Source: Candidatus Neomarinimicrobiota bacterium (GTDB lineage: Bacteria > Fidelibacterota > Marinisomatia > Marinisomatales > S15-B10). From it: a DNA stretch of 64,000 nt. Positions 1 through 64,000 of this stretch are shown one piece after another. The translations under genes and the position numbers were made by a program. Where the stretch lies: the NCBI GenBank assembly GCA_036476315.1, contig JAZGBI010000022.1:1-64000 (forward strand), read 5' to 3'. Within the stretch, counting starts at the first letter, position 1; every line of letters begins with the position of its first letter. Under the pieces are notes generated by a model, which saw nothing but the letters and a program-made list of their open reading frames with translations, searched no databases and had not been told where the DNA came from.

Positions 1-3
1 GGA

Positions 4-59
4 ATATGGATGAGGGTTGAGGGAAGATGGATGAAGGATGAGGGAAAATGGATGATGAA
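4..59 (+). repeat. Degenerate 7-bp period array (TGAGGGA/AGATGGA type)
   Basis: Eight consecutive 7-mers keep one phase here, with units such as ATATGGA, TGAGGGT, TGAGGGA, AGATGGA, TGAAGGA and AAATGGA. The array is degenerate but the period does not drift. It is the inverted counterpart of the array at 578-640, and the two bracket the decayed four-helix-bundle gene. No gene is seen in positions 1-125. Confidence 0.75.
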
Positions 60-125
60 CCAATGTTATAAGACGGGAAGTGGAGTGTCGCACTATCTTA
101 GAATCTTGATGAAGTATTGAGGCTT

Positions 126-517
126 TCAACTCCATCGTCGTTCGTTTTTTCCTTGTTTCGTGGTGAGTAGAATTGAAGTAAATATCTTCTTGAATTCACT
201 TGCCTCTCTCAGAAAATCTTGAATCTTTTCCAGGCCTGTTCTTTCGTCGAAGACGGCTTCCAAAACCCTTAGCCAATAGTGGCTCTCTCTACTTTCTTTC
301 AGAACAATACCAATCTTATGAGCAAAATCCTTTCTGGATCACTCCCGACAGGTCGGGATGCCTCCTCGTAGTTGCTGCCAATTGAAGTAGATGACTTTGC
401 AAGTTGATTACACGGAACTGAGTATTTGAATCGATTTGGCAAACTACTGAGAAACATCAACATATTTACCCCAAAACTGAATGTCCTATCCAGTAACTCA
501 ATGGTCTCATCCTTCAT
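126..517 (-). pseudogene. Four-helix-bundle (23S rRNA intervening-sequence-type) protein, frameshifted
   Basis: The N-terminal frame (517 down to about 360) encodes the hallmark TSIGSNYEEAS of the four helix bundle / 23S rRNA-intervening-sequence protein family. It then leaves the family pattern and stops at 299. Another frame picks up at about 341 with SRKDFAHKIGIVLKESRE and HYWLRVL, the expected second half, and runs to a TGA at 126. The two halves are separated exactly by a short palindrome (343-358). Removing about 8 bp restores both the reading frame and the usual family spacing between EEA and RKDF. Rejoined, the protein would be roughly 120 aa, the normal size. The family's function is unclear. 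I see it as a recently broken gene, unless the break is an assembly error. Confidence 0.8.
343..358. repeat. Dispersed palindrome TCCCGACAGGTCGGGA inside the four-helix-bundle gene
   Basis: This 16-bp palindrome has 7-bp arms and a 2-bp centre. It recurs exactly at 54437-54452. A related form with a 5-bp centre, TCCCGACTTGATCGGGA, occurs at 16557-16573, 47477-47493 and (inverted) 41208-41224. Its position coincides with the frameshift in the host gene. Confidence 0.8.
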
Positions 518-577
518 TCTTTGAGCTCATTTAACTATCTTGAAGGCATGAATCACCACACAATGTCAATTCCCAAT

Positions 578-640
578 CCTCCGCCCTCCATCTCCCATCT
601 CACATCATACATCTCCCATCCTCCATCTTCCATCACCTAC
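578..640 (-). repeat. Degenerate 7-bp period array (CTCCCAT/CCTCCAT type)
   Basis: Nine heptamers in one phase (CCTCCGC, CCTCCAT, CTCCCAT, CTCACAT, CATACAT, CTCCCAT, CCTCCAT, CTTCCAT, CACCTAC) run directly into the stop codon of the EF-G-like gene. On the minus strand the units read ATGGGAG/ATGGAGG, like the array at 4-59. No gene is seen between 518 and 636. Confidence 0.75.
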
Positions 641-2715
641 TCCTCTTTCTTGCTTGCTGCCACCATCTTCTGTTCAAGATCCTTTGGAAGTTCCTCATAA
701 TGGCTGAACGCTTCGGTGTGAAAACCCCGCCCACCCGTGAGTGAACGGAGCGTGGTGGAATACCTATAGAGGTTTGCCTGAGGTACGTGAGCCTTAATAA
801 CCTGAAAACCGCCCTCAGTTTCCATTCCAAGAATCTTGCCACGGCGGCCTGAAATGTCGCCCATGACGTCTCCCATATGATCCTCGGAAACTCTGATCTC
901 TATCTCGCTGATGGGTTCCAATAAACAGGGCCGCGCTTTCATGAATGCCTCCTTGAATGCCTCTCTTCCAGCGATCTGGAAAGCAATATCTTTGGAATCC
1001 ACGGGGTGTTGTTTGCCATCGTAAAAATCCGCCTTCACATCCACCACCCTGTATCCGGCAAGGATTCCCTCTTCAGAAGCCGCCCGCACTCCCTTCTCCA
1101 CGGAGGGTACAAATACCCGGTCCACATTTTGACCCACAAGACTATTCGTGAATTCAACACCGGAACCGCGGGGCAGAGGCTGGATATTCATCCGCACTTC
1201 CGCAAATTGTCCCGCCCCGCCTGTCTGTTTTTTGTGACGAAACCTGGAGTTCCCCTTTCCTTTGATGGTCTCCCTGAAGGGAACCCGAGGTTCCACGAGA
1301 TCCACATCCACGTTGAACTTTCGCCTGAGTCTTTCCACAACGATCTCCAACTGCAGTTCACCCTGGCCCGAAAGGATGGTCTGCTTCAGCTCCGGATCGA
1401 CTTTGAAAATGAAGGTCGGGTCCTCCTCGTGGAGTGTTGCCAGACCCATGGCGATTTTCTCTTCATCCCCTTTCGAATTGGTCGCAACGGCTTCATGAAT
1501 GTTCGGCAGAGGAAATTGAATCCTGGGAAATTCCACCCTTGATTTCCTGTCACAAAGGGTATCTCCTGTGTGAGTATTCTTCAACTTCACGACCGCCCCC
1601 ACATCACCTGCCGTTATCACGGCCGTTTCCTTCCGGGTTTTACCGTTCATGACAAAGACCTGCCCCAACCGTTCCGATGCTTTGCGCGACGAATTCCACA
1701 AATCCAAACCGCTCTTGACGGCTCCCGAGTAGACGCGGAAAAATGAGAGTTCTCCCACATGAGGTTCGCTAACGGTCTTGAAAACAAATAGCGTGGCAGG
1801 TGAATCCTCTGAAGTAACTACATCCACCTCTTCTTCGGTCCCCTCCTTGAGGGCCCTGACGGATTCCACATCGGCGGGAGACGGACAGTATTTGGAGATG
1901 ATATCCATCATCCGCGAAACCCCCACGTTCTCATCTGAAGCCACACACATAAGGGGAATGACAGTACCGTTGAGGATGGCGGCGTGAATGCCGCCCCGAA
2001 GCGCTTCCTCAGATAGACTTCCTTCTTCGAAGAACTGCTCAAGGAGGGAATCGTCGGATTCAGCGATGTATTCGATCAATTCCTTGTGCAGGGATTGCAC
2101 CTTGGATTGCCAATCATCGGGAAGGGGGCCTTCCTGAAACTTTCCACTCCCATCCGTTTCATACGTCAGCAACTCCTGTCTGAGCACATCGGCTATCTGA
2201 TTGAAACCGGGCCCCGGATTCAGAGGAAGCGTGAAAGGAAAAATCCTCTTCGAATAGTGTGCACGAAGCGTCTCGAGGACGCCTTCAAAATGTGTATTCT
2301 CTTTATTCAACATGGTGATCACGATCAATTTGGGGAGGTCGAATTCATCTGCGGATTTCCATACAAGGTCCGTCCCCGCTTCCGGACCCGAGACGCCGTG
2401 GACGGTGGTCAGGACAAAATCCGATACTCTCAGGGCACTCTTTGCCTCACCAGCAAAATCGAAAAAACCGGGCACGTCCATCATGTTGAGCTTCTTTCCC
2501 AACCATTCACAATGGAGCAGAGTTGCGCTGATCGAGATCTGTCTCTTGATCTCGTCAGCGTGATAGTCGGATACCGTGGTCCCATCCTCTATCGTTCCAA
2601 TTCGATTCGTCGCACCCGCATTGTAGAGCATGGCTTCGGACAAAAGCGTCTTTCCTGAAGTCCCGTGACCCACGACAGAAAAATTCCGAATATCTCCGGA
2701 TCGACTGTCATCCAT
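637..2715 (-). CDS. EF-G-like translational GTPase (EF-G2 type) with degenerate G4 motif
   Basis: This 692-aa protein has the full EF-G layout: a G domain with P-loop GHGTSGKT near residues 16-23, G3 as DVPGFFDF, then domains II to V with the domain IV/V stretches expected of the family. It groups with the EF-G-like 'EF-G2' proteins rather than canonical EF-G. The guanine-specificity motif NKMD aligns without gaps to TMLN (just before KENTHF), so Asn, Lys and Asp are all replaced. The family acts at the ribosome, but the exact role of this branch is not known. I chose the second ATG (2715) because AAAGGA sits 6 nt before it, whereas it abuts the first ATG at 2721. It is the last gene of a minus-strand operon and overlaps the 91-aa gene by 8 bp. 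Confidence 0.88.
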   Translation of the reverse strand: MDDSRSGDIRNFSVVGHGTSGKTLLSEAMLYNAGATNRIGTIEDGTTVSDYHADEIKRQISISATLLHCEWLGKKLNMMDVPGFFDFAGEAKSALRVSDFVLTTVHGVSGPEAGTDLVWKSADEFDLPKLIVITMLNKENTHFEGVLETLRAHYSKRIFPFTLPLNPGPGFNQIADVLRQELLTYETDGSGKFQEGPLPDDWQSKVQSLHKELIEYIAESDDSLLEQFFEEGSLSEEALRGGIHAAILNGTVIPLMCVASDENVGVSRMMDIISKYCPSPADVESVRALKEGTEEEVDVVTSEDSPATLFVFKTVSEPHVGELSFFRVYSGAVKSGLDLWNSSRKASERLGQVFVMNGKTRKETAVITAGDVGAVVKLKNTHTGDTLCDRKSRVEFPRIQFPLPNIHEAVATNSKGDEEKIAMGLATLHEEDPTFIFKVDPELKQTILSGQGELQLEIVVERLRRKFNVDVDLVEPRVPFRETIKGKGNSRFRHKKQTGGAGQFAEVRMNIQPLPRGSGVEFTNSLVGQNVDRVFVPSVEKGVRAASEEGILAGYRVVDVKADFYDGKQHPVDSKDIAFQIAGREAFKEAFMKARPCLLEPISEIEIRVSEDHMGDVMGDISGRRGKILGMETEGGFQVIKAHVPQANLYRYSTTLRSLTGGRGFHTEAFSHYEELPKDLEQKMVAASKKEE

Positions 2716-2983
2716 GGGCATTCCTTTCTAGCACGCCGCCGCCGGAATTGATGAAGTCCCGCAGCGCCGGTACGATATAATGATCTTCAATTCTCAGTTG
2801 GCGGAAAGATTCCCCCAGTACTCGTAATCGCTGGCCCAGTGGTCTTCTCTTATTCAAGACAATGAACTGTTCACCATTAGCCGTGCAGTAGCCCCCCACA
2901 AAATCACCTTCACCCTCAATGAGAACGATCCCCATTTGCTCTGCCAGCTTCTCGAAATGGGCATACAGTTCGTCCGGTCCCAT
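2708..2983 (-). CDS. Conserved hypothetical protein, 91 aa
   Basis: A small soluble protein with no signal peptide or membrane segment. Its core pattern is GGYC, a short gap and FIVLNKRRPLGQRLRVLGE, followed by a helical stretch ending in VPALRDFI. This resembles a widespread family of small proteins of unknown function, but I cannot assign a role. It is translationally coupled on both sides: its ATG shares one base with the manC stop codon, and its end overlaps the EF-G-like gene start. The tight coupling makes it a real gene, though it does not reveal a function. Confidence 0.75.
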   Translation of the reverse strand: MGPDELYAHFEKLAEQMGIVLIEGEGDFVGGYCTANGEQFIVLNKRRPLGQRLRVLGESFRQLRIEDHYIVPALRDFINSGGGVLERNAHG

Positions 2984-4065
2984 CAGAGAACCTCGTCACG
3001 ACCGGACTTCTTGAGAAGGGTGACAATTTTCTTCACTTCTTCCACCCTATCTCTCGAAACAACAAGTGTCGCGTCGTCAGTGTTCACAACTACAATATTC
3101 TTCAGCCCTATAACCGCTGTCAATTTGGAATTGGAGTGAATCAGACTGTTCTCCGCGTCAACCACAATGGCATCGCCCCGGATGACGTTGCCGGACCCGT
3201 TCTTGGGCAACATATCGTAGAATGAATTCCAGGAACCGAGGTCACTCCATTCGAATTCAGACCTGACGACAACGATGTTCTCCGCTTTCTCCAGAATACC
3301 GTAGTCCACCGATTTAGGCGTCAGCAGTTCCCACTGGTCCTCGAGCGTGGACGGGTAGTCTTCTGTGCCAACCGACTCACCGATATCCTTCAGGATTTCG
3401 TAGTGCTCGGGCAGGAGAGTTTCCATGGCATCAAGGTACGCCGACGCCTTCCATACAAACATCCCGCTATTCCAGAGGAAATCGCCGCTCTTGAGGAACC
3501 GCTCCGCTACGGATCGGCTCGGCTTTTCAGCGAACGTCTTCACCTTATAAGCTTTCCCTTCGATGAGTTCATTTCGCTGATCAAACTGAATATACCCGTA
3601 TCCAACGTGGGGGGAGGACGGCACCACCCCAATAGTGACAAGAGCATCCTCGCTCCGGGCCAGCTCCGAGGCAGTCCTCAGCGCGGCGGAGAACTTCTTA
3701 TGACCAACGATAAGGTGATCAGCGGGGAAAACTCCCATAACCGAATGAGGGTCGCGCTTGAGAAGATGGTAGGCTGAGAGACCTATACACGGCGCCGTAT
3801 TCTTGCCCGATGGCTCCACAATGATATTCTCATGACTTACACCTTCGATTTCATCCTTAATTCTTGACTCTTGTTCGCGACCGCTGACGATTACTATCTC
3901 CTTCATGAAATCCATTTTGCGCAGTCGGTCAACCGTTATCTGAAGCATGGACCGGTCACCAATAATATTCAGAAGTTGCTTGGGACGAGAGTCCCGGCTC
4001 AGGGGCCAGAATCGCGTACCCCTCCCACCTGCCATTATAACTCCATACATACCTTCAGATTTCAT
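2983..4065 (-). CDS. manC: Mannose-1-phosphate guanylyltransferase
   Basis: The 360-aa protein begins with the nucleotidyltransferase signature GVIMAGGRGTRFWPLSR and continues with RPKQLL. It also shows FPADHLI, the EKPS sugar-binding segment and FLWNSGMF, all typical of GTP:mannose-1-phosphate guanylyltransferases. It makes GDP-mannose for cell-surface glycans. The length matches the short monofunctional form without the C-terminal isomerase cupin domain. ATG 4065 has GGGAGAG upstream, which overlaps the end of the lipoprotein gene. It sits within the minus-strand operon starting at 7696, and its stop codon couples to the following 91-aa gene. Confidence 0.93.
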   Translation of the reverse strand: MKSEGMYGVIMAGGRGTRFWPLSRDSRPKQLLNIIGDRSMLQITVDRLRKMDFMKEIVIVSGREQESRIKDEIEGVSHENIIVEPSGKNTAPCIGLSAYHLLKRDPHSVMGVFPADHLIVGHKKFSAALRTASELARSEDALVTIGVVPSSPHVGYGYIQFDQRNELIEGKAYKVKTFAEKPSRSVAERFLKSGDFLWNSGMFVWKASAYLDAMETLLPEHYEILKDIGESVGTEDYPSTLEDQWELLTPKSVDYGILEKAENIVVVRSEFEWSDLGSWNSFYDMLPKNGSGNVIRGDAIVVDAENSLIHSNSKLTAVIGLKNIVVVNTDDATLVVSRDRVEEVKKIVTLLKKSGRDEVL

Positions 4066-4086
4066 GATCGATCAGCTCTCCCTCAC

Positions 4087-5814
4087 TCATCGGGGCAGCG
4101 CACCTGGCTGTTCTGGATACTCGAGAACTACCCCTTCGACATCCCAGTTGGCTCGAACCTCAATGGTGTCGGAAAAAACAAGAAATGGTTCAGAGGGTTG
4201 AAACGGAATAGCCTGACCATACGTATATCTGCCGTTCCCATCTCTGTCCTGATAAGCTGTCAAAATCCAAAATAGAGCCGGAAGCGTACTGAAGGAAAAG
4301 CCACCTTCTGAATTTACACTGACTGAATAAGAATTCGACAGATTTTCTGTGGCCGAAACCGTGACAACAGAATTCTCAATGAATTCTCCCATGACGGAAC
4401 CGTACAGTCCACCGGATGCGATCTCCTCATTTACCTTGATCTCAAAATGGACGGTGCTGTCCTCCATACCTGCCCCTTGAAGGGAGCGTATCATATGCCC
4501 GAGAAGTATTATATCGTAGGTTTGGTCTGGGCGCCATCCTTCTTCCGGCACCACCAGCAACCTGGCGGAGTTGACCCAGTGAACCGTGGATTTCAGGCGC
4601 GTCTGAGAGGTGTCCATAACGGCGACCGCTTCCTGAAGATTCTCCACCTGAACCGGCTCGTCAAACTGAACATGAACAGGGTCGATGCCGGGATCTATCC
4701 GCACCGGTTTGTCCTTCCCGGGGATAACCACGACCGGAGCCAGAGTGTCCCTTTGCGGCACAACCAGCTTACGGGCAAATTCGGAGACAATCTCACCTGT
4801 TGAATCCTGAAGTCCAGAAACGGATAGGAGGTAACCCTTCCCCTCCTCCAGACCCTCAGCGTGGAAGAGGATTTCTCGGCCTCCATCATGGTACTGAAAT
4901 AGTAGACCGGGTTCGATTTTCGTGGAGTCATCCAGATTAACAAGTTCAATCACAAAGTCTTGTTGTGCGGAAAGATCAACCGGATTTGTGAATCGGACTG
5001 TGCCCCGGCGTGATGTTTCCATCCCCGCCGAGACAACCCGGAAGGGAGGAACCTCTTTGAAAAGCTTTGCATTCACATGTCTCACAGTGTCGTTGCGAGA
5101 GACAGAGATGGGACCCTGCCAGTGTACACCATAGGGCATTCTCGAAGGGACAACAGGTGCAGGAGGCGTCCCGCCGCGGAGCGCGATCACCTGGTACGGG
5201 CCTGGGTCTAGATACGAGAAGGTGTAGCGACCCGAATCGTCTGTTTCAACGTAATAATCTGGTTCTTGGGCAAACAGACTGTCCAGCTCACTATTCCCAG
5301 CCCGGTAGAGATAGACTGTGCTGGAACCTTCCTTTTCACTGTAGACGGTCCCATTGATTCTCCCTTGAGAGACTTCAGTCCCCGTGCTGAGGGCAACCTG
5401 GTAGGTGCGATCCAGTCTGTTCCCATGTTCATCCTGAATATTTCTCGTCACCGTGATTAAATAGGTTTGGCTTTCCGCCAAACTCTCAGGGAAGTTCACA
5501 AGAATTCGATTCTTCTTTACCCGTATAGTGACAGGCGTTGTTAGCGCCGGGGCTATTCGGACCCCCTTAGCTGACTCCGGCTCCTTGAGTCGTTCAGAAA
5601 AAATGAGCGTCATGACAAAACCTCCGGATATCCCTGTGGTACCGGAACGGGGAATTACGGAATCGAGGAAAGGAGGGGTCTCGTCGACGGGCCCCCCGGG
5701 GGGTGGCGAAACGGCGGCACACCCCAGCAGGATAGATAGTGACGCGAAAACTGTGTGTCTGCTTTTCAGCAACGAAAAATCGAATATTGACGGTACTTTG
5801 TTCGCCGATCTCAA
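4087..5814 (-). CDS. Ig-like domain lipoprotein
   Basis: The protein is about 575 aa. A signal sequence with lipobox ILLGC is followed by AAVSPPPGGPVDETPP. The rest consists of beta-rich Ig-like segments (an SbsA/Big_5-type first domain containing LIFSERLKEP), a middle carboxypeptidase-regulatory-like segment (GRYTFSYLDPGPYQV) and further Ig-like repeats. The frame is open far upstream into sfsA, but the lipobox fixes the N-terminus. I chose TTG 5814, which gives a 4-bp TTGA overlap with the sfsA stop. TTG 5772 is the alternative and would give a more compact signal peptide. Predicted location is outer-membrane or periplasmic lipid anchored. No enzymatic motif is seen. Confidence 0.8.
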   Translation of the reverse strand: MRSANKVPSIFDFSLLKSRHTVFASLSILLGCAAVSPPPGGPVDETPPFLDSVIPRSGTTGISGGFVMTLIFSERLKEPESAKGVRIAPALTTPVTIRVKKNRILVNFPESLAESQTYLITVTRNIQDEHGNRLDRTYQVALSTGTEVSQGRINGTVYSEKEGSSTVYLYRAGNSELDSLFAQEPDYYVETDDSGRYTFSYLDPGPYQVIALRGGTPPAPVVPSRMPYGVHWQGPISVSRNDTVRHVNAKLFKEVPPFRVVSAGMETSRRGTVRFTNPVDLSAQQDFVIELVNLDDSTKIEPGLLFQYHDGGREILFHAEGLEEGKGYLLSVSGLQDSTGEIVSEFARKLVVPQRDTLAPVVVIPGKDKPVRIDPGIDPVHVQFDEPVQVENLQEAVAVMDTSQTRLKSTVHWVNSARLLVVPEEGWRPDQTYDIILLGHMIRSLQGAGMEDSTVHFEIKVNEEIASGGLYGSVMGEFIENSVVTVSATENLSNSYSVSVNSEGGFSFSTLPALFWILTAYQDRDGNGRYTYGQAIPFQPSEPFLVFSDTIEVRANWDVEGVVLEYPEQPGALPR

Positions 5815-6542
5815 AATGGGATCAGATCGTAGGGTATTTCCCTTCTGAAACGGATATGAGGGGGTTCCACGTGGGCAGAAATTGCCCAGACCCTCACACC
5901 ATTTTTCGCGGCGGCTAAAAGAGCGGCTGCGAATGCGGGATCCCGATTCCAGTGGGGCCTGAACAGCGTAACGTCTCCCCTCTGACATACAAAGAGAGCG
6001 CCGGCCTCAAATCCTGATTCTGCCAGATCCATCAGACCCATCATGTGCCTCGCCCCGCGACTCGTCACTGCGTCAGGGAACATGGCCACACCCTCAATCA
6101 CCAGGGTAACGGACTTGACCTCGAGATACATGAGCTCGCCGTCCTTCTCCAGCAGGAAGTCGAATCGATGATGTCCCTGCTTTATCTCCGTTTGAACCAG
6201 ACGATATCCCTTGAACATGGGGAGATCTCCCCCCTTCAACAGCGACGCCACAAACCGGTTGGGAAGCGTACTGTCAATGGAGACCCACTGGTGTCCTGTT
6301 TTGACCATGACGGTCGTCCATTCCGTCTTCCGGGGACTCGAGTTCTCCCGGAACACCTTCCTCACTTTGAGTCTGGCGCCAGGGACGAGAAGCTCCTTCA
6401 AGCGGCCGGGATCGGGAAGGTGACTTTCAACCTGCGTATCGCCAATTTCGACAACCGTCAAGAATCGATTTGGCCGCTCGACAAAGGTGGCGTCCCTCAA
6501 AGGTCCGGGTATCCTCACGGTGACGTTCCCATGGTCGGTCAA
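5811..6542 (-). CDS. sfsA: SfsA family DNA-binding/nuclease-fold protein
   Basis: The 243-aa protein shows the family landmarks. The N-terminal RPNRFL and HLPDPGRLKELL form an OB-fold-like part. The core RFDFLLE, LEVKSVTL and FPDAVTSRGARH match the restriction-endonuclease-like fold (D, E-x-K). The founding member, sugar fermentation stimulation protein, was linked to maltose metabolism in E. coli, but the molecular role is poorly understood. Length is normal. Its ATG overlaps the stop of the upstream PLP enzyme by 4 bp and its own stop overlaps the lipoprotein start, so it is co-translated with both. Confidence 0.92.
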   Translation of the reverse strand: MTDHGNVTVRIPGPLRDATFVERPNRFLTVVEIGDTQVESHLPDPGRLKELLVPGARLKVRKVFRENSSPRKTEWTTVMVKTGHQWVSIDSTLPNRFVASLLKGGDLPMFKGYRLVQTEIKQGHHRFDFLLEKDGELMYLEVKSVTLVIEGVAMFPDAVTSRGARHMMGLMDLAESGFEAGALFVCQRGDVTLFRPHWNRDPAFAAALLAAAKNGVRVWAISAHVEPPHIRFRREIPYDLIPF

Positions 6543-7696
6543 TTCCGAAGAGCTTGACCAAAATCCTCGATCAGTTCTTCCGTGGATTCCAGTCCCACCG
6601 ATACGCGAACAAGACTGTCAGAAATCCCCAACCTGGCCCGGTCCTTTGCCGCCATCCCTGCGTGAGATGTTGATGCAGGTCGAGTGAGGAGAGTCTCCAC
6701 ACCTCCGAGACTGGGTGCCACAATGGGAAGTCTTGCCCTCTTCATAAATGTCTCCGCCGCTTCACGCCCCCCTCGGGGCTCAAAGCTCACCATGCCACTG
6801 AAACCGTCAAAGAGTTCCTTCGCTCTCTCATGTCGGGAGTGACTTGTGAGGCCGGGATAATTCACTTCTTCAATTGCCGGGTGATCCTGAAGAAACCGGG
6901 CAATCTTCAAGGCGCTTTCATTCTGAAACTTCACCCGCACGGCCAGCGTTTTGAGCCCGCGGTGAAGAAGAAAACAGGCATGAGGATCAAGAGAAGCACC
7001 GAAATGGTCGAGCTTGTGAGTGATTCTATCGATCAACTCAACCCGGCCGATCACAGCGCCGGCAACCAGATCTGAATGACCATTCAGGTATTTGGTGCAG
7101 CTGTGGCAGGAAAGGTCAAATCCCCATTCAGGTGGACGGAAATTGACAGGGGATGCGAACGTATTGTCGATAATGGAGAGAAGACCGTTATCCCTTGCGA
7201 ATTCAACCACGGCATTGAGATTGCCAATCTGAAGGAGAGGATTTGTCATGGTTTCCACATAAATCAGCTTGGATTCTTTCCTGAGTTTGTCTCTCCAGGA
7301 ATCGGGGTCATCCCCGTCAATAAAATCAAAAGATATTCCCCATTGGCCCAGATGGTTTGTGATGAACGTATGAGTCCCTCCGTACAGTGTGTCCTGAACC
7401 AGGAGGTGATCCCCCGAAGAGAGAAAGGTGAGGAGCGTCGACGTAATGGCCGCCATTCCGCTGGAGGTAACGAGAGCAGCTTCCGCGTTTTCCAGCGCGG
7501 CCAGTTTCTCGTGAAGGACCAGATGGTTCGGCGTATTATTCAAGCGGATATAAGGAATATCGTGATAGCCCGTGTCACCGCTGAATTCGTACATGGCCGT
7601 CTGAAAAATGGGCATAACGACGGCCCCGTCAACGCGCGGATCCGGTTCTCCACTGTGAATGATCTTCGTCTCAATCGATTCATAAGACTTGCTCAT
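6539..7696 (-). CDS. Cys/Met-metabolism PLP enzyme (cystathionine synthase/lyase family)
   Basis: The 385-aa protein is a fold-type I PLP enzyme of the Cys/Met metabolism family. It has LEN-AEAALVTSSGMAAI, the LYGGTHTF stretch, ETMTNPLL, the PLP aspartate segment IIDNTFASP and the Schiff-base lysine in SCTKYLNGHSDL. Motifs alone do not separate cystathionine gamma-synthase, gamma-lyase, beta-lyase or methionine gamma-lyase. The N-terminal IRLNNTPN replaces the common YTRxxNPT, so this is a distinct branch from the second homologue at 8450. ATG 7696 is preceded by GGGGGAT. It is the first gene of a six-gene minus-strand operon. Confidence 0.88.
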   Translation of the reverse strand: MSKSYESIETKIIHSGEPDPRVDGAVVMPIFQTAMYEFSGDTGYHDIPYIRLNNTPNHLVLHEKLAALENAEAALVTSSGMAAITSTLLTFLSSGDHLLVQDTLYGGTHTFITNHLGQWGISFDFIDGDDPDSWRDKLRKESKLIYVETMTNPLLQIGNLNAVVEFARDNGLLSIIDNTFASPVNFRPPEWGFDLSCHSCTKYLNGHSDLVAGAVIGRVELIDRITHKLDHFGASLDPHACFLLHRGLKTLAVRVKFQNESALKIARFLQDHPAIEEVNYPGLTSHSRHERAKELFDGFSGMVSFEPRGGREAAETFMKRARLPIVAPSLGGVETLLTRPASTSHAGMAAKDRARLGISDSLVRVSVGLESTEELIEDFGQALRN

Positions 7697-8079
7697 GATT
7701 ATCCCCCGCTATGTTAAGAGATGACATCCCACGTTTCTCAAACCGCCGGCCATAGGAACCCGGTAAAGTTTTGTTCAAAAGATGGGTCTAACAAAAGAAA
7801 AATAGTCTGAAACATTTTTTGCATCTGAATGAATGGTCCGCGAACATTGACTCAAACACGCCGTCCTTGTTCGGAGAGGCCCCGAGGAATCCGGAACTCA
7901 TGTTCTTTTCAATCGAGGCGGTGACCACCAGTACATACATAAAAGCTGAGCTTGAACGCCACTGCGCCGAGGGAACGAGTGGTGACGTTGAGCGCTTTTG
8001 GTACAGAAAGCTTAGTCTGGTATGTACCCCTGTCAGCCTCCAGGTATGTTATGGCTCAAATAGGAGAGTCTCAGCAACC
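7697..8079. other. 383-bp intergenic stretch, no supported feature
   Basis: This lies upstream of the PLP enzyme at 7696 and downstream of the CMD-like gene, so it presumably holds that operon's promoter. I looked for a SAM or other sulfur-related riboswitch and saw no convincing conserved core. A 50-codon minus-strand frame (7788-7940) starts MYVLVVTASIEK, faintly like an antibiotic-biosynthesis-monooxygenase N-terminus, but it loses any pattern afterwards and I do not call it. Confidence 0.5.
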
Positions 8080-8418
8080 CTAACTCGTAAGCTCGTCAAG
8101 CGTGGAGACAGCCCGTCTCACATGAGGAATACAGACCGAGCCACCCACCACGAGTCCTACATTGAACAGTTCGTAGAATTGGTCCCGTGTCACATCCAGT
8201 TCGCGACACTTCATAATATGATAGGAAATGCAGTCGTCACACCTCAACACGAGTGAGGCGACCAATCCCATCATTTCCTTGGTCCTGCTGTCGATAGCCC
8301 CTTCTTCGAATACACTCCGATCAAGACCGAAAAAACGTTTCGTATCCAGGTTTCCTTCATGGAGTATCTGATGATCCATCTTTTCCCGGAACGCTCTGAA
8401 TTCTTCTACTTTGTTCAT
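8080..8418 (-). CDS. Carboxymuconolactone decarboxylase / AhpD-like family protein
   Basis: The 112-aa all-helical protein carries the CMD/AhpD motif, here LRCDDCISYHI, with the CxxC pair and the following histidine. The pair suggests peroxidase or disulfide-reductase-type chemistry rather than the ring decarboxylation of true CMD enzymes. Length is normal for stand-alone family members. It lies 31 bp downstream of a cystathionine gamma-lyase/synthase gene on the same strand, which fits a thiol-related role. That link is inference from context. Confidence 0.88.
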   Translation of the reverse strand: MNKVEEFRAFREKMDHQILHEGNLDTKRFFGLDRSVFEEGAIDSRTKEMMGLVASLVLRCDDCISYHIMKCRELDVTRDQFYELFNVGLVVGGSVCIPHVRRAVSTLDELTS

Positions 8419-8449
8419 GTTCGCTCCTTGCTATAGAGACTACCCGGTT

Positions 8450-9592
8450 CTAGGCCCTTCCCATCGCCTGTTCCAGGTCGTCGACAATATCACCCGGATC
8501 TTCAATTCCCACGGAAATGCGAATCAATCCGTCTGTGAGGCCCCGCGCATGTCGCTCCTCTTTGGGAACGTCTCCGTGAGTCATCGTTGCAGGGTGCGTG
8601 ATCATGGTTTCCACGGAGCCAAGACTCTCGGCCAGTGAGCACAACCTCACACTATTCATGACGGTCCTCGCAGCAGGGATTCCCCCCTTCAATTCGAAGG
8701 AGATCATTCCGCCAAACCCGGACATCTGCTCTTTTGCCACCTCGTGCTGAGGATGAGAAGGTAGTCCCGGATACATGACTCTGGTCACTTTCGGATGGTT
8801 TTCCAAGAATAGTGCCACTTTTCGTCCATTGGAATCGTGACGTGCCATTCGAAGTGAGAGCGTCTTCACGCCGAGAAGTGTCAGCCAGCAATCGAAAGGA
8901 CCTGGAATGGCACCGATTGTCTTTTGCACGAATTTCAACTTCTCAAGAATATCCTTCCGGTTTGTGATCACCACGCCGCCGATGAGTTGATTGTGCCCAC
9001 TCAAGTACTTACTGGTGCTGTGCATGACCATATGGGCGCCAAATTCGAGTGGTCTTAAGAAAACCGGAGTGGCAAAAGTGGAGTCCACAGCGTAGTACAG
9101 TCCCCTCTCTCTGGCAATCTCCCCCATAACTTTTAGATCTGTTACCTTCAAGAGAGGATTCGTGGGCGTTTCCACCCAGAGCATCTTGGTCTTTGAGCGG
9201 ACAGCGTCTCTGACCTTCTCCGGACTGGATGTATCCACGTACGTGAACTCAAGATCGTATTTCACGAGAATATTACTGAAATATCGATACACTCCACCAT
9301 ATACGTCATCGGAACAGACCAGATGATCGCCGGCCTTCAAGAGTTTCAAACAGGCATCGACAGCTGCCATTCCACTGGCAAAGGAAACACCGTATCCCCC
9401 CCCCTCAATGGCTGCCAGATTCGCCTCCAAAAGTTTCCTCGTGGGATTGGCTGACCGGGTGTAGTCAAATCCCTTGTCCTTTCCCACCTCCTCAAGGACG
9501 TAAGTCGCGGTCTGGTAGAGGGGCGGAAGTATTGAGCCCGTTGTCGGATCGGGCTCAATCGCTGCCCTGACGACTTTTGTGTCAAATTTCAC
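8450..9592 (-). CDS. Cystathionine gamma-lyase/gamma-synthase
   Basis: The 380-aa PLP enzyme has the canonical set: PLYQTATYV, YTRSANPTR, FASGMAAVDA, the DVYGGVYRYF stretch, ETPTNPLLK, AVDSTFATP and the PLP lysine in HSTSKYLSGHNQ. This matches the MetB/CGL branch. A cystathionine beta-synthase-type gene lies just upstream on the same strand, so reverse transsulfuration (cystathionine to cysteine plus 2-oxobutyrate) is the likelier role. Gamma-synthase activity cannot be excluded from sequence. The reading frame is complete and of typical length. Confidence 0.9.
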   Translation of the reverse strand: MKFDTKVVRAAIEPDPTTGSILPPLYQTATYVLEEVGKDKGFDYTRSANPTRKLLEANLAAIEGGGYGVSFASGMAAVDACLKLLKAGDHLVCSDDVYGGVYRYFSNILVKYDLEFTYVDTSSPEKVRDAVRSKTKMLWVETPTNPLLKVTDLKVMGEIARERGLYYAVDSTFATPVFLRPLEFGAHMVMHSTSKYLSGHNQLIGGVVITNRKDILEKLKFVQKTIGAIPGPFDCWLTLLGVKTLSLRMARHDSNGRKVALFLENHPKVTRVMYPGLPSHPQHEVAKEQMSGFGGMISFELKGGIPAARTVMNSVRLCSLAESLGSVETMITHPATMTHGDVPKEERHARGLTDGLIRISVGIEDPGDIVDDLEQAMGRA

Positions 9593-9684
9593 TTTCTTCT
9601 CCTTTCACTTTGCAGCCACGAAGTCACGAAGACACAAAGACTGCAGAACTATTCTTCTTATTCCATATCAAAGGTTGTTTCGTC

Positions 9685-9894
9685 CTAAACAATCGGGAGG
9701 TCTACTTGCCTTTGAAATTGAAGTTCTCGCTCGAACAGCTCATGACAAAAACAGACCTCATAGATCTTTTCAAATAAGCCTGGCCCCAGAGTCGTGTGCA
9801 CTCTAAATGCCGCGCCGACAATCTTTGCAGCTAACTCCTCTTCTTTGCTGCTCAAGGCCCTAAAGTTCTTGGTGCTTCTGTGTCTTTGCGGCAT
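9685..9894 (-). pseudogene. GxxExxY family protein, C-terminally truncated
   Basis: The 69 residues contain the family core: ELAAKIVGAAFRVHTTLGPG followed by LFEKIYEVCFCHEL and RQVDLPIV. Intact GxxExxY proteins run on for about 50 more residues with a DLLV/ELK stretch, and none of the three downstream frames supplies it before further stops. The start chosen (9894) shares a base with the stop codon of the upstream PLP synthase gene. The sequence just downstream (9613-9645) is low-complexity CACGAAG/ACACAAAG repeat. Most likely a remnant, since the conserved C-terminus is gone. The family's function is unknown. Confidence 0.7.
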
Positions 9895-10847
9895 CAACCG
9901 AGAAATCCCTTTTTCCTCATCCAATCGTCATCCACGAACTTGCTCAAATAATTCCGCATTGAGTCGGGGAGAATCACGAGACATCTGTCACCTTTCCTGA
10001 GTTCCGGGGCAACCTGAAGGGCTGCCCACACGGCTGAGCCCGACGATCCTCCCACGAGCAGGCCTTCCTCACGAATCAACCTTCTCGCCATGACGAAAGA
10101 ATCTCTGTCATTGACCTTGACATACCTGTCCACCAGGGAATTATCCAACACATCCGGAAAGAAATCATACCCGATTCCCTCCACCAGGTACGGATAAACC
10201 TCCTCCCCCCCCCCGAGAATGGATCCGTAAGGGTCGACCCCCACTATGGTAACATCTGGCATTTCTTCTTTCAGCCTTTTCGCCACCCCGGTCACGGTTC
10301 CCCCGGTCCCCACCCCGATGACCACCATGCTCAGGTTGTCACCCATGTCTTCAAGAATCTCCTCGCCAGTTTGGTAATAGTGCGCGTCAGTGTTACCAGG
10401 ATTGCTATACTGATCGAGGATATGGGAGTTGGGAATCTCATCGTTGAGCTGCCTGGCAACACCGATGTGGCTTTCGGGAGCGTCCCAGGCCGCTTCGGTG
10501 GGCGTACGGACAATTTCTGCCCCAAGGGCCTCAAGGATGACTTCCTTTTCCCTGCTCATCTTCTCCGGCATGGTGACAATCATGCGGTAGCCCCTCACCG
10601 CTGCTACCAGAGCCATTCCAATCCCGGTATTGCCTGACGTGGGTTCGATGAGAGTATCCCCGGGCTTAATGCGTCCTGACTTCTCCGCTTCCTCAATCAT
10701 TCTGACGGCGATGCGGTCCTTTACCGAACCTCCAGCGTTCAGAAACTCGCACTTTCCATAAAGGTCACAGTCAAGATCGGACCCGACTCTTTGAAGTCTA
10801 ACGACAGGAGAATTACAGGTTGCCTCTAAAATATTGTCTAGAATCAT
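9894..10847 (-). CDS. Cystathionine beta-synthase-type PLP enzyme (catalytic core only)
   Basis: The 317-aa fold-type II PLP enzyme has the Schiff-base lysine in [12 protein letters not shown], the substrate loop PTSGNTGIG and the phosphate-binding [10 protein letters not shown]. Several stretches fit cystathionine beta-synthase better than O-acetylserine sulfhydrylase: [29 protein letters not shown] and the C-terminal [13 protein letters not shown]. The regulatory CBS-domain pair is absent, as in many bacterial forms. With the gamma-lyase/synthase gene downstream it would convert homocysteine and serine to cysteine through cystathionine. A cysteine-synthase role remains possible. It begins the minus-strand unit and is divergent from hisC. 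Confidence 0.88.
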
Positions 10848-11029
10848 GTGGGTTCCTCACAAAACGAATTCATCAATACATCTCACCAAAGCTCTGTGTA
10901 AATTCATGGTGTGATGGCAGAAATGTAGTCATTGCAGAAGGCTCGATTCGAATCCCTCTTGAGGAGAATGTTAGCAAACTTTCGGGAGGGAAAAAATGAA
11001 AAATGTCTTCAGACGGGCCCGAATAATCA
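10848..11029. other. Divergent intergenic region between the CBS-type gene and hisC
   Basis: These 182 bp should hold both promoters, but I see no convincing -35/-10 pair. A tRNA T-loop-like string GATTCGAATCCCT at 10945-10957 lacks a pairing stem and acceptor arm. Confidence 0.4.
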
Positions 11030-12115
11030 ATGCCCCTTGTTCCGAAAAACATCAAAGAGCTCGCCCCTTACATCCCAGGCCGGCCCATTGAACAGGTCCG
11101 CAGGGAGCTTGGCCTCTCGGAGATCTCTCAACTGGCGTCAAACGAGAATCCCCTGGGTCCCTCTCCGATGGCTGTCGAAGCACTCCGAAGGGAATCGACC
11201 CAGTCAAACCGATACCCGGAGTCGGGAGGGAACGGACTTCGAAAAGAGTTGGCGGTCAGATTTAACATTAAGACTGAAAATGTGATACTGGGAGCGGGAT
11301 CCGAAAGTGTTATGGCCACCATTATGCGGACGTTTCTTCTTCCTGAGGATGAAATCATCACGGCAGCCGACTCCTTTCTCGGGTTTACCCTGTTGGCCAG
11401 GGCGAGCGGAAAACGAGTCCACTGGGTCCCCATGAAAGACAACCGGTATGATCTGGAATCCATGGCCACGCACATCAATGAATACACGAAGATTATCTAC
11501 CTCGCAAATCCTGACAATCCCATGGGGACCTATTTCACTGTCGAAGAATTCGACTCGTTCATGGAAAAAGTCCCTGCCCGGGTCCTTATCATTATGGACG
11601 AGGCTTACTTTGAATTCGCCCGGCATCTATCTGACTATCCGGACTCGATGCACTACCGGTACGATAATGTCATCACGCTTCGGACTTTTTCCAAAGCTTA
11701 CGGTCTGGCGGGAGTTCGCATCGGTTACGGATTCGCCCATGATGAACTCATATCCAACCTTATGAAAGTAAAACCTACTTTCGAGCCATCGCGCCTGGCC
11801 CTTGTCGCAGGAACTGCAGCTCTGGACGACACAGACCATCTCAAGAAAACTGTGGAGCTCACCCATAAGGGTATTGAATTCCTCAATGAATCGTTTAGCC
11901 AACTGGGAATTCCTTTCGTACCCTCCGCCGCCAACTTCGTCACCACCAGATGGAAATCGGAAGTCCGGGCGGAAGAGATCTGCCAGAAGACCCTGAAAAT
12001 GGGGGTGATCCTGAGACATCTAAAACCGTTCGGATGGCCTTCCCGCATCCGCGTATCCGTGGGCCTTCCACATGAGAATGAAAAAGTCGCAAGCGCGTTG
12101 AAATCATTTCTGTAA
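11030..12115 (+). CDS. hisC: Histidinol-phosphate aminotransferase family protein
   Basis: The 361-aa class I/II PLP aminotransferase shows the HisC landmarks: SNENPLGPSP near residue 37, LGAGSESV, LANPDNPMGT, DEAYFEF and the PLP-lysine segment FSKAYGLAGVRIGYG. The C-terminal RVSVGLPHEN is also standard. HisC converts imidazole-acetol phosphate and glutamate to histidinol phosphate. No other his gene is nearby, so it could also serve aromatic amino acid synthesis, as some isolated HisC proteins do. The ribosome site before ATG 11030 is weak. A truncated adenylate-forming enzyme gene follows 75 bp downstream on the same strand. Confidence 0.9.
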   Translation: MPLVPKNIKELAPYIPGRPIEQVRRELGLSEISQLASNENPLGPSPMAVEALRRESTQSNRYPESGGNGLRKELAVRFNIKTENVILGAGSESVMATIMRTFLLPEDEIITAADSFLGFTLLARASGKRVHWVPMKDNRYDLESMATHINEYTKIIYLANPDNPMGTYFTVEEFDSFMEKVPARVLIIMDEAYFEFARHLSDYPDSMHYRYDNVITLRTFSKAYGLAGVRIGYGFAHDELISNLMKVKPTFEPSRLALVAGTAALDDTDHLKKTVELTHKGIEFLNESFSQLGIPFVPSAANFVTTRWKSEVRAEEICQKTLKMGVILRHLKPFGWPSRIRVSVGLPHENEKVASALKSFL

Positions 12116-12190
12116 CTGTCAACGCACACCACACCGAGTGGCGTATCCGTACTGGAAGATTCCTCAATCCTTCCAAACTGTTCCCGGGAA

Positions 12191-13453
12191 ATGAGATCCT
12201 GGGATTTTCCACTTGAACAGTTGAGCCCCGACGCTATGGATCACGAAAGCGGAAACACCGTTCACTCTGTCAACGGCGTCCCCCCATCGGAGATAATGAT
12301 TCCATACCCCAGTATCCGTTCTCTTCTGGAGTCACAGGTTCGACGCTATGGTGACAGATCATTCGTGATTTCCTCCTCAGAGGGAAGCAGAACAAAACTC
12401 TCGTACAACGGATTCTCCCGGCGGGTCTCCCACCTGGCGGCCTTGCTGCAGTCCGAAGGGCTTGCCCATGGTGACCGAATCGCAATCCCTGCGGGGAACG
12501 GCATTCAAACCCTCGTGGAATACTTCGCAATCTGGATGATGGGGTGTGTCGGAGTTCCCGTCAATGCGACGCGAGAGGAACGAAACCGTTCCTCCGTTCG
12601 CAGGTCTCGGGCTTCCACGGTGCTTTTTGAGATGAAGGAGGGTTTGCGCACCGTACATGGCTTCCGTACGGGCAGGAAATCCAAGCTCCGGGACGACGTG
12701 TTAATCGTTCTCCGAACTGATAACAGGGGAAACTTGAGGGGGATTGTTCTCTCTCATTACAATATTCTGGTCAATGCCATGGCCATCGCCGGTTCTCTCG
12801 AATTGACCGATGACCAGACGGTCCTCTGCACAGCTCCTCTCAGCGGCGTTACAGGTATTGTGGGATGCATTATGTCAGCACTCTATGCAGGATGCCGAAT
12901 TGTGTTAGGCACTGAAGGAAAGCCGGACTTTCTTCTGAAACTCATAGACAGGGAGGGGGTACACCTGGCCTTTGCAGACGCGCAACTGCTGACCGGTTTT
13001 CTCGGGTCCTCCGGATTTCGCCGGAAAAACTCACAGTCCACATTCAAGTGCTTCGTTTCCTCTCACCGCCATCTTGCACCGGATATCACCCGGAAAGTTG
13101 AGCGGAAGTTCAACGTTCGGGTCATTCCCGGATTTGAAATTGCCGAGGCAACATGCTTTTCCAGCTTCCCACCCCTCTCTTTCTCCCAGCCCGAATCCAC
13201 GGAGGGTCTCCCCGTGGGAACAGCCCTTCATGCATGCGAAATGACCGTCCTGGACGGGCAAGGCGAGGAATGTTCTGAGGGGCAGACGGGATGGGTTGCC
13301 GTCCGGGGGCATCACGTCATGAAAGGCTACCTGGACGATGAGAAAGCTACAGCGCACGCTTTCAGGTTTGGATGGCTTGACAGTGGAGAGAGGGGATTCT
13401 ACGAGAAGAGTCCTGACGGCGTCAAGTATTTCACCGTCACTGGAAGAAAGTGA
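12191..13453 (+). CDS. Degenerate, C-terminally truncated adenylate-forming (ANL superfamily) protein
   Basis: The 420-aa frame follows the N-terminal domain of acyl-CoA synthetases/AMP ligases: an N-terminal SYNGFSRRVSHLAALL, GDRIAIPAGNG, LSHYNIL, a substrate-pocket region, and late motifs GWVAVRGHHVMKGY and FGWLDSGERG. Two key parts are wrong. The ATP-binding P-loop TSGTTGxPKG is replaced by RTDNRGNLRG, losing the Thr/Ser/Gly cluster and the lysine. The protein also ends at TGRK, exactly where the hinge (GRxK) should lead into the roughly 110-residue C-terminal domain with the catalytic lysine. A period-7 repeat array starts 4 bp after the stop. Catalysis as a ligase is unlikely. It is either a decaying gene or a non-catalytic homologue. 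Confidence 0.75.
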   Translation: MRSWDFPLEQLSPDAMDHESGNTVHSVNGVPPSEIMIPYPSIRSLLESQVRRYGDRSFVISSSEGSRTKLSYNGFSRRVSHLAALLQSEGLAHGDRIAIPAGNGIQTLVEYFAIWMMGCVGVPVNATREERNRSSVRRSRASTVLFEMKEGLRTVHGFRTGRKSKLRDDVLIVLRTDNRGNLRGIVLSHYNILVNAMAIAGSLELTDDQTVLCTAPLSGVTGIVGCIMSALYAGCRIVLGTEGKPDFLLKLIDREGVHLAFADAQLLTGFLGSSGFRRKNSQSTFKCFVSSHRHLAPDITRKVERKFNVRVIPGFEIAEATCFSSFPPLSFSQPESTEGLPVGTALHACEMTVLDGQGEECSEGQTGWVAVRGHHVMKGYLDDEKATAHAFRFGWLDSGERGFYEKSPDGVKYFTVTGRK

Positions 13454-13456
13454 TAA

Positions 13457-13686
13457 ACGTTAGACGTTGTACGTTAGACGTTCGACGTTATGAGTTAGAC
13501 GTTAGGCGTTGGACGCATCACGGATTAAGTATCAAGTATCAAGGATGAAGTATCAAGTAACAAGGATCCCCGTACGCTGACGCTACGGGACAGGCAAGGA
13601 ACAAGTATCAAGTAACAAGGATCAAGTGACAAGGATCAAGTAACCAGTCACCAGTTGGCAGTTGGCAGTTTCACGCATTACGCATC
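13457..13686 (+). repeat. Intergenic period-7 arrays (ACGTTAG, then AAGTATC) split by a hairpin
   Basis: Sixteen heptamers run in one uninterrupted phase from 13457 to 13568: first ACGTTAG-type units, then AAGTATC/AAGGATC-type units. A hairpin follows (13567-13594), then about 13 more heptamers to 13686 that grade from AAGTATC to CAGTTGG. The array fills the gap between two convergent genes (335 bp, 13454-13788). The AAGTATC units are the reverse complement of the ACTTGAT units at 28026-28219. No gene is present. Confidence 0.8.
13567..13594 (-). repeat. 28-bp hairpin, inverted exact copy of 28157-28184
   Basis: The stem is CCCGTA-N9-TACGGG read on either strand. All 28 bases match the reverse complement of 28157-28184. 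In both places the hairpin interrupts an ATCAAGT/ACTTGAT-type array, so array and hairpin seem to travel as one element. Confidence 0.85.
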
Positions 13687-13788
13687 ATTTTCTCCATTTC
13701 TCCAACATCAATAATTAATTGTCAATGGTCCATAGTCAATCGTCAGTGTTCTCCATTTCTCCACTACTCCGTTCGTGTTCGGCGTTAG

Positions 13789-14910
13789 TCAAGTTTGAAG
13801 ATAGCCGATTCGGTGTTCAATCGATGGATGACTGTGGAAGAGAAACTCAACAACGGGATGAGGATCCCTGTCGGCCAGATTCAATTCGGCAAGTCTTTCC
13901 AGAGCTTCGACCAGGGGGGCCGCGTTACCGCCGAGCATCTCCTTAGAAAAACTGTCCGCTGCCCGTTCATACAAACGGCTGACGGAGTTTTGTACGGGAT
14001 GCGTTACAAATCCATAGACTCCGAGGAGAAGTATGAGGAGAGGAAGTGGAGCTAGGTTGCCCATCGATTCATATCCGAGCCTTGCTGACCATCCCGAATA
14101 AACCATGGAAACAACGTACAGGCCAAGAAAAGTGAAGAGTGTCCCGAGGACAATCATTTTCCAGAGATGCTTTCCCTTGAAGTGACCCAGCTCGTGAGCC
14201 AACACGGCGTCAATTTCATTGGGAGAAAAATTGTCCACAAGGTTATCCGCGAGCAGAATCCTTTTTGACTTGCCAATACCTGTAAATGCGGCGTTTGCCT
14301 TCCTCGTTGTCTTGCTCAAGTCAAATTGGAAAACGCCCTGCACTTTCATCCCAACGGATTCACACCTGTTCCTCACCAGCGCTTCTAATTCCTCATTTTC
14401 GACGGGAACAAATTTGTAGAAGAGAGGGAAGATTAGAACGGGTGCCAGTCTTCCCAGAAGCACGGTGAAGAAAAAGGCGAAAATCCCCACCGGGATCCAC
14501 CAGTGTACTACGGTGGTGAGGAAATAATAGAATACGATGAGCACGGGTGCGCCAATGACAACCGCAACGAACACCTCTTTTGATTTCTCCCACCAATAGG
14601 ACTTCAAGGTTAGACTCGAGAGTTCATACTTGTGCTCAAGGATGTAGTCGATGTACAAGGAAAGAGGAATCATCAGTATCAACTCAACGATTCCAATGAC
14701 CGCGGCGAGAACGAGGAGCGCCAGGTAAGGGTTAGATGTAATAGAGTATGCCCACCTTTCCACCGTCGCGGTAAATCCCCCGAGCACGATTATCAGAAGA
14801 TACAGCCAGCCAAGGAAAGTCTCACCAAGACCGGCCACGAGCTTGATCGTATTGTACCGCTTCGACCGCTTCAAGATTCTTCCATCGGAGATGTCATTTA
14901 CGACTGTCAT
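13789..14910 (-). CDS. M48 family (Ste24-like) membrane zinc metallopeptidase
   Basis: The 373-aa integral membrane protein has several hydrophobic segments in its N-terminal half, the zinc site HELGHFKGKHL near residue 240, two further membrane segments, and the third ligand in RAADSFSKEM. The final FLFHSHPSIEHR is the conserved C-terminal Ste24 motif. The layout matches CAAX-protease-like M48A peptidases, which in bacteria act in membrane-protein quality control. I chose ATG 14910, which gives a 4-bp ATGA overlap with the upstream Nudix gene. Its 3' end faces the repeat array at 13457-13686. Confidence 0.9.
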   Translation of the reverse strand: MTVVNDISDGRILKRSKRYNTIKLVAGLGETFLGWLYLLIIVLGGFTATVERWAYSITSNPYLALLVLAAVIGIVELILMIPLSLYIDYILEHKYELSSLTLKSYWWEKSKEVFVAVVIGAPVLIVFYYFLTTVVHWWIPVGIFAFFFTVLLGRLAPVLIFPLFYKFVPVENEELEALVRNRCESVGMKVQGVFQFDLSKTTRKANAAFTGIGKSKRILLADNLVDNFSPNEIDAVLAHELGHFKGKHLWKMIVLGTLFTFLGLYVVSMVYSGWSARLGYESMGNLAPLPLLILLLGVYGFVTHPVQNSVSRLYERAADSFSKEMLGGNAAPLVEALERLAELNLADRDPHPVVEFLFHSHPSIEHRIGYLQT

Positions 14911-15380
14911 GCGTACTTTTCCAGATTCACCTCTGACCACTTTACCCTCTCGTCGCGTTTGAGGAGCATGTCATGAAGGACTGCAATACTCTCTCTCTGC
15001 TGTGTCCAGCTCAATCGGGCGAATGCATCGTCAAAACTCAGCCACCGGAACTCGGTGTGTTCTTTGGACAGCCGCACCTCTTTCGATTCTACCTCCACAC
15101 CGAAAACCGGGACAACGTGCAGCCTGTCCCTGTAGGACTGGTAAAAAAGGCTCACATGATCAACCACAAAAATTCGGTTGGGATCGAGTCCCGTCTCCTC
15201 TTTCAGTTCTCTCAAAACCGTTTCCACGGCAGTCTCGCCTCCCTGCATCTTCCCGGCAACTCCCTGCCATAAATGTCCATAAACAGCCTCCTCATTCCGT
15301 TTGAGCAAAAGATACAACGGCTTCCCACCTTCCCATCGGTAGGCATAGCTGTCCACGTGTGTTGAAATAATGTCAGTCAT
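14907..15380 (-). CDS. Nudix hydrolase
   Basis: The 157-aa protein has a Nudix box beginning GKMQGGE and continuing VLRELKEETGLD, which satisfies Gx5Ex7REUxEExGU. Flanking features (SYAYRWEGG, FRWLSFDDAFARLSW) resemble the NudB/dihydroneopterin-triphosphate pyrophosphatase group, but the substrate cannot be fixed from sequence. It overlaps tgt upstream by 8 bp and the M48 peptidase downstream by 4 bp, so the three are translated as a unit. Confidence 0.9.
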   Translation of the reverse strand: MTDIISTHVDSYAYRWEGGKPLYLLLKRNEEAVYGHLWQGVAGKMQGGETAVETVLRELKEETGLDPNRIFVVDHVSLFYQSYRDRLHVVPVFGVEVESKEVRLSKEHTEFRWLSFDDAFARLSWTQQRESIAVLHDMLLKRDERVKWSEVNLEKYA

Positions 15381-16506
15381 GAGTCGTCTCCCTCACCTTT
15401 GCCAGAAACTGGCGGGACCACGATAAGTAGGTTCCTTCCTGGATCTCCTTTCGAATTCTGGACATGAGATCCAGATAGAAAGTAACGTTGTGAAGAGAAC
15501 CCAGATGAAGCCCCAGAATCTCATTCAAGTTATACAGATGTCGAAGGTACGCCCGTGAAAAAGTCCTGCATCCGTGGCAGGCGCACGTTTCGTCAACGGG
15601 CGAAAAATCAAGTTTGTACTTTTCGTTCAACACATTGATGGTGCCGTTCCAGGTAAACAGTTGGCCGTTCCGGGCGTTTCGCGTGGGGATCACGCAGTCA
15701 AACATATCCATCCCAAGCCTCACGGCCCGGACAATATCCTGTGGCTTTCCCACCCCCATCAGATATCGAATCTTATCCCTGGGGAGTAGATGATCCATGA
15801 GAGATACGGTATCGAACATGGCGGACTTTTCCTCTCCCACAGCCAGGCCGCCCACGGCCACACCAATGTTGGCAAGGGGCAAGAGTTCTTCTGTACTCTG
15901 TTGTCGCAGTTCTTTCTGTATTCCGCCCTGAACAATGGGAAAAAAAGTGTCCCTCTTTCCATAAGATTCTGATGTCTGTTTCAGGTAATCGAAGCACCGG
16001 TTGGCCCAGGTAGTCGTTAGACTGACCGCCCGAGCGATTTCTTCCAGGGGTGCATCACCGGGCGGGCATACGTCAAGAGACATGATAATATCACTCCCCA
16101 ACACCCGTTGAATTTCCATCGACTTCTCCGGAGTCATTTCATGGACACTCCCATTCAAAGTCGATTTGAACGTCACACCATCAGCGCTTATCTCTCTCAA
16201 TTCTGCCAGACTGAACACCTGAAAGCCCCCGCTGTCGGTGACGATTGACCGGTCCCATGCCATGAACGCATGTAGTCCTGCTGCCTTCTGAATGATCTCC
16301 ATTCCAGGACGAAGGTAGAGATGATACGCATTCCCGAGAACGATGGAAGCTCCTGCTGATTCCAGATCACGCGGAGCCAGGGTTTTTACCGCCCCGTAGG
16401 TACCGATGGGAATGAAGACAGGCGTTTCGATGTCTCCATGATCTGTGGAGAAGAGGCCACGTCTCGCAGACGTAGCCGGGTCACGTCTTTCCACCTTGAA
16501 ATTCAG
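15373..16506 (-). CDS. tgt: Queuine/preQ1 tRNA-ribosyltransferase
   Basis: The 377-aa enzyme exchanges guanine 34 of GUN-anticodon tRNAs for preQ1. Visible landmarks are IETPVFIPIGTYGAVK, the active-site DSGGFQVFSL, VGGLAVGE, the nucleophile region DCVIPTRNARNG and the zinc site CACHGCRTFSRAYLRHL with a later His in SLHN. The first standard start is GTG 16494 (MERRD), but the preceding in-frame codons CTG-AAT-TTC-AAG supply the usual first strand (xNFKV). AGGAG lies 6 nt before that CTG, so I place the start at CTG 16506. It overlaps the Nudix gene by 8 bp. Confidence 0.92.
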   Translation of the reverse strand: MNFKVERRDPATSARRGLFSTDHGDIETPVFIPIGTYGAVKTLAPRDLESAGASIVLGNAYHLYLRPGMEIIQKAAGLHAFMAWDRSIVTDSGGFQVFSLAELREISADGVTFKSTLNGSVHEMTPEKSMEIQRVLGSDIIMSLDVCPPGDAPLEEIARAVSLTTTWANRCFDYLKQTSESYGKRDTFFPIVQGGIQKELRQQSTEELLPLANIGVAVGGLAVGEEKSAMFDTVSLMDHLLPRDKIRYLMGVGKPQDIVRAVRLGMDMFDCVIPTRNARNGQLFTWNGTINVLNEKYKLDFSPVDETCACHGCRTFSRAYLRHLYNLNEILGLHLGSLHNVTFYLDLMSRIRKEIQEGTYLSWSRQFLAKVRETTHD

Positions 16507-16540
16507 ATCTCTCTCCTAATAAGAACTCAGTTCGCCTATT

Positions 16541-16797
16541 CTATTCATCAACCACATCCCGACTTGATCGGGACAGGGTGAACACAGAGCATATCAAATT
16601 GATATTAAGAACCTTACAATAGATCATTTCAAGACTATTTTGAGAATATTTCAGACACGTCATCGATCTCTAAACCTATGCCAATCATACTTCTCGATGA
16701 CCTTCCCGCCTGCTCCCTCCTCTTCGGGAGCAGGCGGGCAGGTGTGGTTTTGAGGCGAATCTCATCTCAAGATCCTTTGGAAGATCCTGTGGATAAT
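16541..16797. repeat. Composite intergenic repeat, copy A
   Basis: This stretch upstream of tgt and downstream of radA is homologous to 47461-47752 along its length. It starts at a CTATTCATCA block with the palindrome TCCCGACTTGATCGGGA, passes through an AT-rich middle with shared GACACGTCATC, and ends in the 34-bp CTCATCTC...GGAT unit at 16761-16794. Copy A carries a perfect 13-bp-arm hairpin (16705-16738) that copy B lacks. No gene lies in 16507-16802. Confidence 0.8.
16705..16738. repeat. GC-rich hairpin with 13-bp perfect arms
   Basis: CCCGCCTGCTCCC and GGGAGCAGGCGGG pair perfectly around an 8-nt loop. The same CCCGCCTGCTCCC/GGGAGCAGGCGGG words occur in the hairpins at 28220-28278 and 51684-51742, marking one family. 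Confidence 0.85.
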
Positions 16798-16802
16798 TGA
16801 GG

Positions 16803-18155
16803 TCAGAATAGGATTTCGAAGGCCGATTCCACCGACTCGGCCCCTCTGACAGAGATGCCGGAAATCTTCCTTTTCACTTTGTTCAGGCTGGAGGCCGGAC
16901 CGACAAATCTGCCAAACTGGAGTTGTTTGGCCTCTCGAATCCGTTCTTCCATGCGGGAAACGGAGCGTAACTCCCCTGCCAGACCGACTTCCCCCGCAAG
17001 AGCCGTACCCGGAGAAATGGGTCTGTCCTTGAAACTCGAGGCAACGGCGGATATGACAGCAAGGTCCGCAGAAGGCTCATCAATCCGCATTCCTCCCACG
17101 AAGTTCACAAAGACATCCTTTGTCCCCATGGGAAAACCCAGACGTTTTTCCAGAACTGCGAGCAGCATGGCGAGACGTCGCAGGTCGAATCCCGTGACAT
17201 TCCGCTGTGGAGTCCCGAAACTGGCGTTCGAAACAAGAGCCTGAACCTCCACCAGGATGGGGCGACTTCCCTCTACAGAGGCCAGCACTGCAGAGCCTGA
17301 CACGCCGTCTTTCCGTTCAGCCAGGAAGAGTTCGGAAGGATTGGCCACCTCCTTCAATCCTCGGGAGGTCATTTCAAACACGCCTATTTCATTGGTGGGA
17401 CCGAACCGGTTCTTGACAGCCCGGAGAATCCGATAATCATGACGCATATCGCCTTCCAGGTAGAGAACAGTGTCTACCATATGTTCCAGCATTTTAGGCC
17501 CTGCGATGACGCCCTCCTTCGTGACATGACCGATCACCACTGCAATCATACCTCGGGTTTTGGTTATGTCGAGAATTCTCTGGCCGCACTCCCTCAGCTG
17601 GCTCAGGGTGCCGGGAAGACTGTCAAGGGAATCTGTGTAGATGGTCTGGATGGAATCCACAATGAAGAATCTCGATCTTTGAAGTGAAAGGTGTTCCCCG
17701 ATCGCCTCCCAGCGATTCTCACCCGTAAGAATCAGGTGCTTTGAATCAACTCCCAATCGCCTCGCCCGTATGGCGATCTGCTCTTCACTCTCTTCGGCCG
17801 AGATATAGAGCACCGGGTGCGACAGATTTGCCACCATCTGGAGGGCCAATGTCGATTTTCCGATGCCTGGATTTCCACCCAGCAGGACAACGGAGGCGGG
17901 GAGGAATCCCCCTCCCAGGACACGGTCCACCTCCGGAATGCCAGTGGTTGTTCGCGGTGCCTCTTTTTCAACCAGGATGTCCGTTAGAGGGACTGACTCC
18001 CTGGGCTCCCTCGCCGTTCTTTTTCCTTCACCGGGAAGGCGATACTCTTTAAGCGTTCCCCACTCTCCACATGCGGGGCATTTTCCAAACCATTTGGGAG
18101 AATCGGCTCCACACTCAGAGCAGAGAAAAGTTATTCTCGTTGATGTCCTGGCCAT
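16803..18155 (-). CDS. radA: DNA repair protein RadA/Sms
   Basis: The 450-aa RecA-like protein acts in branch migration and recombination intermediate processing. It has the N-terminal zinc finger (C12, C15, C26, C29), Walker A GGNPGIGKS near residue 93, the RadA-specific KNRFG motif in VKNRFGPTNEIG, and a C-terminal Lon-protease-like domain (VFVNFVGGMRIDEPSADLA). All key motifs are present and length is normal. The composite repeat A begins directly after its stop codon, and its 5' end faces the 118-bp gap after the large peptidase/barrel gene. Confidence 0.95.
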   Translation of the reverse strand: MARTSTRITFLCSECGADSPKWFGKCPACGEWGTLKEYRLPGEGKRTAREPRESVPLTDILVEKEAPRTTTGIPEVDRVLGGGFLPASVVLLGGNPGIGKSTLALQMVANLSHPVLYISAEESEEQIAIRARRLGVDSKHLILTGENRWEAIGEHLSLQRSRFFIVDSIQTIYTDSLDSLPGTLSQLRECGQRILDITKTRGMIAVVIGHVTKEGVIAGPKMLEHMVDTVLYLEGDMRHDYRILRAVKNRFGPTNEIGVFEMTSRGLKEVANPSELFLAERKDGVSGSAVLASVEGSRPILVEVQALVSNASFGTPQRNVTGFDLRRLAMLLAVLEKRLGFPMGTKDVFVNFVGGMRIDEPSADLAVISAVASSFKDRPISPGTALAGEVGLAGELRSVSRMEERIREAKQLQFGRFVGPASSLNKVKRKISGISVRGAESVESAFEILF

Positions 18156-18273
18156 TTTCGGGCACGGCGAAGTTGGCGATTCCCCTGTGCAAAATCAAGT
18201 GGATTCGCCCCGTCTTCCCTCATGCAAAGTGGGAGATGTGCGCTGCAGTGGATTTGGTGGTGAGAAATGCGGG

Positions 18274-21200
18274 TTAGAGATCCGTGCCCAACGACAGGTA
18301 GTACTGAGGTCTGGAAGAACCTCTGATCAGGTAATCCCAGGCGGTATCGAACCTCAGGATGGTATAACCGAGATTGAGTCGGACACCTATCCCGTAGCTC
18401 ATAATAAAATCGTCAAACTCCCTTTTTCCTGTTTCAGGATCGCGGGATATCAGGTGCAGGTTGTCATCCCATGCGGCACCGGCATCAACGAACATGACAC
18501 CGAAAATATTTCCTAGAATTATCCGCAGAGGAAATCCGAGAGCCAAATAGTTGATAAACGGGAAGTGGAATTCAAAATTCCCGAGAAACATATTTGTTCC
18601 GACGCGCTCGATGAACCGGCTTCCCCGCACCGGAAGGACGAAGATGGAAAAGTAAAGGTTCTTAAGGTAGTCGGAGTCGAGCGGATCAAAAATGTCAAGT
18701 TCATCATAGTTGACACGTTCGCCACTGCGTTTCCCGTTTGCCTCACCAACCCCGAAGATCCAATTGTTCACCCCTCCCAACAAGAATTTCTGTTTGTCTC
18801 TTCCGAAGCTGCGTCCTGCGGTCAAACGGAGGGCCAGGCTGTAAAGTTGGGAAAGCCTGAAGTAGCGGCGGCCATCCAACATGATCGTCCTGAATCCAAT
18901 TTTATCTCCGTACAGGCCAAAGCTCTCCATATACTGAATGTTGGCCCTCCATCCGTCGCTGGGTCCGGTGAAGCCCCACATGCTGTTGTCGTATACCCAG
19001 CTGAGGCGATACGTGGGGAGTCGCAGCGTCTGATCCAGGGAATCGATGATTCCGTACTCGTTGTAGCCCACGAGTTCAAACACACGGTGATTAATGAAAT
19101 GATGGGTGAAGCCAAACTCCGCTCTCTGAAATCTGCTGAAAGGTCTTGACGTTGAGAAATCGAAACTGTAATGCCGCAGGCGAATGGAATAACTGTAGGT
19201 GGGACGAAAGAAATCAGCGGTGTGAAACAGGGATAACGAGTAGTCATTTCTTCTTTTCAGATACTCATACAGCAAGAAGTAGTCACTGCTTTCAAGATCG
19301 ACGACCAGTTCCGTCCCCAGAAAAATTCGATGATCCCCCAGGATGTCACTGAAGGCGAAAAGGGTAGTACCCCGGTAACCGAAGACACTGCTGAAACCCG
19401 CCTGGCCACTGACAAGATCCAGGGTGAACCGCGTCTGGTACGCGTGAGTCTTGTAGGTCCCATCCGGATTCTCGTAATCTTCCTTGGACAGGGGCTCGGC
19501 CAATTTTTGAGCGGTTGAATCCATCAGATTTTCATTGTAATGGGCATATTCAGGAGCGAAAATATACCGGGAATAGATGCCTGCACCGTGCTCCAGAGCC
19601 AGTGGTTCCGTCGGCTCCTGGGGCTGAGAGACCGCCACCTGCTCATCTTCTTTCTGATCCCTTTTCACAACAAAATTGGAGGGTGACACCTCCCGGTGGC
19701 CCAACTCAAGGGGATTGCTCACCGAATAGATATCGAATCCGATTCCTGAATATCCGCTGAAGATCATTTTCTGATCGTCAGTGGACCAGCTGAGCTGGAT
19801 GATTCCAGTGAGAACATTACTCACCGCTTTCACGTCGTCACTGTCGAGGTCGTGGAGGTAGAGATTCCACACCCCATTCTTGTCGGACGTATAGGCCAGA
19901 GTATTCGTCGTGTGTGACCAGACAGGATAATTCTCGTTGTGAGGAGTATCCGTAACAGAGCTTATCTCATGCGTCTCGGAATCGATGACATATATATCTG
20001 TCTGCCGGTAGTTGTGGTCAAACATGGAGAAACTGGCTGGCACTTCGGTTTTGCCACTCCGGTCCGAAACAAAGGCAATATATCTGCCATCGGGAGACCA
20101 GGACGGCTCGGAATCCGAGAAGATGTCCTGGGTTAAATTCTCCAGAGATTTCGTTCTCATATTGTACACGTAGATGTCGCCGGACTGCTGTTTATTCCCC
20201 ACGAAAGCGATTCTCTCTCCATCCGGATTCCACGCAGCCGTGAAAATGCCGTCAAAGTCCGATTCGAAATTCACTTTTTCCCGGCTTCCCTCTTTCACGT
20301 CAACCACATAGAGGGCATCGGATTCCCCTGCTTTGGCAGCAAAGGCGATTTTTCTACTGTCTGGGGACCAGGTAATACCCGGCTGAAGGAGCTTCAGCTC
20401 TTCTAGTCCAGGCGTCCGGTTTCCTTTGACGAGCCGCTTGATCTCCTTCCCGTCGATAGCCGAAAGAAGATAGATATCGGAGTAACCGCTCCTATCGCTG
20501 ATTATGGCAATCTTGCTTCCATCGGGAGAAATTGCAGGCGAAATATTGAAATAGTTTTTCAACTCCTCATGATTCGTGACCCGGTGGGCAAAATCCTCCA
20601 GCTCGTCTCTTCCGGCCACGTCGGGCCAGTACTCCTTTTTCAAATACTTCTCCCACTGGTTGGAGAGATCCTTGAAATCCATGCCCAACGCCTTCTGAAA
20701 TGCCTTTGTCACATCTTGCTGCAATTTCGCCTGGCCAAAAATTTCACCAATCTTCTCACGACCATATTTTTCTGAAATGAACTTCCAGACGGACTGGCCC
20801 CCTTTATAAGCCATATAATAGTCCAGTTCCCGGATCCCTGGAATTCGATCGTGGACTGCCACATCCCGCATTATCATGTCGGCCTGGGTGTCCCAGTCGG
20901 TTGAAAGATACTCAGCCAGCCCTTCATTCATCCAGAGAGGAATGCGCACCCGTATCCGGTTCTGAATGAGACTCTGGGCCGATCCACCATAAATCATATC
21001 GTTGATAATCGCATGAACGAGTTCGTGATGGACTACGTGCCTGAACTGCTCGTAGGATCCCTCAAAGGGGACAACGACGCGGTTCTTGAACAGTTCGGTG
21101 ACACCACCTACGCCTTCCGGCATGTATTGGTAGGTTACGTTCGTCTGCTGGAAGTCATTGTGGGAATTGTAAATAATGATGGAAACCCGTTTCCGAAGAT

Positions 21201-21429
21201 CCCAATTCATATATCTTGAAATCTGCTCATGAGCGTTTTCAGCCACCTTGGAAACAAACTCGGCCAGTGATTGACCACCCTGATAGAAATAGATGTCGAA
21301 ATGGGGAGACTGCAGATAGGACCAGTCGAAGACCTTGTACTGAACCTTGTTCTTCCCGAAATACTGAGCGTGAGTGCTTCCCGCCGACGTCAGGATGAAT
21401 GCCAGAACAATTAAAACAGTTCGACGCAT
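18274..21429 (-). CDS. Secreted MA-clan peptidase-like / TolB-type propeller / outer-membrane barrel fusion
   Basis: The 1051-aa protein starts at ATG 21429 with a signal peptide (MRRTVLIVLAFILTSAGSTHA), after which AQYFGKNK begins the mature chain. Residues about 30-270 form a peptidase-MA-like domain with HELVH near 135-139 and the downstream NEGLAEY near 168-174, giving two zinc histidines and a glutamate. Residues about 300-620 carry five or more PD40/TolB-like propeller repeats (ISPDGSKIAIISDRSG, WSPDSRKIAFAAK, WNPDGERIAFVG, WSPDGRYIAFVSD). The last 350 residues are aromatic-rich amphipathic strands ending in a barrel-like C-terminus, similar to BamA/D15-type barrels. Predicted outer-membrane location with a possibly surface or periplasmic protease. 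Similar fusions are known in FCB genomes, with unknown function. Confidence 0.8.
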   Translation of the reverse strand: MRRTVLIVLAFILTSAGSTHAQYFGKNKVQYKVFDWSYLQSPHFDIYFYQGGQSLAEFVSKVAENAHEQISRYMNWDLRKRVSIIIYNSHNDFQQTNVTYQYMPEGVGGVTELFKNRVVVPFEGSYEQFRHVVHHELVHAIINDMIYGGSAQSLIQNRIRVRIPLWMNEGLAEYLSTDWDTQADMIMRDVAVHDRIPGIRELDYYMAYKGGQSVWKFISEKYGREKIGEIFGQAKLQQDVTKAFQKALGMDFKDLSNQWEKYLKKEYWPDVAGRDELEDFAHRVTNHEELKNYFNISPAISPDGSKIAIISDRSGYSDIYLLSAIDGKEIKRLVKGNRTPGLEELKLLQPGITWSPDSRKIAFAAKAGESDALYVVDVKEGSREKVNFESDFDGIFTAAWNPDGERIAFVGNKQQSGDIYVYNMRTKSLENLTQDIFSDSEPSWSPDGRYIAFVSDRSGKTEVPASFSMFDHNYRQTDIYVIDSETHEISSVTDTPHNENYPVWSHTTNTLAYTSDKNGVWNLYLHDLDSDDVKAVSNVLTGIIQLSWSTDDQKMIFSGYSGIGFDIYSVSNPLELGHREVSPSNFVVKRDQKEDEQVAVSQPQEPTEPLALEHGAGIYSRYIFAPEYAHYNENLMDSTAQKLAEPLSKEDYENPDGTYKTHAYQTRFTLDLVSGQAGFSSVFGYRGTTLFAFSDILGDHRIFLGTELVVDLESSDYFLLYEYLKRRNDYSLSLFHTADFFRPTYSYSIRLRHYSFDFSTSRPFSRFQRAEFGFTHHFINHRVFELVGYNEYGIIDSLDQTLRLPTYRLSWVYDNSMWGFTGPSDGWRANIQYMESFGLYGDKIGFRTIMLDGRRYFRLSQLYSLALRLTAGRSFGRDKQKFLLGGVNNWIFGVGEANGKRSGERVNYDELDIFDPLDSDYLKNLYFSIFVLPVRGSRFIERVGTNMFLGNFEFHFPFINYLALGFPLRIILGNIFGVMFVDAGAAWDDNLHLISRDPETGKREFDDFIMSYGIGVRLNLGYTILRFDTAWDYLIRGSSRPQYYLSLGTDL

Positions 21430-21591
21430 CGCAATCCTGTAACCACCAATGATATGTAAGGTTCCATGAAAGCCCATCTCTCGTCGAAAATAGGAAGGAA
21501 AAGCAGCGATGTCAAGGAAAGGGGGACATATTCCGAGCGGTGGGAACATTTTATTTGCCCCTGGAAGAGACGTTCGGTAAGTTTTCGCGCC

Positions 21592-22323
21592 GTGAATTCA
21601 CCCCTCTTTTTTATCTCGGATATTCATCTCGGCTTGAAGAATTCCAACTATGAATTGAGAAAACGGGAACGCCTTGCGGAGTTTGTTCGTCATGTAGTGG
21701 AAAAGAAGGGTAGCCTTTTCATCGTGGGGGATCTCTTTGACTTCTGGTTTGAATACAAATATGTCATGCCCAAAGCCTACTTTGATATCCTGACCGTCCT
21801 CTACGAGGCAAAACGAAAGGGAGTGAAGATCTATTTCATTCCTGGTAATCACGACTACTGGACAGGGGAATTTGCTGAGAAAATCATTTTCACGGAGGTT
21901 TATCCGGACGGATGCACCCTGGAATTTAACGGCAAAAGATTTCACATCATTCACGGTGATGGACTTCTGTCACGGGATGGGGCTTATCGTGCGTTGAGAA
22001 GGCTATTCCGCAACAAACTATTTGTATTTTTCTACCGCTGGCTGCATCCCGACTGGGGATATTCCATCGCGAAATGGATATCGAGAACGGGGAATCACAA
22101 GGCCCACAGTGAGGAGTACGACGAGGCCGTGCTGAAAGAGCTGAAGGAATTTGCGTCGAACCACGGTAGCGATGGGGTCGATTTTGTAATCATGGGCCAT
22201 TACCATCAGGCCCGGCAGGTAGACCTTGGCAGTACATCCCTGGTCATCCTGGGGGATTGGCTGAAATATCATTCGTTCGGATATTTTGACGGAAACGAGT
22301 TTTCACTGAATTACTGGAGATAG
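21592..22323 (+). CDS. lpxH: UDP-2,3-diacylglucosamine diphosphatase (LpxH-like metallophosphoesterase)
   Basis: From GTG 21592 the protein is 243 aa and begins MNSPLFFISDIHLG. It shows all metallophosphoesterase motifs: DIH, GDLFDFW, GNHDYW, HGDG and MGHYHQAR. The DFWFEY stretch and length match the LpxH group, which hydrolyses UDP-2,3-diacylglucosamine in lipid A synthesis at the inner membrane. The frame is open upstream to 21466, but that extension has no family similarity and overlaps the divergent promoter region. Some LpxH-like proteins have other substrates, so the symbol is likely but not certain. The HEAT lipoprotein gene follows 7 bp downstream. Confidence 0.85.
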   Translation: MNSPLFFISDIHLGLKNSNYELRKRERLAEFVRHVVEKKGSLFIVGDLFDFWFEYKYVMPKAYFDILTVLYEAKRKGVKIYFIPGNHDYWTGEFAEKIIFTEVYPDGCTLEFNGKRFHIIHGDGLLSRDGAYRALRRLFRNKLFVFFYRWLHPDWGYSIAKWISRTGNHKAHSEEYDEAVLKELKEFASNHGSDGVDFVIMGHYHQARQVDLGSTSLVILGDWLKYHSFGYFDGNEFSLNYWR

Positions 22324-22330
22324 ACGGTTA

Positions 22331-23500
22331 ATGGTACGTTTCTCGCTCAAACATCGTTTCCCCGAAAGGTATGCGGTTCTTTCTTGCCTCATGGCCGTCA
22401 TCACCTTGTCATCCTGTTCCATTGTGAAAGGACTTTTTGGCAAAGAAGAGATCGTCGAAATGACGCCTCAGGTGGTGGAGGAACTGAGAATTGCCTACCT
22501 CAAGGGGGATCTGGATGCTCTGCAGGAGTTGATTGCTCTCTATGAAGATGAGAATCAACCCCTGGATATTCGCATAGGGTCCGTCAGAGCCATGGGTGAA
22601 AGCCGTCATCCCATGGCGCTCCAGTCGCTGGCGAGTTATGTCAAGGAAGCTGAAGCCCTGGAGCTGGAACTCATGATGGTCAGTGTTGACATTCTGGGGA
22701 ACTTTGAGGGAGACCCCATGGCATCGGAAGCTCTCAGGGAATCAATCCTGAGTATAGATGTGAAGCTAAGGGGGCTCCAGCAGGCCGTTTTCAAGAGTCT
22801 CACGGAGGTGAGCACCGAAGACAAAATCCTGCTTCTTCTGGACGTGTATGAGCGAAGTCGTGCGGCGTTTCAGAACACCGCTCTCATGGTTTCAAGAATA
22901 ATGGGCAAAATGGACCGGGATGAAGTCATCCCCGTTCTGGTTTTTCTCGCCAATGACCGCTCGCTGGACATTAAGATCCGGAACCGTGCTCTCGATATCC
23001 TTGCCCAGAAGAAGGACAGTCCCGAGGTTGTGGACATGTTCGTGGAAATGCTCACGGACCCCACGATCGAGTCTCAGATCAGGGATTTTGCCCTCCGGAC
23101 CATGAAGGACGTGAAAGAGGAACAACTCATCCTGGCTCTTCTTGACACGTACCACCAGGGACAGCGATCATACTTTTCTCTACTCAACACGCTCGTGGAC
23201 GCATTGGGGAACTTTGACGACCCGGCGGTGATGCCAACCCTCATCGAAATAGCCCTCTCTTCCGACCTGACTCCACAGCTGCGAATCAAGGCGATAAACA
23301 ACCTCGCCAGTTTTGATGATCCGTCGGTGTTCGAGCAGGTTCTCCCCATGCTCGAAGAACCCGAAAATTACCGGTACTATCCACACCTCATCAAACTGGC
23401 ACGCCAGCTGGGCGTGACCGACCGGTACAAGAGTGAACTCGAAAGCGCCGCTCTGGTGGCACAAGAAAAAGCTCTGAAAAAGAAACAGTCGAAGGAATGA
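22331..23500 (+). CDS. HEAT-repeat lipoprotein
   Basis: The 389-aa protein has a type II signal peptide with lipobox TLSSC (cleavage before Cys about residue 29). The rest is built of tandem two-helix repeats (IRIGSVRAMGESRHPMALQ, IRNRALDILAQKKDSPEVV, LRIKAINNLASFDDPSVFE) typical of HEAT/PBS-lyase-type repeats. It has no catalytic motif and is probably a protein-binding scaffold in the periplasm. It is coupled to the next lipoprotein gene by a 4-bp ATGA overlap, so the two may form a complex. Specific function unknown. Confidence 0.85.
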   Translation: MVRFSLKHRFPERYAVLSCLMAVITLSSCSIVKGLFGKEEIVEMTPQVVEELRIAYLKGDLDALQELIALYEDENQPLDIRIGSVRAMGESRHPMALQSLASYVKEAEALELELMMVSVDILGNFEGDPMASEALRESILSIDVKLRGLQQAVFKSLTEVSTEDKILLLLDVYERSRAAFQNTALMVSRIMGKMDRDEVIPVLVFLANDRSLDIKIRNRALDILAQKKDSPEVVDMFVEMLTDPTIESQIRDFALRTMKDVKEEQLILALLDTYHQGQRSYFSLLNTLVDALGNFDDPAVMPTLIEIALSSDLTPQLRIKAINNLASFDDPSVFEQVLPMLEEPENYRYYPHLIKLARQLGVTDRYKSELESAALVAQEKALKKKQSKE

Positions 23501-25086
23501 GTTCCGCAAGATATCTCCGTCCCGGATACGGCCTCGCCATCGTTTCGGTCATGATTCTCTTTAGCTGCGGACCTAAGAAACCCGTCTCGCCTTCCGCTAC
23601 AGTCGCTGCAGCCCTCCAGTCGAGCGCTCAACCTGTAGAAAAAATGGATTTCTTCCCTGCGGTTGAACGCGCACGCAACGACATCGCATCCCTTATCGGG
23701 TTATCCAAAACGCGATTGGACGCCACGTTCACGGCGGTAATAGACTCCGCGATCGCTCAGGGAGAAGCCGCAGAACTTGATGGACTGCGGCAAAAAGAAA
23801 ACTCAGTCTTTCAGGATCTCATTGCCACCCTCGATATGTTCCTTCAGTACGTCCCCTCCGGGGGAGTCATGGACCAGGAAGTGACCAGGGGAAGAAACAA
23901 TGTGGCAGCCAAATATGAGTCATATACCAAATCGATCGATGCCGGCGTTACGGATGAATACGTGGACGCCGTGGAAAGAACAGCCATCGAGTCGAACGCG
24001 CGGAGCCTCATGACTGAACTCCAGTTCGTTGAATCCTCTCTCCCCCTTCCGCTTGACAGCCTGAAAGCAGGACCCACATTCGTTCTCGAAGCTGACTCCG
24101 TAGACCTCTTTTTTGAAGTGCAGAGGGATATCGAGGATATGAGCAAAGAACTTGAGCAGTTGAGAGCCACAGTCGAGCAGTATCAAACGGCAAAGGCCGA
24201 AATGAATGCCTTTCTGGAACGGGAAAGGGTCCTGTCAGAACAGATTCAGAAAAGCCAGACCGACATTCAGGTGCTGGAGCAGAAAATGGACACGACTCGT
24301 CAGGAGCAGAAGCAGGGCTTTTCACGACTTGACACAAAGCTCAAAGAAGGTGCCGACTCTCTTGGCACCGTAATTCGCCAGGTGGAAGCCGGCGTGAGGA
24401 CCGATCTCTCCAAGCTCTCGTCGGGGATCCAGGACAGCCTGACGGCCCAGAAACAGGGGTCGGACAGTCTCTTCTTCCAGGTGGGGACCAACATCAAGCT
24501 GTTCAGGGAAGAGATTGATTCCCTTAAGGGCATTATACGCTACTTCGATATCGCAGAAAAAGGACTTCCGGAGATCGATGAAGAGATCCTCAATATTCTC
24601 AAACTTCCAACACTCCGCCATAAGGTAACGCTTAAGAACGGTACCGTGTTCGTGGGTGAGCTCCTGGCAGAGAACCTTGACGTCATCATTATGCAGACCG
24701 CCATCGGAAAACTCGTCGTGGAGAAGGATTCAATCGTTGAATTCGAGGAGAAGTACTTCCCGGGTCCGAGGGTTGAGTTCGAGGGCGAATACGAGCAGAC
24801 CGAGTACCGCGATCGAGAGGAATTTCAGGGGATGGTCCGGAACGTGGGGAAGAAAAAAGCCGATTTTGTCAAAGTGACTTTTTTTCTCTGGGACGCCAGG
24901 TCGAATCCCGTGGGTGTGGGCTCGGCGTTTGTGGAAGGTTCCACGACTGAGTTTGACACCGGCGTCATCAGTGAAGCCACTGTTGTCCCGGGAGAACTCG
25001 CGATGTACCGCGTGGTTGTTGAAAAGGAACCCGGGAAAAAAGTGGCCTATCGTACCAATGAAGTCAAATGGAGAGACTATAAATAG
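23497..25086 (+). CDS. Coiled-coil lipoprotein with C-terminal FxLYD-like domain
   Basis: The 529-aa protein has lipobox ILFSC at about residue 24. Residues about 205-350 form long coiled coils rich in E, Q, K and S. Then comes a small beta domain (KVTLKNGTVFVGELL) resembling an Sm-like strand pair. The C-terminal 100 residues (FQGMVRNVGKKKADFVKVTF, VGVGSAFVEG, VPGELAMYRVVV) resemble the FxLYD domain. Predicted to be lipid anchored. It is co-translated with the HEAT lipoprotein upstream. Function unknown. A 7-8-bp repeat array begins just after its stop. Confidence 0.8.
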   Translation: MSSARYLRPGYGLAIVSVMILFSCGPKKPVSPSATVAAALQSSAQPVEKMDFFPAVERARNDIASLIGLSKTRLDATFTAVIDSAIAQGEAAELDGLRQKENSVFQDLIATLDMFLQYVPSGGVMDQEVTRGRNNVAAKYESYTKSIDAGVTDEYVDAVERTAIESNARSLMTELQFVESSLPLPLDSLKAGPTFVLEADSVDLFFEVQRDIEDMSKELEQLRATVEQYQTAKAEMNAFLERERVLSEQIQKSQTDIQVLEQKMDTTRQEQKQGFSRLDTKLKEGADSLGTVIRQVEAGVRTDLSKLSSGIQDSLTAQKQGSDSLFFQVGTNIKLFREEIDSLKGIIRYFDIAEKGLPEIDEEILNILKLPTLRHKVTLKNGTVFVGELLAENLDVIIMQTAIGKLVVEKDSIVEFEEKYFPGPRVEFEGEYEQTEYRDREEFQGMVRNVGKKKADFVKVTFFLWDARSNPVGVGSAFVEGSTTEFDTGVISEATVVPGELAMYRVVVEKEPGKKVAYRTNEVKWRDYK

Positions 25087-25093
25087 AGAACAG

Positions 25094-25240
25094 ACTGGTG
25101 ATTGGTTAACTGGATACTGGTGACAGGATACTGGTGACTGGATACTGGTTAGTGGTTGAACGGTTAATTGGTGCACTGGTGGACTGGTTGCCTGATTACC
25201 TGGTTTCCTGATTACCTGGTTAACTGGTTACTGCCTTCTG
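25094..25240 (+). repeat. Degenerate 7-8-bp array (TACTGGT/GACTGGA type)
   Basis: Units TACTGGT, GACTGGA, GACAGGA and TAGTGGT repeat every 7 bp, with an 8-bp step after the second unit. After 25157 the period is mostly 8 bp. The array fills the 162-bp gap between two convergent genes. Its units resemble the ACTGGAT units at 28026-28116. Confidence 0.7.
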
Positions 25241-25248
25241 CCAAAGCG

Positions 25249-27078
25249 CTAGGTCCGCAACCATCGTTCCCATTCCCTCAACCTCACCTGGGGGATTTCG
25301 TAAATCCTGAACAACTTCTCCCGATAGAGAGTCTGGTTGATACGATGGGTGAGGGTGAAAAGATGAATCTTGACGAGGGCCCTTCCTGAGTGAGCTATCT
25401 GCTGCAGGAGCGTATCCTCCACCGGAAGTACCCAAACGAATTCCACCCGCCCGTCCTCAGCAACTGTTTCATCCATTTCAACGACCTTCTCCTCTGATAT
25501 CTGGTAGAGGATGGAGTCATCGTCCAATACCACCAATCCATCGATCCCGAATTCGGTCATGCCCTCAAGAATCAGGTAGTAGGTTTTCTTCTTTTCTCCC
25601 CCACCACGCAGTCGTAGCTGAAACGTCGTTGTCAGTCTGCCGTGATAAGGTTTGTCCGGATACTCGTTTGGATCATACAGGTATCCGAAGTTCTCCTCAA
25701 AAACCTTTTCTCCACGGGAGCTTTTCTTTTCTTCAAACCTGTATTCCAGCTCCCAGTATTGAGCCGTATGCTTGAAATCTGTGCGAATTATATCTCTGAA
25801 TTTCTCAGTTACGTCGGCAAATTCCCCATACAGCTCCTGGGCCTTCTCCCCGCCCTCGTCAAACTCATCCTCCAGCCGGTCAAGCAAATCTGATTCCCGG
25901 TCACCCAGCTTCTCCATCCTGGCCGCCTCCGTGATGAGTCGCTGCTGTATCTGCCGGACGCCTTCCAGTAACCCGCCTGTGCTGGAAACGGAAGTTTTGC
26001 ACTTCTGGAATGCCAGCCTTAATTCCCGGTATGGAGTCTCTTCAGTGGAAACGCCCGTTGGTGCCGCGTCCAACAGCCCTGAATACTGAAGACTGCACGC
26101 CTCAGCTGCCGATTGGCTCTCTAGTTGTAGTCTGGCCATCTCGGCCACACCGTCTTCCATTTGCCCTATGAGCTCTCCGAAAGTATCCAGCAGCTCCAGA
26201 ATGTCCCGGAGCTTCTCCCTGTCGCTCTCTGAAGACTCTTGCAGGTAAACTATTTCATTTGTGACGGTTTGCTCTGACTCAACAATTGACCGGTAGAGTT
26301 CCCAGACACGCTCTTCATCACCGCTTTTCGCTCTTCCTGCGAGGAGATAGTCGAGTGAACTCATTAATGAGGCGAGAGAATCTGTCATGGTTCGAAGATG
26401 CCTGTGGGTCTGCTCCAGTGAGAGGCGAATCGAATCACCCTTCCCATAAACGGGAAATCGAGCCAGCGCATCATCCATCGACCGAAACTTCCCCAGCGGC
26501 TTTTGGGACCTGGAAAGGGACCTTTCAGATTCTTTCCCTGATTCATCGACATCCGTTTCCAGCTCCTTGCCAAATTCTATTACTTCATCCATCCTTTCCG
26601 TAAAGGTGAAAACCGATTCCCTTAAAGGTTCCTGCCGGTTGATTTCAGCACGGGAGTTTTCCAGGTTCTCTCCGAATCGTCTCGCGAGGTTCTCAGCCTC
26701 TTCCCAGTTTTCGTCTTCGGGCGTTAGCTTCTCCACGGACCTCAGCAATCCTGCGCTGAAAAGCTTCAGGTAGGATTTGTGGTCTTTATTCAGGGACGTG
26801 GCGTGTTCACGGAGTTCTGTCACAGAGTTTCTGTATGCCTGGTAGTCGCTTTCAATCGATTGATAGAAAGGTGATCTCTGAGAAGCAGCATCGAACAGAG
26901 ACCTCAGTTTCTTCTCTACCTCCCGGTAGTCCCGTTCTGAGTCTTTTGCCCATGAAGCTATCTCGCTCACCGGGCTCTCAAACCCGGTTCTCAAAAGCTC
27001 TTCCTGATCACCCGACTGCCAGGCGGGTGGGAGTATCAGCGCCAAACAGAGGCCGTACGAAAGTCGTGGGAGTTTCAT
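25249..27078 (-). CDS. Exported coiled-coil protein of unknown function
   Basis: From ATG 27078 the protein is 609 aa. It begins with a likely signal peptide (MKLPRLSYGLCLALILPPA) and is then highly charged and helical through about residue 430, with strong coiled-coil character (EEAENLARRFGENLEN, DREKLRDILELLDTFGELIG). The last 160 residues are beta-rich (LTTTFQLRLRGGGEKKKTYY, IDGLVVLDDDSILYQ). I do not recognise a family. The frame is open to 27117, but that start overlaps argF and spoils the signal peptide. It lies 25 bp downstream of argF. Confidence 0.7.
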   Translation of the reverse strand: MKLPRLSYGLCLALILPPAWQSGDQEELLRTGFESPVSEIASWAKDSERDYREVEKKLRSLFDAASQRSPFYQSIESDYQAYRNSVTELREHATSLNKDHKSYLKLFSAGLLRSVEKLTPEDENWEEAENLARRFGENLENSRAEINRQEPLRESVFTFTERMDEVIEFGKELETDVDESGKESERSLSRSQKPLGKFRSMDDALARFPVYGKGDSIRLSLEQTHRHLRTMTDSLASLMSSLDYLLAGRAKSGDEERVWELYRSIVESEQTVTNEIVYLQESSESDREKLRDILELLDTFGELIGQMEDGVAEMARLQLESQSAAEACSLQYSGLLDAAPTGVSTEETPYRELRLAFQKCKTSVSSTGGLLEGVRQIQQRLITEAARMEKLGDRESDLLDRLEDEFDEGGEKAQELYGEFADVTEKFRDIIRTDFKHTAQYWELEYRFEEKKSSRGEKVFEENFGYLYDPNEYPDKPYHGRLTTTFQLRLRGGGEKKKTYYLILEGMTEFGIDGLVVLDDDSILYQISEEKVVEMDETVAEDGRVEFVWVLPVEDTLLQQIAHSGRALVKIHLFTLTHRINQTLYREKLFRIYEIPQVRLREWERWLRT

Positions 27079-27103
27079 GGGGTAGTACCGCTGCTGAAAA
27101 TTC

Positions 27104-28024
27104 CTAGCGATCCCCACCCGTCAGGGTGACCATAATTGCCTTCTGAATATGAAGACGATTCTCTGCCTCATGGAAAACGAGGGACCTGGGACCATCTATC
27201 ACTTCGTCAGTGACCTCGTCACCCCTGTGGGCCGGAAGGCAGTGCATGAACCAGGCTTCCTCCCCCGCGGCTTTCATCATTTGGGAGTTTACCTGATAAG
27301 GCCGGAACAATTCTTTCCGCGACTCGGCCTCAGATTCCCGTCCCATACTGGTCCAGGTATCCGTATAAACAACATGGGCACCGGGAACGGCGGTCAGCGC
27401 ATCGTGGGAGATGGAAATCTCACTCAAACCAGCCGACTTCGCGGCCTGAAATGTCTTTGAATCGGGTTCACAACCTTCCGGACACGCGACGGTCAGCTTG
27501 ATGGGAATCCTCTGGGCCAGATTGAGCCACGAGTTGGCCAAATTGTTGCCGTCTCCCACAAACACAACCTGCAGCTCCTTGAGATGTCCCCGGTGCTCCA
27601 GAATCGTGAAGATATCCGCCATGACCTGGCACGGATGATTGTAGTCTGTCAGTCCATTGACAACGGGTACGGTGGCGTACTCACTCAATTCGAGCAACTG
27701 TTCGTGGTCAGACACCCTTGCCATGATGAGGTCGTTATATCGAGACAGCACTTGAGCAAGATCCTTTCCCGATTCCCGTGTGCCGAGTCCAATGTCTGAA
27801 GGCGCCAGATAAATGGCATGTCCTCCCAGCTGCCACATGCCCGTTTCAAACGATACCCGAGTTCTGGCGGATGGCTTCCGAAATACCATCGCAAGGGATT
27901 TCCCCTTCAACAGGTGGTGTTCCGTCCCCGCTTTCGTCTCCTTTTTCAGCCGGGCAGCCAGTCGAAAAAGCTCATCAATTTCCTGGGATGAGAAATCGAT
28001 AATGTGGAGAAAATCACGTTTCAC
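27104..28024 (-). CDS. argF: Ornithine carbamoyltransferase
   Basis: The 306-aa enzyme transfers the carbamoyl group to ornithine in arginine synthesis. Carbamoyl-phosphate residues sit in FRKPSARTRVSFE (an SxRTR version of STRTR). HPCQ, the ornithine loop DTWTSMG and FMHCLPAHRGDEVT are all present. The SMG motif favours ornithine over N-acetyl or N-succinyl ornithine. Length is normal. No other arg gene is nearby. A repeat array with two hairpins separates it from hslU upstream, so it probably has its own promoter or depends on read-through. Confidence 0.94.
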   Translation of the reverse strand: MKRDFLHIIDFSSQEIDELFRLAARLKKETKAGTEHHLLKGKSLAMVFRKPSARTRVSFETGMWQLGGHAIYLAPSDIGLGTRESGKDLAQVLSRYNDLIMARVSDHEQLLELSEYATVPVVNGLTDYNHPCQVMADIFTILEHRGHLKELQVVFVGDGNNLANSWLNLAQRIPIKLTVACPEGCEPDSKTFQAAKSAGLSEISISHDALTAVPGAHVVYTDTWTSMGRESEAESRKELFRPYQVNSQMMKAAGEEAWFMHCLPAHRGDEVTDEVIDGPRSLVFHEAENRLHIQKAIMVTLTGGDR

Positions 28025-28025
28025 G

Positions 28026-28219
28026 ACTGGTGACTGGATACTTGATACTGGATGCTAGATACTGGATGCTAGATACTGGATGCTAGATACTGGATACTAG
28101 ATACTGGATACTGGATCCTTGATACTTGACCCTTGATACTTGACCCTTGATACTTGCCTGTCCCGTAGCGTCAGCGTACGGGGATACTTGACCCTTGATA
28201 CTTGATCCTTGGATCTTGC
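28026..28219 (+). repeat. Period-7 array (ACTGGAT/GCTAGAT then ACTTGAT/CCTTGAC)
   Basis: Nineteen heptamers keep one phase from 28026 to 28158: alternating ACTGGAT and GCTAGAT, then ACTTGAT, CCTTGAT and ACTTGAC. A 28-bp hairpin (28157-28184) follows, then about five more units. The array lies between argF and hslU, which are co-oriented. The ACTTGAT part is the reverse complement of the ATCAAGT part of the 13457-13686 array. Confidence 0.85.
28157..28184 (+). repeat. 28-bp hairpin, exact inverted copy of 13567-13594
   Basis: CCCGTA and TACGGG arms enclose a 9-nt loop. The hairpin is embedded in the heptamer array, as is its partner copy. Confidence 0.85.
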
Positions 28220-28278
28220 CTGCCCCGCCCGCCTGCTCCCGAAGGGCGGGCAGGTGGGAGCGAAACGACCGTACGGGG
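28220..28278 (+). repeat. REP-like GC-rich hairpin, 59 bp
   Basis: By eye it is 56/59 identical to the reverse complement of 51684-51742. It contains CCCGCCTGCTCCC and an inverted GGGCGGG partner, and ends GTACGGGG. It lies 5 bp beyond the hslU stop codon and could form a strong RNA hairpin at the end of that operon, though no T-tract follows. Confidence 0.85.
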
Positions 28279-28283
28279 GTTTT

Positions 28284-29627
28284 TCAGAGAATGTACCGGC
28301 TCAGATCCTGATCCTTGACGATTTCCTGCAATTTATCTTGGACCATCTGCTTCGTGACGGCAATGGATTCATCCTTGCCGCTCGATTTCTCAAACAGGAT
28401 ATCCTCAAGGAGGGTTGTCATGACCGTATGAAGTCGACGGGCCCCGATGTTTTCCGTGGCCTCATTGACTTCACTGGCAATCTTTGCAATCTCCAGAATG
28501 GCCGCCGCGCTGAATTTCAGACTCACCCCCTCTGTATTGAGAAGGGCCGTGTACTGTTTGATAAGCGCATTTTCCGGGTGAGTGAGGATTTTCACAAAGT
28601 CATCGGTGGTCAGCGAATCCATTTCAACCCGGATGGGGAATCTACCCTGGAGCTCGGGGATCATATCAGACGGCTTTGACACATGAAACGCGCCTGCCGT
28701 GATAAAAAGAACATGGTCTGTTCTCACAATGCCGTATTTGGTGATAACGTTGCTCCCCTCCACGATGGGGAGAATATCCCTCTGAACCCCTTCACGGGAG
28801 ACATCAGGACCGGCGCCGCCGCTTCCGCCCACTATCTTGTCAATCTCATCGAGAAACACGATCCCGGAATTTTCCACGCGAGATTTCGCCTGTCGCTGGA
28901 CTTCTTCATGATCGATCAGTTTCGCTGCCTCTTCGGCCTCAAGGATCTTCCGGGCTTCAGACACAGCGGTCCGGCGACGTTTCGTCCGTCTCGGGATGGC
29001 ACTGCCAAACATGTCCTGCAGATTGACTCCCATCTCTTCCAGCCCAATGGGTCCAAAAACTTGCATAAACGGCATTGATTCGTCACGAACCTCAAGCTCA
29101 ATGATTCGATCTTCAAACTCCCCGGCCGTCAATTTGGCGCGAAGTTTTTCCCGCGTCCTCTTTCTCCTTTCTTTCAGTTCCGGATTTTCCTCCCCTCCCG
29201 ATACCGTGCCATCGCTGGGAAAAAGGATGTCCAGAATCCTTTCGTTGGCCATCTCCTCCGCCTTAACGGCCACTTCCTGCTCCTTTTCCCGCTGCACCAT
29301 GGAAACCGCGATGTCCATGAGGTCGCGAATGATCGATTCCACATCCCGACCCACGTAGCCCACTTCAGTAAATTTCGAGGCTTCAACCTTTATGAATGGG
29401 GCATTGGCCAGGTTCGCCAACCGGCGCGCGATTTCCGTTTTTCCTACCCCCGTGGAGCCGATCAGGATGATATTGTTGGGAACGATCTCTTCACGCATTT
29501 CATCGGACAGTTGTTGACGGCGCCACCTGTTTCGCAGCGCGATGGCCACCGACTTCTTGGCGTTCTTCTGGCCTACAATGTAGCGATCCAATTCTGCCAC
29601 AATCTCTCTGGGAGTCAGGTCTTTCAT
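28284..29627 (-). CDS. hslU: ATP-dependent protease ATPase subunit HslU
   Basis: The 447-aa AAA+ unfoldase partners HslV. It begins [20 protein letters not shown], has Walker A GSTGVGKT near residue 57, the pore region after GYVGRDVES, the HslU-specific I-domain (about 110-240), Walker [10 protein letters not shown] and the arginine-rich sensor GARRLHTVM. The C-terminal DLSRYIL is the conserved tail that docks into HslV. All motifs are intact and length is normal. It overlaps hslV by 4 bp and ends the long operon that starts at kdsB. Confidence 0.96.
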
Positions 29628-30163
29628 TTCAATTCCAGCAGGGTGATTTGATCGTTTGTGTAGATACAGATGTCAGCGGTGATTTTCAGCGCCCGCTTAA
29701 CGATTTCAGTCGGCGAGGATACGTCACAGCTTATGAGCGCCTGAGCCGCCGCCAGGGCATATCCGGCACCTGAACCCACAGCGACAATGGTCCCATCGGG
29801 CTCCACCACATTTCCGTCACCGGAGACCAGATAACTTTGATCTCGATCCATGAGAGCCAACAGTGCATCAAGGTTTCGGAGGTATTTGTCGGTACGCCAT
29901 TCTTTGGCCAGCTCCACAACGGCCCTCTGCAGCTGGCCGTTGTACTGCTCCAGCTTCTCCTCAAACTTCCCAAAAAGGGTGAGGGCATCGGCCGCCGCAC
30001 CGGCGAAACCGCCCAGTATCTCGTTGGGCGTCGTTTCGAATTTCCGCACCTTGACCGCTTTCTGCTTCAGCTGCATATCACCCAAGGTAATCTGACCGTC
30101 ACCCCCCATGGCAGCTTTCTTTCCAAGCCTTACACCGAGAATGGTCGTGGATCGAATCGTCAT
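29624..30163 (-). CDS. hslV: ATP-dependent protease peptidase subunit HslV
   Basis: I start at ATG 30163 (179 aa), which begins [19 protein letters not shown] followed by [10 protein letters not shown] Thr after the short propeptide (in STTILGV) is the expected N-terminal nucleophile. The frame is open further upstream, but that extension overlaps hflC. HslV forms the double-hexamer proteolytic core with HslU. FVISPRR-type upstream residues are not part of the family. It lies 7 bp after hflC and overlaps hslU by 4 bp. Confidence 0.95.
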
Positions 30164-30170
30164 GGTTGCC

Positions 30171-31106
30171 CTATTTCGCCGTGGTGAGATAACGAAGGAA
30201 ATCACCGTCAGTGGTCAGGACCAGTATCGTCTTATCATCCAACGTTTCCCTGAAGATCTCCATGGTCTTGAGGAACCGGTAGAATTCTGGATCCCGGCTG
30301 TAAACAGCGGCGTAAATGTCCGCAGCCTCCGCGTCGGCGCGCCCTTTGATCTCCTGTGCCTGGCGATAGGCTTCCGAGGTGATTTCCTTGAGTTCGCGCT
30401 CCCTCCGACCGTTGATTCGGGCAGACTCGCCCGCCCCTTCCGATCGGAATTGTTCCGCGATGCGGTTTCTTTCCGAAATCATCCGCGAATAGACTTCCTG
30501 CCTCACCTGCTCCACGTAGTTGATCCGCTTGAAGCGAAAGTCGAGGATTTCCAGGCCGAGATCGGAGGTGCGGGACTGCGCGGACTCCAGCACTTCCAGG
30601 GCAAGTTTCGATCGTCCGCTCTCAATGATTTCCCGTCGAGAAGGCTCCTGCTCCCCGAGCTCTTCGGATCTCTCGAATTCCCGGTTGCTGCTTCGCACCA
30701 CTTCAATGAGATCATGATTTGCTACAACGTTACGGGTTTCACCGTCCAGGATGTCGTCCAGGCGTGATTGAGCACCGATCTCCGTGCGCAGGCGTTGAAA
30801 GTATTTAAGAGGATCAGTGATCCGCCAGCGGGCATAAGTGTCCACGTAGACGAACCGTTTGTCCCGGGTTGGAACCTGATTCGGGTCGCCATCCCATTCC
30901 AGAAACCGTTTGTCGAAATAGTTGGCCTTCTGAATGAACGGGATTTTCATCTTCAAGCCGGGAGTCGTTATGGCATCCCCTTTCGGCTCTCCAAACTGCG
31001 TGACAATCACCTGCTCGATTTCATTCACGACGAAGACCCCTCCTCCAAGTACAAGGAGCGCCACTAGTACTGCAATAACGATCAGGATAACGGCAGCGTT
31101 TCTCAT
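30171..31106 (-). CDS. hflC: SPFH-domain membrane protease modulator HflC
   Basis: The 311-aa protein has one N-terminal membrane anchor (VILIVIAVLVALLVLGGGVF) and then an SPFH/band-7 domain with EQVIVTQFGEP, YVDTYARWRI and the RINYVEQVRQEVY stretch. A helical region (EGESARINGRRERELKEI-type) and the C-terminal DDKTILVLTTDGDFLRYL, typical of HflC, follow. With HflK it forms a periplasm-facing cage around FtsH. It overlaps hflK by 4 bp, and hslV follows closely. Confidence 0.93.
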   Translation of the reverse strand: MRNAAVILIVIAVLVALLVLGGGVFVVNEIEQVIVTQFGEPKGDAITTPGLKMKIPFIQKANYFDKRFLEWDGDPNQVPTRDKRFVYVDTYARWRITDPLKYFQRLRTEIGAQSRLDDILDGETRNVVANHDLIEVVRSSNREFERSEELGEQEPSRREIIESGRSKLALEVLESAQSRTSDLGLEILDFRFKRINYVEQVRQEVYSRMISERNRIAEQFRSEGAGESARINGRRERELKEITSEAYRQAQEIKGRADAEAADIYAAVYSRDPEFYRFLKTMEIFRETLDDKTILVLTTDGDFLRYLTTAK

Positions 31107-32083
31107 TTTATCACCTCCTGGCCCAGCGGCAGCAGCGGCAGGACCCCTTTCAATTCACTGTCCAGAACAATCTTCTGTTTCACCGTCGGATAGACGGCCT
31201 CCATAGTCTCAAGGTAAATGCGGCGTCGCGTTACCTCGGGTGCCCTTCGATAGGACGCGAGCAAGGCCCGGAATAACTCGGCATCGCCCTTGGACCGGTT
31301 CACGCGATCGGTGGCGTACCCTTCAGCCTGCTGGATGGTCTGCTCGGCCTCTCCACTGGCACGGGGAATCACACGATTATATTCGGATCTCGCTTCGTTG
31401 ATCATCCTCTCTTTCTCCTGCTGCGCCTGGTTGACTTCATTAAACGCCGGCTTCACGGGATCGGGAGGATTGACATCCTGCAATACAATCTGTTCCACCT
31501 TGAGTCCCGTTTCGTACTGATCGCACAGTTCCTGAAGCCTCACTTCAACTTCCGACGCAATCTCCTGCCGGCCGATGGTCAGCACCTCGTTCACGCTCCG
31601 GTCACCGATGACTTCACGCATTACCGCCTCATTCATGTCGCGAAACGTTTCGGGGAGAAGGGCCCTTACCCTGAAGAGAAACTTGTAGGGATCGCGCACA
31701 CGAAACTGGGCCGTCCATTCCACCACGGCCACGTTGAGGTCTCCCGTGAGCATGAGTGATTCACCCGTAAATGCCTGTGGGGAATACCGGGTTCGAACAC
31801 CGGCTCTTTCAGTACGAAACCCGAATTCCTCCTTGAGTTGGATTTGAACCGGCACCTTGGTGACTGTCTGAATGGGGCTTGGCCATTTGAAGCGGAGTCC
31901 CGGTTGGGCCAGACGCGTGTATTCACCAAACGTCAGGATAACACCTACCTCTTCGGGAGCTACCGTGAAGACCGAACTCCAGACTATGAATATGCCGAGA
32001 ATGACCAGAACGATCGTAACCCACCCCACATTGAATGTGGGAATGTTGATCTCTCTGTTCCCGACTATGATTTTCTGAGCCAT
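31103..32083 (-). CDS. hflK: SPFH-domain membrane protease modulator HflK
   Basis: The 326-aa protein has a short N-terminal tail, one membrane segment (VGWVTIVLVILGIFIVWSS) and an SPFH domain starting PEEVGVILTFGEY. HflK landmarks are RYSPQAFTGESLMLTGDLN and QDVNPPDPVKPAFNEVNQA. It lacks the long glycine-rich N-terminus of the E. coli protein. It acts with HflC to modulate FtsH. It is downstream of rpoN by 35 bp, with no terminator between. Confidence 0.93.
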   Translation of the reverse strand: MAQKIIVGNREINIPTFNVGWVTIVLVILGIFIVWSSVFTVAPEEVGVILTFGEYTRLAQPGLRFKWPSPIQTVTKVPVQIQLKEEFGFRTERAGVRTRYSPQAFTGESLMLTGDLNVAVVEWTAQFRVRDPYKFLFRVRALLPETFRDMNEAVMREVIGDRSVNEVLTIGRQEIASEVEVRLQELCDQYETGLKVEQIVLQDVNPPDPVKPAFNEVNQAQQEKERMINEARSEYNRVIPRASGEAEQTIQQAEGYATDRVNRSKGDAELFRALLASYRRAPEVTRRRIYLETMEAVYPTVKQKIVLDSELKGVLPLLPLGQEVIK

Positions 32084-32118
32084 GATCTTGCTCCTTTCTT
32101 AGTGTGTAACTGCAATCC

Positions 32119-33483
32119 TCAGGGTCTCCTTCTCAGTCTTGCCACCGGGATTTTCATCTGGTCGCGGTATTTCGCCACCGTCCGGCGGGCAATGGGATAC
32201 CCAAGTTTTTTCATGATTTCCGCCAGCTTGTCATCGGAATAGGGATGCTGCTTGTCTTCTTTCTCCACCACCTCTTTGAGTCCATCTTTGACAATCTTTG
32301 TGGAGACTTCGTCTCCGGTCTCCGTTGTTATTCTTTCGGAGAAAAAATATTTCAGTTCATACAGACCGTAGGGTGTCTGAACGTATTTCCCCCGGGTGAC
32401 CCGGCTCACGGTTGATATGTCCATATTGATGCGGTCTGCGATGTCCTTCAGAACCATGGGTTTCAGCGCGGAGGTGTCACCGCGGAAAAAATCGGGCTGC
32501 CGGGTCATAATCGCCTTCATCACCTTCAACATGGTCATCTGCCGCTGCTGGACGGCCTGCATGAACCAGTGGGCGGAACCCACCTTCTTGCGGAGAAACC
32601 TTCGAAGGTCGGGATCGGCCCCATCCTCAGTTTCCAGCAGATTGATATAGACCGGCGACAGACGGAGTACCGGGACATTGGAGTCGTTTACAGAGACAAC
32701 CAGTTCTCCATCCACTTCCTCCACGATGAGATCCGGAACAATGTAGTCCGCACTCGACGTAGGGGCACCCTCTCCCGGCTTGGGATTCAGACGCGATATG
32801 ATGTCCATCGCCTCGTTCAATTCTTCCCTGGAACAACCGAGGCCCCGCCTCAGTTTCTCAAACCTCCGGTTGGCAAAATCTTCAAATCGATGGGTAACGA
32901 TTTCCAGTGTCAGATCACTCCTCGAATTGACCTCGAGCTGAACTCTGAGACACTCCTGCAGACTCCTGGCCCCCAACCCGGGGGGATCAAGCCTCTGAAC
33001 CGTGTGGAGAATTTCCTCCACCTTTTCCGGTGAGACGCTCAGTCTGTCCGCGATTATTTCTACGTCTGAGGCGAGATAGCCTCTTTCGTCGATATTCCAG
33101 GCTATCTCTTCCGCGATTCTTCTCTCCTCCCCGGTGATATCAAGCAGCCGGATCTGCTCCAGAAGTCGATCTATCGGATCTGGCCTGTAAGGAATGGGCA
33201 TCTCCCGATGCTCCTGGCCCTTATCGTACCTGGTTCGGATCCGGTAGTCTTCAGGACTGTTTACGAGATCGCCCCAATCCACCCCTTCATCCTGGTCCCC
33301 TTTATCTGAAGATTCCGGCTCTTCAGCTTCCGACTCTTCCATTTCCAGAACAGGGTTATTCTCCAACTCCTCCATGATCCGATCTTCCAGATCGAGAGTA
33401 TTCAACTGCAACAGGACCGTCTGCAGAATCTGCTGGGGCGTCAGTCTCTGACGCTGTTCCAATGATTGTCTCAGTTCAACCAT
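32119..33483 (-). CDS. rpoN: RNA polymerase sigma-54 factor
   Basis: The 454-aa sigma factor has the Gln/Leu-rich region I at its start (ELRQSLEQRQRLTPQQILQT), an acidic region II, a core-binding domain (RIAEEIAWNIDERGYLA), and the C-terminal DNA-binding domain with the RpoN box ARRTVAKYRDQMKIP. It directs transcription from -24/-12 promoters and needs an enhancer-binding activator, none of which is encoded in this window. It immediately follows lptB with no gap. A sigma-54-type promoter occurs upstream of this operon, which suggests autoregulation. Confidence 0.96.
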   Translation of the reverse strand: MVELRQSLEQRQRLTPQQILQTVLLQLNTLDLEDRIMEELENNPVLEMEESEAEEPESSDKGDQDEGVDWGDLVNSPEDYRIRTRYDKGQEHREMPIPYRPDPIDRLLEQIRLLDITGEERRIAEEIAWNIDERGYLASDVEIIADRLSVSPEKVEEILHTVQRLDPPGLGARSLQECLRVQLEVNSRSDLTLEIVTHRFEDFANRRFEKLRRGLGCSREELNEAMDIISRLNPKPGEGAPTSSADYIVPDLIVEEVDGELVVSVNDSNVPVLRLSPVYINLLETEDGADPDLRRFLRKKVGSAHWFMQAVQQRQMTMLKVMKAIMTRQPDFFRGDTSALKPMVLKDIADRINMDISTVSRVTRGKYVQTPYGLYELKYFFSERITTETGDEVSTKIVKDGLKEVVEKEDKQHPYSDDKLAEIMKKLGYPIARRTVAKYRDQMKIPVARLRRRP

Positions 33484-34230
33484 TCAATCAAGTTTGAAGC
33501 GTTGGCCGAGATATAACTTCCGAGCTTCCCCGTCTCTGGCCAGGAACTCCGCCGTCCCCGATTTCAAAACTTGCCCGTCATAGAGCAGATAAGCCCGATC
33601 GGTTATGGATAACGTCTCCCGCACATTATGGTCGGTGATAAGAACACCGATGTTTCGATCCTTCAAGGACTTTATTATCGACTGGATATCCTCGACGGCG
33701 ATGGGATCGATGCCTGCAAAAGGTTCATCCAGGAGCATGAAATCCGGATCCGTGATCAGCGCCCTGCTGATCTCGGTTCTCCTCCGTTCGCCACCGGAAA
33801 GATTATATCCCTTGCGAGCCCTGATCTGCGAGATGGACAGGTCTTCCAGAAGGGATTCAAGTTTCCTCTCCTGTTCCTCGCCCGAAAGTCCCGTCATTTC
33901 AAGGACAAGCCTCAGGTTGTCTTCCACGGAAAGCTTGGCAAAGATGGATGCTTCCTGTGACAGGTATCCGATCCCCTTTCTCGCCCTCTTGTACATGGGC
34001 ATCTCGGTGATATCTTCCTCGCCGAAATATACATTTCCGGCTGTGGGCCTGATCATCCCGGTAATCATATAGAAGGTTGTCGTCTTGCCTGCACCGTTGG
34101 GACCCAGAAGCCCCACGATCTCTCCCTTTTTGAGTTCAATCGTAATTCCCCTCACAACCATTCGTTTGCCGTACGATTTCTTCAGACCGCGGCCCATGAG
34201 AATCTTGCCATCGCGCTCGGGATCTTTCAT
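33484..34230 (-). CDS. lptB: LPS export ABC transporter ATPase LptB
   Basis: The 248-aa ABC ATPase has Walker A GPNGAGKTTTFYMITGM, the Q-loop LSQEASIF, signature LSGGERRRTEISRAL, Walker B LLDEPFAGIDPIAV and the H-loop ITDHNVRETL. The FYMITG and DEPFAGIDP words are diagnostic of LptB. It powers LPS extraction from the inner membrane with LptFG, which are not in the window. It sits between lptC and rpoN, the classic lptB-rpoN neighbourhood, but without lptA. Confidence 0.95.
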   Translation of the reverse strand: MKDPERDGKILMGRGLKKSYGKRMVVRGITIELKKGEIVGLLGPNGAGKTTTFYMITGMIRPTAGNVYFGEEDITEMPMYKRARKGIGYLSQEASIFAKLSVEDNLRLVLEMTGLSGEEQERKLESLLEDLSISQIRARKGYNLSGGERRRTEISRALITDPDFMLLDEPFAGIDPIAVEDIQSIIKSLKDRNIGVLITDHNVRETLSITDRAYLLYDGQVLKSGTAEFLARDGEARKLYLGQRFKLD

Positions 34231-34233
34231 GGA

Positions 34234-34761
34234 CTATCGATCCGCGACTCCCCACGGTTTATGAATTTTCCAGTGAGTCAGGTCGACATTGGATTCGAAA
34301 CCGATGCCGTACAGCGTATCCATTGACTCGGTCGTCAGCATGATGGTGTCCTGCGTGGCAATCTGTCCCTTCTTGTGATCCCAGAAAAGAGAATCGGTGT
34401 AGAGCGTCACTCCACTGTCCGAAACAACCACCACGTTACCGATGGCCAGAAGATTATCGCTCGCTTCGAAAACAAGGGCCCTGTCCGACTTGACATTTGA
34501 CATATGCTCTTCATCCACGGAATAGAAATCCGTGTCCACTTTCTCATCCAGGATTACTTCCCGCCTGTCCTCATATTTGGCCAGATGACCCGATCTCACC
34601 ACCGCCCGTTTTCTCCCTTCTCTCGTGAGCACTATGGTGGGGTTCCAGGTTTCCTGATCCGGTAACTCTTCCCGGGAAAGCGTCAGGGCAGTCTCCGTAT
34701 CTCCCGTGTTGCCACACCCCGCAATGACCATCAAGAACAGGCTCACCACATAGCGCATCAT
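34234..34761 (-). CDS. lptC: LPS export periplasmic protein LptC
   Basis: The 175-aa protein has a lipoprotein-like signal (VVSLFLMVIAGC) in place of the usual membrane anchor, then a beta-jellyroll sequence with alternating strands (KRAVVRSGHLAKYEDRREVI, SDRALVFEASDNLLAIGNV, LYTDSLFWDHKKGQIAT). This matches the LptC/OstA-like fold. Its position between kdsD and lptB supports the call. A Cys after the hydrophobic stretch suggests it is lipid anchored, as LptC-like proteins of this lineage can be. Its ATG shares a base with the kdsD stop. Confidence 0.85.
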   Translation of the reverse strand: MMRYVVSLFLMVIAGCGNTGDTETALTLSREELPDQETWNPTIVLTREGRKRAVVRSGHLAKYEDRREVILDEKVDTDFYSVDEEHMSNVKSDRALVFEASDNLLAIGNVVVVSDSGVTLYTDSLFWDHKKGQIATQDTIMLTTESMDTLYGIGFESNVDLTHWKIHKPWGVADR

Positions 34762-35747
34762 TACGTCAATCCTGACTTTAGAATATCATGGATGTGTACA
34801 ATACCCGCAGGTATTCCACTGAATCGATCGTCCTTGTAGACAAATAAACTCGTGATGGAAAATTCTTCCATAATTTCCAGTGCCTGAATGGCCGGAGTAT
34901 CCTCAGACACCCACTTTGGATCCTTGGTCATCAAAGATTCCGCGGTTCTGTCCATGATATGCCCGTCCTGCTCAAACGCTCGACGGAGGTCTCCATCAGT
35001 GATGATGCCGGCCAGTTCTCCGTTATCTGCCATGACGATGGCCACTCCAAGGCGCTTCTGACTGATTTCCAGAAGAGTGGACTTCACGTCCGAGTCCACC
35101 TTTACCACAGGGAGCTGATCCCTCGCGTGCATAATCTGCCTTACTCTCAGATGCAGTCTTTTCCCCAGGGCACCCGAGGGGTGTAGGAGGGCGTAATCGT
35201 CACGCTCGAATCCCTTTCTCTCCATCAAAGCAATGGCCAGAGCGTCACCCATAGCCAGAGCGGCTGTGGTGCTGGCTGTGGGAGCGAGATCGAGGGAGCA
35301 CGCCTCCCTGTCGACGCTTGCGTCAAGTGCCACGTCCGCCATGGAAGCGAGTGTCGATTCCTTCCTCCCAACCAGGGCAACCACTTTCGTCCCCAGGTGG
35401 AAAAATGCATACATGAGCTGAACAATTTCGCCCGTCTCTCCGCTTCTCGAAACTACGAGCACCAGGTCATCCCCGGTGACCATCCCGAGATCTCCGTGGA
35501 GAGCCTCCGCCGGGTGGAGGAAGTTGGCCGGCGTCCCCGTGCTGGCAAGCGTGGAGGCGATTTTCTGGGAAATAAGGCCGGATTTCCCCATACCCGTGAC
35601 CACGACCCGGCCGCTGCATTGAGCAATCAACTCCACTGCCCGCTCGAAATCCCTGTCAATCCTGTCAACCAGTCTGGCCACGGCCTCCGCCTCGATTTCG
35701 ATGACCTCACGACCAACATCAGTCGGTTTTCTCTTCTTATTCGTCAT
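34761..35747 (-). CDS. kdsD: D-arabinose 5-phosphate isomerase (KpsF/GutQ family)
   Basis: The 328-aa protein has an N-terminal SIS domain (VVVTGMGKSGLISQKIASTLASTG is its hallmark region), LHPAEALHGDLGM and SRSGETGEI. Two C-terminal CBS domains follow (IMHARDQLPVV and LMTKDPKWVSEDTPAIQAL). It converts ribulose 5-phosphate to arabinose 5-phosphate, the first step toward Kdo. Neighbouring kdsC, kdsA and kdsB supply the rest of the pathway. It overlaps kdsC by 11 bp and lptC by one base. Confidence 0.95.
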   Translation of the reverse strand: MTNKKRKPTDVGREVIEIEAEAVARLVDRIDRDFERAVELIAQCSGRVVVTGMGKSGLISQKIASTLASTGTPANFLHPAEALHGDLGMVTGDDLVLVVSRSGETGEIVQLMYAFFHLGTKVVALVGRKESTLASMADVALDASVDREACSLDLAPTASTTAALAMGDALAIALMERKGFERDDYALLHPSGALGKRLHLRVRQIMHARDQLPVVKVDSDVKSTLLEISQKRLGVAIVMADNGELAGIITDGDLRRAFEQDGHIMDRTAESLMTKDPKWVSEDTPAIQALEIMEEFSITSLFVYKDDRFSGIPAGIVHIHDILKSGLT

Positions 35748-36302
35748 GGACTAAATCATCCTTTCCATCCGAGGTTCTTTGACGAACTCTCTCCAGGGCC
35801 GATTCGTAGATACCCTTGCTTTCCAGAATCATCTCCACCGCCTCGCGGACAGCTCCCTCGCCTCCCCTGGCCTGTGTGGTGTATTTCGCTATCTGCTTTG
35901 CCCGTGGATGAGCATTCGCGACGGCGATGGGAAGTCCGACAGTTTCCATGATGGTTAGGTCGATAATATCGTCTCCAATGAACGCGGCTTCTTCGTCACT
36001 GAAATCGTACTTGGACCGCAGTTCATAGTAGGCGTCCATCTTGTTCAGGTTCCCCTGATAACAGTCCTTCTCGAGCCCCATCTCCATGACCCTCACATCG
36101 GTGGCCGGTGAATACCGGCCTGAAATGATTGCCATTCGTATCCCCGCGGCTCTGACGAGGGCGACGCCGGCAGCGTCAAGAACACTGAAACGTTTCAGCT
36201 CGATTCCGTCACTGCCCTTGTAGATGGTGCCGTCCGTGAATACCCCATCCAGATCGGAAAGAATAATCTTGATCTTTCCCGCGGCTTTCTTCAGATGGAA
36301 CG

Positions 36303-36306
<4 letters not shown>
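35737..36306 (-). CDS. kdsC: 3-deoxy-D-manno-octulosonate 8-phosphate phosphatase
   Basis: From ATG 36306 the protein is 189 aa. It has HAD motif I LSDLDGVFTDGT, IISGRYSPATDVR, and the late motif AFIGDDIIDLTIM, matching the small tetrameric KdsC phosphatases. It removes phosphate from Kdo-8-phosphate. The C-terminal extension after AVEMILESKG is about 20 residues long and charged. The chosen start overlaps the kdsA stop by 4 bp (ATGA). The longer open frame upstream lies inside kdsA and has no family similarity. Confidence 0.94.
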
Positions 36307-39473
<3,167 letters not shown>

Positions 39474-39563
39474 GATGATTTCTCTGCCACTCTGGGCACG
39501 AGGCAGTTTTCACTGACTTTTTAGGAGAGACTTTCTGTTTTATCTCCAGGGTTACAGCCCATG

Positions 39564-39579
39564 TACAATTATCGTGCCA
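39564..39579 (-). promoter_or_regulatory. Sigma-54-type -24/-12 promoter upstream of kdsB
   Basis: On the minus strand this reads TGGCACGATAATTGTA. The -24 element TGGCAC is perfect, the spacing of 5 bp to the -12 element is correct, and the -12 element TTGTA has one change from TTGCA (the C of the GC pair). The predicted start of transcription lies about 80 nt before the kdsB ATG. The operon it would drive includes rpoN. Confidence 0.55.
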
Positions 39580-39669
39580 GTGCAAATTTAGGTTTGTCGT
39601 GCCCCCTAATCAAGGAAAAGGCAACTGTGATGCAGGATGCCTGGAGCAGTTCCGTCGGCTCAGAATAGC

Positions 39670-39706
39670 CCCCGTGCGGCCGTTGCAAAGGGTGGTTCCG
39701 CAGGGG
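39670..39706 (-). other. GC-rich hairpin after the efflux operon
   Basis: CCCCTGCGG and CCGCACGGGG (minus strand) can pair with one bulge, 40-80 bp beyond the stop of the last efflux permease. No T-run follows, so it may be an RNA-stabilising or Rho-dependent end. The rest of 39474-39746 shows nothing else besides the promoter above. Confidence 0.3.
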
Positions 39707-39746
39707 TTCTGGAATACAGATCAGGTGGCGCAGAGACGAAGACTAT

Positions 39747-40997
39747 CTACTCATATCTCAACGACTCAATAGGGTCAAGTTTCGCGGCTTTGTATGCGGG
39801 GTAACTCCCAAACCCTATTCCGATGATGGAGCAGACGAGGAGTCCGAAGAAAGCCCAATCCAGGGGAATCACAGCGGGAATGTTAAAAAGGGCCGCGACA
39901 ACGTTTCCTCCCAGAATGCCAAATATGATGCCCACGAGACCCCCGAATTCGCTCAAGAAAATCGACTCGATGAGAAACTGGGTCAAGATGTTCCTGCGGG
40001 TGGCCCCCACAGCTTTCCGGATCCCGATCTCCTTGATTCTCTCCGTCACTGAGACCAGCATGATATTCATGATCCCAATCCCTGCCACGACGAGTGCGAT
40101 AATACTGATGATGAAGGCGAACAGTTTTACTCCGCCCGTAAACCTGCCAAAGGTCTCAATAAGCGTTGCGTTGGATACGATTTCGAAATCGTTCTCCTCC
40201 CCGGGAGGAATCTTCCTGATGGTCCTGAGCAGCCCGATTGTCTCGTCCATGGTTGCATCGTAGAGTTCTGCCGACTCCGCCTCCACGGTGATGACCAGCG
40301 AGGTCCAGCGGCGACCATAATTTTCGAGAAAAACCGATATGGGGATGGCAATGAAATTATCCCGGCTGCTGCCAAACATTTGCCCCTGGGGTTCCGCAGT
40401 GCCAACCACGAGATACCTGACTCCGTCCATCACGACATTTTTTCCCAACGGATCTTCGAAAGGGAAAAGGATGTCAGCCACATCCATTCCGAGGACGCAA
40501 ATGTCTCTTGAAAAGCGGATATCCTCACGGGTGATATTCCTTCCATCACCAATGTAGGTGTTGTAATTCCTCAGTGTCCACTCATCCCCCGCATAAAGCC
40601 CCACATTTCCCTTTGTCTTACGGTCCTTGTACTGGATCAGACGTCCTCCCCAATCATCTCCTACCGATACCACCTTCGGTAGTTGAGCCCGCGTTTGAAG
40701 CCTTTCGAAATGATCAAGGGTAATACTCTTTCGGTTTCGATACTTCATACGGGAATGCCATCCGATCTGAATGGCCGGATATTTTTGAACCGCAAACGTG
40801 TTTGTCCCGAAGATGTTCAGACCTCTCTCGATAGATGTTTCCAGCGTACGGAGTGCGGTCATGACGCCCACGACCGAAAATACACCAATGGCTATCCCCA
40901 GAAGCGTGAGGCTGGAGCGGAGTTTATTGTCACGGATCGCTTCCAGTGACATCACGAGTCCCTCCTTCAATTCCTGACCGAGCAGCCGAATATTCAC
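39747..40997 (-). CDS. MacB/FtsX-type ABC transporter permease (second of two)
   Basis: The 416-aa protein begins at GTG 40997, with GGGGA 6 nt upstream. It has a membrane segment LTLLGIAIGVFSVVGVMTA, a periplasmic domain of about 220 residues and three C-terminal membrane segments, with the family words GGVKLFAFIISIIALVVAGI and VTERIKEIGIRKAVGATRR. Ending in KLDPIESLRYE is typical of MacB/FtsX permeases. It is the last gene of the tripartite efflux operon. The longer frame upstream to 41042 runs into a dispersed repeat. It is paralogous to the permease at 41239. Confidence 0.88.
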   Translation of the reverse strand: MNIRLLGQELKEGLVMSLEAIRDNKLRSSLTLLGIAIGVFSVVGVMTALRTLETSIERGLNIFGTNTFAVQKYPAIQIGWHSRMKYRNRKSITLDHFERLQTRAQLPKVVSVGDDWGGRLIQYKDRKTKGNVGLYAGDEWTLRNYNTYIGDGRNITREDIRFSRDICVLGMDVADILFPFEDPLGKNVVMDGVRYLVVGTAEPQGQMFGSSRDNFIAIPISVFLENYGRRWTSLVITVEAESAELYDATMDETIGLLRTIRKIPPGEENDFEIVSNATLIETFGRFTGGVKLFAFIISIIALVVAGIGIMNIMLVSVTERIKEIGIRKAVGATRRNILTQFLIESIFLSEFGGLVGIIFGILGGNVVAALFNIPAVIPLDWAFFGLLVCSIIGIGFGSYPAYKAAKLDPIESLRYE

Positions 40998-41017
40998 GCC
41001 GCGTCCCCTTTTTTTTG

Positions 41018-41233
41018 CCTCAGAGTTCACAGAGAAAAACAACTAATATAGATTGATAAGAAAAAGACCTTTAGCAGCGAACGTTGCGACGCGAATTGGA
41101 AATTTGTCACGGTGACGTCGTCAATATCAACACTAATCATTTGGGGTTCTTACTGTTCTTTGCGGCCGATCAGTGAAACCATATTCATATACTCTGTGGT
41201 CTCCCCGTCCCGATCAAGTCGGGATGTGGCTCA
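41018..41233 (-). repeat. Divergent copy C of the composite repeat between two permease genes
   Basis: Read on the minus strand it starts GAGCCACATCCCGACTTGAT and continues with a CGGGA / GGGGAGACCACAGAGTATAT block that matches copies A and B over about 45 bp. It ends in a CTCTGTGAACTCTGAGG motif. The middle part does not align. It fills the 241-bp gap between two co-oriented permease genes that would otherwise be adjacent. Confidence 0.65.
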
Positions 41234-41238
41234 TGTCG

Positions 41239-42459
41239 TCATTCATAACGGAGCGCCTCGATGGGATCGAGTCGGGCTGCTCTGTAGGAGGGAGCCAGGC
41301 CTGAGACCACGCCCACAAGAAGCGACAGGAGAAAAGCGACCATTGCCAGCCACAACGGCATGGAGGATGGAAAGACCAACCGGTCGATGGCCCTGCTTCC
41401 CACAAAGGAGATTCCCAGACCGAAGAGGCCGGCAAATCCACAGATGAATATGGCCTCGAGCAGGAACTGCATCATAATGACCTTTCTTGTAGCCCCCAGT
41501 GCTTTGCGAATTCCTATCTCCCGCGTGCGCTCCTTCACGGAGACAAACATAATATTCATGATGCCGATGCCGCCCACCATCAATGAAAGTACGGTAATGA
41601 AGATTCCGGTTCCTCCGATAGCAAACTTGATGGCATTGTATTGTGTACGGAAGGCTTCCTGCTGGTTGATGGCGAAATCATCTCTCTCCTGGGGCTTCAA
41701 CCCCCGTATTCTCCGCATGATCCCCGTGATCTCCTCCGTTGCCGCCCCGATGTATCCTGCGGGCACTTTCACGTTGATCTGCGTCCATCCTCGCCTGGCA
41801 AATACCTTTTGAAACGTACCCAGGGGTATGACGGTCTGGTTATCCTGGCTGAACAGGCCGAGGAATTTCCCCTGTTTCTCGATGACTCCGATGACACGAA
41901 ACTGGTGAGGTCCGAGTTTCACCTTTTTGCCGACGGGATCCTCACTTTCGAAAAGTTGTTCAGCCACATCATAACCGAGAACGCAAACGGGTGCTCCTGC
42001 CCGGCTCTCTCCGGCGGTGAAGAATCGACCGTTTTCAATGTCAAACGTCGTGGTTTGAAGGTACTCATCGGTTGTCCCGGTGGTACGAACATTGGGGACG
42101 GCCTTGTCCAGGTACCGCACTGTGGCTGACCGGGACATGGTGGGCGCCGCCGCGATGGCGTACTGGGATAACTCCTTGATTTTTGCGGCGTATTCCACTT
42201 TCATATGCCGGCGGTTCCGGGTCTCCCACCACTGGTCCGACCCGCCAAACCACTTGTGCCGGGAAACGAACAGAACATCTCGTGACAGAAACGATATGCT
42301 TCGTTCGAACGCCCCGTCGAGACCTTCAATCAAAGTGCCCATCAAGGTCACTGCGAGAATGCCGATGACAATCCCCAGCATGGTGAGGAACGTTCGAAGG
42401 CGGTTGGAGATAATGGCGGAAAGGGCGATGAAAACGTCTTCGATAAGGATCTTGAACAT
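41239..42459 (-). CDS. MacB/FtsX-type ABC transporter permease (first of two)
   Basis: The 406-aa permease has the MacB/FtsX layout: an N-terminal membrane helix (LTMLGIVIGILAVTLMGTL), a large extracytoplasmic domain with GYDVAEQLF and DPVGKKVKLG, and three C-terminal helices with SLMVGGIGIMNIMFVSVKER and REIGIRKALGATRK. It ends RLDPIEALRYE. It starts 2 bp after the ATPase gene ends. With the adaptor and TolC-like protein encoded upstream it would form a pump exporting an unknown substrate such as a lipid, peptide or macrolide-like compound. Confidence 0.9.
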   Translation of the reverse strand: MFKILIEDVFIALSAIISNRLRTFLTMLGIVIGILAVTLMGTLIEGLDGAFERSISFLSRDVLFVSRHKWFGGSDQWWETRNRRHMKVEYAAKIKELSQYAIAAAPTMSRSATVRYLDKAVPNVRTTGTTDEYLQTTTFDIENGRFFTAGESRAGAPVCVLGYDVAEQLFESEDPVGKKVKLGPHQFRVIGVIEKQGKFLGLFSQDNQTVIPLGTFQKVFARRGWTQINVKVPAGYIGAATEEITGIMRRIRGLKPQERDDFAINQQEAFRTQYNAIKFAIGGTGIFITVLSLMVGGIGIMNIMFVSVKERTREIGIRKALGATRKVIMMQFLLEAIFICGFAGLFGLGISFVGSRAIDRLVFPSSMPLWLAMVAFLLSLLVGVVSGLAPSYRAARLDPIEALRYE

Positions 42460-42461
42460 GC

Positions 42462-43184
42462 TCAGGAATCGTGTCGACTGTCGTCGGAAATCAGGCCGTC
42501 CAGAAGATGAATGGTCCTCCCCGCATGGGCGGCTATGTACTGCTCGTGGGTAACCACCAAAATGGTGTTTCCCGTATTGTGAAGGGAACCGAGGACTTCC
42601 ATAATTTCTTCGCCCGTCGTGCTGTCGAGATTCCCCGTGGGTTCATCCGCCAGAATGATGGAGGGTTCCGTCACAAGGGCCCTGGCTATGGCCACCCGCT
42701 GCCTCTCTCCCCCGGAAAGTTCATTGGGTCGATGTTCCATGCGACTTTCCAATCCCACGCTCTTCAAAGCACCTCTGGCTGCTTCACGTCTTTCGTCCGG
42801 TGGGCTCCCTCTATAGACAAGGGGAAGTTCCACGTTCCTGAGTGCCGTCGCCCTGGGAAGTAAGTTAAACGTCTGAAACACAAAACCGATCCTCCGGTTG
42901 CGGATGGACGCCAACTGGTTGTCATCCATTTCATGAACCATCTCCCCTTCAAACTTGTAGGTGCCGCTCGTGGGGGTGTCGAGGCATCCGATGATGTTCA
43001 TGAGGGTGGATTTGCCGGAACCCGACGGTCCCATGATGGACACATAGTCGTTCCGTGTCACCTCAAAATCGACGCCTCGCAGCGCGTGAACGACCTGATC
43101 CTCACCAAGTTCGTAATCCCTCACAATTTGATTGAGAGAAATGATGTGATCCGAATTCATCTGACTCTTTTGACTATTGATCAT
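42462..43184 (-). CDS. MacB/LolD-type ABC transporter ATPase
   Basis: The 240-aa ATPase has Walker [20 protein letters not shown]-loop [14 protein letters not shown], signature [15 protein letters not shown], Walker [13 protein letters not shown] and H-loop [14 protein letters not shown]. These match the LolD/MacB ATPase subfamily that serves mechanotransmission-type pumps. It overlaps the adaptor gene by 4 bp upstream and abuts the first permease. The first in-frame ATG pair (M1 and M9) leaves the exact start open. Confidence 0.93.
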
Positions 43185-44494
43185 TCTCCGCTCTTCTCTT
43201 CCGTCTCAGGCGCTCCCCTCTCCTTCCCTGTGACGGGAGAGTTGTGCTGGAGATCCCGGGAAATTGCCTTGTAACTCCCCGTGACAATCTCCTCTCCCTC
43301 TTCGAGTCCCGACAGGACCTCATAATGGGTCTCACTCGACAGGCCAACATTCACCGGTCTCTGCTCCGCAAACTGGGTCCCGTTTGACTTTGAGGGGGAG
43401 GGATTCTCCCCATTCCCCACCAAGGTGTCGCTCATGACGAAAACGACTTCAACCATCTTCTGTTTTTTCCATTCTCCGCCCCCCGGGGGACCCCGTGACC
43501 CTTCCCGGCGGCGGGATTTCCCCGGACTGCCAGCAGGCTTTTCGGCCCGAACCGTCAGAGCCTGAATGGGGATGGCAAGAACGTCTTGTTTTACATCCGT
43601 GATGACATCGACGGTAGCCGACATCCCCTGCCGGATTCCTTCAGGAACCTTAAGCATCCTGACCTTCACGTTGAAATTCGTAACCTGTTCCTGCGTCCCC
43701 ACGGCGGTGGTCTGAGCCACGTGAGCAATCTCCTTTACGATCCCGTGGAATACGGTATCCTGAAAGGCATCAATTTCAATTTCCGCTGTGTCTCCCTCGG
43801 AAACGTCCACAACGTCATTCTCATTCACTTCCACCACCACCTCCATCCTGCTGAGATCGGCGATGGACATCAGGACATCGGCCTGGAAGGTGGATCCCAG
43901 AGCCATCTCCCCCTCATCTTTCCTGACCTGAGTTACCACACCCCAACCGGGAGCGAGCAAGCTCGTTTTTGACAGATCATCCATGGCCGATTTAAGGGCC
44001 GCCTTCGCCAGCTCCACTTCACTCTCTGCGAGCTGAAACTGGGCCGTGGCCGACTCGAACTCCTGACTGGACACTAGCTGCTCTGAATACAGTTTTTCGG
44101 CGCGATCCTTCAAAGCCGTCGATTTGACAAGATTTGCTTCGGCGGACTTCAAACGCGAGAGAACCTGCTCCGCCGACGCTTCATAGCGCGTCTTGTCCAG
44201 CGATATGAGGAGCTGACCCAACATCACCGAGTCTCCCTCTTCAACCATGATCTCCATAATCAGCGAACTGAGATTGGCACTGATGTCCACCTGCCTTTCG
44301 GGCTGAATCGTTCCGGATGCCGTCACTTTATGGACAATCTTTTGCCGTCTCACTTTTTCCCTCTGGACTTCAATGGGCTGAACGTCCGACCTGAGGACTT
44401 TCACGAGGACGATGACCGCAACAATTACGACGGCACCGGAAATCAGAATGATGTTTCGTCTCTTTTTTTTCTTTTTTGCCTTCTTCTTTGCCAT
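43181..44494 (-). CDS. Efflux pump periplasmic adaptor (HlyD/MacA family)
   Basis: The 437-aa protein has a Lys-rich start, one membrane anchor ([20 protein letters not shown]) and a barrel-sandwich half ([20 protein letters not shown]). A coiled-coil hairpin (residues about 95-170), the second sandwich half with [12 protein letters not shown] and a C-terminal beta domain with a long, Gly/Arg-rich insertion ([17 protein letters not shown]) follow. It would link the inner-membrane permeases to the TolC-like channel. It overlaps the ATPase gene by 4 bp. Confidence 0.92.
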
Positions 44495-44528
44495 AGGCCT
44501 GATACCTTACATGATTGTCACTCTTGCT

Positions 44529-45854
44529 TCATCCTGATTTGCCCAACAACGCGTCAAGCTGTGCTTGAAGAATTTTCCTGTCGTAGATGGCCCGCACCAG
44601 GGAACTGTTTGCCCTGGCCACCGATAGTTGAGCATCCAGAACATCCAGGATCGTCGCGGCCCCTAAATTGTACCTCTCCCGGGCCAGCCGCTGATCCTCC
44701 TCCGCCGACTGTCTGGTCTCTTCAAAAATGGGAATCATCTTGTCCAGATTACTGAGTTGTCTCATGGTAAAATCGAGCTGAACCTGAAGATTTCTCAGAA
44801 GTGTCCTCTGATTCTCCCTTTCAATTTTGTACTCCAACCGCGAACCTTCAACCTGCGTCGACCGGGAGAATCCGGTGAAGAGGGGATACGAAACGGAAAG
44901 GCGTGTCTGGAGCCTCCAGTGCTTATCCACATCGGTGTAGAGCTGATCAAAGGCCGTCGATGATCCATCATAGCCCACTGAGAGGGACAATGTGGGAAAA
45001 TACCCGGAACGCGCTATCTTCAAAGCCAGAGCTGAATTGTCCACTTGCATCTGCTGAGCGAGTAAAGATGGATTGGTCTCTGTCACCTTTTTCCAGACAA
45101 CGGGGAAAGATTCCATGGGAACCGGATTCACCTCAGGATTGTCCAAGACGGAAAATTCCGTCCCCACCTCCAGACCCATCGCATTCGCAAGTTCATTGAA
45201 GGAATTTGTCGTCGCGGCCTCCTGATTGAGAGCGTCCACCTCCATATTACCCAGCTGGACCCGCTGCTTCAACAGGTCCGTCCGGGCAACGGCCTCCACC
45301 TCATACTGGTGCTTCACAAGTTCCAGCTGATGTTTCGCCAGCTCCACGGACTGCCTCGATACTTCCAGAAGCTGCAAATTCTTCAAGTATTGATAGAACG
45401 CTTTTTTCACCTCCAGGATAACGGTGATCCTCGTCTGAGTCTTAGATATGTTGGTGTATTCATACAGGGTATTTGCGGCGGCTATCTGATTCCACCACCT
45501 CCCACCATCGTAGATGGTCTGATTCAGGGAAATTCCCCCGGAGTAGTATTCACTCTCCGGGACGGTAAATGCGATTTCCGGGTTGACATAGGATCCCTGG
45601 TTCAGATAGCCCGCCCTGTAGCTCACGGTGGGCAGTATATTGGCCAAAGATCCCTTCACTCCAGCGAGCGAAGACTGAACTCTCAGACGCGCGATGCGTA
45701 TGCCGGGTTGATTCTCCAGAGCAACGCGGATGCAGTCGCTCAGTGTGTAGACTGGCTGTCCCAACAGGGCGCCTCCAGTCAGGAATGTGAGAAATGCCAG
45801 CAGATAACTGGAGAATTTCGACCCTGGCGAAACGGTATGATTTGAGAAAAACAT
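44529..45854 (-). CDS. TolC-family outer membrane efflux protein
   Basis: The 441-aa protein has a signal peptide (SSYLLAFLTFLTGGALLG) and starts the mature part with YTLSDCIRVALENQPGIRIA, the standard TolC/OEP beginning. Two OEP repeats follow, with long helical hairpins (LLEVSRQSVELAKHQLELV and LAREARYNLGAATILDVLDAQ-type words). It is the first gene of the minus-strand efflux operon and is divergent from rpoD. Substrate unknown. Confidence 0.92.
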   Translation of the reverse strand: MFFSNHTVSPGSKFSSYLLAFLTFLTGGALLGQPVYTLSDCIRVALENQPGIRIARLRVQSSLAGVKGSLANILPTVSYRAGYLNQGSYVNPEIAFTVPESEYYSGGISLNQTIYDGGRWWNQIAAANTLYEYTNISKTQTRITVILEVKKAFYQYLKNLQLLEVSRQSVELAKHQLELVKHQYEVEAVARTDLLKQRVQLGNMEVDALNQEAATTNSFNELANAMGLEVGTEFSVLDNPEVNPVPMESFPVVWKKVTETNPSLLAQQMQVDNSALALKIARSGYFPTLSLSVGYDGSSTAFDQLYTDVDKHWRLQTRLSVSYPLFTGFSRSTQVEGSRLEYKIERENQRTLLRNLQVQLDFTMRQLSNLDKMIPIFEETRQSAEEDQRLARERYNLGAATILDVLDAQLSVARANSSLVRAIYDRKILQAQLDALLGKSG

Positions 45855-45964
45855 CTGGTCAGGATAGCCTACAGGAGAATTTTCCCCCCTGGTTAGATAA
45901 AGAGAGTCGTTCCTTTTGACTCACAATGCCCGAAAAAGTTAAAAGTTTCAGGTGTCATCCATCT

Positions 45965-45980
45965 GGTCTGCCGGCAGACC
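45965..45980. promoter_or_regulatory. Perfect 16-bp palindrome in the tolC-rpoD divergent region
   Basis: GGTCTGCCGGCAGACC is fully self-complementary with 8-bp half sites, the form expected of a dimeric repressor operator. It lies 111 bp upstream of the TolC-like gene and 213 bp upstream of rpoD. The rest of the 338-bp gap (45855-46192) shows no other clear signal apart from a GGGAGTG ribosome site before rpoD. Confidence 0.4.
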
Positions 45981-46192
45981 TCTCATTTCCAGCCGACTAC
46001 TGCAATCATTTAAATTAGGAATATCCCGCCGAATTCCATCGCAAAGAATTCTCTTCTCGCCCGTTCCCCGGGAGCAGGTCAATATTTTTTCTGACGCCGG
46101 GTCCTTGAAAGTCTCGAAAATGTAGCGTAAATTACAATACTTTGTCGTAAACAAACGAAATGAGGCGCAAACAAGCTGACAGGGAGTGTTAG

Positions 46193-47029
46193 ATGCCAAC
46201 TGACGCAAACAGAAGTCTAAGCCGTTATCTCGAAGAAATCGGAAAGTTTGAACCCCTCGCTCCCCAGAGGGAGATTGAACTTGCCCAACGTGTCAAACAG
46301 AATGACCTCCAAGCTTTGAAGGAACTCACGGAGGCAAATCTTCGCTTCGTGGTCTCTGTGGCAAAGGATTACCAGGGCCAGGGACTCCCTCTGACGGATC
46401 TCATCAACGAGGGGAATCTTGGCCTCATCAAGGCTGCGGAAAGGTTTGACGAAACCCGAGGGTTCAAATTCATTTCCTACGCCGTCTGGTGGATTCGCCA
46501 GTCCATTTTGCAGGCTCTGGCGGAACATTCCAGAATCGTCCGCCTTCCCCTCAACCGTGTGGGTACCATCAGTAAGATCACGAAGGCGGCCGAGGATCTT
46601 GAATCGGATTATGAGCGTCCGCCCAATGAGGATGAGATTGCGAAGCGGTTGGAGATGCAGTCCGATGAAGTGACGGACGCTATCCGAATCTCGAGAAGGC
46701 ACCATTCCCTTCACGCACCCTTTCGGGATGGAGATAAGAACTCCCTCATGGATGTTATCAAGGACAACAAACAGACACCGCCAGACTCGCTCCTTATGAC
46801 GGAATCCCTGAAAGAGGAAATCCGGAGCTGCCTGGAATCCCTGAAGGACAGGGAGCGGGATGTAATCAAGATGTATTTCGGTATCGACCGGGACTACGCC
46901 CTCACCCTGAATGAAATTGGAGAGGAGTTCAGTCTCACTCGTGAGCGCGTGCGCCAAATAAAAGAGAAAGCCATCCGTCGACTTCGCCATAAGTCTCGCA
47001 GCAAAGCGCTCAGGACCTATCTGGGCTAA
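46193..47029 (+). CDS. rpoD: Primary-type RNA polymerase sigma-70 factor, short form
   Basis: The 278-aa sigma factor lacks region 1.1. It starts at region 1.2 ([20 protein letters not shown]), has region 2 with the -10 recognition helix [20 protein letters not shown], region 3 ([20 protein letters not shown]) and region 4 with the -35 helix-turn-helix [18 protein letters not shown]. This compact primary sigma is typical of Bacteroidota and related FCB groups. GGGAG sits 7 nt before ATG 46193. rpsU follows 23 bp downstream. Confidence 0.94.
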
Positions 47030-47052
47030 AAACGTGGAAAGGAGGTAACGAA

Positions 47053-47220
47053 TTGGTTCATGTCACAGTTCGTAAGGGTGAACCTCTTGAGCGGGCTCTC
47101 AGACGCTTCAAGAAAAAGTACGAAAAGGCAGGCATACTGAGGGAGGTCAGGAGAAAATCATATTATCTGAAACCCAGCGCGGCCAGACGAGCAGGGAAAG
47201 GGAAGTCGAGACGGTACTGA
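47053..47220 (+). CDS. rpsU: 30S ribosomal protein S21
   Basis: This 55-aa frame begins at TTG with GGAGG 7 nt upstream. It reads MVHVTVRKGEPLERALRRFK at its start, then KKKYEKAGILREVRRKSYY and a basic tail ending KSRRY. That is a full-length S21. It is short and uses a TTG start, so it is easily missed. It is co-transcribed with rpoD and followed by an intrinsic terminator, an arrangement similar to the rpsU-rpoD linkage known elsewhere but in reverse order. Confidence 0.95.
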   Translation: MVHVTVRKGEPLERALRRFKKKYEKAGILREVRRKSYYLKPSAARRAGKGKSRRY

Positions 47221-47240
47221 CCCCCGGGTTCATGAAAAGT

Positions 47241-47272
47241 ATCCGTCCACCTCAACGTGGATGGATTTTTTT
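47241..47272 (+). terminator. Intrinsic terminator after rpoD-rpsU
   Basis: ATCCGTCCAC and GTGGATGGAT pair over 10 bp with one G-T wobble around a 6-nt loop, followed directly by seven T residues. It lies 20 bp after the rpsU stop. From 47273 to 47460 I see no gene or clear signal. Confidence 0.9.
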
Positions 47273-47460
47273 GTCAAATTTAATCCCACCGTTATCTTTC
47301 CCCATCTTAACTTGTCGCGTTCTCGGCCTTAGCGCATTCCATTCGGCCCTGATAATCCTCCACCAAGAAGACCAGGACCTGGAGGGATGAGGCGCAACAG
47401 TTAATGGATCGCGAGATCATACTTGAAAAAGAAAACATTGAATCCTGTTTTTAGCCTGGA

Positions 47461-47752
47461 CTATTCATTAGCCACATCCCGACTTGATCGGGAAAGGGTG
47501 AACACAGAGTATATCAATTTGATACTAAAAACCTTATGATAATTCATTTGAAATCAATTCTTGCGACTATTTTAGACACGTCATCTTTCTCTAACCTTAT
47601 GTTAATTACGCTTCTCTGTGACCTCTGCCTGTCCCATTGGATGCGAAGCCATTCTATCGGGGTGGCTTCGTGGTGAATCTCATCTCAAGATCCTTTGGAA
47701 GATCCTGTGGATCTCATCTCAAGATCCTTTGGAAGATCCTGTGGATAATCCG
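47461..47752. repeat. Composite intergenic repeat, copy B
   Basis: It aligns with copy A (16541-16797): CTATTCATTA, the TCCCGACTTGATCGGGA palindrome, GTGAACACAGAGTATAT, an AT-rich middle, GACACGTCATC and a terminal 34-bp unit. In place of the GC hairpin of copy A it has a GAAGCCA...TGGCTTC inverted repeat. The terminal 34-bp unit is duplicated here. No gene overlaps it. Confidence 0.8.
47679..47746 (+). repeat. Perfect tandem duplication of a 34-bp unit
   Basis: Two identical 34-bp units (47679-47712 and 47713-47746) begin CTCATCTCAAGATCCTTTGG. A single copy is at 16761-16794, and a 19-bp piece at 54611-54629. Confidence 0.9.
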
Positions 47753-47844
47753 GGTTAGTACGTTGTCATCAGTCTTCCGAGATCTCCAAAGTGTCTTCGC
47801 GGGCCGGGCGGCTGACGAATAGAACGGGATAAATAGGGTTATCG

Positions 47845-49191
47845 ATGCTAATCCAGGGTGTCTCCGGAGTTCGAGGTCTGTTTCCCTCCGATCTTGACGC
47901 TCCCCTTGCAAGAAGGTATGCCGTTGCCTTTCATCGCTTCTGCGGTGCAGGGGCTCTGGTCGTGGGGCGGGATACCCGGCGTTCAGGTGCAAAACTGATC
48001 TCCGCTATCCTCGATCTGTTTGAATCGGTGGGAAGGGAAATTCGGGACAGCGGCATCTGTCCCACTCCCACCGTGCAGTTCACAGTTGAGGATACCGATG
48101 CCGTTGGGGGGATCGTGGTGACGGCGAGCCACAATCCGGGAAACTGGAATGGTTTGAAATTCATCACCGGGGACGGTTGCTTTCTGAACGCGGAAGAATT
48201 CGAACGTCTCAGCCAGCTGTTCGGGGAAAATGAAGAGCTCGAAAAGCTTTCCGGAGATGAACTCGGAACCTACTCCAGATTTGACGGGGCAATCCGGCGG
48301 CACGTGGACCGGATACTTGCCGTGGAGTGGATTGATGTGGAAGATATCAAAAAGCGTCGTTTCTCGGTTGCGGTGGATACCATAAATGGTGCGGCAAGCG
48401 AGGCACTGCCCATGCTGCTGGAGCAGCTGGGCTGCCGGGTGGTGAGGCTGAACTGCGATTTCTCCGGAAAGTTCGCCCATCCGCCGGAACCTCTCCCTTC
48501 CAATCTGGTCACTTTGAGCGAAACCGTCAAAGAACACCATTGTGACGTGGGACTTGCCACCGATCCCGACGGGGACCGGCTGGCCGTCGTTGATGAACGG
48601 GGCCAACCCCTGGGGGACGAATATACCCTCGTACTGGCGGTGGACGATTTCTTGCGCTCAACGGGATCCAGCGAGACCATCGTCACGAACCTTTCCACAA
48701 CTCAGGCGGTGGACCGCGTGGCAACGACCTATGGGGCAAACGTTAAACGTTCCGCCGTGGGAGAGATCAATGTGGTCGAGCTGATGAAAGAGGTGAATTC
48801 GCCCATAGGCGGTGAAGGGAACGGAGGGGTGATTCTTAGAGACGTCCACCTGGGACGAGATGCACTGGTGGCGGCGGCATTGGTGATGGACAGAATGGAA
48901 AAGTCTGGCGAACCCCTGAGTACCATCTTTCAAGGGTTTCCCAGGTATTGGATGGTAAAGGACAAAGTTTCTGTTTCAGGTGTAGATTTAGATGACGCGT
49001 TCAAGGCGATCTCTGAAACTTACTTTGACGCAGAGAAGAATACTCTTGACGGACTCAAGCTGCTCTGGCCGGATCGGTGGGTTCACATCCGCTCGTCAAA
49101 CACGGAGCCAATAGTGCGCGTCTACGCGGAGGCACCCACCAGAGATCAAGCTCAGCAACTGGTTGCGGAGGTTAAAGAAAATATCGCGTGA
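47845..49191 (+). CDS. Alpha-D-phosphohexomutase family enzyme (phosphomannomutase/phosphoglucosamine/pentomutase type)
   Basis: The 448-aa enzyme has the four family motifs: phosphoserine loop VTASHNPGNWNG, metal site DPDGDRLAV, sugar-specificity GGEGNGGVIL and phosphate site RSSNTEPIVRVYAE. The N-terminal GVSGVRG is also standard. Sequence motifs do not decide between glucosamine, mannose or pentose phosphate. Its stop codon overlaps the deoC start by 4 bp, which makes a phosphopentomutase role (feeding deoxyribose 5-phosphate to DeoC) plausible. GlmM is the main alternative. Confidence 0.88.
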   Translation: MLIQGVSGVRGLFPSDLDAPLARRYAVAFHRFCGAGALVVGRDTRRSGAKLISAILDLFESVGREIRDSGICPTPTVQFTVEDTDAVGGIVVTASHNPGNWNGLKFITGDGCFLNAEEFERLSQLFGENEELEKLSGDELGTYSRFDGAIRRHVDRILAVEWIDVEDIKKRRFSVAVDTINGAASEALPMLLEQLGCRVVRLNCDFSGKFAHPPEPLPSNLVTLSETVKEHHCDVGLATDPDGDRLAVVDERGQPLGDEYTLVLAVDDFLRSTGSSETIVTNLSTTQAVDRVATTYGANVKRSAVGEINVVELMKEVNSPIGGEGNGGVILRDVHLGRDALVAAALVMDRMEKSGEPLSTIFQGFPRYWMVKDKVSVSGVDLDDAFKAISETYFDAEKNTLDGLKLLWPDRWVHIRSSNTEPIVRVYAEAPTRDQAQQLVAEVKENIA

Positions 49192-50093
49192 CACCAGCAG
49201 ATACAGTTGTTAAAGTAGCGCGCCCCATAGATCAGATTGGTGTAGAAGAACGAGCAGCTCGTCTGTTCAAGAGGAGTATCAAGAAGGAATCCAAAATCGA
49301 TGCCTTGAACACGATCCTGAGCATGATTGATCTAACGACTCTGGAGGGGAAGGATTCACCCGGTAAAGTGAAACAGCTCTGCTACAAAGCTGCCCACCTG
49401 CATGACCAGTTTCCTGGATTGCCCACGGTGGCAGCGGTATGCGTATATCCAACAATGATCCCCGTGGCAAAAAAGGCACTAGAAGGGACGGAAATCAAGG
49501 TAGCCTCGGTAGCCACGGCATTTCCCAGCGGAATGGCCTCTCTGGAGGTCAAACTGGAGGAAGTCGAGAAAGTTGTCAGCGACGGCGCTGATGAGGTGGA
49601 CATGGTCATTTCCCGGGGTCGGTTTCTGCGTGGCGAATATGCATTTGTCAGTGATGAGATTGCGGCAGTGAAACAGGCCTGTGGTTCCGCCACTCTGAAG
49701 GTCATTCTGGAAACAGGCGAGTTGGTTACCCTGGATAATGTCCGCAAAGCCAGTGATATTGCCATGCATGCCGGGGCAGATTTCATTAAAACATCAACCG
49801 GGAAGATATATCCGGCAGCCACCCCACCGGTGGTTCTGGTCATGCTGGAAGCCATTCGCGATTTCTATTACGACACAGGTCGACAAGTCGGCATGAAATC
49901 GGCGGGGGGAATCAAAACGGCCAAACAGGCTGTTCAATACCTGGTCATGCTGCGAGAGACGGTTGGCCAGAGTTGGATGACACCCGCCCTCTACCGGTTT
50001 GGTGCCAGCTCGCTGGCGAATGATGTTCTCATGCAGATTGTCAAACAATCTTCGGGTGTCTATCAGTCCATGAATTACTTTTCCGTTGACTAA
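49188..50093 (+). CDS. deoC: Deoxyribose-phosphate aldolase
   Basis: The 301-aa class I aldolase splits 2-deoxyribose 5-phosphate to acetaldehyde and glyceraldehyde 3-phosphate. Key parts are IDLTTLEGKD, AAVCVYPTMIPVA, EVDMVISRG, the Schiff-base lysine in ADFIKTSTGK and the second lysine region VGMKSAGGIKT. It belongs to the longer DeoC group (eukaryote-like, about 300 aa) rather than the 220-250 aa E. coli/Bacillus groups. It starts at GTG, overlapping the mutase stop (GTGA). An aldehyde dehydrogenase gene follows and could oxidise the acetaldehyde. Confidence 0.94.
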   Translation: MTPADTVVKVARPIDQIGVEERAARLFKRSIKKESKIDALNTILSMIDLTTLEGKDSPGKVKQLCYKAAHLHDQFPGLPTVAAVCVYPTMIPVAKKALEGTEIKVASVATAFPSGMASLEVKLEEVEKVVSDGADEVDMVISRGRFLRGEYAFVSDEIAAVKQACGSATLKVILETGELVTLDNVRKASDIAMHAGADFIKTSTGKIYPAATPPVVLVMLEAIRDFYYDTGRQVGMKSAGGIKTAKQAVQYLVMLRETVGQSWMTPALYRFGASSLANDVLMQIVKQSSGVYQSMNYFSVD

Positions 50094-50174
50094 TAATGGA
50101 GACATTTGACAGATGGATTCATTCACTATCTTTTTCTCCTGGTGTGAAATGCCCCCGGATAACAAGGAAGCGTC

Positions 50175-51644
50175 ATGAAAGCAGGTGAGCCCAGAATCGA
50201 TTTTGATACGGACTGGACCTACAGTCCGGCGCCGGAAAGTAAAGATCATATCGGGTTGAAGGACCGGTACGACTTATTCATCAATGGTGAATTTCAACCG
50301 CCAAAAAATGGGCGCTATTTTGATACGATTAATCCAGCGACGGAACAAAAACTGTCTGAAGTGCCCGAGACTACACAGGCTGACGTGGATGCGGCTGTCC
50401 TGGCGGCAAGAGAGGCGTATGAAGCAGGATGGTCCAGAATGGCGCCATCGACGCGAGGTAAATACATTTACCGTATTGCCCGTTTGCTCCAGGAACGGGC
50501 ACGGGAATTTGCCGTCATAGAATCGATGGATGGAGGCAAGCCGATTCGTGAATCAAGAGATGTGGACATACCTCTGGCAGCAGCCCACTTTTTCTATTAT
50601 GCCGGTTGGGCGGATAAGCTCGAGTATGCTTTCCCCGGACGTCGTGTGAGGCCAATGGGCGTGGCGGGACAGATCATCCCCTGGAATTTTCCCATCCTGA
50701 TGGCCGCATGGAAAATCGCTCCTGCGCTGGCAACCGGCAATACTGTCGTTCTCAAATCGGCGGAAACGACTCCACTCACCGCAATGAAACTGGCGGAAAT
50801 CATTCAGGAAGCAGATCTGCCACCGGGCGTTGTAAATATTATTACAGGAGGGGCGAGAACCGGCCAAATGATTGTCAATCACCCTGATGTGGATAAAATT
50901 GCCTTTACCGGTTCGACTGAAGTAGGGAAGTATATCCAAAGGACTCTAGCCGGCACGGGCAAGGCATGCACTCTGGAGCTGGGCGGTAAAGCCGCCAACA
51001 TTGTTTTTGAGGATTCGGCCATTGATCAGGCGGTGGAAGGAATCGTAAATGGCATTTTCTTTAATCAGGGACACGTCTGCTGTGCAGGCTCCCGTCTCTA
51101 TGTTCAGGAAGGCGTTGCCCATGAGATCATCCAGAAACTGAAGGATCGGATTGCAACGCTCATAGTGGGGGATCCCCTGGATAAGAATACGGATATAGGT
51201 GCCATCAACTCCAAACCGCAGTTGGAGAAAATACAAACTTATGTGAAGATTGGTGTCGACGAGGGAGGAACCCTGTACCAACCTCGGTGTGACCTGCCGG
51301 AAAAAGGCTACTGGCACCCTCCCACATTATTTACGAACGTATCTCAATCGCACCGCATTGTTCAGGAAGAAATCTTTGGACCCGTACTGCCCATCCAGAC
51401 CTTCAGAACCGCAGATGAAGCGATTGAAAAAGCTAACAATACACCCTACGGCCTCTCGGGCGGCGTATGGACCGACAAGGGATCCAAGATTTTCAAGATC
51501 ACAAAAGAAATTCGAGCAGGCGTCATCTGGGCGAACACGTTCAACAAGTTTGATCCGTCTTCCCCGTTCGGTGGCTATAAAGAAAGTGGTATGGGGCGTG
51601 AAGGGGGTGTTCCTGGTCTGTTGCCTTACGTAGTGCTCGTGTAA
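50175..51644 (+). CDS. Aldehyde dehydrogenase (ALDH16-type catalytic domain)
   Basis: The 489-aa protein is a complete [26 protein letters not shown], the NAD loop [21 protein letters not shown] with the catalytic Glu near residue 269, [10 protein letters not shown] with the catalytic Cys near 298, and [10 protein letters not shown]. The end, [13 protein letters not shown], is also standard. It is followed by a separate 287-aa ALDH-like protein without a catalytic Cys. The pair matches the two halves of the two-domain ALDH16 family, which is commonly encoded next to deoC. Likely substrate is an aldehyde such as acetaldehyde from DeoC (inference). Confidence 0.9.
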
Positions 51645-51683
51645 CGAGTGAGTCATGTACAAAGAAATTGACCGATCACAAAT

Positions 51684-51742
51684 CCCCGTAAGGTCGCTGC
51701 GCTCCCACCTGCCCGCCCTTCGGGAGCAGGCGGGCGGGGCAG
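51684..51742 (-). repeat. REP-like GC-rich hairpin between the two ALDH16 halves
   Basis: This is the inverted copy of 28220-28278 (56 of 59 bases match). It lies in the 161-bp gap (51645-51805) between the two ALDH genes, a gap absent when ALDH16 is a single chain. Confidence 0.85.
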
Positions 51743-51805
51743 ACGCATCAGGTTCGACGTTTTCCTTTCCGAAGGATCCTGCGGAGGAGAAAATGAGGAT
51801 TTGTC

Positions 51806-52669
51806 ATGGGTAAGCGACTGGATATTCGAAAAACCTACAAGCTTTACATTGATGGAAAATTCCCTCGGACGGAGTCAGGAAGATATTACAAGTGGACAGA
51901 TCCCAAAGGTGGGCAGGTCCTGAATATTTGCCGGGGTTCCCGGAAGGATTTTCGGGATGCCGTAGTGGCTGCACGAAGGGCATTTGCTCCATGGGAAGGG
52001 CGAACCGCTTACAACCGGGGTCAGATCATCTATCGTATTGCTGAAATGCTTGAGGGTCGTCGGGATCAGTTCGAGGTTGAACTCACCCTTCAGGGAGCGA
52101 CTCGAAAGGAAGCACGGCGGGAGGTTGAGAACACCATTGATCGACTGATTTATTACGCTGGTTGGGCTGATAAATATCAGCAGGTTTTCAGCAGTGTAAA
52201 TCCAGTTGCCATGCCCTACTTCGACTTTACCGTTCACGAGGCGACAGGTGTGGTGGCCGTTATCGCTCCTGAAACGTCATCATTGTGGGGGCTTGTGTCA
52301 CTGCTTGCTCCAGTTGTAGTCGGCGGGAATACATGTGTTGTTTTGGCGTCCAATTCGCATCCGCTCTGCGCGATTACCTTTGCGGAGGTGCTTCAGACAT
52401 CCGATCTCTCTCCTGGTGTGGTCAATATGATTACCGGAATGCGTTCAGAATTGCTGGAACACTTCGCCTCGCACATGGATGTCAATGCCATTGTGTATTG
52501 CGGGGAGAATGCCGATGAAATCAAAATGGTGGGGGAGAAATCATCATTGAACGTAAAGCGGGTCGTAACACTGACCGACAGCGGTTGGAACAGAAAGACA
52601 GCACAGGGACCTTATCATATTCTGAAAACACAGGAAATAAAAACAACCTGGCACCCGGTGGGCATATGA
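51806..52669 (+). CDS. ALDH-like protein lacking the catalytic domain (ALDH16 C-terminal pseudo-domain)
   Basis: The 287-aa protein starts YKLYIDGKFPRTESGRYY and follows an ALDH NAD-domain: RAFAPWEGRTAYNRGQIIYR, VAVIAPETSSLWGL, SNSHPLCAITFAEVLQTSDL and LSPGVVNMITGMRSELLEHF. It stops before any ELGGK/Cys catalytic region, ending TTWHPVGI. In single-chain ALDH16 proteins the second ALDH unit likewise lacks the catalytic cysteine and supports dimerisation. I read this as that second unit on a separate gene, not as random truncation. GGAGGAG precedes ATG 51806 by about 20 bp. Confidence 0.8.
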   Translation: MGKRLDIRKTYKLYIDGKFPRTESGRYYKWTDPKGGQVLNICRGSRKDFRDAVVAARRAFAPWEGRTAYNRGQIIYRIAEMLEGRRDQFEVELTLQGATRKEARREVENTIDRLIYYAGWADKYQQVFSSVNPVAMPYFDFTVHEATGVVAVIAPETSSLWGLVSLLAPVVVGGNTCVVLASNSHPLCAITFAEVLQTSDLSPGVVNMITGMRSELLEHFASHMDVNAIVYCGENADEIKMVGEKSSLNVKRVVTLTDSGWNRKTAQGPYHILKTQEIKTTWHPVGI

Positions 52670-52826
52670 AGTGAAGTCGGTAAGAGTCGGTGTTGCCTCA
52701 TCGCTGGACTTTCCAACCCAATAAACCACAATAGAAATTCCCAGGCCAAAAGTAGGTGATGAACTACCACTGACGATTGAATCAATCGCCTACGGAGGGA
52801 AAGGCGTTGCCAAAGCGGGAGATTTC

Positions 52827-54149
52827 GTGGTCTTCGTCAAGCACGGACTTCCTCAACAAAAAGTCCTTGCTCGAATTGTCAAGCGGAAGAGCGGGCATGC
52901 TGAGGCCGTACCGGTGGAAATACTTCAACAGTCACTACAGGCAGTCCGGGCCAAGTGCGACCATTTCCCCACGTGCGGCGGTTGTGCGTTTCAAAACCTC
53001 GACTACGCTGCCCAACTAGAAGAAAAACGGAAACAGACCCTGGATCTTTTCCGTCGCATGGGCGGAATCCACTCCGTCAAACTGGACAGGGTGGTTGCGG
53101 CGGAAAACCCCTTCCACTACCGGAACAAGATGGAATTCTCATTCTCCAACCGACGTTGGATTCTGCCCGATGAAGATCAGGGAGTGGACGCCACGTTCGC
53201 TCTGGGACTCCATGTGGCAGGACGATATGAAAAAGTCCTGAACATAGACACCTGCTGGATCCAGAAACCGATAGCCAATGAGATTCTCAAAAGTGTCAGA
53301 GAAACGGTCCTGGAGAATGGCCTGGAACCGTACGACATCCTGAAACACACCGGCTTTGTCCGGAATCTCGTTATCCGGGTGGGAGAGAACACGGGGGAAG
53401 TCATGGTAAATCTGGTGACCTCAAGAGAAGAGCCGGACCTGCTCAGACCCGTGGTTGAAAGGCTCACAACAGATTTCCCTCAGGTTGTGAGCATCGTGAA
53501 CAATATCACCCGGCGAAAGGCTGCCGTGGCTTACGGGGAATGGGAGGTTTTGCTTTTCGGACAGCCCACCATTCGGGAGGAACTGGGCGGATACACGTTT
53601 GAAATCTCCCCCAACTCGTTTTTTCAGACAAATACCGCTCAGGCCGAGAAACTCTACAAAGTGGCGCTGGAGTTCGCCGACTTTTCTGGAGATGAGATTC
53701 TCTACGACCTCTACAGCGGCTCAGGGTCTACGTCGTGCTGCGCGGCTTCGCACGTGGGACAGGTTTACGGGTTCGATGTGATCCCTTCCGCCGTTCAGGA
53801 TGCTGTACGCAATGCGATATCAAACGGGCTTTTCAACTGTCGTTTTTTTGAGGCAAACCTGGACAGGTACTTCCGGACAACCTCCATATTAAAGGAGATT
53901 GAGAAACCGGATGCTGTCCTGGTTGACCCGCCGAGAGCGGGAATGCATCCGAAACTCGTGAAAGACGTGATCAGGATGGCCCCCCGAAAGATTATCTACA
54001 TCTCCTGCAATCCTTCCACTCAAGCCAGGGATGTGGCGGTGTTCACGGAGGGCAAATACAAGGTGAGAAGCCTCGCAATGGTGGACATGTTCCCCCACAC
54101 GCCCCATATCGAGACGGTAGCCCTTCTGGAGAGAACCGGAAGTGTTTAG
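52827..54149 (+). CDS. 23S rRNA (uracil-5)-methyltransferase RlmD/RumA family
   Basis: The 440-aa frame from GTG 52827 has the 4Fe-4S cysteines KCDHFPTCGGCAFQN plus DTCW, the SAM-domain YDLYSGSGS, the catalytic SCNPST and VDPPRAGM. These identify a TrmA/RlmD-type uracil methyltransferase. An N-terminal TRAM domain is in the same frame upstream (VGDELPLTIESIAYGGKGVA, 52752 onward) back to a stop at 52722-52724. That stretch contains no ATG, GTG or TTG. The true start is therefore probably a rare ATT/ATA at about 52731-52737, or a small indel hides it. Confidence 0.9.
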   Translation: MVFVKHGLPQQKVLARIVKRKSGHAEAVPVEILQQSLQAVRAKCDHFPTCGGCAFQNLDYAAQLEEKRKQTLDLFRRMGGIHSVKLDRVVAAENPFHYRNKMEFSFSNRRWILPDEDQGVDATFALGLHVAGRYEKVLNIDTCWIQKPIANEILKSVRETVLENGLEPYDILKHTGFVRNLVIRVGENTGEVMVNLVTSREEPDLLRPVVERLTTDFPQVVSIVNNITRRKAAVAYGEWEVLLFGQPTIREELGGYTFEISPNSFFQTNTAQAEKLYKVALEFADFSGDEILYDLYSGSGSTSCCAASHVGQVYGFDVIPSAVQDAVRNAISNGLFNCRFFEANLDRYFRTTSILKEIEKPDAVLVDPPRAGMHPKLVKDVIRMAPRKIIYISCNPSTQARDVAVFTEGKYKVRSLAMVDMFPHTPHIETVALLERTGSV

Positions 54150-54337
54150 AAACAATACGAACGACACCCCTTTTCAGTCAGGGCGCATTTCACGTCGATC
54201 ATTCATCCGCAAATGGCGTCAGGAAACCTGCGAGACCTTGCGGCTGTCGTCAGATCAGGTTGCTCCCCTGGAACTTCTGTTCCTTACACTCACCACACAT
54301 TCTCGTGGTGGAATTGTTCGGACTGTGTTTTTTTCTC

Positions 54338-54762
54338 GTACTTTTCTTAGCGTAAGAAAAGTACTGCAAAAGAAACTTGGCTAAAAACAATTTGGGCGGG
54401 GCTGCCTGCGCCCGTGGGAATCAATTGAACTCCCCCTCCCGACAGGTCGGGAGGACTCAGGCAGTAATTGATTCTATTCCACGGCCTTGGCATCCCTCTA
54501 ATTGCCCAAATTATTTTAAGGCCACTGATGGTGCCGATGAATCGGCACCAAAGAGAATAAATCGGCCTAAAAAGCGTCCCGCCAGAATTCGTGGAGGCGG
54601 AGACACGGAACATCTCAAGATCCTTTGGAGAATCCATGACTGTGTGAGACCGCCAACAGGCGGGCGAGTTTCATGGATTCCCGTGGCTCCAGCCGATACG
54701 GGCGGGAGGATTTTTCAGCCGGAGTTCTTTTCCAGCGCTTTTCTTACGACTAAGAAAAGCGC
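54338..54762. repeat. Element bounded by matched CTTTTCTTA/TAAGAAAAG hairpins
   Basis: The left hairpin has arms GTACTTTTCTTA/TAAGAAAAGTAC around GCG. The right has GCGCTTTTCTTA/TAAGAAAAGCGC around CGAC. Nine of twelve arm bases are shared and the differing outer bases are compensated in each stem, so base-pairing is conserved rather than sequence. The interior includes two other repeat families. Open frames inside (for example 54377-54769) have no recognisable domain. Confidence 0.7.
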
Positions 54763-54822
54763 GAGATAAAGCCGTATTCTACATGATCCTACGAGCCAAA
54801 TTTCGGAGAGATCATGTATGCA

Positions 54823-54862
54823 AGCGACATAAGTCGCTCAAGTATTGTTCAGATTGAACAAT
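54823..54862. promoter_or_regulatory. Two inverted repeats upstream of the K+ channel gene
   Basis: AGCGAC-ATAA-GTCGCT (54823-54838) and ATTGTTCA-GAT-TGAACAAT (54844-54862, perfect 8-bp arms) lie 42-80 bp before the putative -35 element. They could be operator sites, but this is not tested. Confidence 0.4.
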
Positions 54863-54903
54863 GGTCACAAGACTTTACGTGCTTACGTATCGTCACAAAT
54901 GAA

Positions 54904-54932
54904 TTGACTTTCCTCGGGACTATCAGTAACAT
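54904..54932 (+). promoter_or_regulatory. Possible sigma-70 promoter for the K+ channel gene
   Basis: TTGACT, 17 bp, TAACAT, with the gene start 30 bp further on. The match is to the E. coli-type consensus. FCB bacteria can use a different consensus, so this is tentative. Confidence 0.4.
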
Positions 54933-54961
54933 TTTTTCTTGACGGGGCTTAAATTCGCGCG

Positions 54962-56089
54962 ATGAGAAAAGAACTGAGAAATGTGATCCGAAACAGGTTT
55001 TTCCAGATCATTTTTGGCATATATACCGTCATGTTTCTGGGGGGCTGGGGCATTGGTCATTTTGAAGAAATGCGGGAAATCACCCACGGGGTCAATCCTT
55101 TTTGGTGGGCCATCGTGACAATGACCACTGTGGGCTATGGCGATTTTTCCCCGGAAACATCTGTCGGTCGCATGATCGCCATTTTCATTATGTACGGCGG
55201 AATTCTTTTGACCGCCCTCCTTACGGCCACCATCTCATCCATTTTCGTAGCGAAGCGTATTCGGGAAGACAAAGGGCTGGAAAAACTTGACGTCACGGGT
55301 CACATTGTGATTTGCGGCTGGCTCAGAAACGCCGACATCCTCCTCGATTCCCTCCAATCACTGAGTGAAGATAAGACGGTGCAAATCGTTCTCATAAATA
55401 ATGAACATGAAGACCTGATCGCCAGCATCAAGAACAAGTACCGCGGGTTGCAGATCAGGCCCGTGCGGGGAGATTTCACAAGGGAGACCATCCTTGAACG
55501 GGCGAACATCAAAGAGGCCTCCACTGCCATCGTTCTTCCCAGCGATTCCCCGGAAGGGGGAAGTCATCCCGATGAAAAGACGATCTTCGGCACATTGACG
55601 ATCAAGACGCTGGCACCGGGTGTCCGCGTGGTGGCATATATCACGGAAAGGGAAAACCTGACGCACATCCGGAGGGCCAATGCCGATGAAGTGATCCTGA
55701 GCGACGATTTCGGTGCCTATATGGTCGCTGCCCACGTCGCTGAACCGGGCGTTCCCCAGACCATTGAAGCGTTATTGGACGGCCGTTCTCCTTCACGCTT
55801 CCACCGGGCAGACGTTCCGGCTGAGTTTGTGGGCAAATCGTATACGGAACTCTTTGATCATTTTCGCCAAAAGCACGGATGGATTCTCGTGAGTACGTTC
55901 TCGGAAGAAGAACATTTTGGAATCGGGGAGATCCTGGCATCGGATACATCTGCCCTTGATGTCTTTATCGAAAGAAAACTGACGGAAGCGGGTCGCTCCC
56001 TGACCGAAAAAAGCAAAGCCTCGGTGGTCGTGAATCCGGGACCGGACTATACCATAAAGAAACGTGAGAGGGCTGTTGTCGTTCTTTGA
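54962..56089 (+). CDS. Two-helix potassium channel with RCK (TrkA-N/TrkA-C) domains
   Basis: The 375-aa protein has a first membrane helix (FQIIFGIYTVMFLGGWGIG), a pore helix with selectivity filter TMTTVGYGDFSP, and a second helix (IAIFIMYGGILLTALLTAT). A cytosolic RCK part follows, with a Rossmann start HIVICGWLRNADILLDSL and a TrkA-C-like segment (FVGKSYTELFDHFRQKHGW). This is the MthK/GsuK-type layout. The filter is canonical for K+. A cyclic-nucleotide-binding protein is encoded 12 bp downstream and may gate or modulate the channel. Confidence 0.92.
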   Translation: MRKELRNVIRNRFFQIIFGIYTVMFLGGWGIGHFEEMREITHGVNPFWWAIVTMTTVGYGDFSPETSVGRMIAIFIMYGGILLTALLTATISSIFVAKRIREDKGLEKLDVTGHIVICGWLRNADILLDSLQSLSEDKTVQIVLINNEHEDLIASIKNKYRGLQIRPVRGDFTRETILERANIKEASTAIVLPSDSPEGGSHPDEKTIFGTLTIKTLAPGVRVVAYITERENLTHIRRANADEVILSDDFGAYMVAAHVAEPGVPQTIEALLDGRSPSRFHRADVPAEFVGKSYTELFDHFRQKHGWILVSTFSEEEHFGIGEILASDTSALDVFIERKLTEAGRSLTEKSKASVVVNPGPDYTIKKRERAVVVL

Positions 56090-56101
56090 CGGAGTAACCG
56101 T

Positions 56102-56608
56102 ATGAGTGACCTGAAAGATCTCGCGCAGTTTCGAATCTTCCGTCATCTCACAGAAGACCAATTGAATACGTTTCGCCAGGCGGTACGAATCAAGAAATAC
56201 CCGGCGGATGACCTCATTTTCCAGGAGGGAGAGGTGGGGGATTCCATCTATCTGTTGCTGGACGGGAAGGTGGAGATCAACCAGGCACTGACGCTTCAAT
56301 TGAGCAAAGGGAGCTACGACACCCGGGAGAAAGCTATCATCAACCTCACCAGTGACATGCACCCCGTCTTCGGGGAAATGTCCCTTCTCGGAGATGATGA
56401 CAGACGAACGGCAACCGTCAAAGCTATGACGGTTTGCTCCATGGCAGTTATCATGAAAAAAGACCTCTTTTCCATCTGCGAATCCGATCCCCTCCTCGGT
56501 TATCAGGTGATGAAAAACGTGGCCAATATTGTAACCGATAATTTGGTAAAGGCAAACCAGAATGTATTGAAGCTGACCACCGCTTTCAGCTTGGTCCTCG
56601 AGAAGTGA
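56102..56608 (+). CDS. Cyclic-nucleotide-binding domain protein
   Basis: The 168-aa protein is a single CNB domain without a DNA-binding or membrane part. It has IFRHLTEDQLNTF, FQEGEVGDSIYLLLDGKVEI and a phosphate-binding cassette FGEMSLLGDDDRRTATVKA with the Glu and Arg that hold the cyclic phosphate. A helical tail follows. It lies 12 bp after the K+ channel gene. Since many channels have this domain fused, a partner or subunit role is likely (inference). Confidence 0.88.
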   Translation: MSDLKDLAQFRIFRHLTEDQLNTFRQAVRIKKYPADDLIFQEGEVGDSIYLLLDGKVEINQALTLQLSKGSYDTREKAIINLTSDMHPVFGEMSLLGDDDRRTATVKAMTVCSMAVIMKKDLFSICESDPLLGYQVMKNVANIVTDNLVKANQNVLKLTTAFSLVLEK

Positions 56609-56655
56609 TTGGCGGTTCCCGTTCAACGCTTGACATATAGGCCCAGATAACTTCC

Positions 56656-59304
56656 GTGACCGATTTTCAACAGCTTTCGAAAATCTACGATCCCGTGGAT
56701 GTGGAAAGCCGGTGGTACGGCGTCTGGATGGAGAAGAATTATTTTCACGCATCTGTCTCGGAAGAGAAGACACCCCATACCATCGTCATCCCCCCTCCCA
56801 ACATCACAGGCAGCCTCACTGTGGGGCACGTTCTGAATAACACCATCCAGGATGCTCTCATCCGCCGGGCCCGCATGAGGGGGAAGGAAGCGTGCTGGAT
56901 ACCAGGCACGGACCACGCCTCTATCGCCACCGAGACCAAACTGGTCAAGATCCTCGCAAAGGAAGGAATCGAGAAGCAGAAACTGGGTCGGGAAAACTTT
57001 CTGAAGCGGACGTGGGACTGGAAAGAGGAATACGGTTCCCTAATCACCGAACAGCTCAAGCGACTCGGATGTTCCTGTGATTGGCAGCGGGAACGATTTA
57101 CCATGGACGACAGCTATTCCCGTGCCGTCATCCATGCCTTTGTCACTCTCTACAAAAAGGGATACATCTATCGGGGAAAGAGACTTGTGAATTGGTGCCC
57201 CAAGACAGAATCGGCAATTTCAGACGAGGAGGTCATCTACAAGGAGGTCGACGGTCATCTCTGGTATTTCAAATATCCCGTGAAGAACAGCGATGAGTAC
57301 GTCACGGTCGCCACAACACGTCCCGAAACCATGCTGGGCGACACGGCGATCGCCGTCCATCCCGGGGACGACAGATTCCGGCATCTCGTGGGAAAAACGG
57401 TGATCTTACCCCTTGTGGGCCGGGAGATGCCGGTCATAGAGGACAGCTATGTGGACCCGGAATTCGGAACGGGATGCATTAAGGTGACACCCGCACACGA
57501 TCCCAATGACTTCAAAATGGGAAGAACACACAACCTCGAGATGGTCAATATTCTGGATGAAAAAGGCGCTATTAATGAAAACGCTCCGGAGGAATTCCAG
57601 GGACTGGACCGTTTCGTCGCCAGGGACCGGGTGGTAGAGAGAATGTCGGAACAGGGCCTGGTGGAAAAGGTGGAAGATTACCATACAAGCATCGGCTACT
57701 CGGACCGGGGCAACGTGCCCATCGAACCCTACCTGTCGGAACAGTGGTTCATGCGCATGTCAGAGCTGGCCAAGCCGGCAATCGATGCGGTGCGGGAAGG
57801 AAAAATCAAGTTTCATCCCCATCACTGGGTCAAGACCTACGAACACTGGATGGAGAATATTCACGATTGGTGCATAAGCCGACAGTTGTGGTGGGGCCAC
57901 CGTATCCCCGTATGGTACCACAGGCAGACGGACGAGATCTACTGCGGCGCAAACCCGCCGCAGGATTCGGAGAACTGGGATCAGGATCCAGATGTCCTAG
58001 ACACCTGGGCGAGTTCCTGGCTGTGGCCCCTGGGTGTACTCGGGTGGCCGGAAGAAACCGATGACCTTCGCTATTTTCATCCAACCGCTGATCTGGTGAC
58101 AGGAGGCGACATCATATTCTTCTGGGTGGCACGCATGATTATGGCGAGTTTCGAATTCGTGGGCGAGGTACCGTTCAGAAATGTCTATTTCAACGGCATG
58201 GTTCGCGACGTCCAGGGCCGGAAGATGAGCAAGTCTCTCGGAAATTCACCCGATCCCCTGGCCATCATCGACTCGTATGGAGCGGACGCCCTCCGGTTCG
58301 GGATCATGCTCATTGCGCCTCAAGGCCTCGATATTCTGTTCTCCGAACAGAGAATAGAGGTGGGCCGGAACTTCATGAACAAGCTCTGGAATGCTTCCCG
58401 CTTCGTGTTGATGGCCACGGAAGACGTTGAAGCGAAACCGCTGACCCAGCTGGATCAGGCGAAGCTTGATCCCGCGGACCGATGGATTCTCAGCCGCCTG
58501 AACCGGACCGTCTCTTTCGTGAACACCGCATTTTCTTCATACAGGTTTAACGAAATCGCCAAGCGGATTTACGATTTCACCTGGTCCGATTTCTGTGACT
58601 GGTATGTGGAAATAATCAAGTCGAGGCTCTACGGAGATGACGAGGAAACCAAATCGATGGCGTTGAGCGTTGCGGTTCATGTGGTTCGAAATATTCTTAA
58701 ACTTCTCCATCCTTTCGCCCCGTTCATTACCGAGGAGATCTGGCAGAAGCTCAACACCGCGGCTCCCCTTCTGGATGAAGGGACCGATCTCATCGTGTCT
58801 GCCTGGCCCTCCGAAGACGACACGCTGGTAAGCGAGGACGTTGAATCAGAATTGAAACTTCTTCAGGATGTGGTGACGGGAATCCGGACCATCCGCGCTG
58901 AAATGAATGTCCCCCCCGGGAAGAGGGCGGATCTCCTGGTGAGAAGCGACAACGGAGAATTCATGAAAACTCATGCGCAGGTGCTGCGTCACCTGGCCAA
59001 AATTGACAACCTCACGGTAGACCCCGCTCTGGACAGGCCCCCTCACTCGGCCACGGTCGTCATTGGGAACATGGAGCTTTTTGTTCCATTGAAAGGGTTG
59101 ATCGACGTTGAAAAAGAGAAAAAGCGGCTGGCCGACAAAATCGAGAACCTGGAATCGAGGCTCGACACGGTAAGGGGAAAACTTCAGAATGAAGATTTCG
59201 TCCACAAAGCACCCGATGAAATTGTTGAAAAGGAAAAAAAGAAACTGGGAGACATGTCAGATAGCCTCAAGAAACTCAAAAGAAACTACCTGGTCCTAAA
59301 ATGA
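56656..59304 (+). CDS. valS: Valine-tRNA ligase
   Basis: The 882-aa class I synthetase has PPPNITGSLTVGHVLNNTIQ (HIGH-type motif in GHVL), the CP1 editing domain with TTRPETMLGDTAIAVHP, the WCISRQLWWGHRIPVWY block, KMSKS in GRKMSKSLGNSPDP, an anticodon-binding domain and the C-terminal coiled coil (VEKEKKRLADKIENLESRLD) typical of ValRS. It starts at GTG 56656 and overlaps the next gene by 4 bp (ATGA). Confidence 0.97.
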   Translation: MTDFQQLSKIYDPVDVESRWYGVWMEKNYFHASVSEEKTPHTIVIPPPNITGSLTVGHVLNNTIQDALIRRARMRGKEACWIPGTDHASIATETKLVKILAKEGIEKQKLGRENFLKRTWDWKEEYGSLITEQLKRLGCSCDWQRERFTMDDSYSRAVIHAFVTLYKKGYIYRGKRLVNWCPKTESAISDEEVIYKEVDGHLWYFKYPVKNSDEYVTVATTRPETMLGDTAIAVHPGDDRFRHLVGKTVILPLVGREMPVIEDSYVDPEFGTGCIKVTPAHDPNDFKMGRTHNLEMVNILDEKGAINENAPEEFQGLDRFVARDRVVERMSEQGLVEKVEDYHTSIGYSDRGNVPIEPYLSEQWFMRMSELAKPAIDAVREGKIKFHPHHWVKTYEHWMENIHDWCISRQLWWGHRIPVWYHRQTDEIYCGANPPQDSENWDQDPDVLDTWASSWLWPLGVLGWPEETDDLRYFHPTADLVTGGDIIFFWVARMIMASFEFVGEVPFRNVYFNGMVRDVQGRKMSKSLGNSPDPLAIIDSYGADALRFGIMLIAPQGLDILFSEQRIEVGRNFMNKLWNASRFVLMATEDVEAKPLTQLDQAKLDPADRWILSRLNRTVSFVNTAFSSYRFNEIAKRIYDFTWSDFCDWYVEIIKSRLYGDDEETKSMALSVAVHVVRNILKLLHPFAPFITEEIWQKLNTAAPLLDEGTDLIVSAWPSEDDTLVSEDVESELKLLQDVVTGIRTIRAEMNVPPGKRADLLVRSDNGEFMKTHAQVLRHLAKIDNLTVDPALDRPPHSATVVIGNMELFVPLKGLIDVEKEKKRLADKIENLESRLDTVRGKLQNEDFVHKAPDEIVEKEKKKLGDMSDSLKKLKRNYLVLK

Positions 59305-60653
59305 AAAAGGCTCTACTACTCTTTCTGCTGGCCGCCCAGGTCTTTCCCCAATCCGGGGATGCGACGCTTACCCTGTACAAGGACGGCTTCGGATTGGTGA
59401 AACAATCGGTTGAATTCAAGGTGAAACCGGGACGAAATGCGATCCGTTATGCCAGACTGCCCGATAAAATCGAATCTCAATCTCCCTTTCTGTCATTGCC
59501 GGAGGCTGAGATCATCTATCAGAGATTCAACCACAACAGGTTTGACACGTTCGGCTTCCTGGCGAATCACCTCGGCCAGAAGGTGAAGATAAAGCCTGTC
59601 CATGGGTGGTGGTCATTCAAAGGAAAACTCCTGAATATCGAAGGGAAGTGGATGACCATAAGCAGATGGTGGTCCACACGCATCGTTAATCTCGACGAGG
59701 TGGTGAGAATCTCCATTGGGGGAAAGAAGATAATTCCCTCGGTGAGCCCGGAGTTAGTCTGGGAGGTCAGCACGAACAAGAAAGGAGACCTGGCCGGGGA
59801 TCTCATCTACATCGCCCGTGGCTTTGATTGGGATGCTGACTATCGACTGGTTGTTTCACCCGATGAAAAAGCGGGAAAGCTCTCCACCTATGCGATTGTA
59901 AAGAACGAAACAAATCTCACATTTTCCGACTCAAGGGTTGAACTGGTGGAAGGGGAACTTCGACGAATTTCAAGGAGGACGCCCTCGAGACTCCGCATGG
60001 AAAGACCGATAAGAGTGGAAGGGGTCACCGCTGTCGAGCCGATGGTCTTTGATCACGAGACTCTGGGTGACTATCACTTCTACACCCTTTCTGAGGCCCT
60101 CACCGTACCAAACAACGAGGCCATTACAGTTTCGCTCTACCCGGAAAGGCAGATAGAATTCACCCGCCTCTACCGATTCGAGAACAGGGAACGGTCATCA
60201 AGCGATGAGCCTCTCACGGTGGAACTGAGCTTTGAAAACGTTGAGAAGAACAACATGGGCCTGCCTCTCCCCGCGGGTTCCTTTCAGATCTACTACACGA
60301 CGGACGAAGGGAACATCAAGTTCGCCGGGGAAGATTTTCTTCGGCAGGTGGCGGTGGGAGAAAAAGCGAGTGTCATTGCGGGAAGGGCATTTGACGTCCT
60401 GGGAAATCGGACAGTGGTGAATTACAATCGAATGAAAAAAAGCGAGGAAGCCACAATCCAGGTGGAAATCAAGAACAGACGTAAGGATCGTATAGCCGTT
60501 CAACTTAGGGAACATATCACCGGCGACTGGGTAATTCGGGAATCCTCACACGATTACAAGAAAACAGATGCCCAAACGGTTCAGTTTGACCTTTCACTGC
60601 CTCCCGGGAGAACGGAAAGAGTGACGTATACATACCGCAAGGCGTGGGAGTAG
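59301..60653 (+). CDS. Exported DUF4139-like beta-rich protein
   Basis: The 450-aa protein has a signal peptide (MKKALLLFLLAAQVFPQSG) and starts with LTLYKDGFGLVKQSVEFKV. Its body (WEVSTNKKGDLAGDLIYIAR, GFDWDADYRLVV, LVEGELRRISRR) and C-terminus (LSFENVEKNNMGLPLPAGSF, YNRMKKSEEATIQVEIKNRR, LPPGRTERVTYTYRKAWE) match the DUF4139 family. The N-terminal DUF4140 part is not obvious. The function of the family is unknown. It is translationally coupled to valS. Confidence 0.85.
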   Translation: MKKALLLFLLAAQVFPQSGDATLTLYKDGFGLVKQSVEFKVKPGRNAIRYARLPDKIESQSPFLSLPEAEIIYQRFNHNRFDTFGFLANHLGQKVKIKPVHGWWSFKGKLLNIEGKWMTISRWWSTRIVNLDEVVRISIGGKKIIPSVSPELVWEVSTNKKGDLAGDLIYIARGFDWDADYRLVVSPDEKAGKLSTYAIVKNETNLTFSDSRVELVEGELRRISRRTPSRLRMERPIRVEGVTAVEPMVFDHETLGDYHFYTLSEALTVPNNEAITVSLYPERQIEFTRLYRFENRERSSSDEPLTVELSFENVEKNNMGLPLPAGSFQIYYTTDEGNIKFAGEDFLRQVAVGEKASVIAGRAFDVLGNRTVVNYNRMKKSEEATIQVEIKNRRKDRIAVQLREHITGDWVIRESSHDYKKTDAQTVQFDLSLPPGRTERVTYTYRKAWE

Positions 60654-60778
60654 ATTCCATTTCCCTCCCGCCTGCTAATTCCAAACTCCATCCACGATAA
60701 CTTGAGAATTGGCCGCCTCCAAAGGAGTCCCTTTGGGAAACACTCCAACAGTGTGGGCGATATATCTCCGGGAACTTG

Positions 60779-60859
60779 CCCGCCTGCCCCCTCCCGCTGC
60801 GGCGGGATCGGGAGGGGCGGGCCTGCCAGCCCTCATTCTTCAGGAGCAGGCTGGCAGGC
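60779..60859. repeat. GC-rich double hairpin upstream of recG
   Basis: Two stem-loops follow one another. The first uses CCCCTCCCG/CGGGAGGGG-like arms around 60787-60816. The second has perfect 11-bp arms GCCTGCCAGCC (60821-60831) and GGCTGGCAGGC (60849-60859). The words resemble the hairpins at 16705, 28220 and 51684. The rest of the 234-bp gap (60654-60887) is featureless. Confidence 0.7.
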
Positions 60860-60887
60860 CAGCTGATGAGAATAGCCGCCTAACGCC

Positions 60888-62978
60888 ATGGAGTCCAACC
60901 TTCATCCCCTCGATACACCAGTCCAGTACGTGAAAGGAGTAGGACCCAGGCGGTCCGAAGTTCTTGCAAAAGAGGGAATTGAGACGGTGAGCGAGCTTCT
61001 TTATCACTTTCCGCGGCGGCACCTCGACCGGACAACCGTTACGGCCATCTCTGATCTCCGGAAAAACGATGTGGCCACGGTGGTGGGCAAAGTGGAGACC
61101 TCCGGGATACGCAGGGCGCGACGGAAGTACTTTCAACTCGTCGTGAGCGACGCTTCAGGACTTCTGAACTGCGTATGGTTCAATGGTATCAAGTACGTTC
61201 AAAAAGCCTTTTCTGCAGGGGACAGGGTCGCCTTTCATGGAAAAGTGGATTTTTACAACGGCTATCAGATTGTCCATCCCGAGTATGACAAGCTGAGCGA
61301 TGAGGAGAGCGATCCCCTTCACACCGGGGCAGTCATTCCCCTCTATCCTTCCACACAGGCCCTGAAAGATGTGGGACTGGACAGCCGGGGCTTCAGACGG
61401 ATAATGAAAGGGGCGCTTCAGTTTCTCGAGGATACCCCTGTCGAATTCCTGCCGCAGCTTGTTACGCGGAACAGTGACCTTATTCCCCTTGCCGAAGCAC
61501 TCAAGCTTATCCATTTCGCTCCCGGTCCGGATCAACTGGGCGCAGCGGTGTTCCGGCTGAAATTTGACGAGCATTTCTTCCTTCAACTCCTAATGGCACT
61601 CAGAAAAGTTGGGCTTACCGAAGCAAAAGGGAGAGCCCTCGGAAAAATAGGACCCTACGTGAAACTTTTGTACGACCGGCTCGATTTCGAACTCACCGGA
61701 GCCCAGAAGCGGGTGCTTAAGGAAATACGAAAGGATCTTGCATCCCCTGACGTCATGAACCGGTTACTGCAGGGCGACGTGGGGTCAGGGAAAACCATCG
61801 TTGCCGTCCTCGCCTCCGCCATCGCCGTGGGCAATAACGTGCAGGTTGCCATCATGGCCCCAACGGAAGTTCTGGCGCACCAGCACTACCGGGTGTTCAG
61901 GAACTATCTCGATGGAGTCCGCATCACGACGGCCCTCCTCGTAGGCAAACAGGCTTCGAAGGAAAGAGGGAAAATCCTGAAAGGGATCGAAAATGGAAAC
62001 GTACATGTAGCTGTGGGAACTCATGCCCTGATCCAGGAAGACGTTCGCTTTCACGACCTGGGTTTTGTGATCATAGATGAACAGCAGAGGTTCGGTGTCG
62101 TTCAGAGAGGAGCACTGCTGGAAAAGGGTCTCAATCCCGATGTACTGGTCATGACGGCAACTCCCATCCCAAGGACCCTGGCGATCACGTATCACGGGGA
62201 TATGGACATATCCCTCCTGGATGAGATGCCCAGGAACCGGAAGTCCAACATCACCCGCGTGGTAACGGAAGATATGCTTCCCAAGGTCTATGACTTTATC
62301 GGCAAACAACTTGACGAAGGCCGTCAGTGCATCGTGATATTTCCCGTTATCGAAGGATCTGAGAAAAGCGATTTGAAAGCCGCTGAAGACGGATTCGAAC
62401 ACCTCTCCAAAGAAGTTTTTTCGGGGAGACCTGTGGCCCTTCTTCACGGTCGCATGAAGAAAGAAGAGAAAGATTCGACCATGGACGCGTTCGCCAACAA
62501 TGAGATCGGGATTCTCATAGCAACCACCGTGGTTGAGGTGGGGATCGATGTCCCCAACGCGACCGTCATGCTCGTCGAAAACGCCGAACGATTCGGCCTC
62601 ACTCAACTGCATCAACTCCGCGGGCGCGTTGGACGGGGAGAAAAGAAGGGCTACTGCATCTTGGTTCAGCGGACATTCACCGAAGCTTCTCGTCGAAGAA
62701 TGGAGATCATACTCAACACGAACAACGGATTTGAAATCTCTGACGAAGACCTTAAATTACGCGGCCCCGGGGAGTTTTACGGAACCAGACAGCACGGATA
62801 TCCCAGGTGGAAAATAGCGGATTTGGTGAACGACGGACCCATCATCCGCCGGGCCCGGAAAGCAGCATTTGACCTTGCCTCTGAAGACCCACAGCTCCGA
62901 AATCCAGAGCACAAAGAAATTCGAAAACGGTTCATACGGGATTATCAACCTATGCTGGACTTTGTCAACATAGGCTGA
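60888..62978 (+). CDS. recG: ATP-dependent DNA helicase RecG
   Basis: The 696-aa protein has the N-terminal wedge domain (VQYVKGVGPRRSEVLAKEGI, an OB-fold with LNCVWFN and GKVDFYNGYQIVHPEY), then an SF2 helicase core: Walker A QGDVGSGKTIVA, MAPTEVLAHQH, DEQQRFGVVQRG (DEQQ in place of the usual DEQH), MTATPIPRTLAITYHGD, and VVEVGIDVPNAT with QLRGRVGRG. It remodels stalled forks and Holliday junctions. Length is normal. The start ATG has no strong ribosome site. Confidence 0.96.
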   Translation: MESNLHPLDTPVQYVKGVGPRRSEVLAKEGIETVSELLYHFPRRHLDRTTVTAISDLRKNDVATVVGKVETSGIRRARRKYFQLVVSDASGLLNCVWFNGIKYVQKAFSAGDRVAFHGKVDFYNGYQIVHPEYDKLSDEESDPLHTGAVIPLYPSTQALKDVGLDSRGFRRIMKGALQFLEDTPVEFLPQLVTRNSDLIPLAEALKLIHFAPGPDQLGAAVFRLKFDEHFFLQLLMALRKVGLTEAKGRALGKIGPYVKLLYDRLDFELTGAQKRVLKEIRKDLASPDVMNRLLQGDVGSGKTIVAVLASAIAVGNNVQVAIMAPTEVLAHQHYRVFRNYLDGVRITTALLVGKQASKERGKILKGIENGNVHVAVGTHALIQEDVRFHDLGFVIIDEQQRFGVVQRGALLEKGLNPDVLVMTATPIPRTLAITYHGDMDISLLDEMPRNRKSNITRVVTEDMLPKVYDFIGKQLDEGRQCIVIFPVIEGSEKSDLKAAEDGFEHLSKEVFSGRPVALLHGRMKKEEKDSTMDAFANNEIGILIATTVVEVGIDVPNATVMLVENAERFGLTQLHQLRGRVGRGEKKGYCILVQRTFTEASRRRMEIILNTNNGFEISDEDLKLRGPGEFYGTRQHGYPRWKIADLVNDGPIIRRARKAAFDLASEDPQLRNPEHKEIRKRFIRDYQPMLDFVNIG

Positions 62979-63016
62979 CGTTTTGAGCCTCGTTTAATGC
63001 GTTGAACTAAGTTCCT

Positions 63017-63922
63017 GTGACTTCCATCGGCCGCTGCCCCGTCTGTGAGAAGAACAAATTCAATTTCATATTCACGGTTAAGGACTTCACCGTTTCGGGG
63101 GAATCCTTCGGAATCTCTGAATGTGAGAGCTGCGGCGTGAGGGTGACCCACCCTCTTCCCCACGAGACCCGAATGGGCAAGTACTACGAATCGGACGATT
63201 ATGTTCCCCATTCGGAAGTCCCGAGGGGCATCATTCCTCTGCTTTACGGTAACGTTCAACGACTGACACTCGTGCAGAAGCGCAACCTTGTGGAGAGAAT
63301 GGCGCACTTTTCCGGTCGTCGACTTCTCGACCTGGGATGCGGCACCGGGGCGTTCCTGAATACCATGCATCGTGCCGGCTGGGAAGTGGACGGCGTTGAG
63401 GCCCACGAACGGGCGAGAGAACTCGTTCGAAAAAGATACGGCCTGCAGGTACAGGCACCCGATCAATGGCTGAAAAGCGACAGTCCGGGGTTCGACATCG
63501 TGACTCTCTGGCATACGCTGGAGCATCTGCACGGGCTGGACAGATACCTTCAACGTATCCGCGACGGTTTGAGAAACGACGGGTTCCTGTTTGTGGCCGT
63601 ACCGAATTACCGGTCGTATGACGCGGAACACTACCAGACCCTCTGGGCGGCCTACGACGCACCCCGCCACCTGTACCACTTTGATTTCGGATCACTGGCC
63701 ACCCTCTTTCGGAAGCACCGCTTCAGATTGTTCAAAATCAGACACCTTCCCTTCGATTCCTTCTATGTTTCCATGCTGAGTGAAAAGAATGGGGACGGGA
63801 GTCTGGTTCGGGGTGTGTGGATCGGTCTCCGGTCCTACCTGCAGGCGCTGCCGGATCCGAGAAGGTCCAGTTCAATTCTTTTCATTCTCAACAAAGGAGG
63901 TGGGCCGGCGGTGGGGGCGTGA
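63017..63922 (+). CDS. Zinc-ribbon class I SAM-dependent methyltransferase
   Basis: The 301-aa protein begins at GTG with a zinc ribbon (CPVCEKNK and CESCGV). Next comes a methyltransferase domain with motif I LLDLGCGTGAFLNTM, acidic motif II GVEAHERARELV and the post-motif FDIVTLWHTLEHL. The layout matches Methyltransf_23-type enzymes often found in glycan or polyketide clusters. Substrate unknown. It is the last complete gene in the window. Confidence 0.88.
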   Translation: MTSIGRCPVCEKNKFNFIFTVKDFTVSGESFGISECESCGVRVTHPLPHETRMGKYYESDDYVPHSEVPRGIIPLLYGNVQRLTLVQKRNLVERMAHFSGRRLLDLGCGTGAFLNTMHRAGWEVDGVEAHERARELVRKRYGLQVQAPDQWLKSDSPGFDIVTLWHTLEHLHGLDRYLQRIRDGLRNDGFLFVAVPNYRSYDAEHYQTLWAAYDAPRHLYHFDFGSLATLFRKHRFRLFKIRHLPFDSFYVSMLSEKNGDGSLVRGVWIGLRSYLQALPDPRRSSSILFILNKGGGPAVGA

Positions 63923-63958
63923 GGGAAACTCTTCCCCCATCCACGGCGTTAAGTGCCT

Positions 63959-64000
63959 ATGGCAGAAAACCAGTCAGCAAAAGAAGAACCTATGTTCGTC
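63959..64000 (+). CDS. Possible start of an unidentified gene, cut by the window edge
   Basis: An ATG at 63959 opens a frame reading MAENQSAKEEPMFV to the edge. A competing frame from GTG 63919, overlapping the methyltransferase stop, is also open to the edge. Too short to identify. Confidence 0.25.
   Translation, partial: MAENQSAKEEPMFV

Follow-up and report, generated by a model that had tools for sequence, protein, structure and literature searches.

The heptamer array at 13457-13686 of the window, by which we mean the whole 64,000-nucleotide stretch of DNA analysed here, is probably (at a probability of roughly 0.72) one copy of a dispersed mosaic intergenic repeat. Copies of such a repeat would consist of arrays of seven-base words (a few have 8 bp) that follow one another in a favoured order on one strand and carry hairpins at set points; they would arise by duplication or recombination, change by slippage and be tolerated as neutral or selfish DNA. 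The repeat recurs genome-wide with a common order and strand, and homology between copies runs through block boundaries at loci whose flanks are unrelated.

Composition of the repeat between two convergent genes

The repeat occupies the gap between two convergent genes, one for an AMP-binding enzyme, which ends at 13453, and the other, on the opposite strand, for an M48 (CAAX-type) peptidase, which ends at 13789. Within 13457-13686 the self-match at a lag of 7 bp was 0.63 against 0.25 ± 0.03 in dinucleotide shuffles (z 12.5), and none of 2000 such shuffles exceeded 0.36, so that the 7-bp period described by a first-pass annotation of this DNA is real. Self-match declines from this value to 0.60 at lag 14, 0.52 at lag 21 and 0.45 at lag 28, as expected if adjacent units copy one another. 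TRF recovered the same arrays, with better scores for the 14- and 21-bp periods. The annotation had also counted the units correctly, with 16 at 13455-13566, then the hairpin, and 13 at 13595-13685. The extent that it gave, 13457-13686, holds for the heptamer array but not for the feature as a whole, which reaches about 13763 through a block with the 8-bp unit TTTCTCCA and another of the TCAATAR type.

On the plus strand, the composite begins with block I (13455-13524), about eight units of the ACGTTAG type which end in a ACGCATCACG transition; an ACGTTAG block is also present at locus L079 (2287-2351). The six AAGTATC / CAAGGAT units of block C (13525-13567), a block that recurs throughout the genome, are followed by the 27-bp hairpin element CCCCGTACGCTGACGCTACGGGACAGG (13568-13594), beyond which block C continues with seven CAAGNNN units in a phase shifted by -1 (13595-13643). 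Blocks D (CCAGTCA) and then E (GGCAGTT) occupy 13644-13671, and block F, CACGCATTACGCAT, lies at 13672-13686. Block G, built of the 8-bp unit named above (13687-13706), and block H, with TCAATAR / GTCAATG heptamers (13707-13748), lead to a second G block, TTCTCCATTTCTCCA (13749-13763), which forms the right end of the composite; the copy at L096 is without one 8-bp unit of G and one 7-bp unit of H. The units had been thought to drift freely in sequence, whereas they form blocks (ACGTTAG, AAGTATC/CAAGGAT, CCAGTCA, GGCAGTT, ACGCATT) that recur genome-wide. It also appears doubtful that an ageing array should lose its period ahead of its unit, as the annotation had assumed, because substitutions alone would erode units and leave the period intact.

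The hairpin has a stem of CCCGTA/TACGGG plus GC/GC with one bulged base, and its recognition as an element is based on its copies, its spacing and its predicted fold. A 21-bp core, CCCGTACGCTGACGCTACGGG, was found in the genome in five exact copies and three variants, all eight of which lie inside or beside arrays. In each of the five exact copies the insertion point within the CAAGNAT unit is identical and the sequence then reads ACAGG-CAAG; the CAGG-CAAG end is also borne by other hairpins with different interiors. The step from CAAG to CAAG across the hairpin measures 34 bp, or 5 × 7 - 1, in all five exact copies, and the 27-bp insert shifts the heptamer phase by one base, so that the array is not phase-locked through the hairpin as had been claimed.

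Recurrence, order and strand of the blocks

Periodicity was surveyed in 599 kb of the genome, comprising the window and stretches picked without regard to repeats. Twenty-six period-7 arrays were detected, about 43 per Mb, which extrapolates to roughly 110 arrays genome-wide. The harmonics 14 and 21 gave 19 and 13 arrays, period 8 gave 8, period 6 gave 4, and the remaining periods up to 22 gave 0-3 each. Only 113 of 2854 array bases fall within called genes, 96% being intergenic. When one mismatch was allowed, the word AAGTATCAAGTATCAAG had 32 matches in the genome. The first-pass annotation had named 7-bp periodicity elsewhere in the genome as a test of its idea, and the idea survived this survey; its description of the array as locus-specific was wrong, as shown by the 26 arrays and by the same words at other loci. 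A one-off chance or an assembly artefact was ruled out because similar arrays lie on many contigs and in the assemblies of other species. Several contigs begin within heptamer arrays (the window at 1-60, L085 at 1-74 and L101 at 1-111), which suggests that these repeats break assembly, and the assembly of such genomes from short reads is likely to be interrupted there.

The arrays are assembled from about ten recurring seven-base words. Read side by side, they reveal a common sequence of CAAGAACC, AAGATAA, CAAGTAT/CAAGGAT, CCAGTCA, GGCAGTT, ACGAATT, TTTCTCCA and TCAATAR. Order and strand were scored at 32 multi-word loci, and the resulting figures, 153 of 157 blocks on the majority strand (about 106 when shuffled) and 160 of 193 word pairs (83%) in agreement with one order, are descriptive, because the fixed word list had been compiled by eye on these very loci, so that the order score may be too high, and because about one third of the sequence in the sample had been included for carrying these words or the hairpin. 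When blocks were shuffled within loci and the same word list was used, the proportion of ordered pairs was 0.64 ± 0.03, with a maximum of 73% in 500 trials. About one word pair in six violates the preferred order. Block C stood ahead of D in 16 of 17 loci, ahead of G in 8 of 8 and ahead of H in 9 of 9.

Direct alignment of 13440-13790 with other loci is independent of the word list. The segment matched L096 with 80% identity over 176 bp, through several block changes and with gaps of 8 and 7 bp, L095 with 87% over 129 bp and L099 with 69% over 209 bp; many other loci also align, and no alignment was found for the reversed query. For the genes flanking three of the copies no relatives were found in the sampled sequence, which points to dispersal of the repeat and not to duplication of large segments. 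Drift within one array could not have led many loci to share both their words and the order of these words. The edges of the element have no obvious shared termini, and the arrays blur its boundaries.

Elsewhere in the window, a copy on the minus strand at 28027-28218 has blocks in the arrangement A-C-hairpin-C-D, the hairpin being identical, and immediately beyond it, at about 28212-28278, there is a second hairpin, larger and rich in G+C. Between convergent genes at 25091-25231, also on the minus strand, CCAGTATC/CCAGTCAC heptamers are followed by 8-bp units. Heptamer arrays of the GGATGAG type (1-60, at the contig start) and of the CCATCTC type (558-640) lie on the plus strand. The window also contains repeats of another family, AAGATCCTTTGGAAGATCCTGTGG, at 47673-47746 and 16769-16793. 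At L133 (12397-12720), one composite has a G-H-F segment that is duplicated in tandem over 149 bp together with its hairpins, and a hairpin-rich module, GTTGAGCGAAG...AAATCCCGAC, follows or interrupts composites at L096 (about 13800-13930), L107, L106 and L098. Carriage by phage was considered and rejected: the hairpin had no match in viral contigs, and the one match to CAAGTAWC (L194) had the appearance of a short array standing alone. Plasmid matches all came from Lactiplantibacillus, and one region was inspected. On a Lactiplantibacillus plantarum plasmid (L207, NC_021519.1, about 37169-37292), CAAGTAA heptamers form a long array in the vicinity of a ParA gene, perhaps as a heptad-based partition site; as a relative of the repeat this array was judged to be an analogue or a coincidence of a simple word.

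Changes between related species

CAAGTAT was absent in nine other searched genomes of the family and present in three genomes of other families (G011, G024 and G012). The looser pattern CMAGTNN matched in 14 of 171 genomes of the class, and TCAATAR in 13 of 245 genomes of the phylum. G011 and G024 represent two species that are about 95% identical at the compared loci, and the combination of such close sister species with repeat blocks and hairpin modules makes unit growth, gain or loss of hairpins and replacement directly readable.

Length change by whole units was observed in these related genomes only. Two arrays in the pair L238/L243 each differ by 7 bp between G011 and G024, the first aligning with gaps of 6 and 1, and one array in the pair L237/L244 differs by 7 bp; between paralogous copies, 7 is the commonest gap size above 2 bp. 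These three one-unit differences and the gap sizes support the earlier suggestion of local, slippage-driven growth in unit steps. In the pair L139/L177, likewise from G011 and G024, only one of the two species carries a 34-bp hairpin, in an array that otherwise matches and with at most 1 bp of ambiguity at the junction, so that a filled and an empty site can be compared. At five further sites (L258/L265, L264/L263, L256/L267, L260/L268 and L262/L270) the intergenic repeat content was replaced or rearranged beyond alignment between the two species; several of these are too diverged for base-by-base reading, and the five support only replacement of content. In another pair of genomes, G213 and G214, the array is kept beside the same gene with altered units. 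A constraint on length or phase, which had been put forward along with slippage, is not supported, given a hairpin that shifts the phase by one base, array lengths that vary between relatives and the replacement of whole arrays. The word order in G011 and G024 is unlike that of the source genome, with D before A at L238, and the order therefore looks inherited within a lineage and not universal.

For the dispersed mosaic repeat these observations suggest a course in which existing composites would duplicate or recombine into other intergenic sites, or would spread by a mobile process, after which replication slippage or unequal recombination would add or remove whole units. The repeats would then be tolerated as neutral or selfish spacer DNA and would not act as a sequence-specific regulatory element. 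A search of the genome for a Y1 transposase as an agent of dispersal found none.

Alternative explanations and known repeat systems

A dedicated copying process, distinct from plain slippage, might write or transplant ordered heptamer blocks and hairpins between genes in this lineage, and the likeness of words across the class, possibly beyond it, might then reflect a shared enzyme or a replication bias; we regard this as rather unlikely. It is also unlikely that every intergenic site grew its own array by local slippage, with 7 bp favoured and the units drifting afterwards. Orthologous arrays in G011 and G024 do differ by unit steps, 7 bp is the commonest gap above 2 bp between copies, and among the long simple repeats of most genomes heptamers are described as the commonest, with polymerase contact length as the proposed reason (Mrazek 2007, cited in both PMC4679880 and PMC4692102). 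As the sole cause, however, independent slippage is already contradicted: it does not explain why 32 loci carry the same words with a common order and strand, or why loci that are otherwise unrelated have hairpins and block boundaries that are nearly identical.

If the arrays were rows of adjacent binding sites for a protein that covers 7 bp, they would resemble the WATCACW heptads bound by Omega/ParB, where Omega dimers bind one heptad each in unspaced arrays (PMC9499535). The conserved core letters AGT, around which other letters vary, and the plasmid array near a ParA gene agree with such a role, which is nevertheless quite improbable given that a single genome has ten or more different words and an estimated 110 or so arrays, and that words are replaced wholesale between the sister species G011 and G024. 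The units also differ from the Omega operator, and the Omega family protein (PF07764) was not found, though no control genome matched either. An action as RNA by way of the hairpin, whether as terminator, 3' UTR stabiliser or small RNA, is very improbable. The locus lies between convergent genes and its hairpin has a predicted folding energy of -11.5 to -12.7 kcal/mol, but this corresponds to a z of only -1.5 to -1.7, and the predicted fold of the element as a whole is not better than that of shuffled sequence (z 0.2). No terminator-like site was found, and no Rfam match in the window. Together with a mixed orientation relative to tandem genes (8 same, 13 opposite), this leaves an RNA function unsupported, and no function of the repeat is supported. 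Least credible is a reading of the hairpins as REP elements that a RAYT transposase mobilises, with the arrays as bystanders. No Y1_Tnp (RAYT) gene matched in the genome (assembly 95.8% complete), while controls matched in 5 genomes, and there are only 8 hairpin copies, all at arrays. The short repeated palindromes, their polymorphic presence in relatives and the occurrence of GTAG and CGTC in the minus-strand sequence do recall REP elements; yet both motifs sit within the stem-loop and GTAG straddles the stem, whereas an unpaired tag at the end of the palindrome is required (PMC3733652) and none was present.

The dispersed mosaic repeat can be set beside several known systems. Heptamer repeats are already known to be common in bacteria. 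The feature in the window consists of tandem 7-bp units beyond chance expectation, and arrays of this kind vary by whole units between G011 and G024. As far as 7-nt long simple sequence repeats and cyanobacterial STRRs are described in PMC4679880 and PMC4692102, it resembles them in its 7-bp units, intergenic position, genome-wide occurrence and whole-unit length variation, but here degenerate units are joined as words in ordered, strand-coherent composites with hairpin modules. The TAACTGA repeats of Beggiatoaceae and cyanobacteria (PMC4679880) are likewise dispersed intergenic direct repeats of a heptamer, and block D, when read on the reverse strand as TAACTGG/TGACTGG, differs from that word by one or two bases. 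These repeats, however, use one exact word with rare variants in 2-6 copies, often upstream of starts, whereas the composites described here have many words in order and no preference of orientation. GGGAATC heptamers of Xanthomonas and Nostoc (PMC4692102) form heterogeneous arrays between the same gene pairs in relatives and vary in length, as here, but they form G-quadruplexes, and the words of the present repeat are without G-tracts.

Geobacter metallireducens has families of elements that hold four or five tandem heptanucleotides, as well as palindromic families (PMC2700814). Each of these elements has a fixed copy number, some also lie inside genes, and ordered multi-word composites are not described for them; nor was a description of an ordered mosaic of heptamer blocks found in the open-licence papers searched. 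Mosaic intergenic repeats are known in Neisseria, and with BIME/NIME (PMC3898611) the present repeat shares dispersed intergenic composites of small recurring modules, arrays of hundreds of bases and palindromic parts. NIME modules are 20-bp inverted repeats and RS units of 30-160 bp, whereas the modules here are heptamer arrays, the comparison made here being one of architecture.
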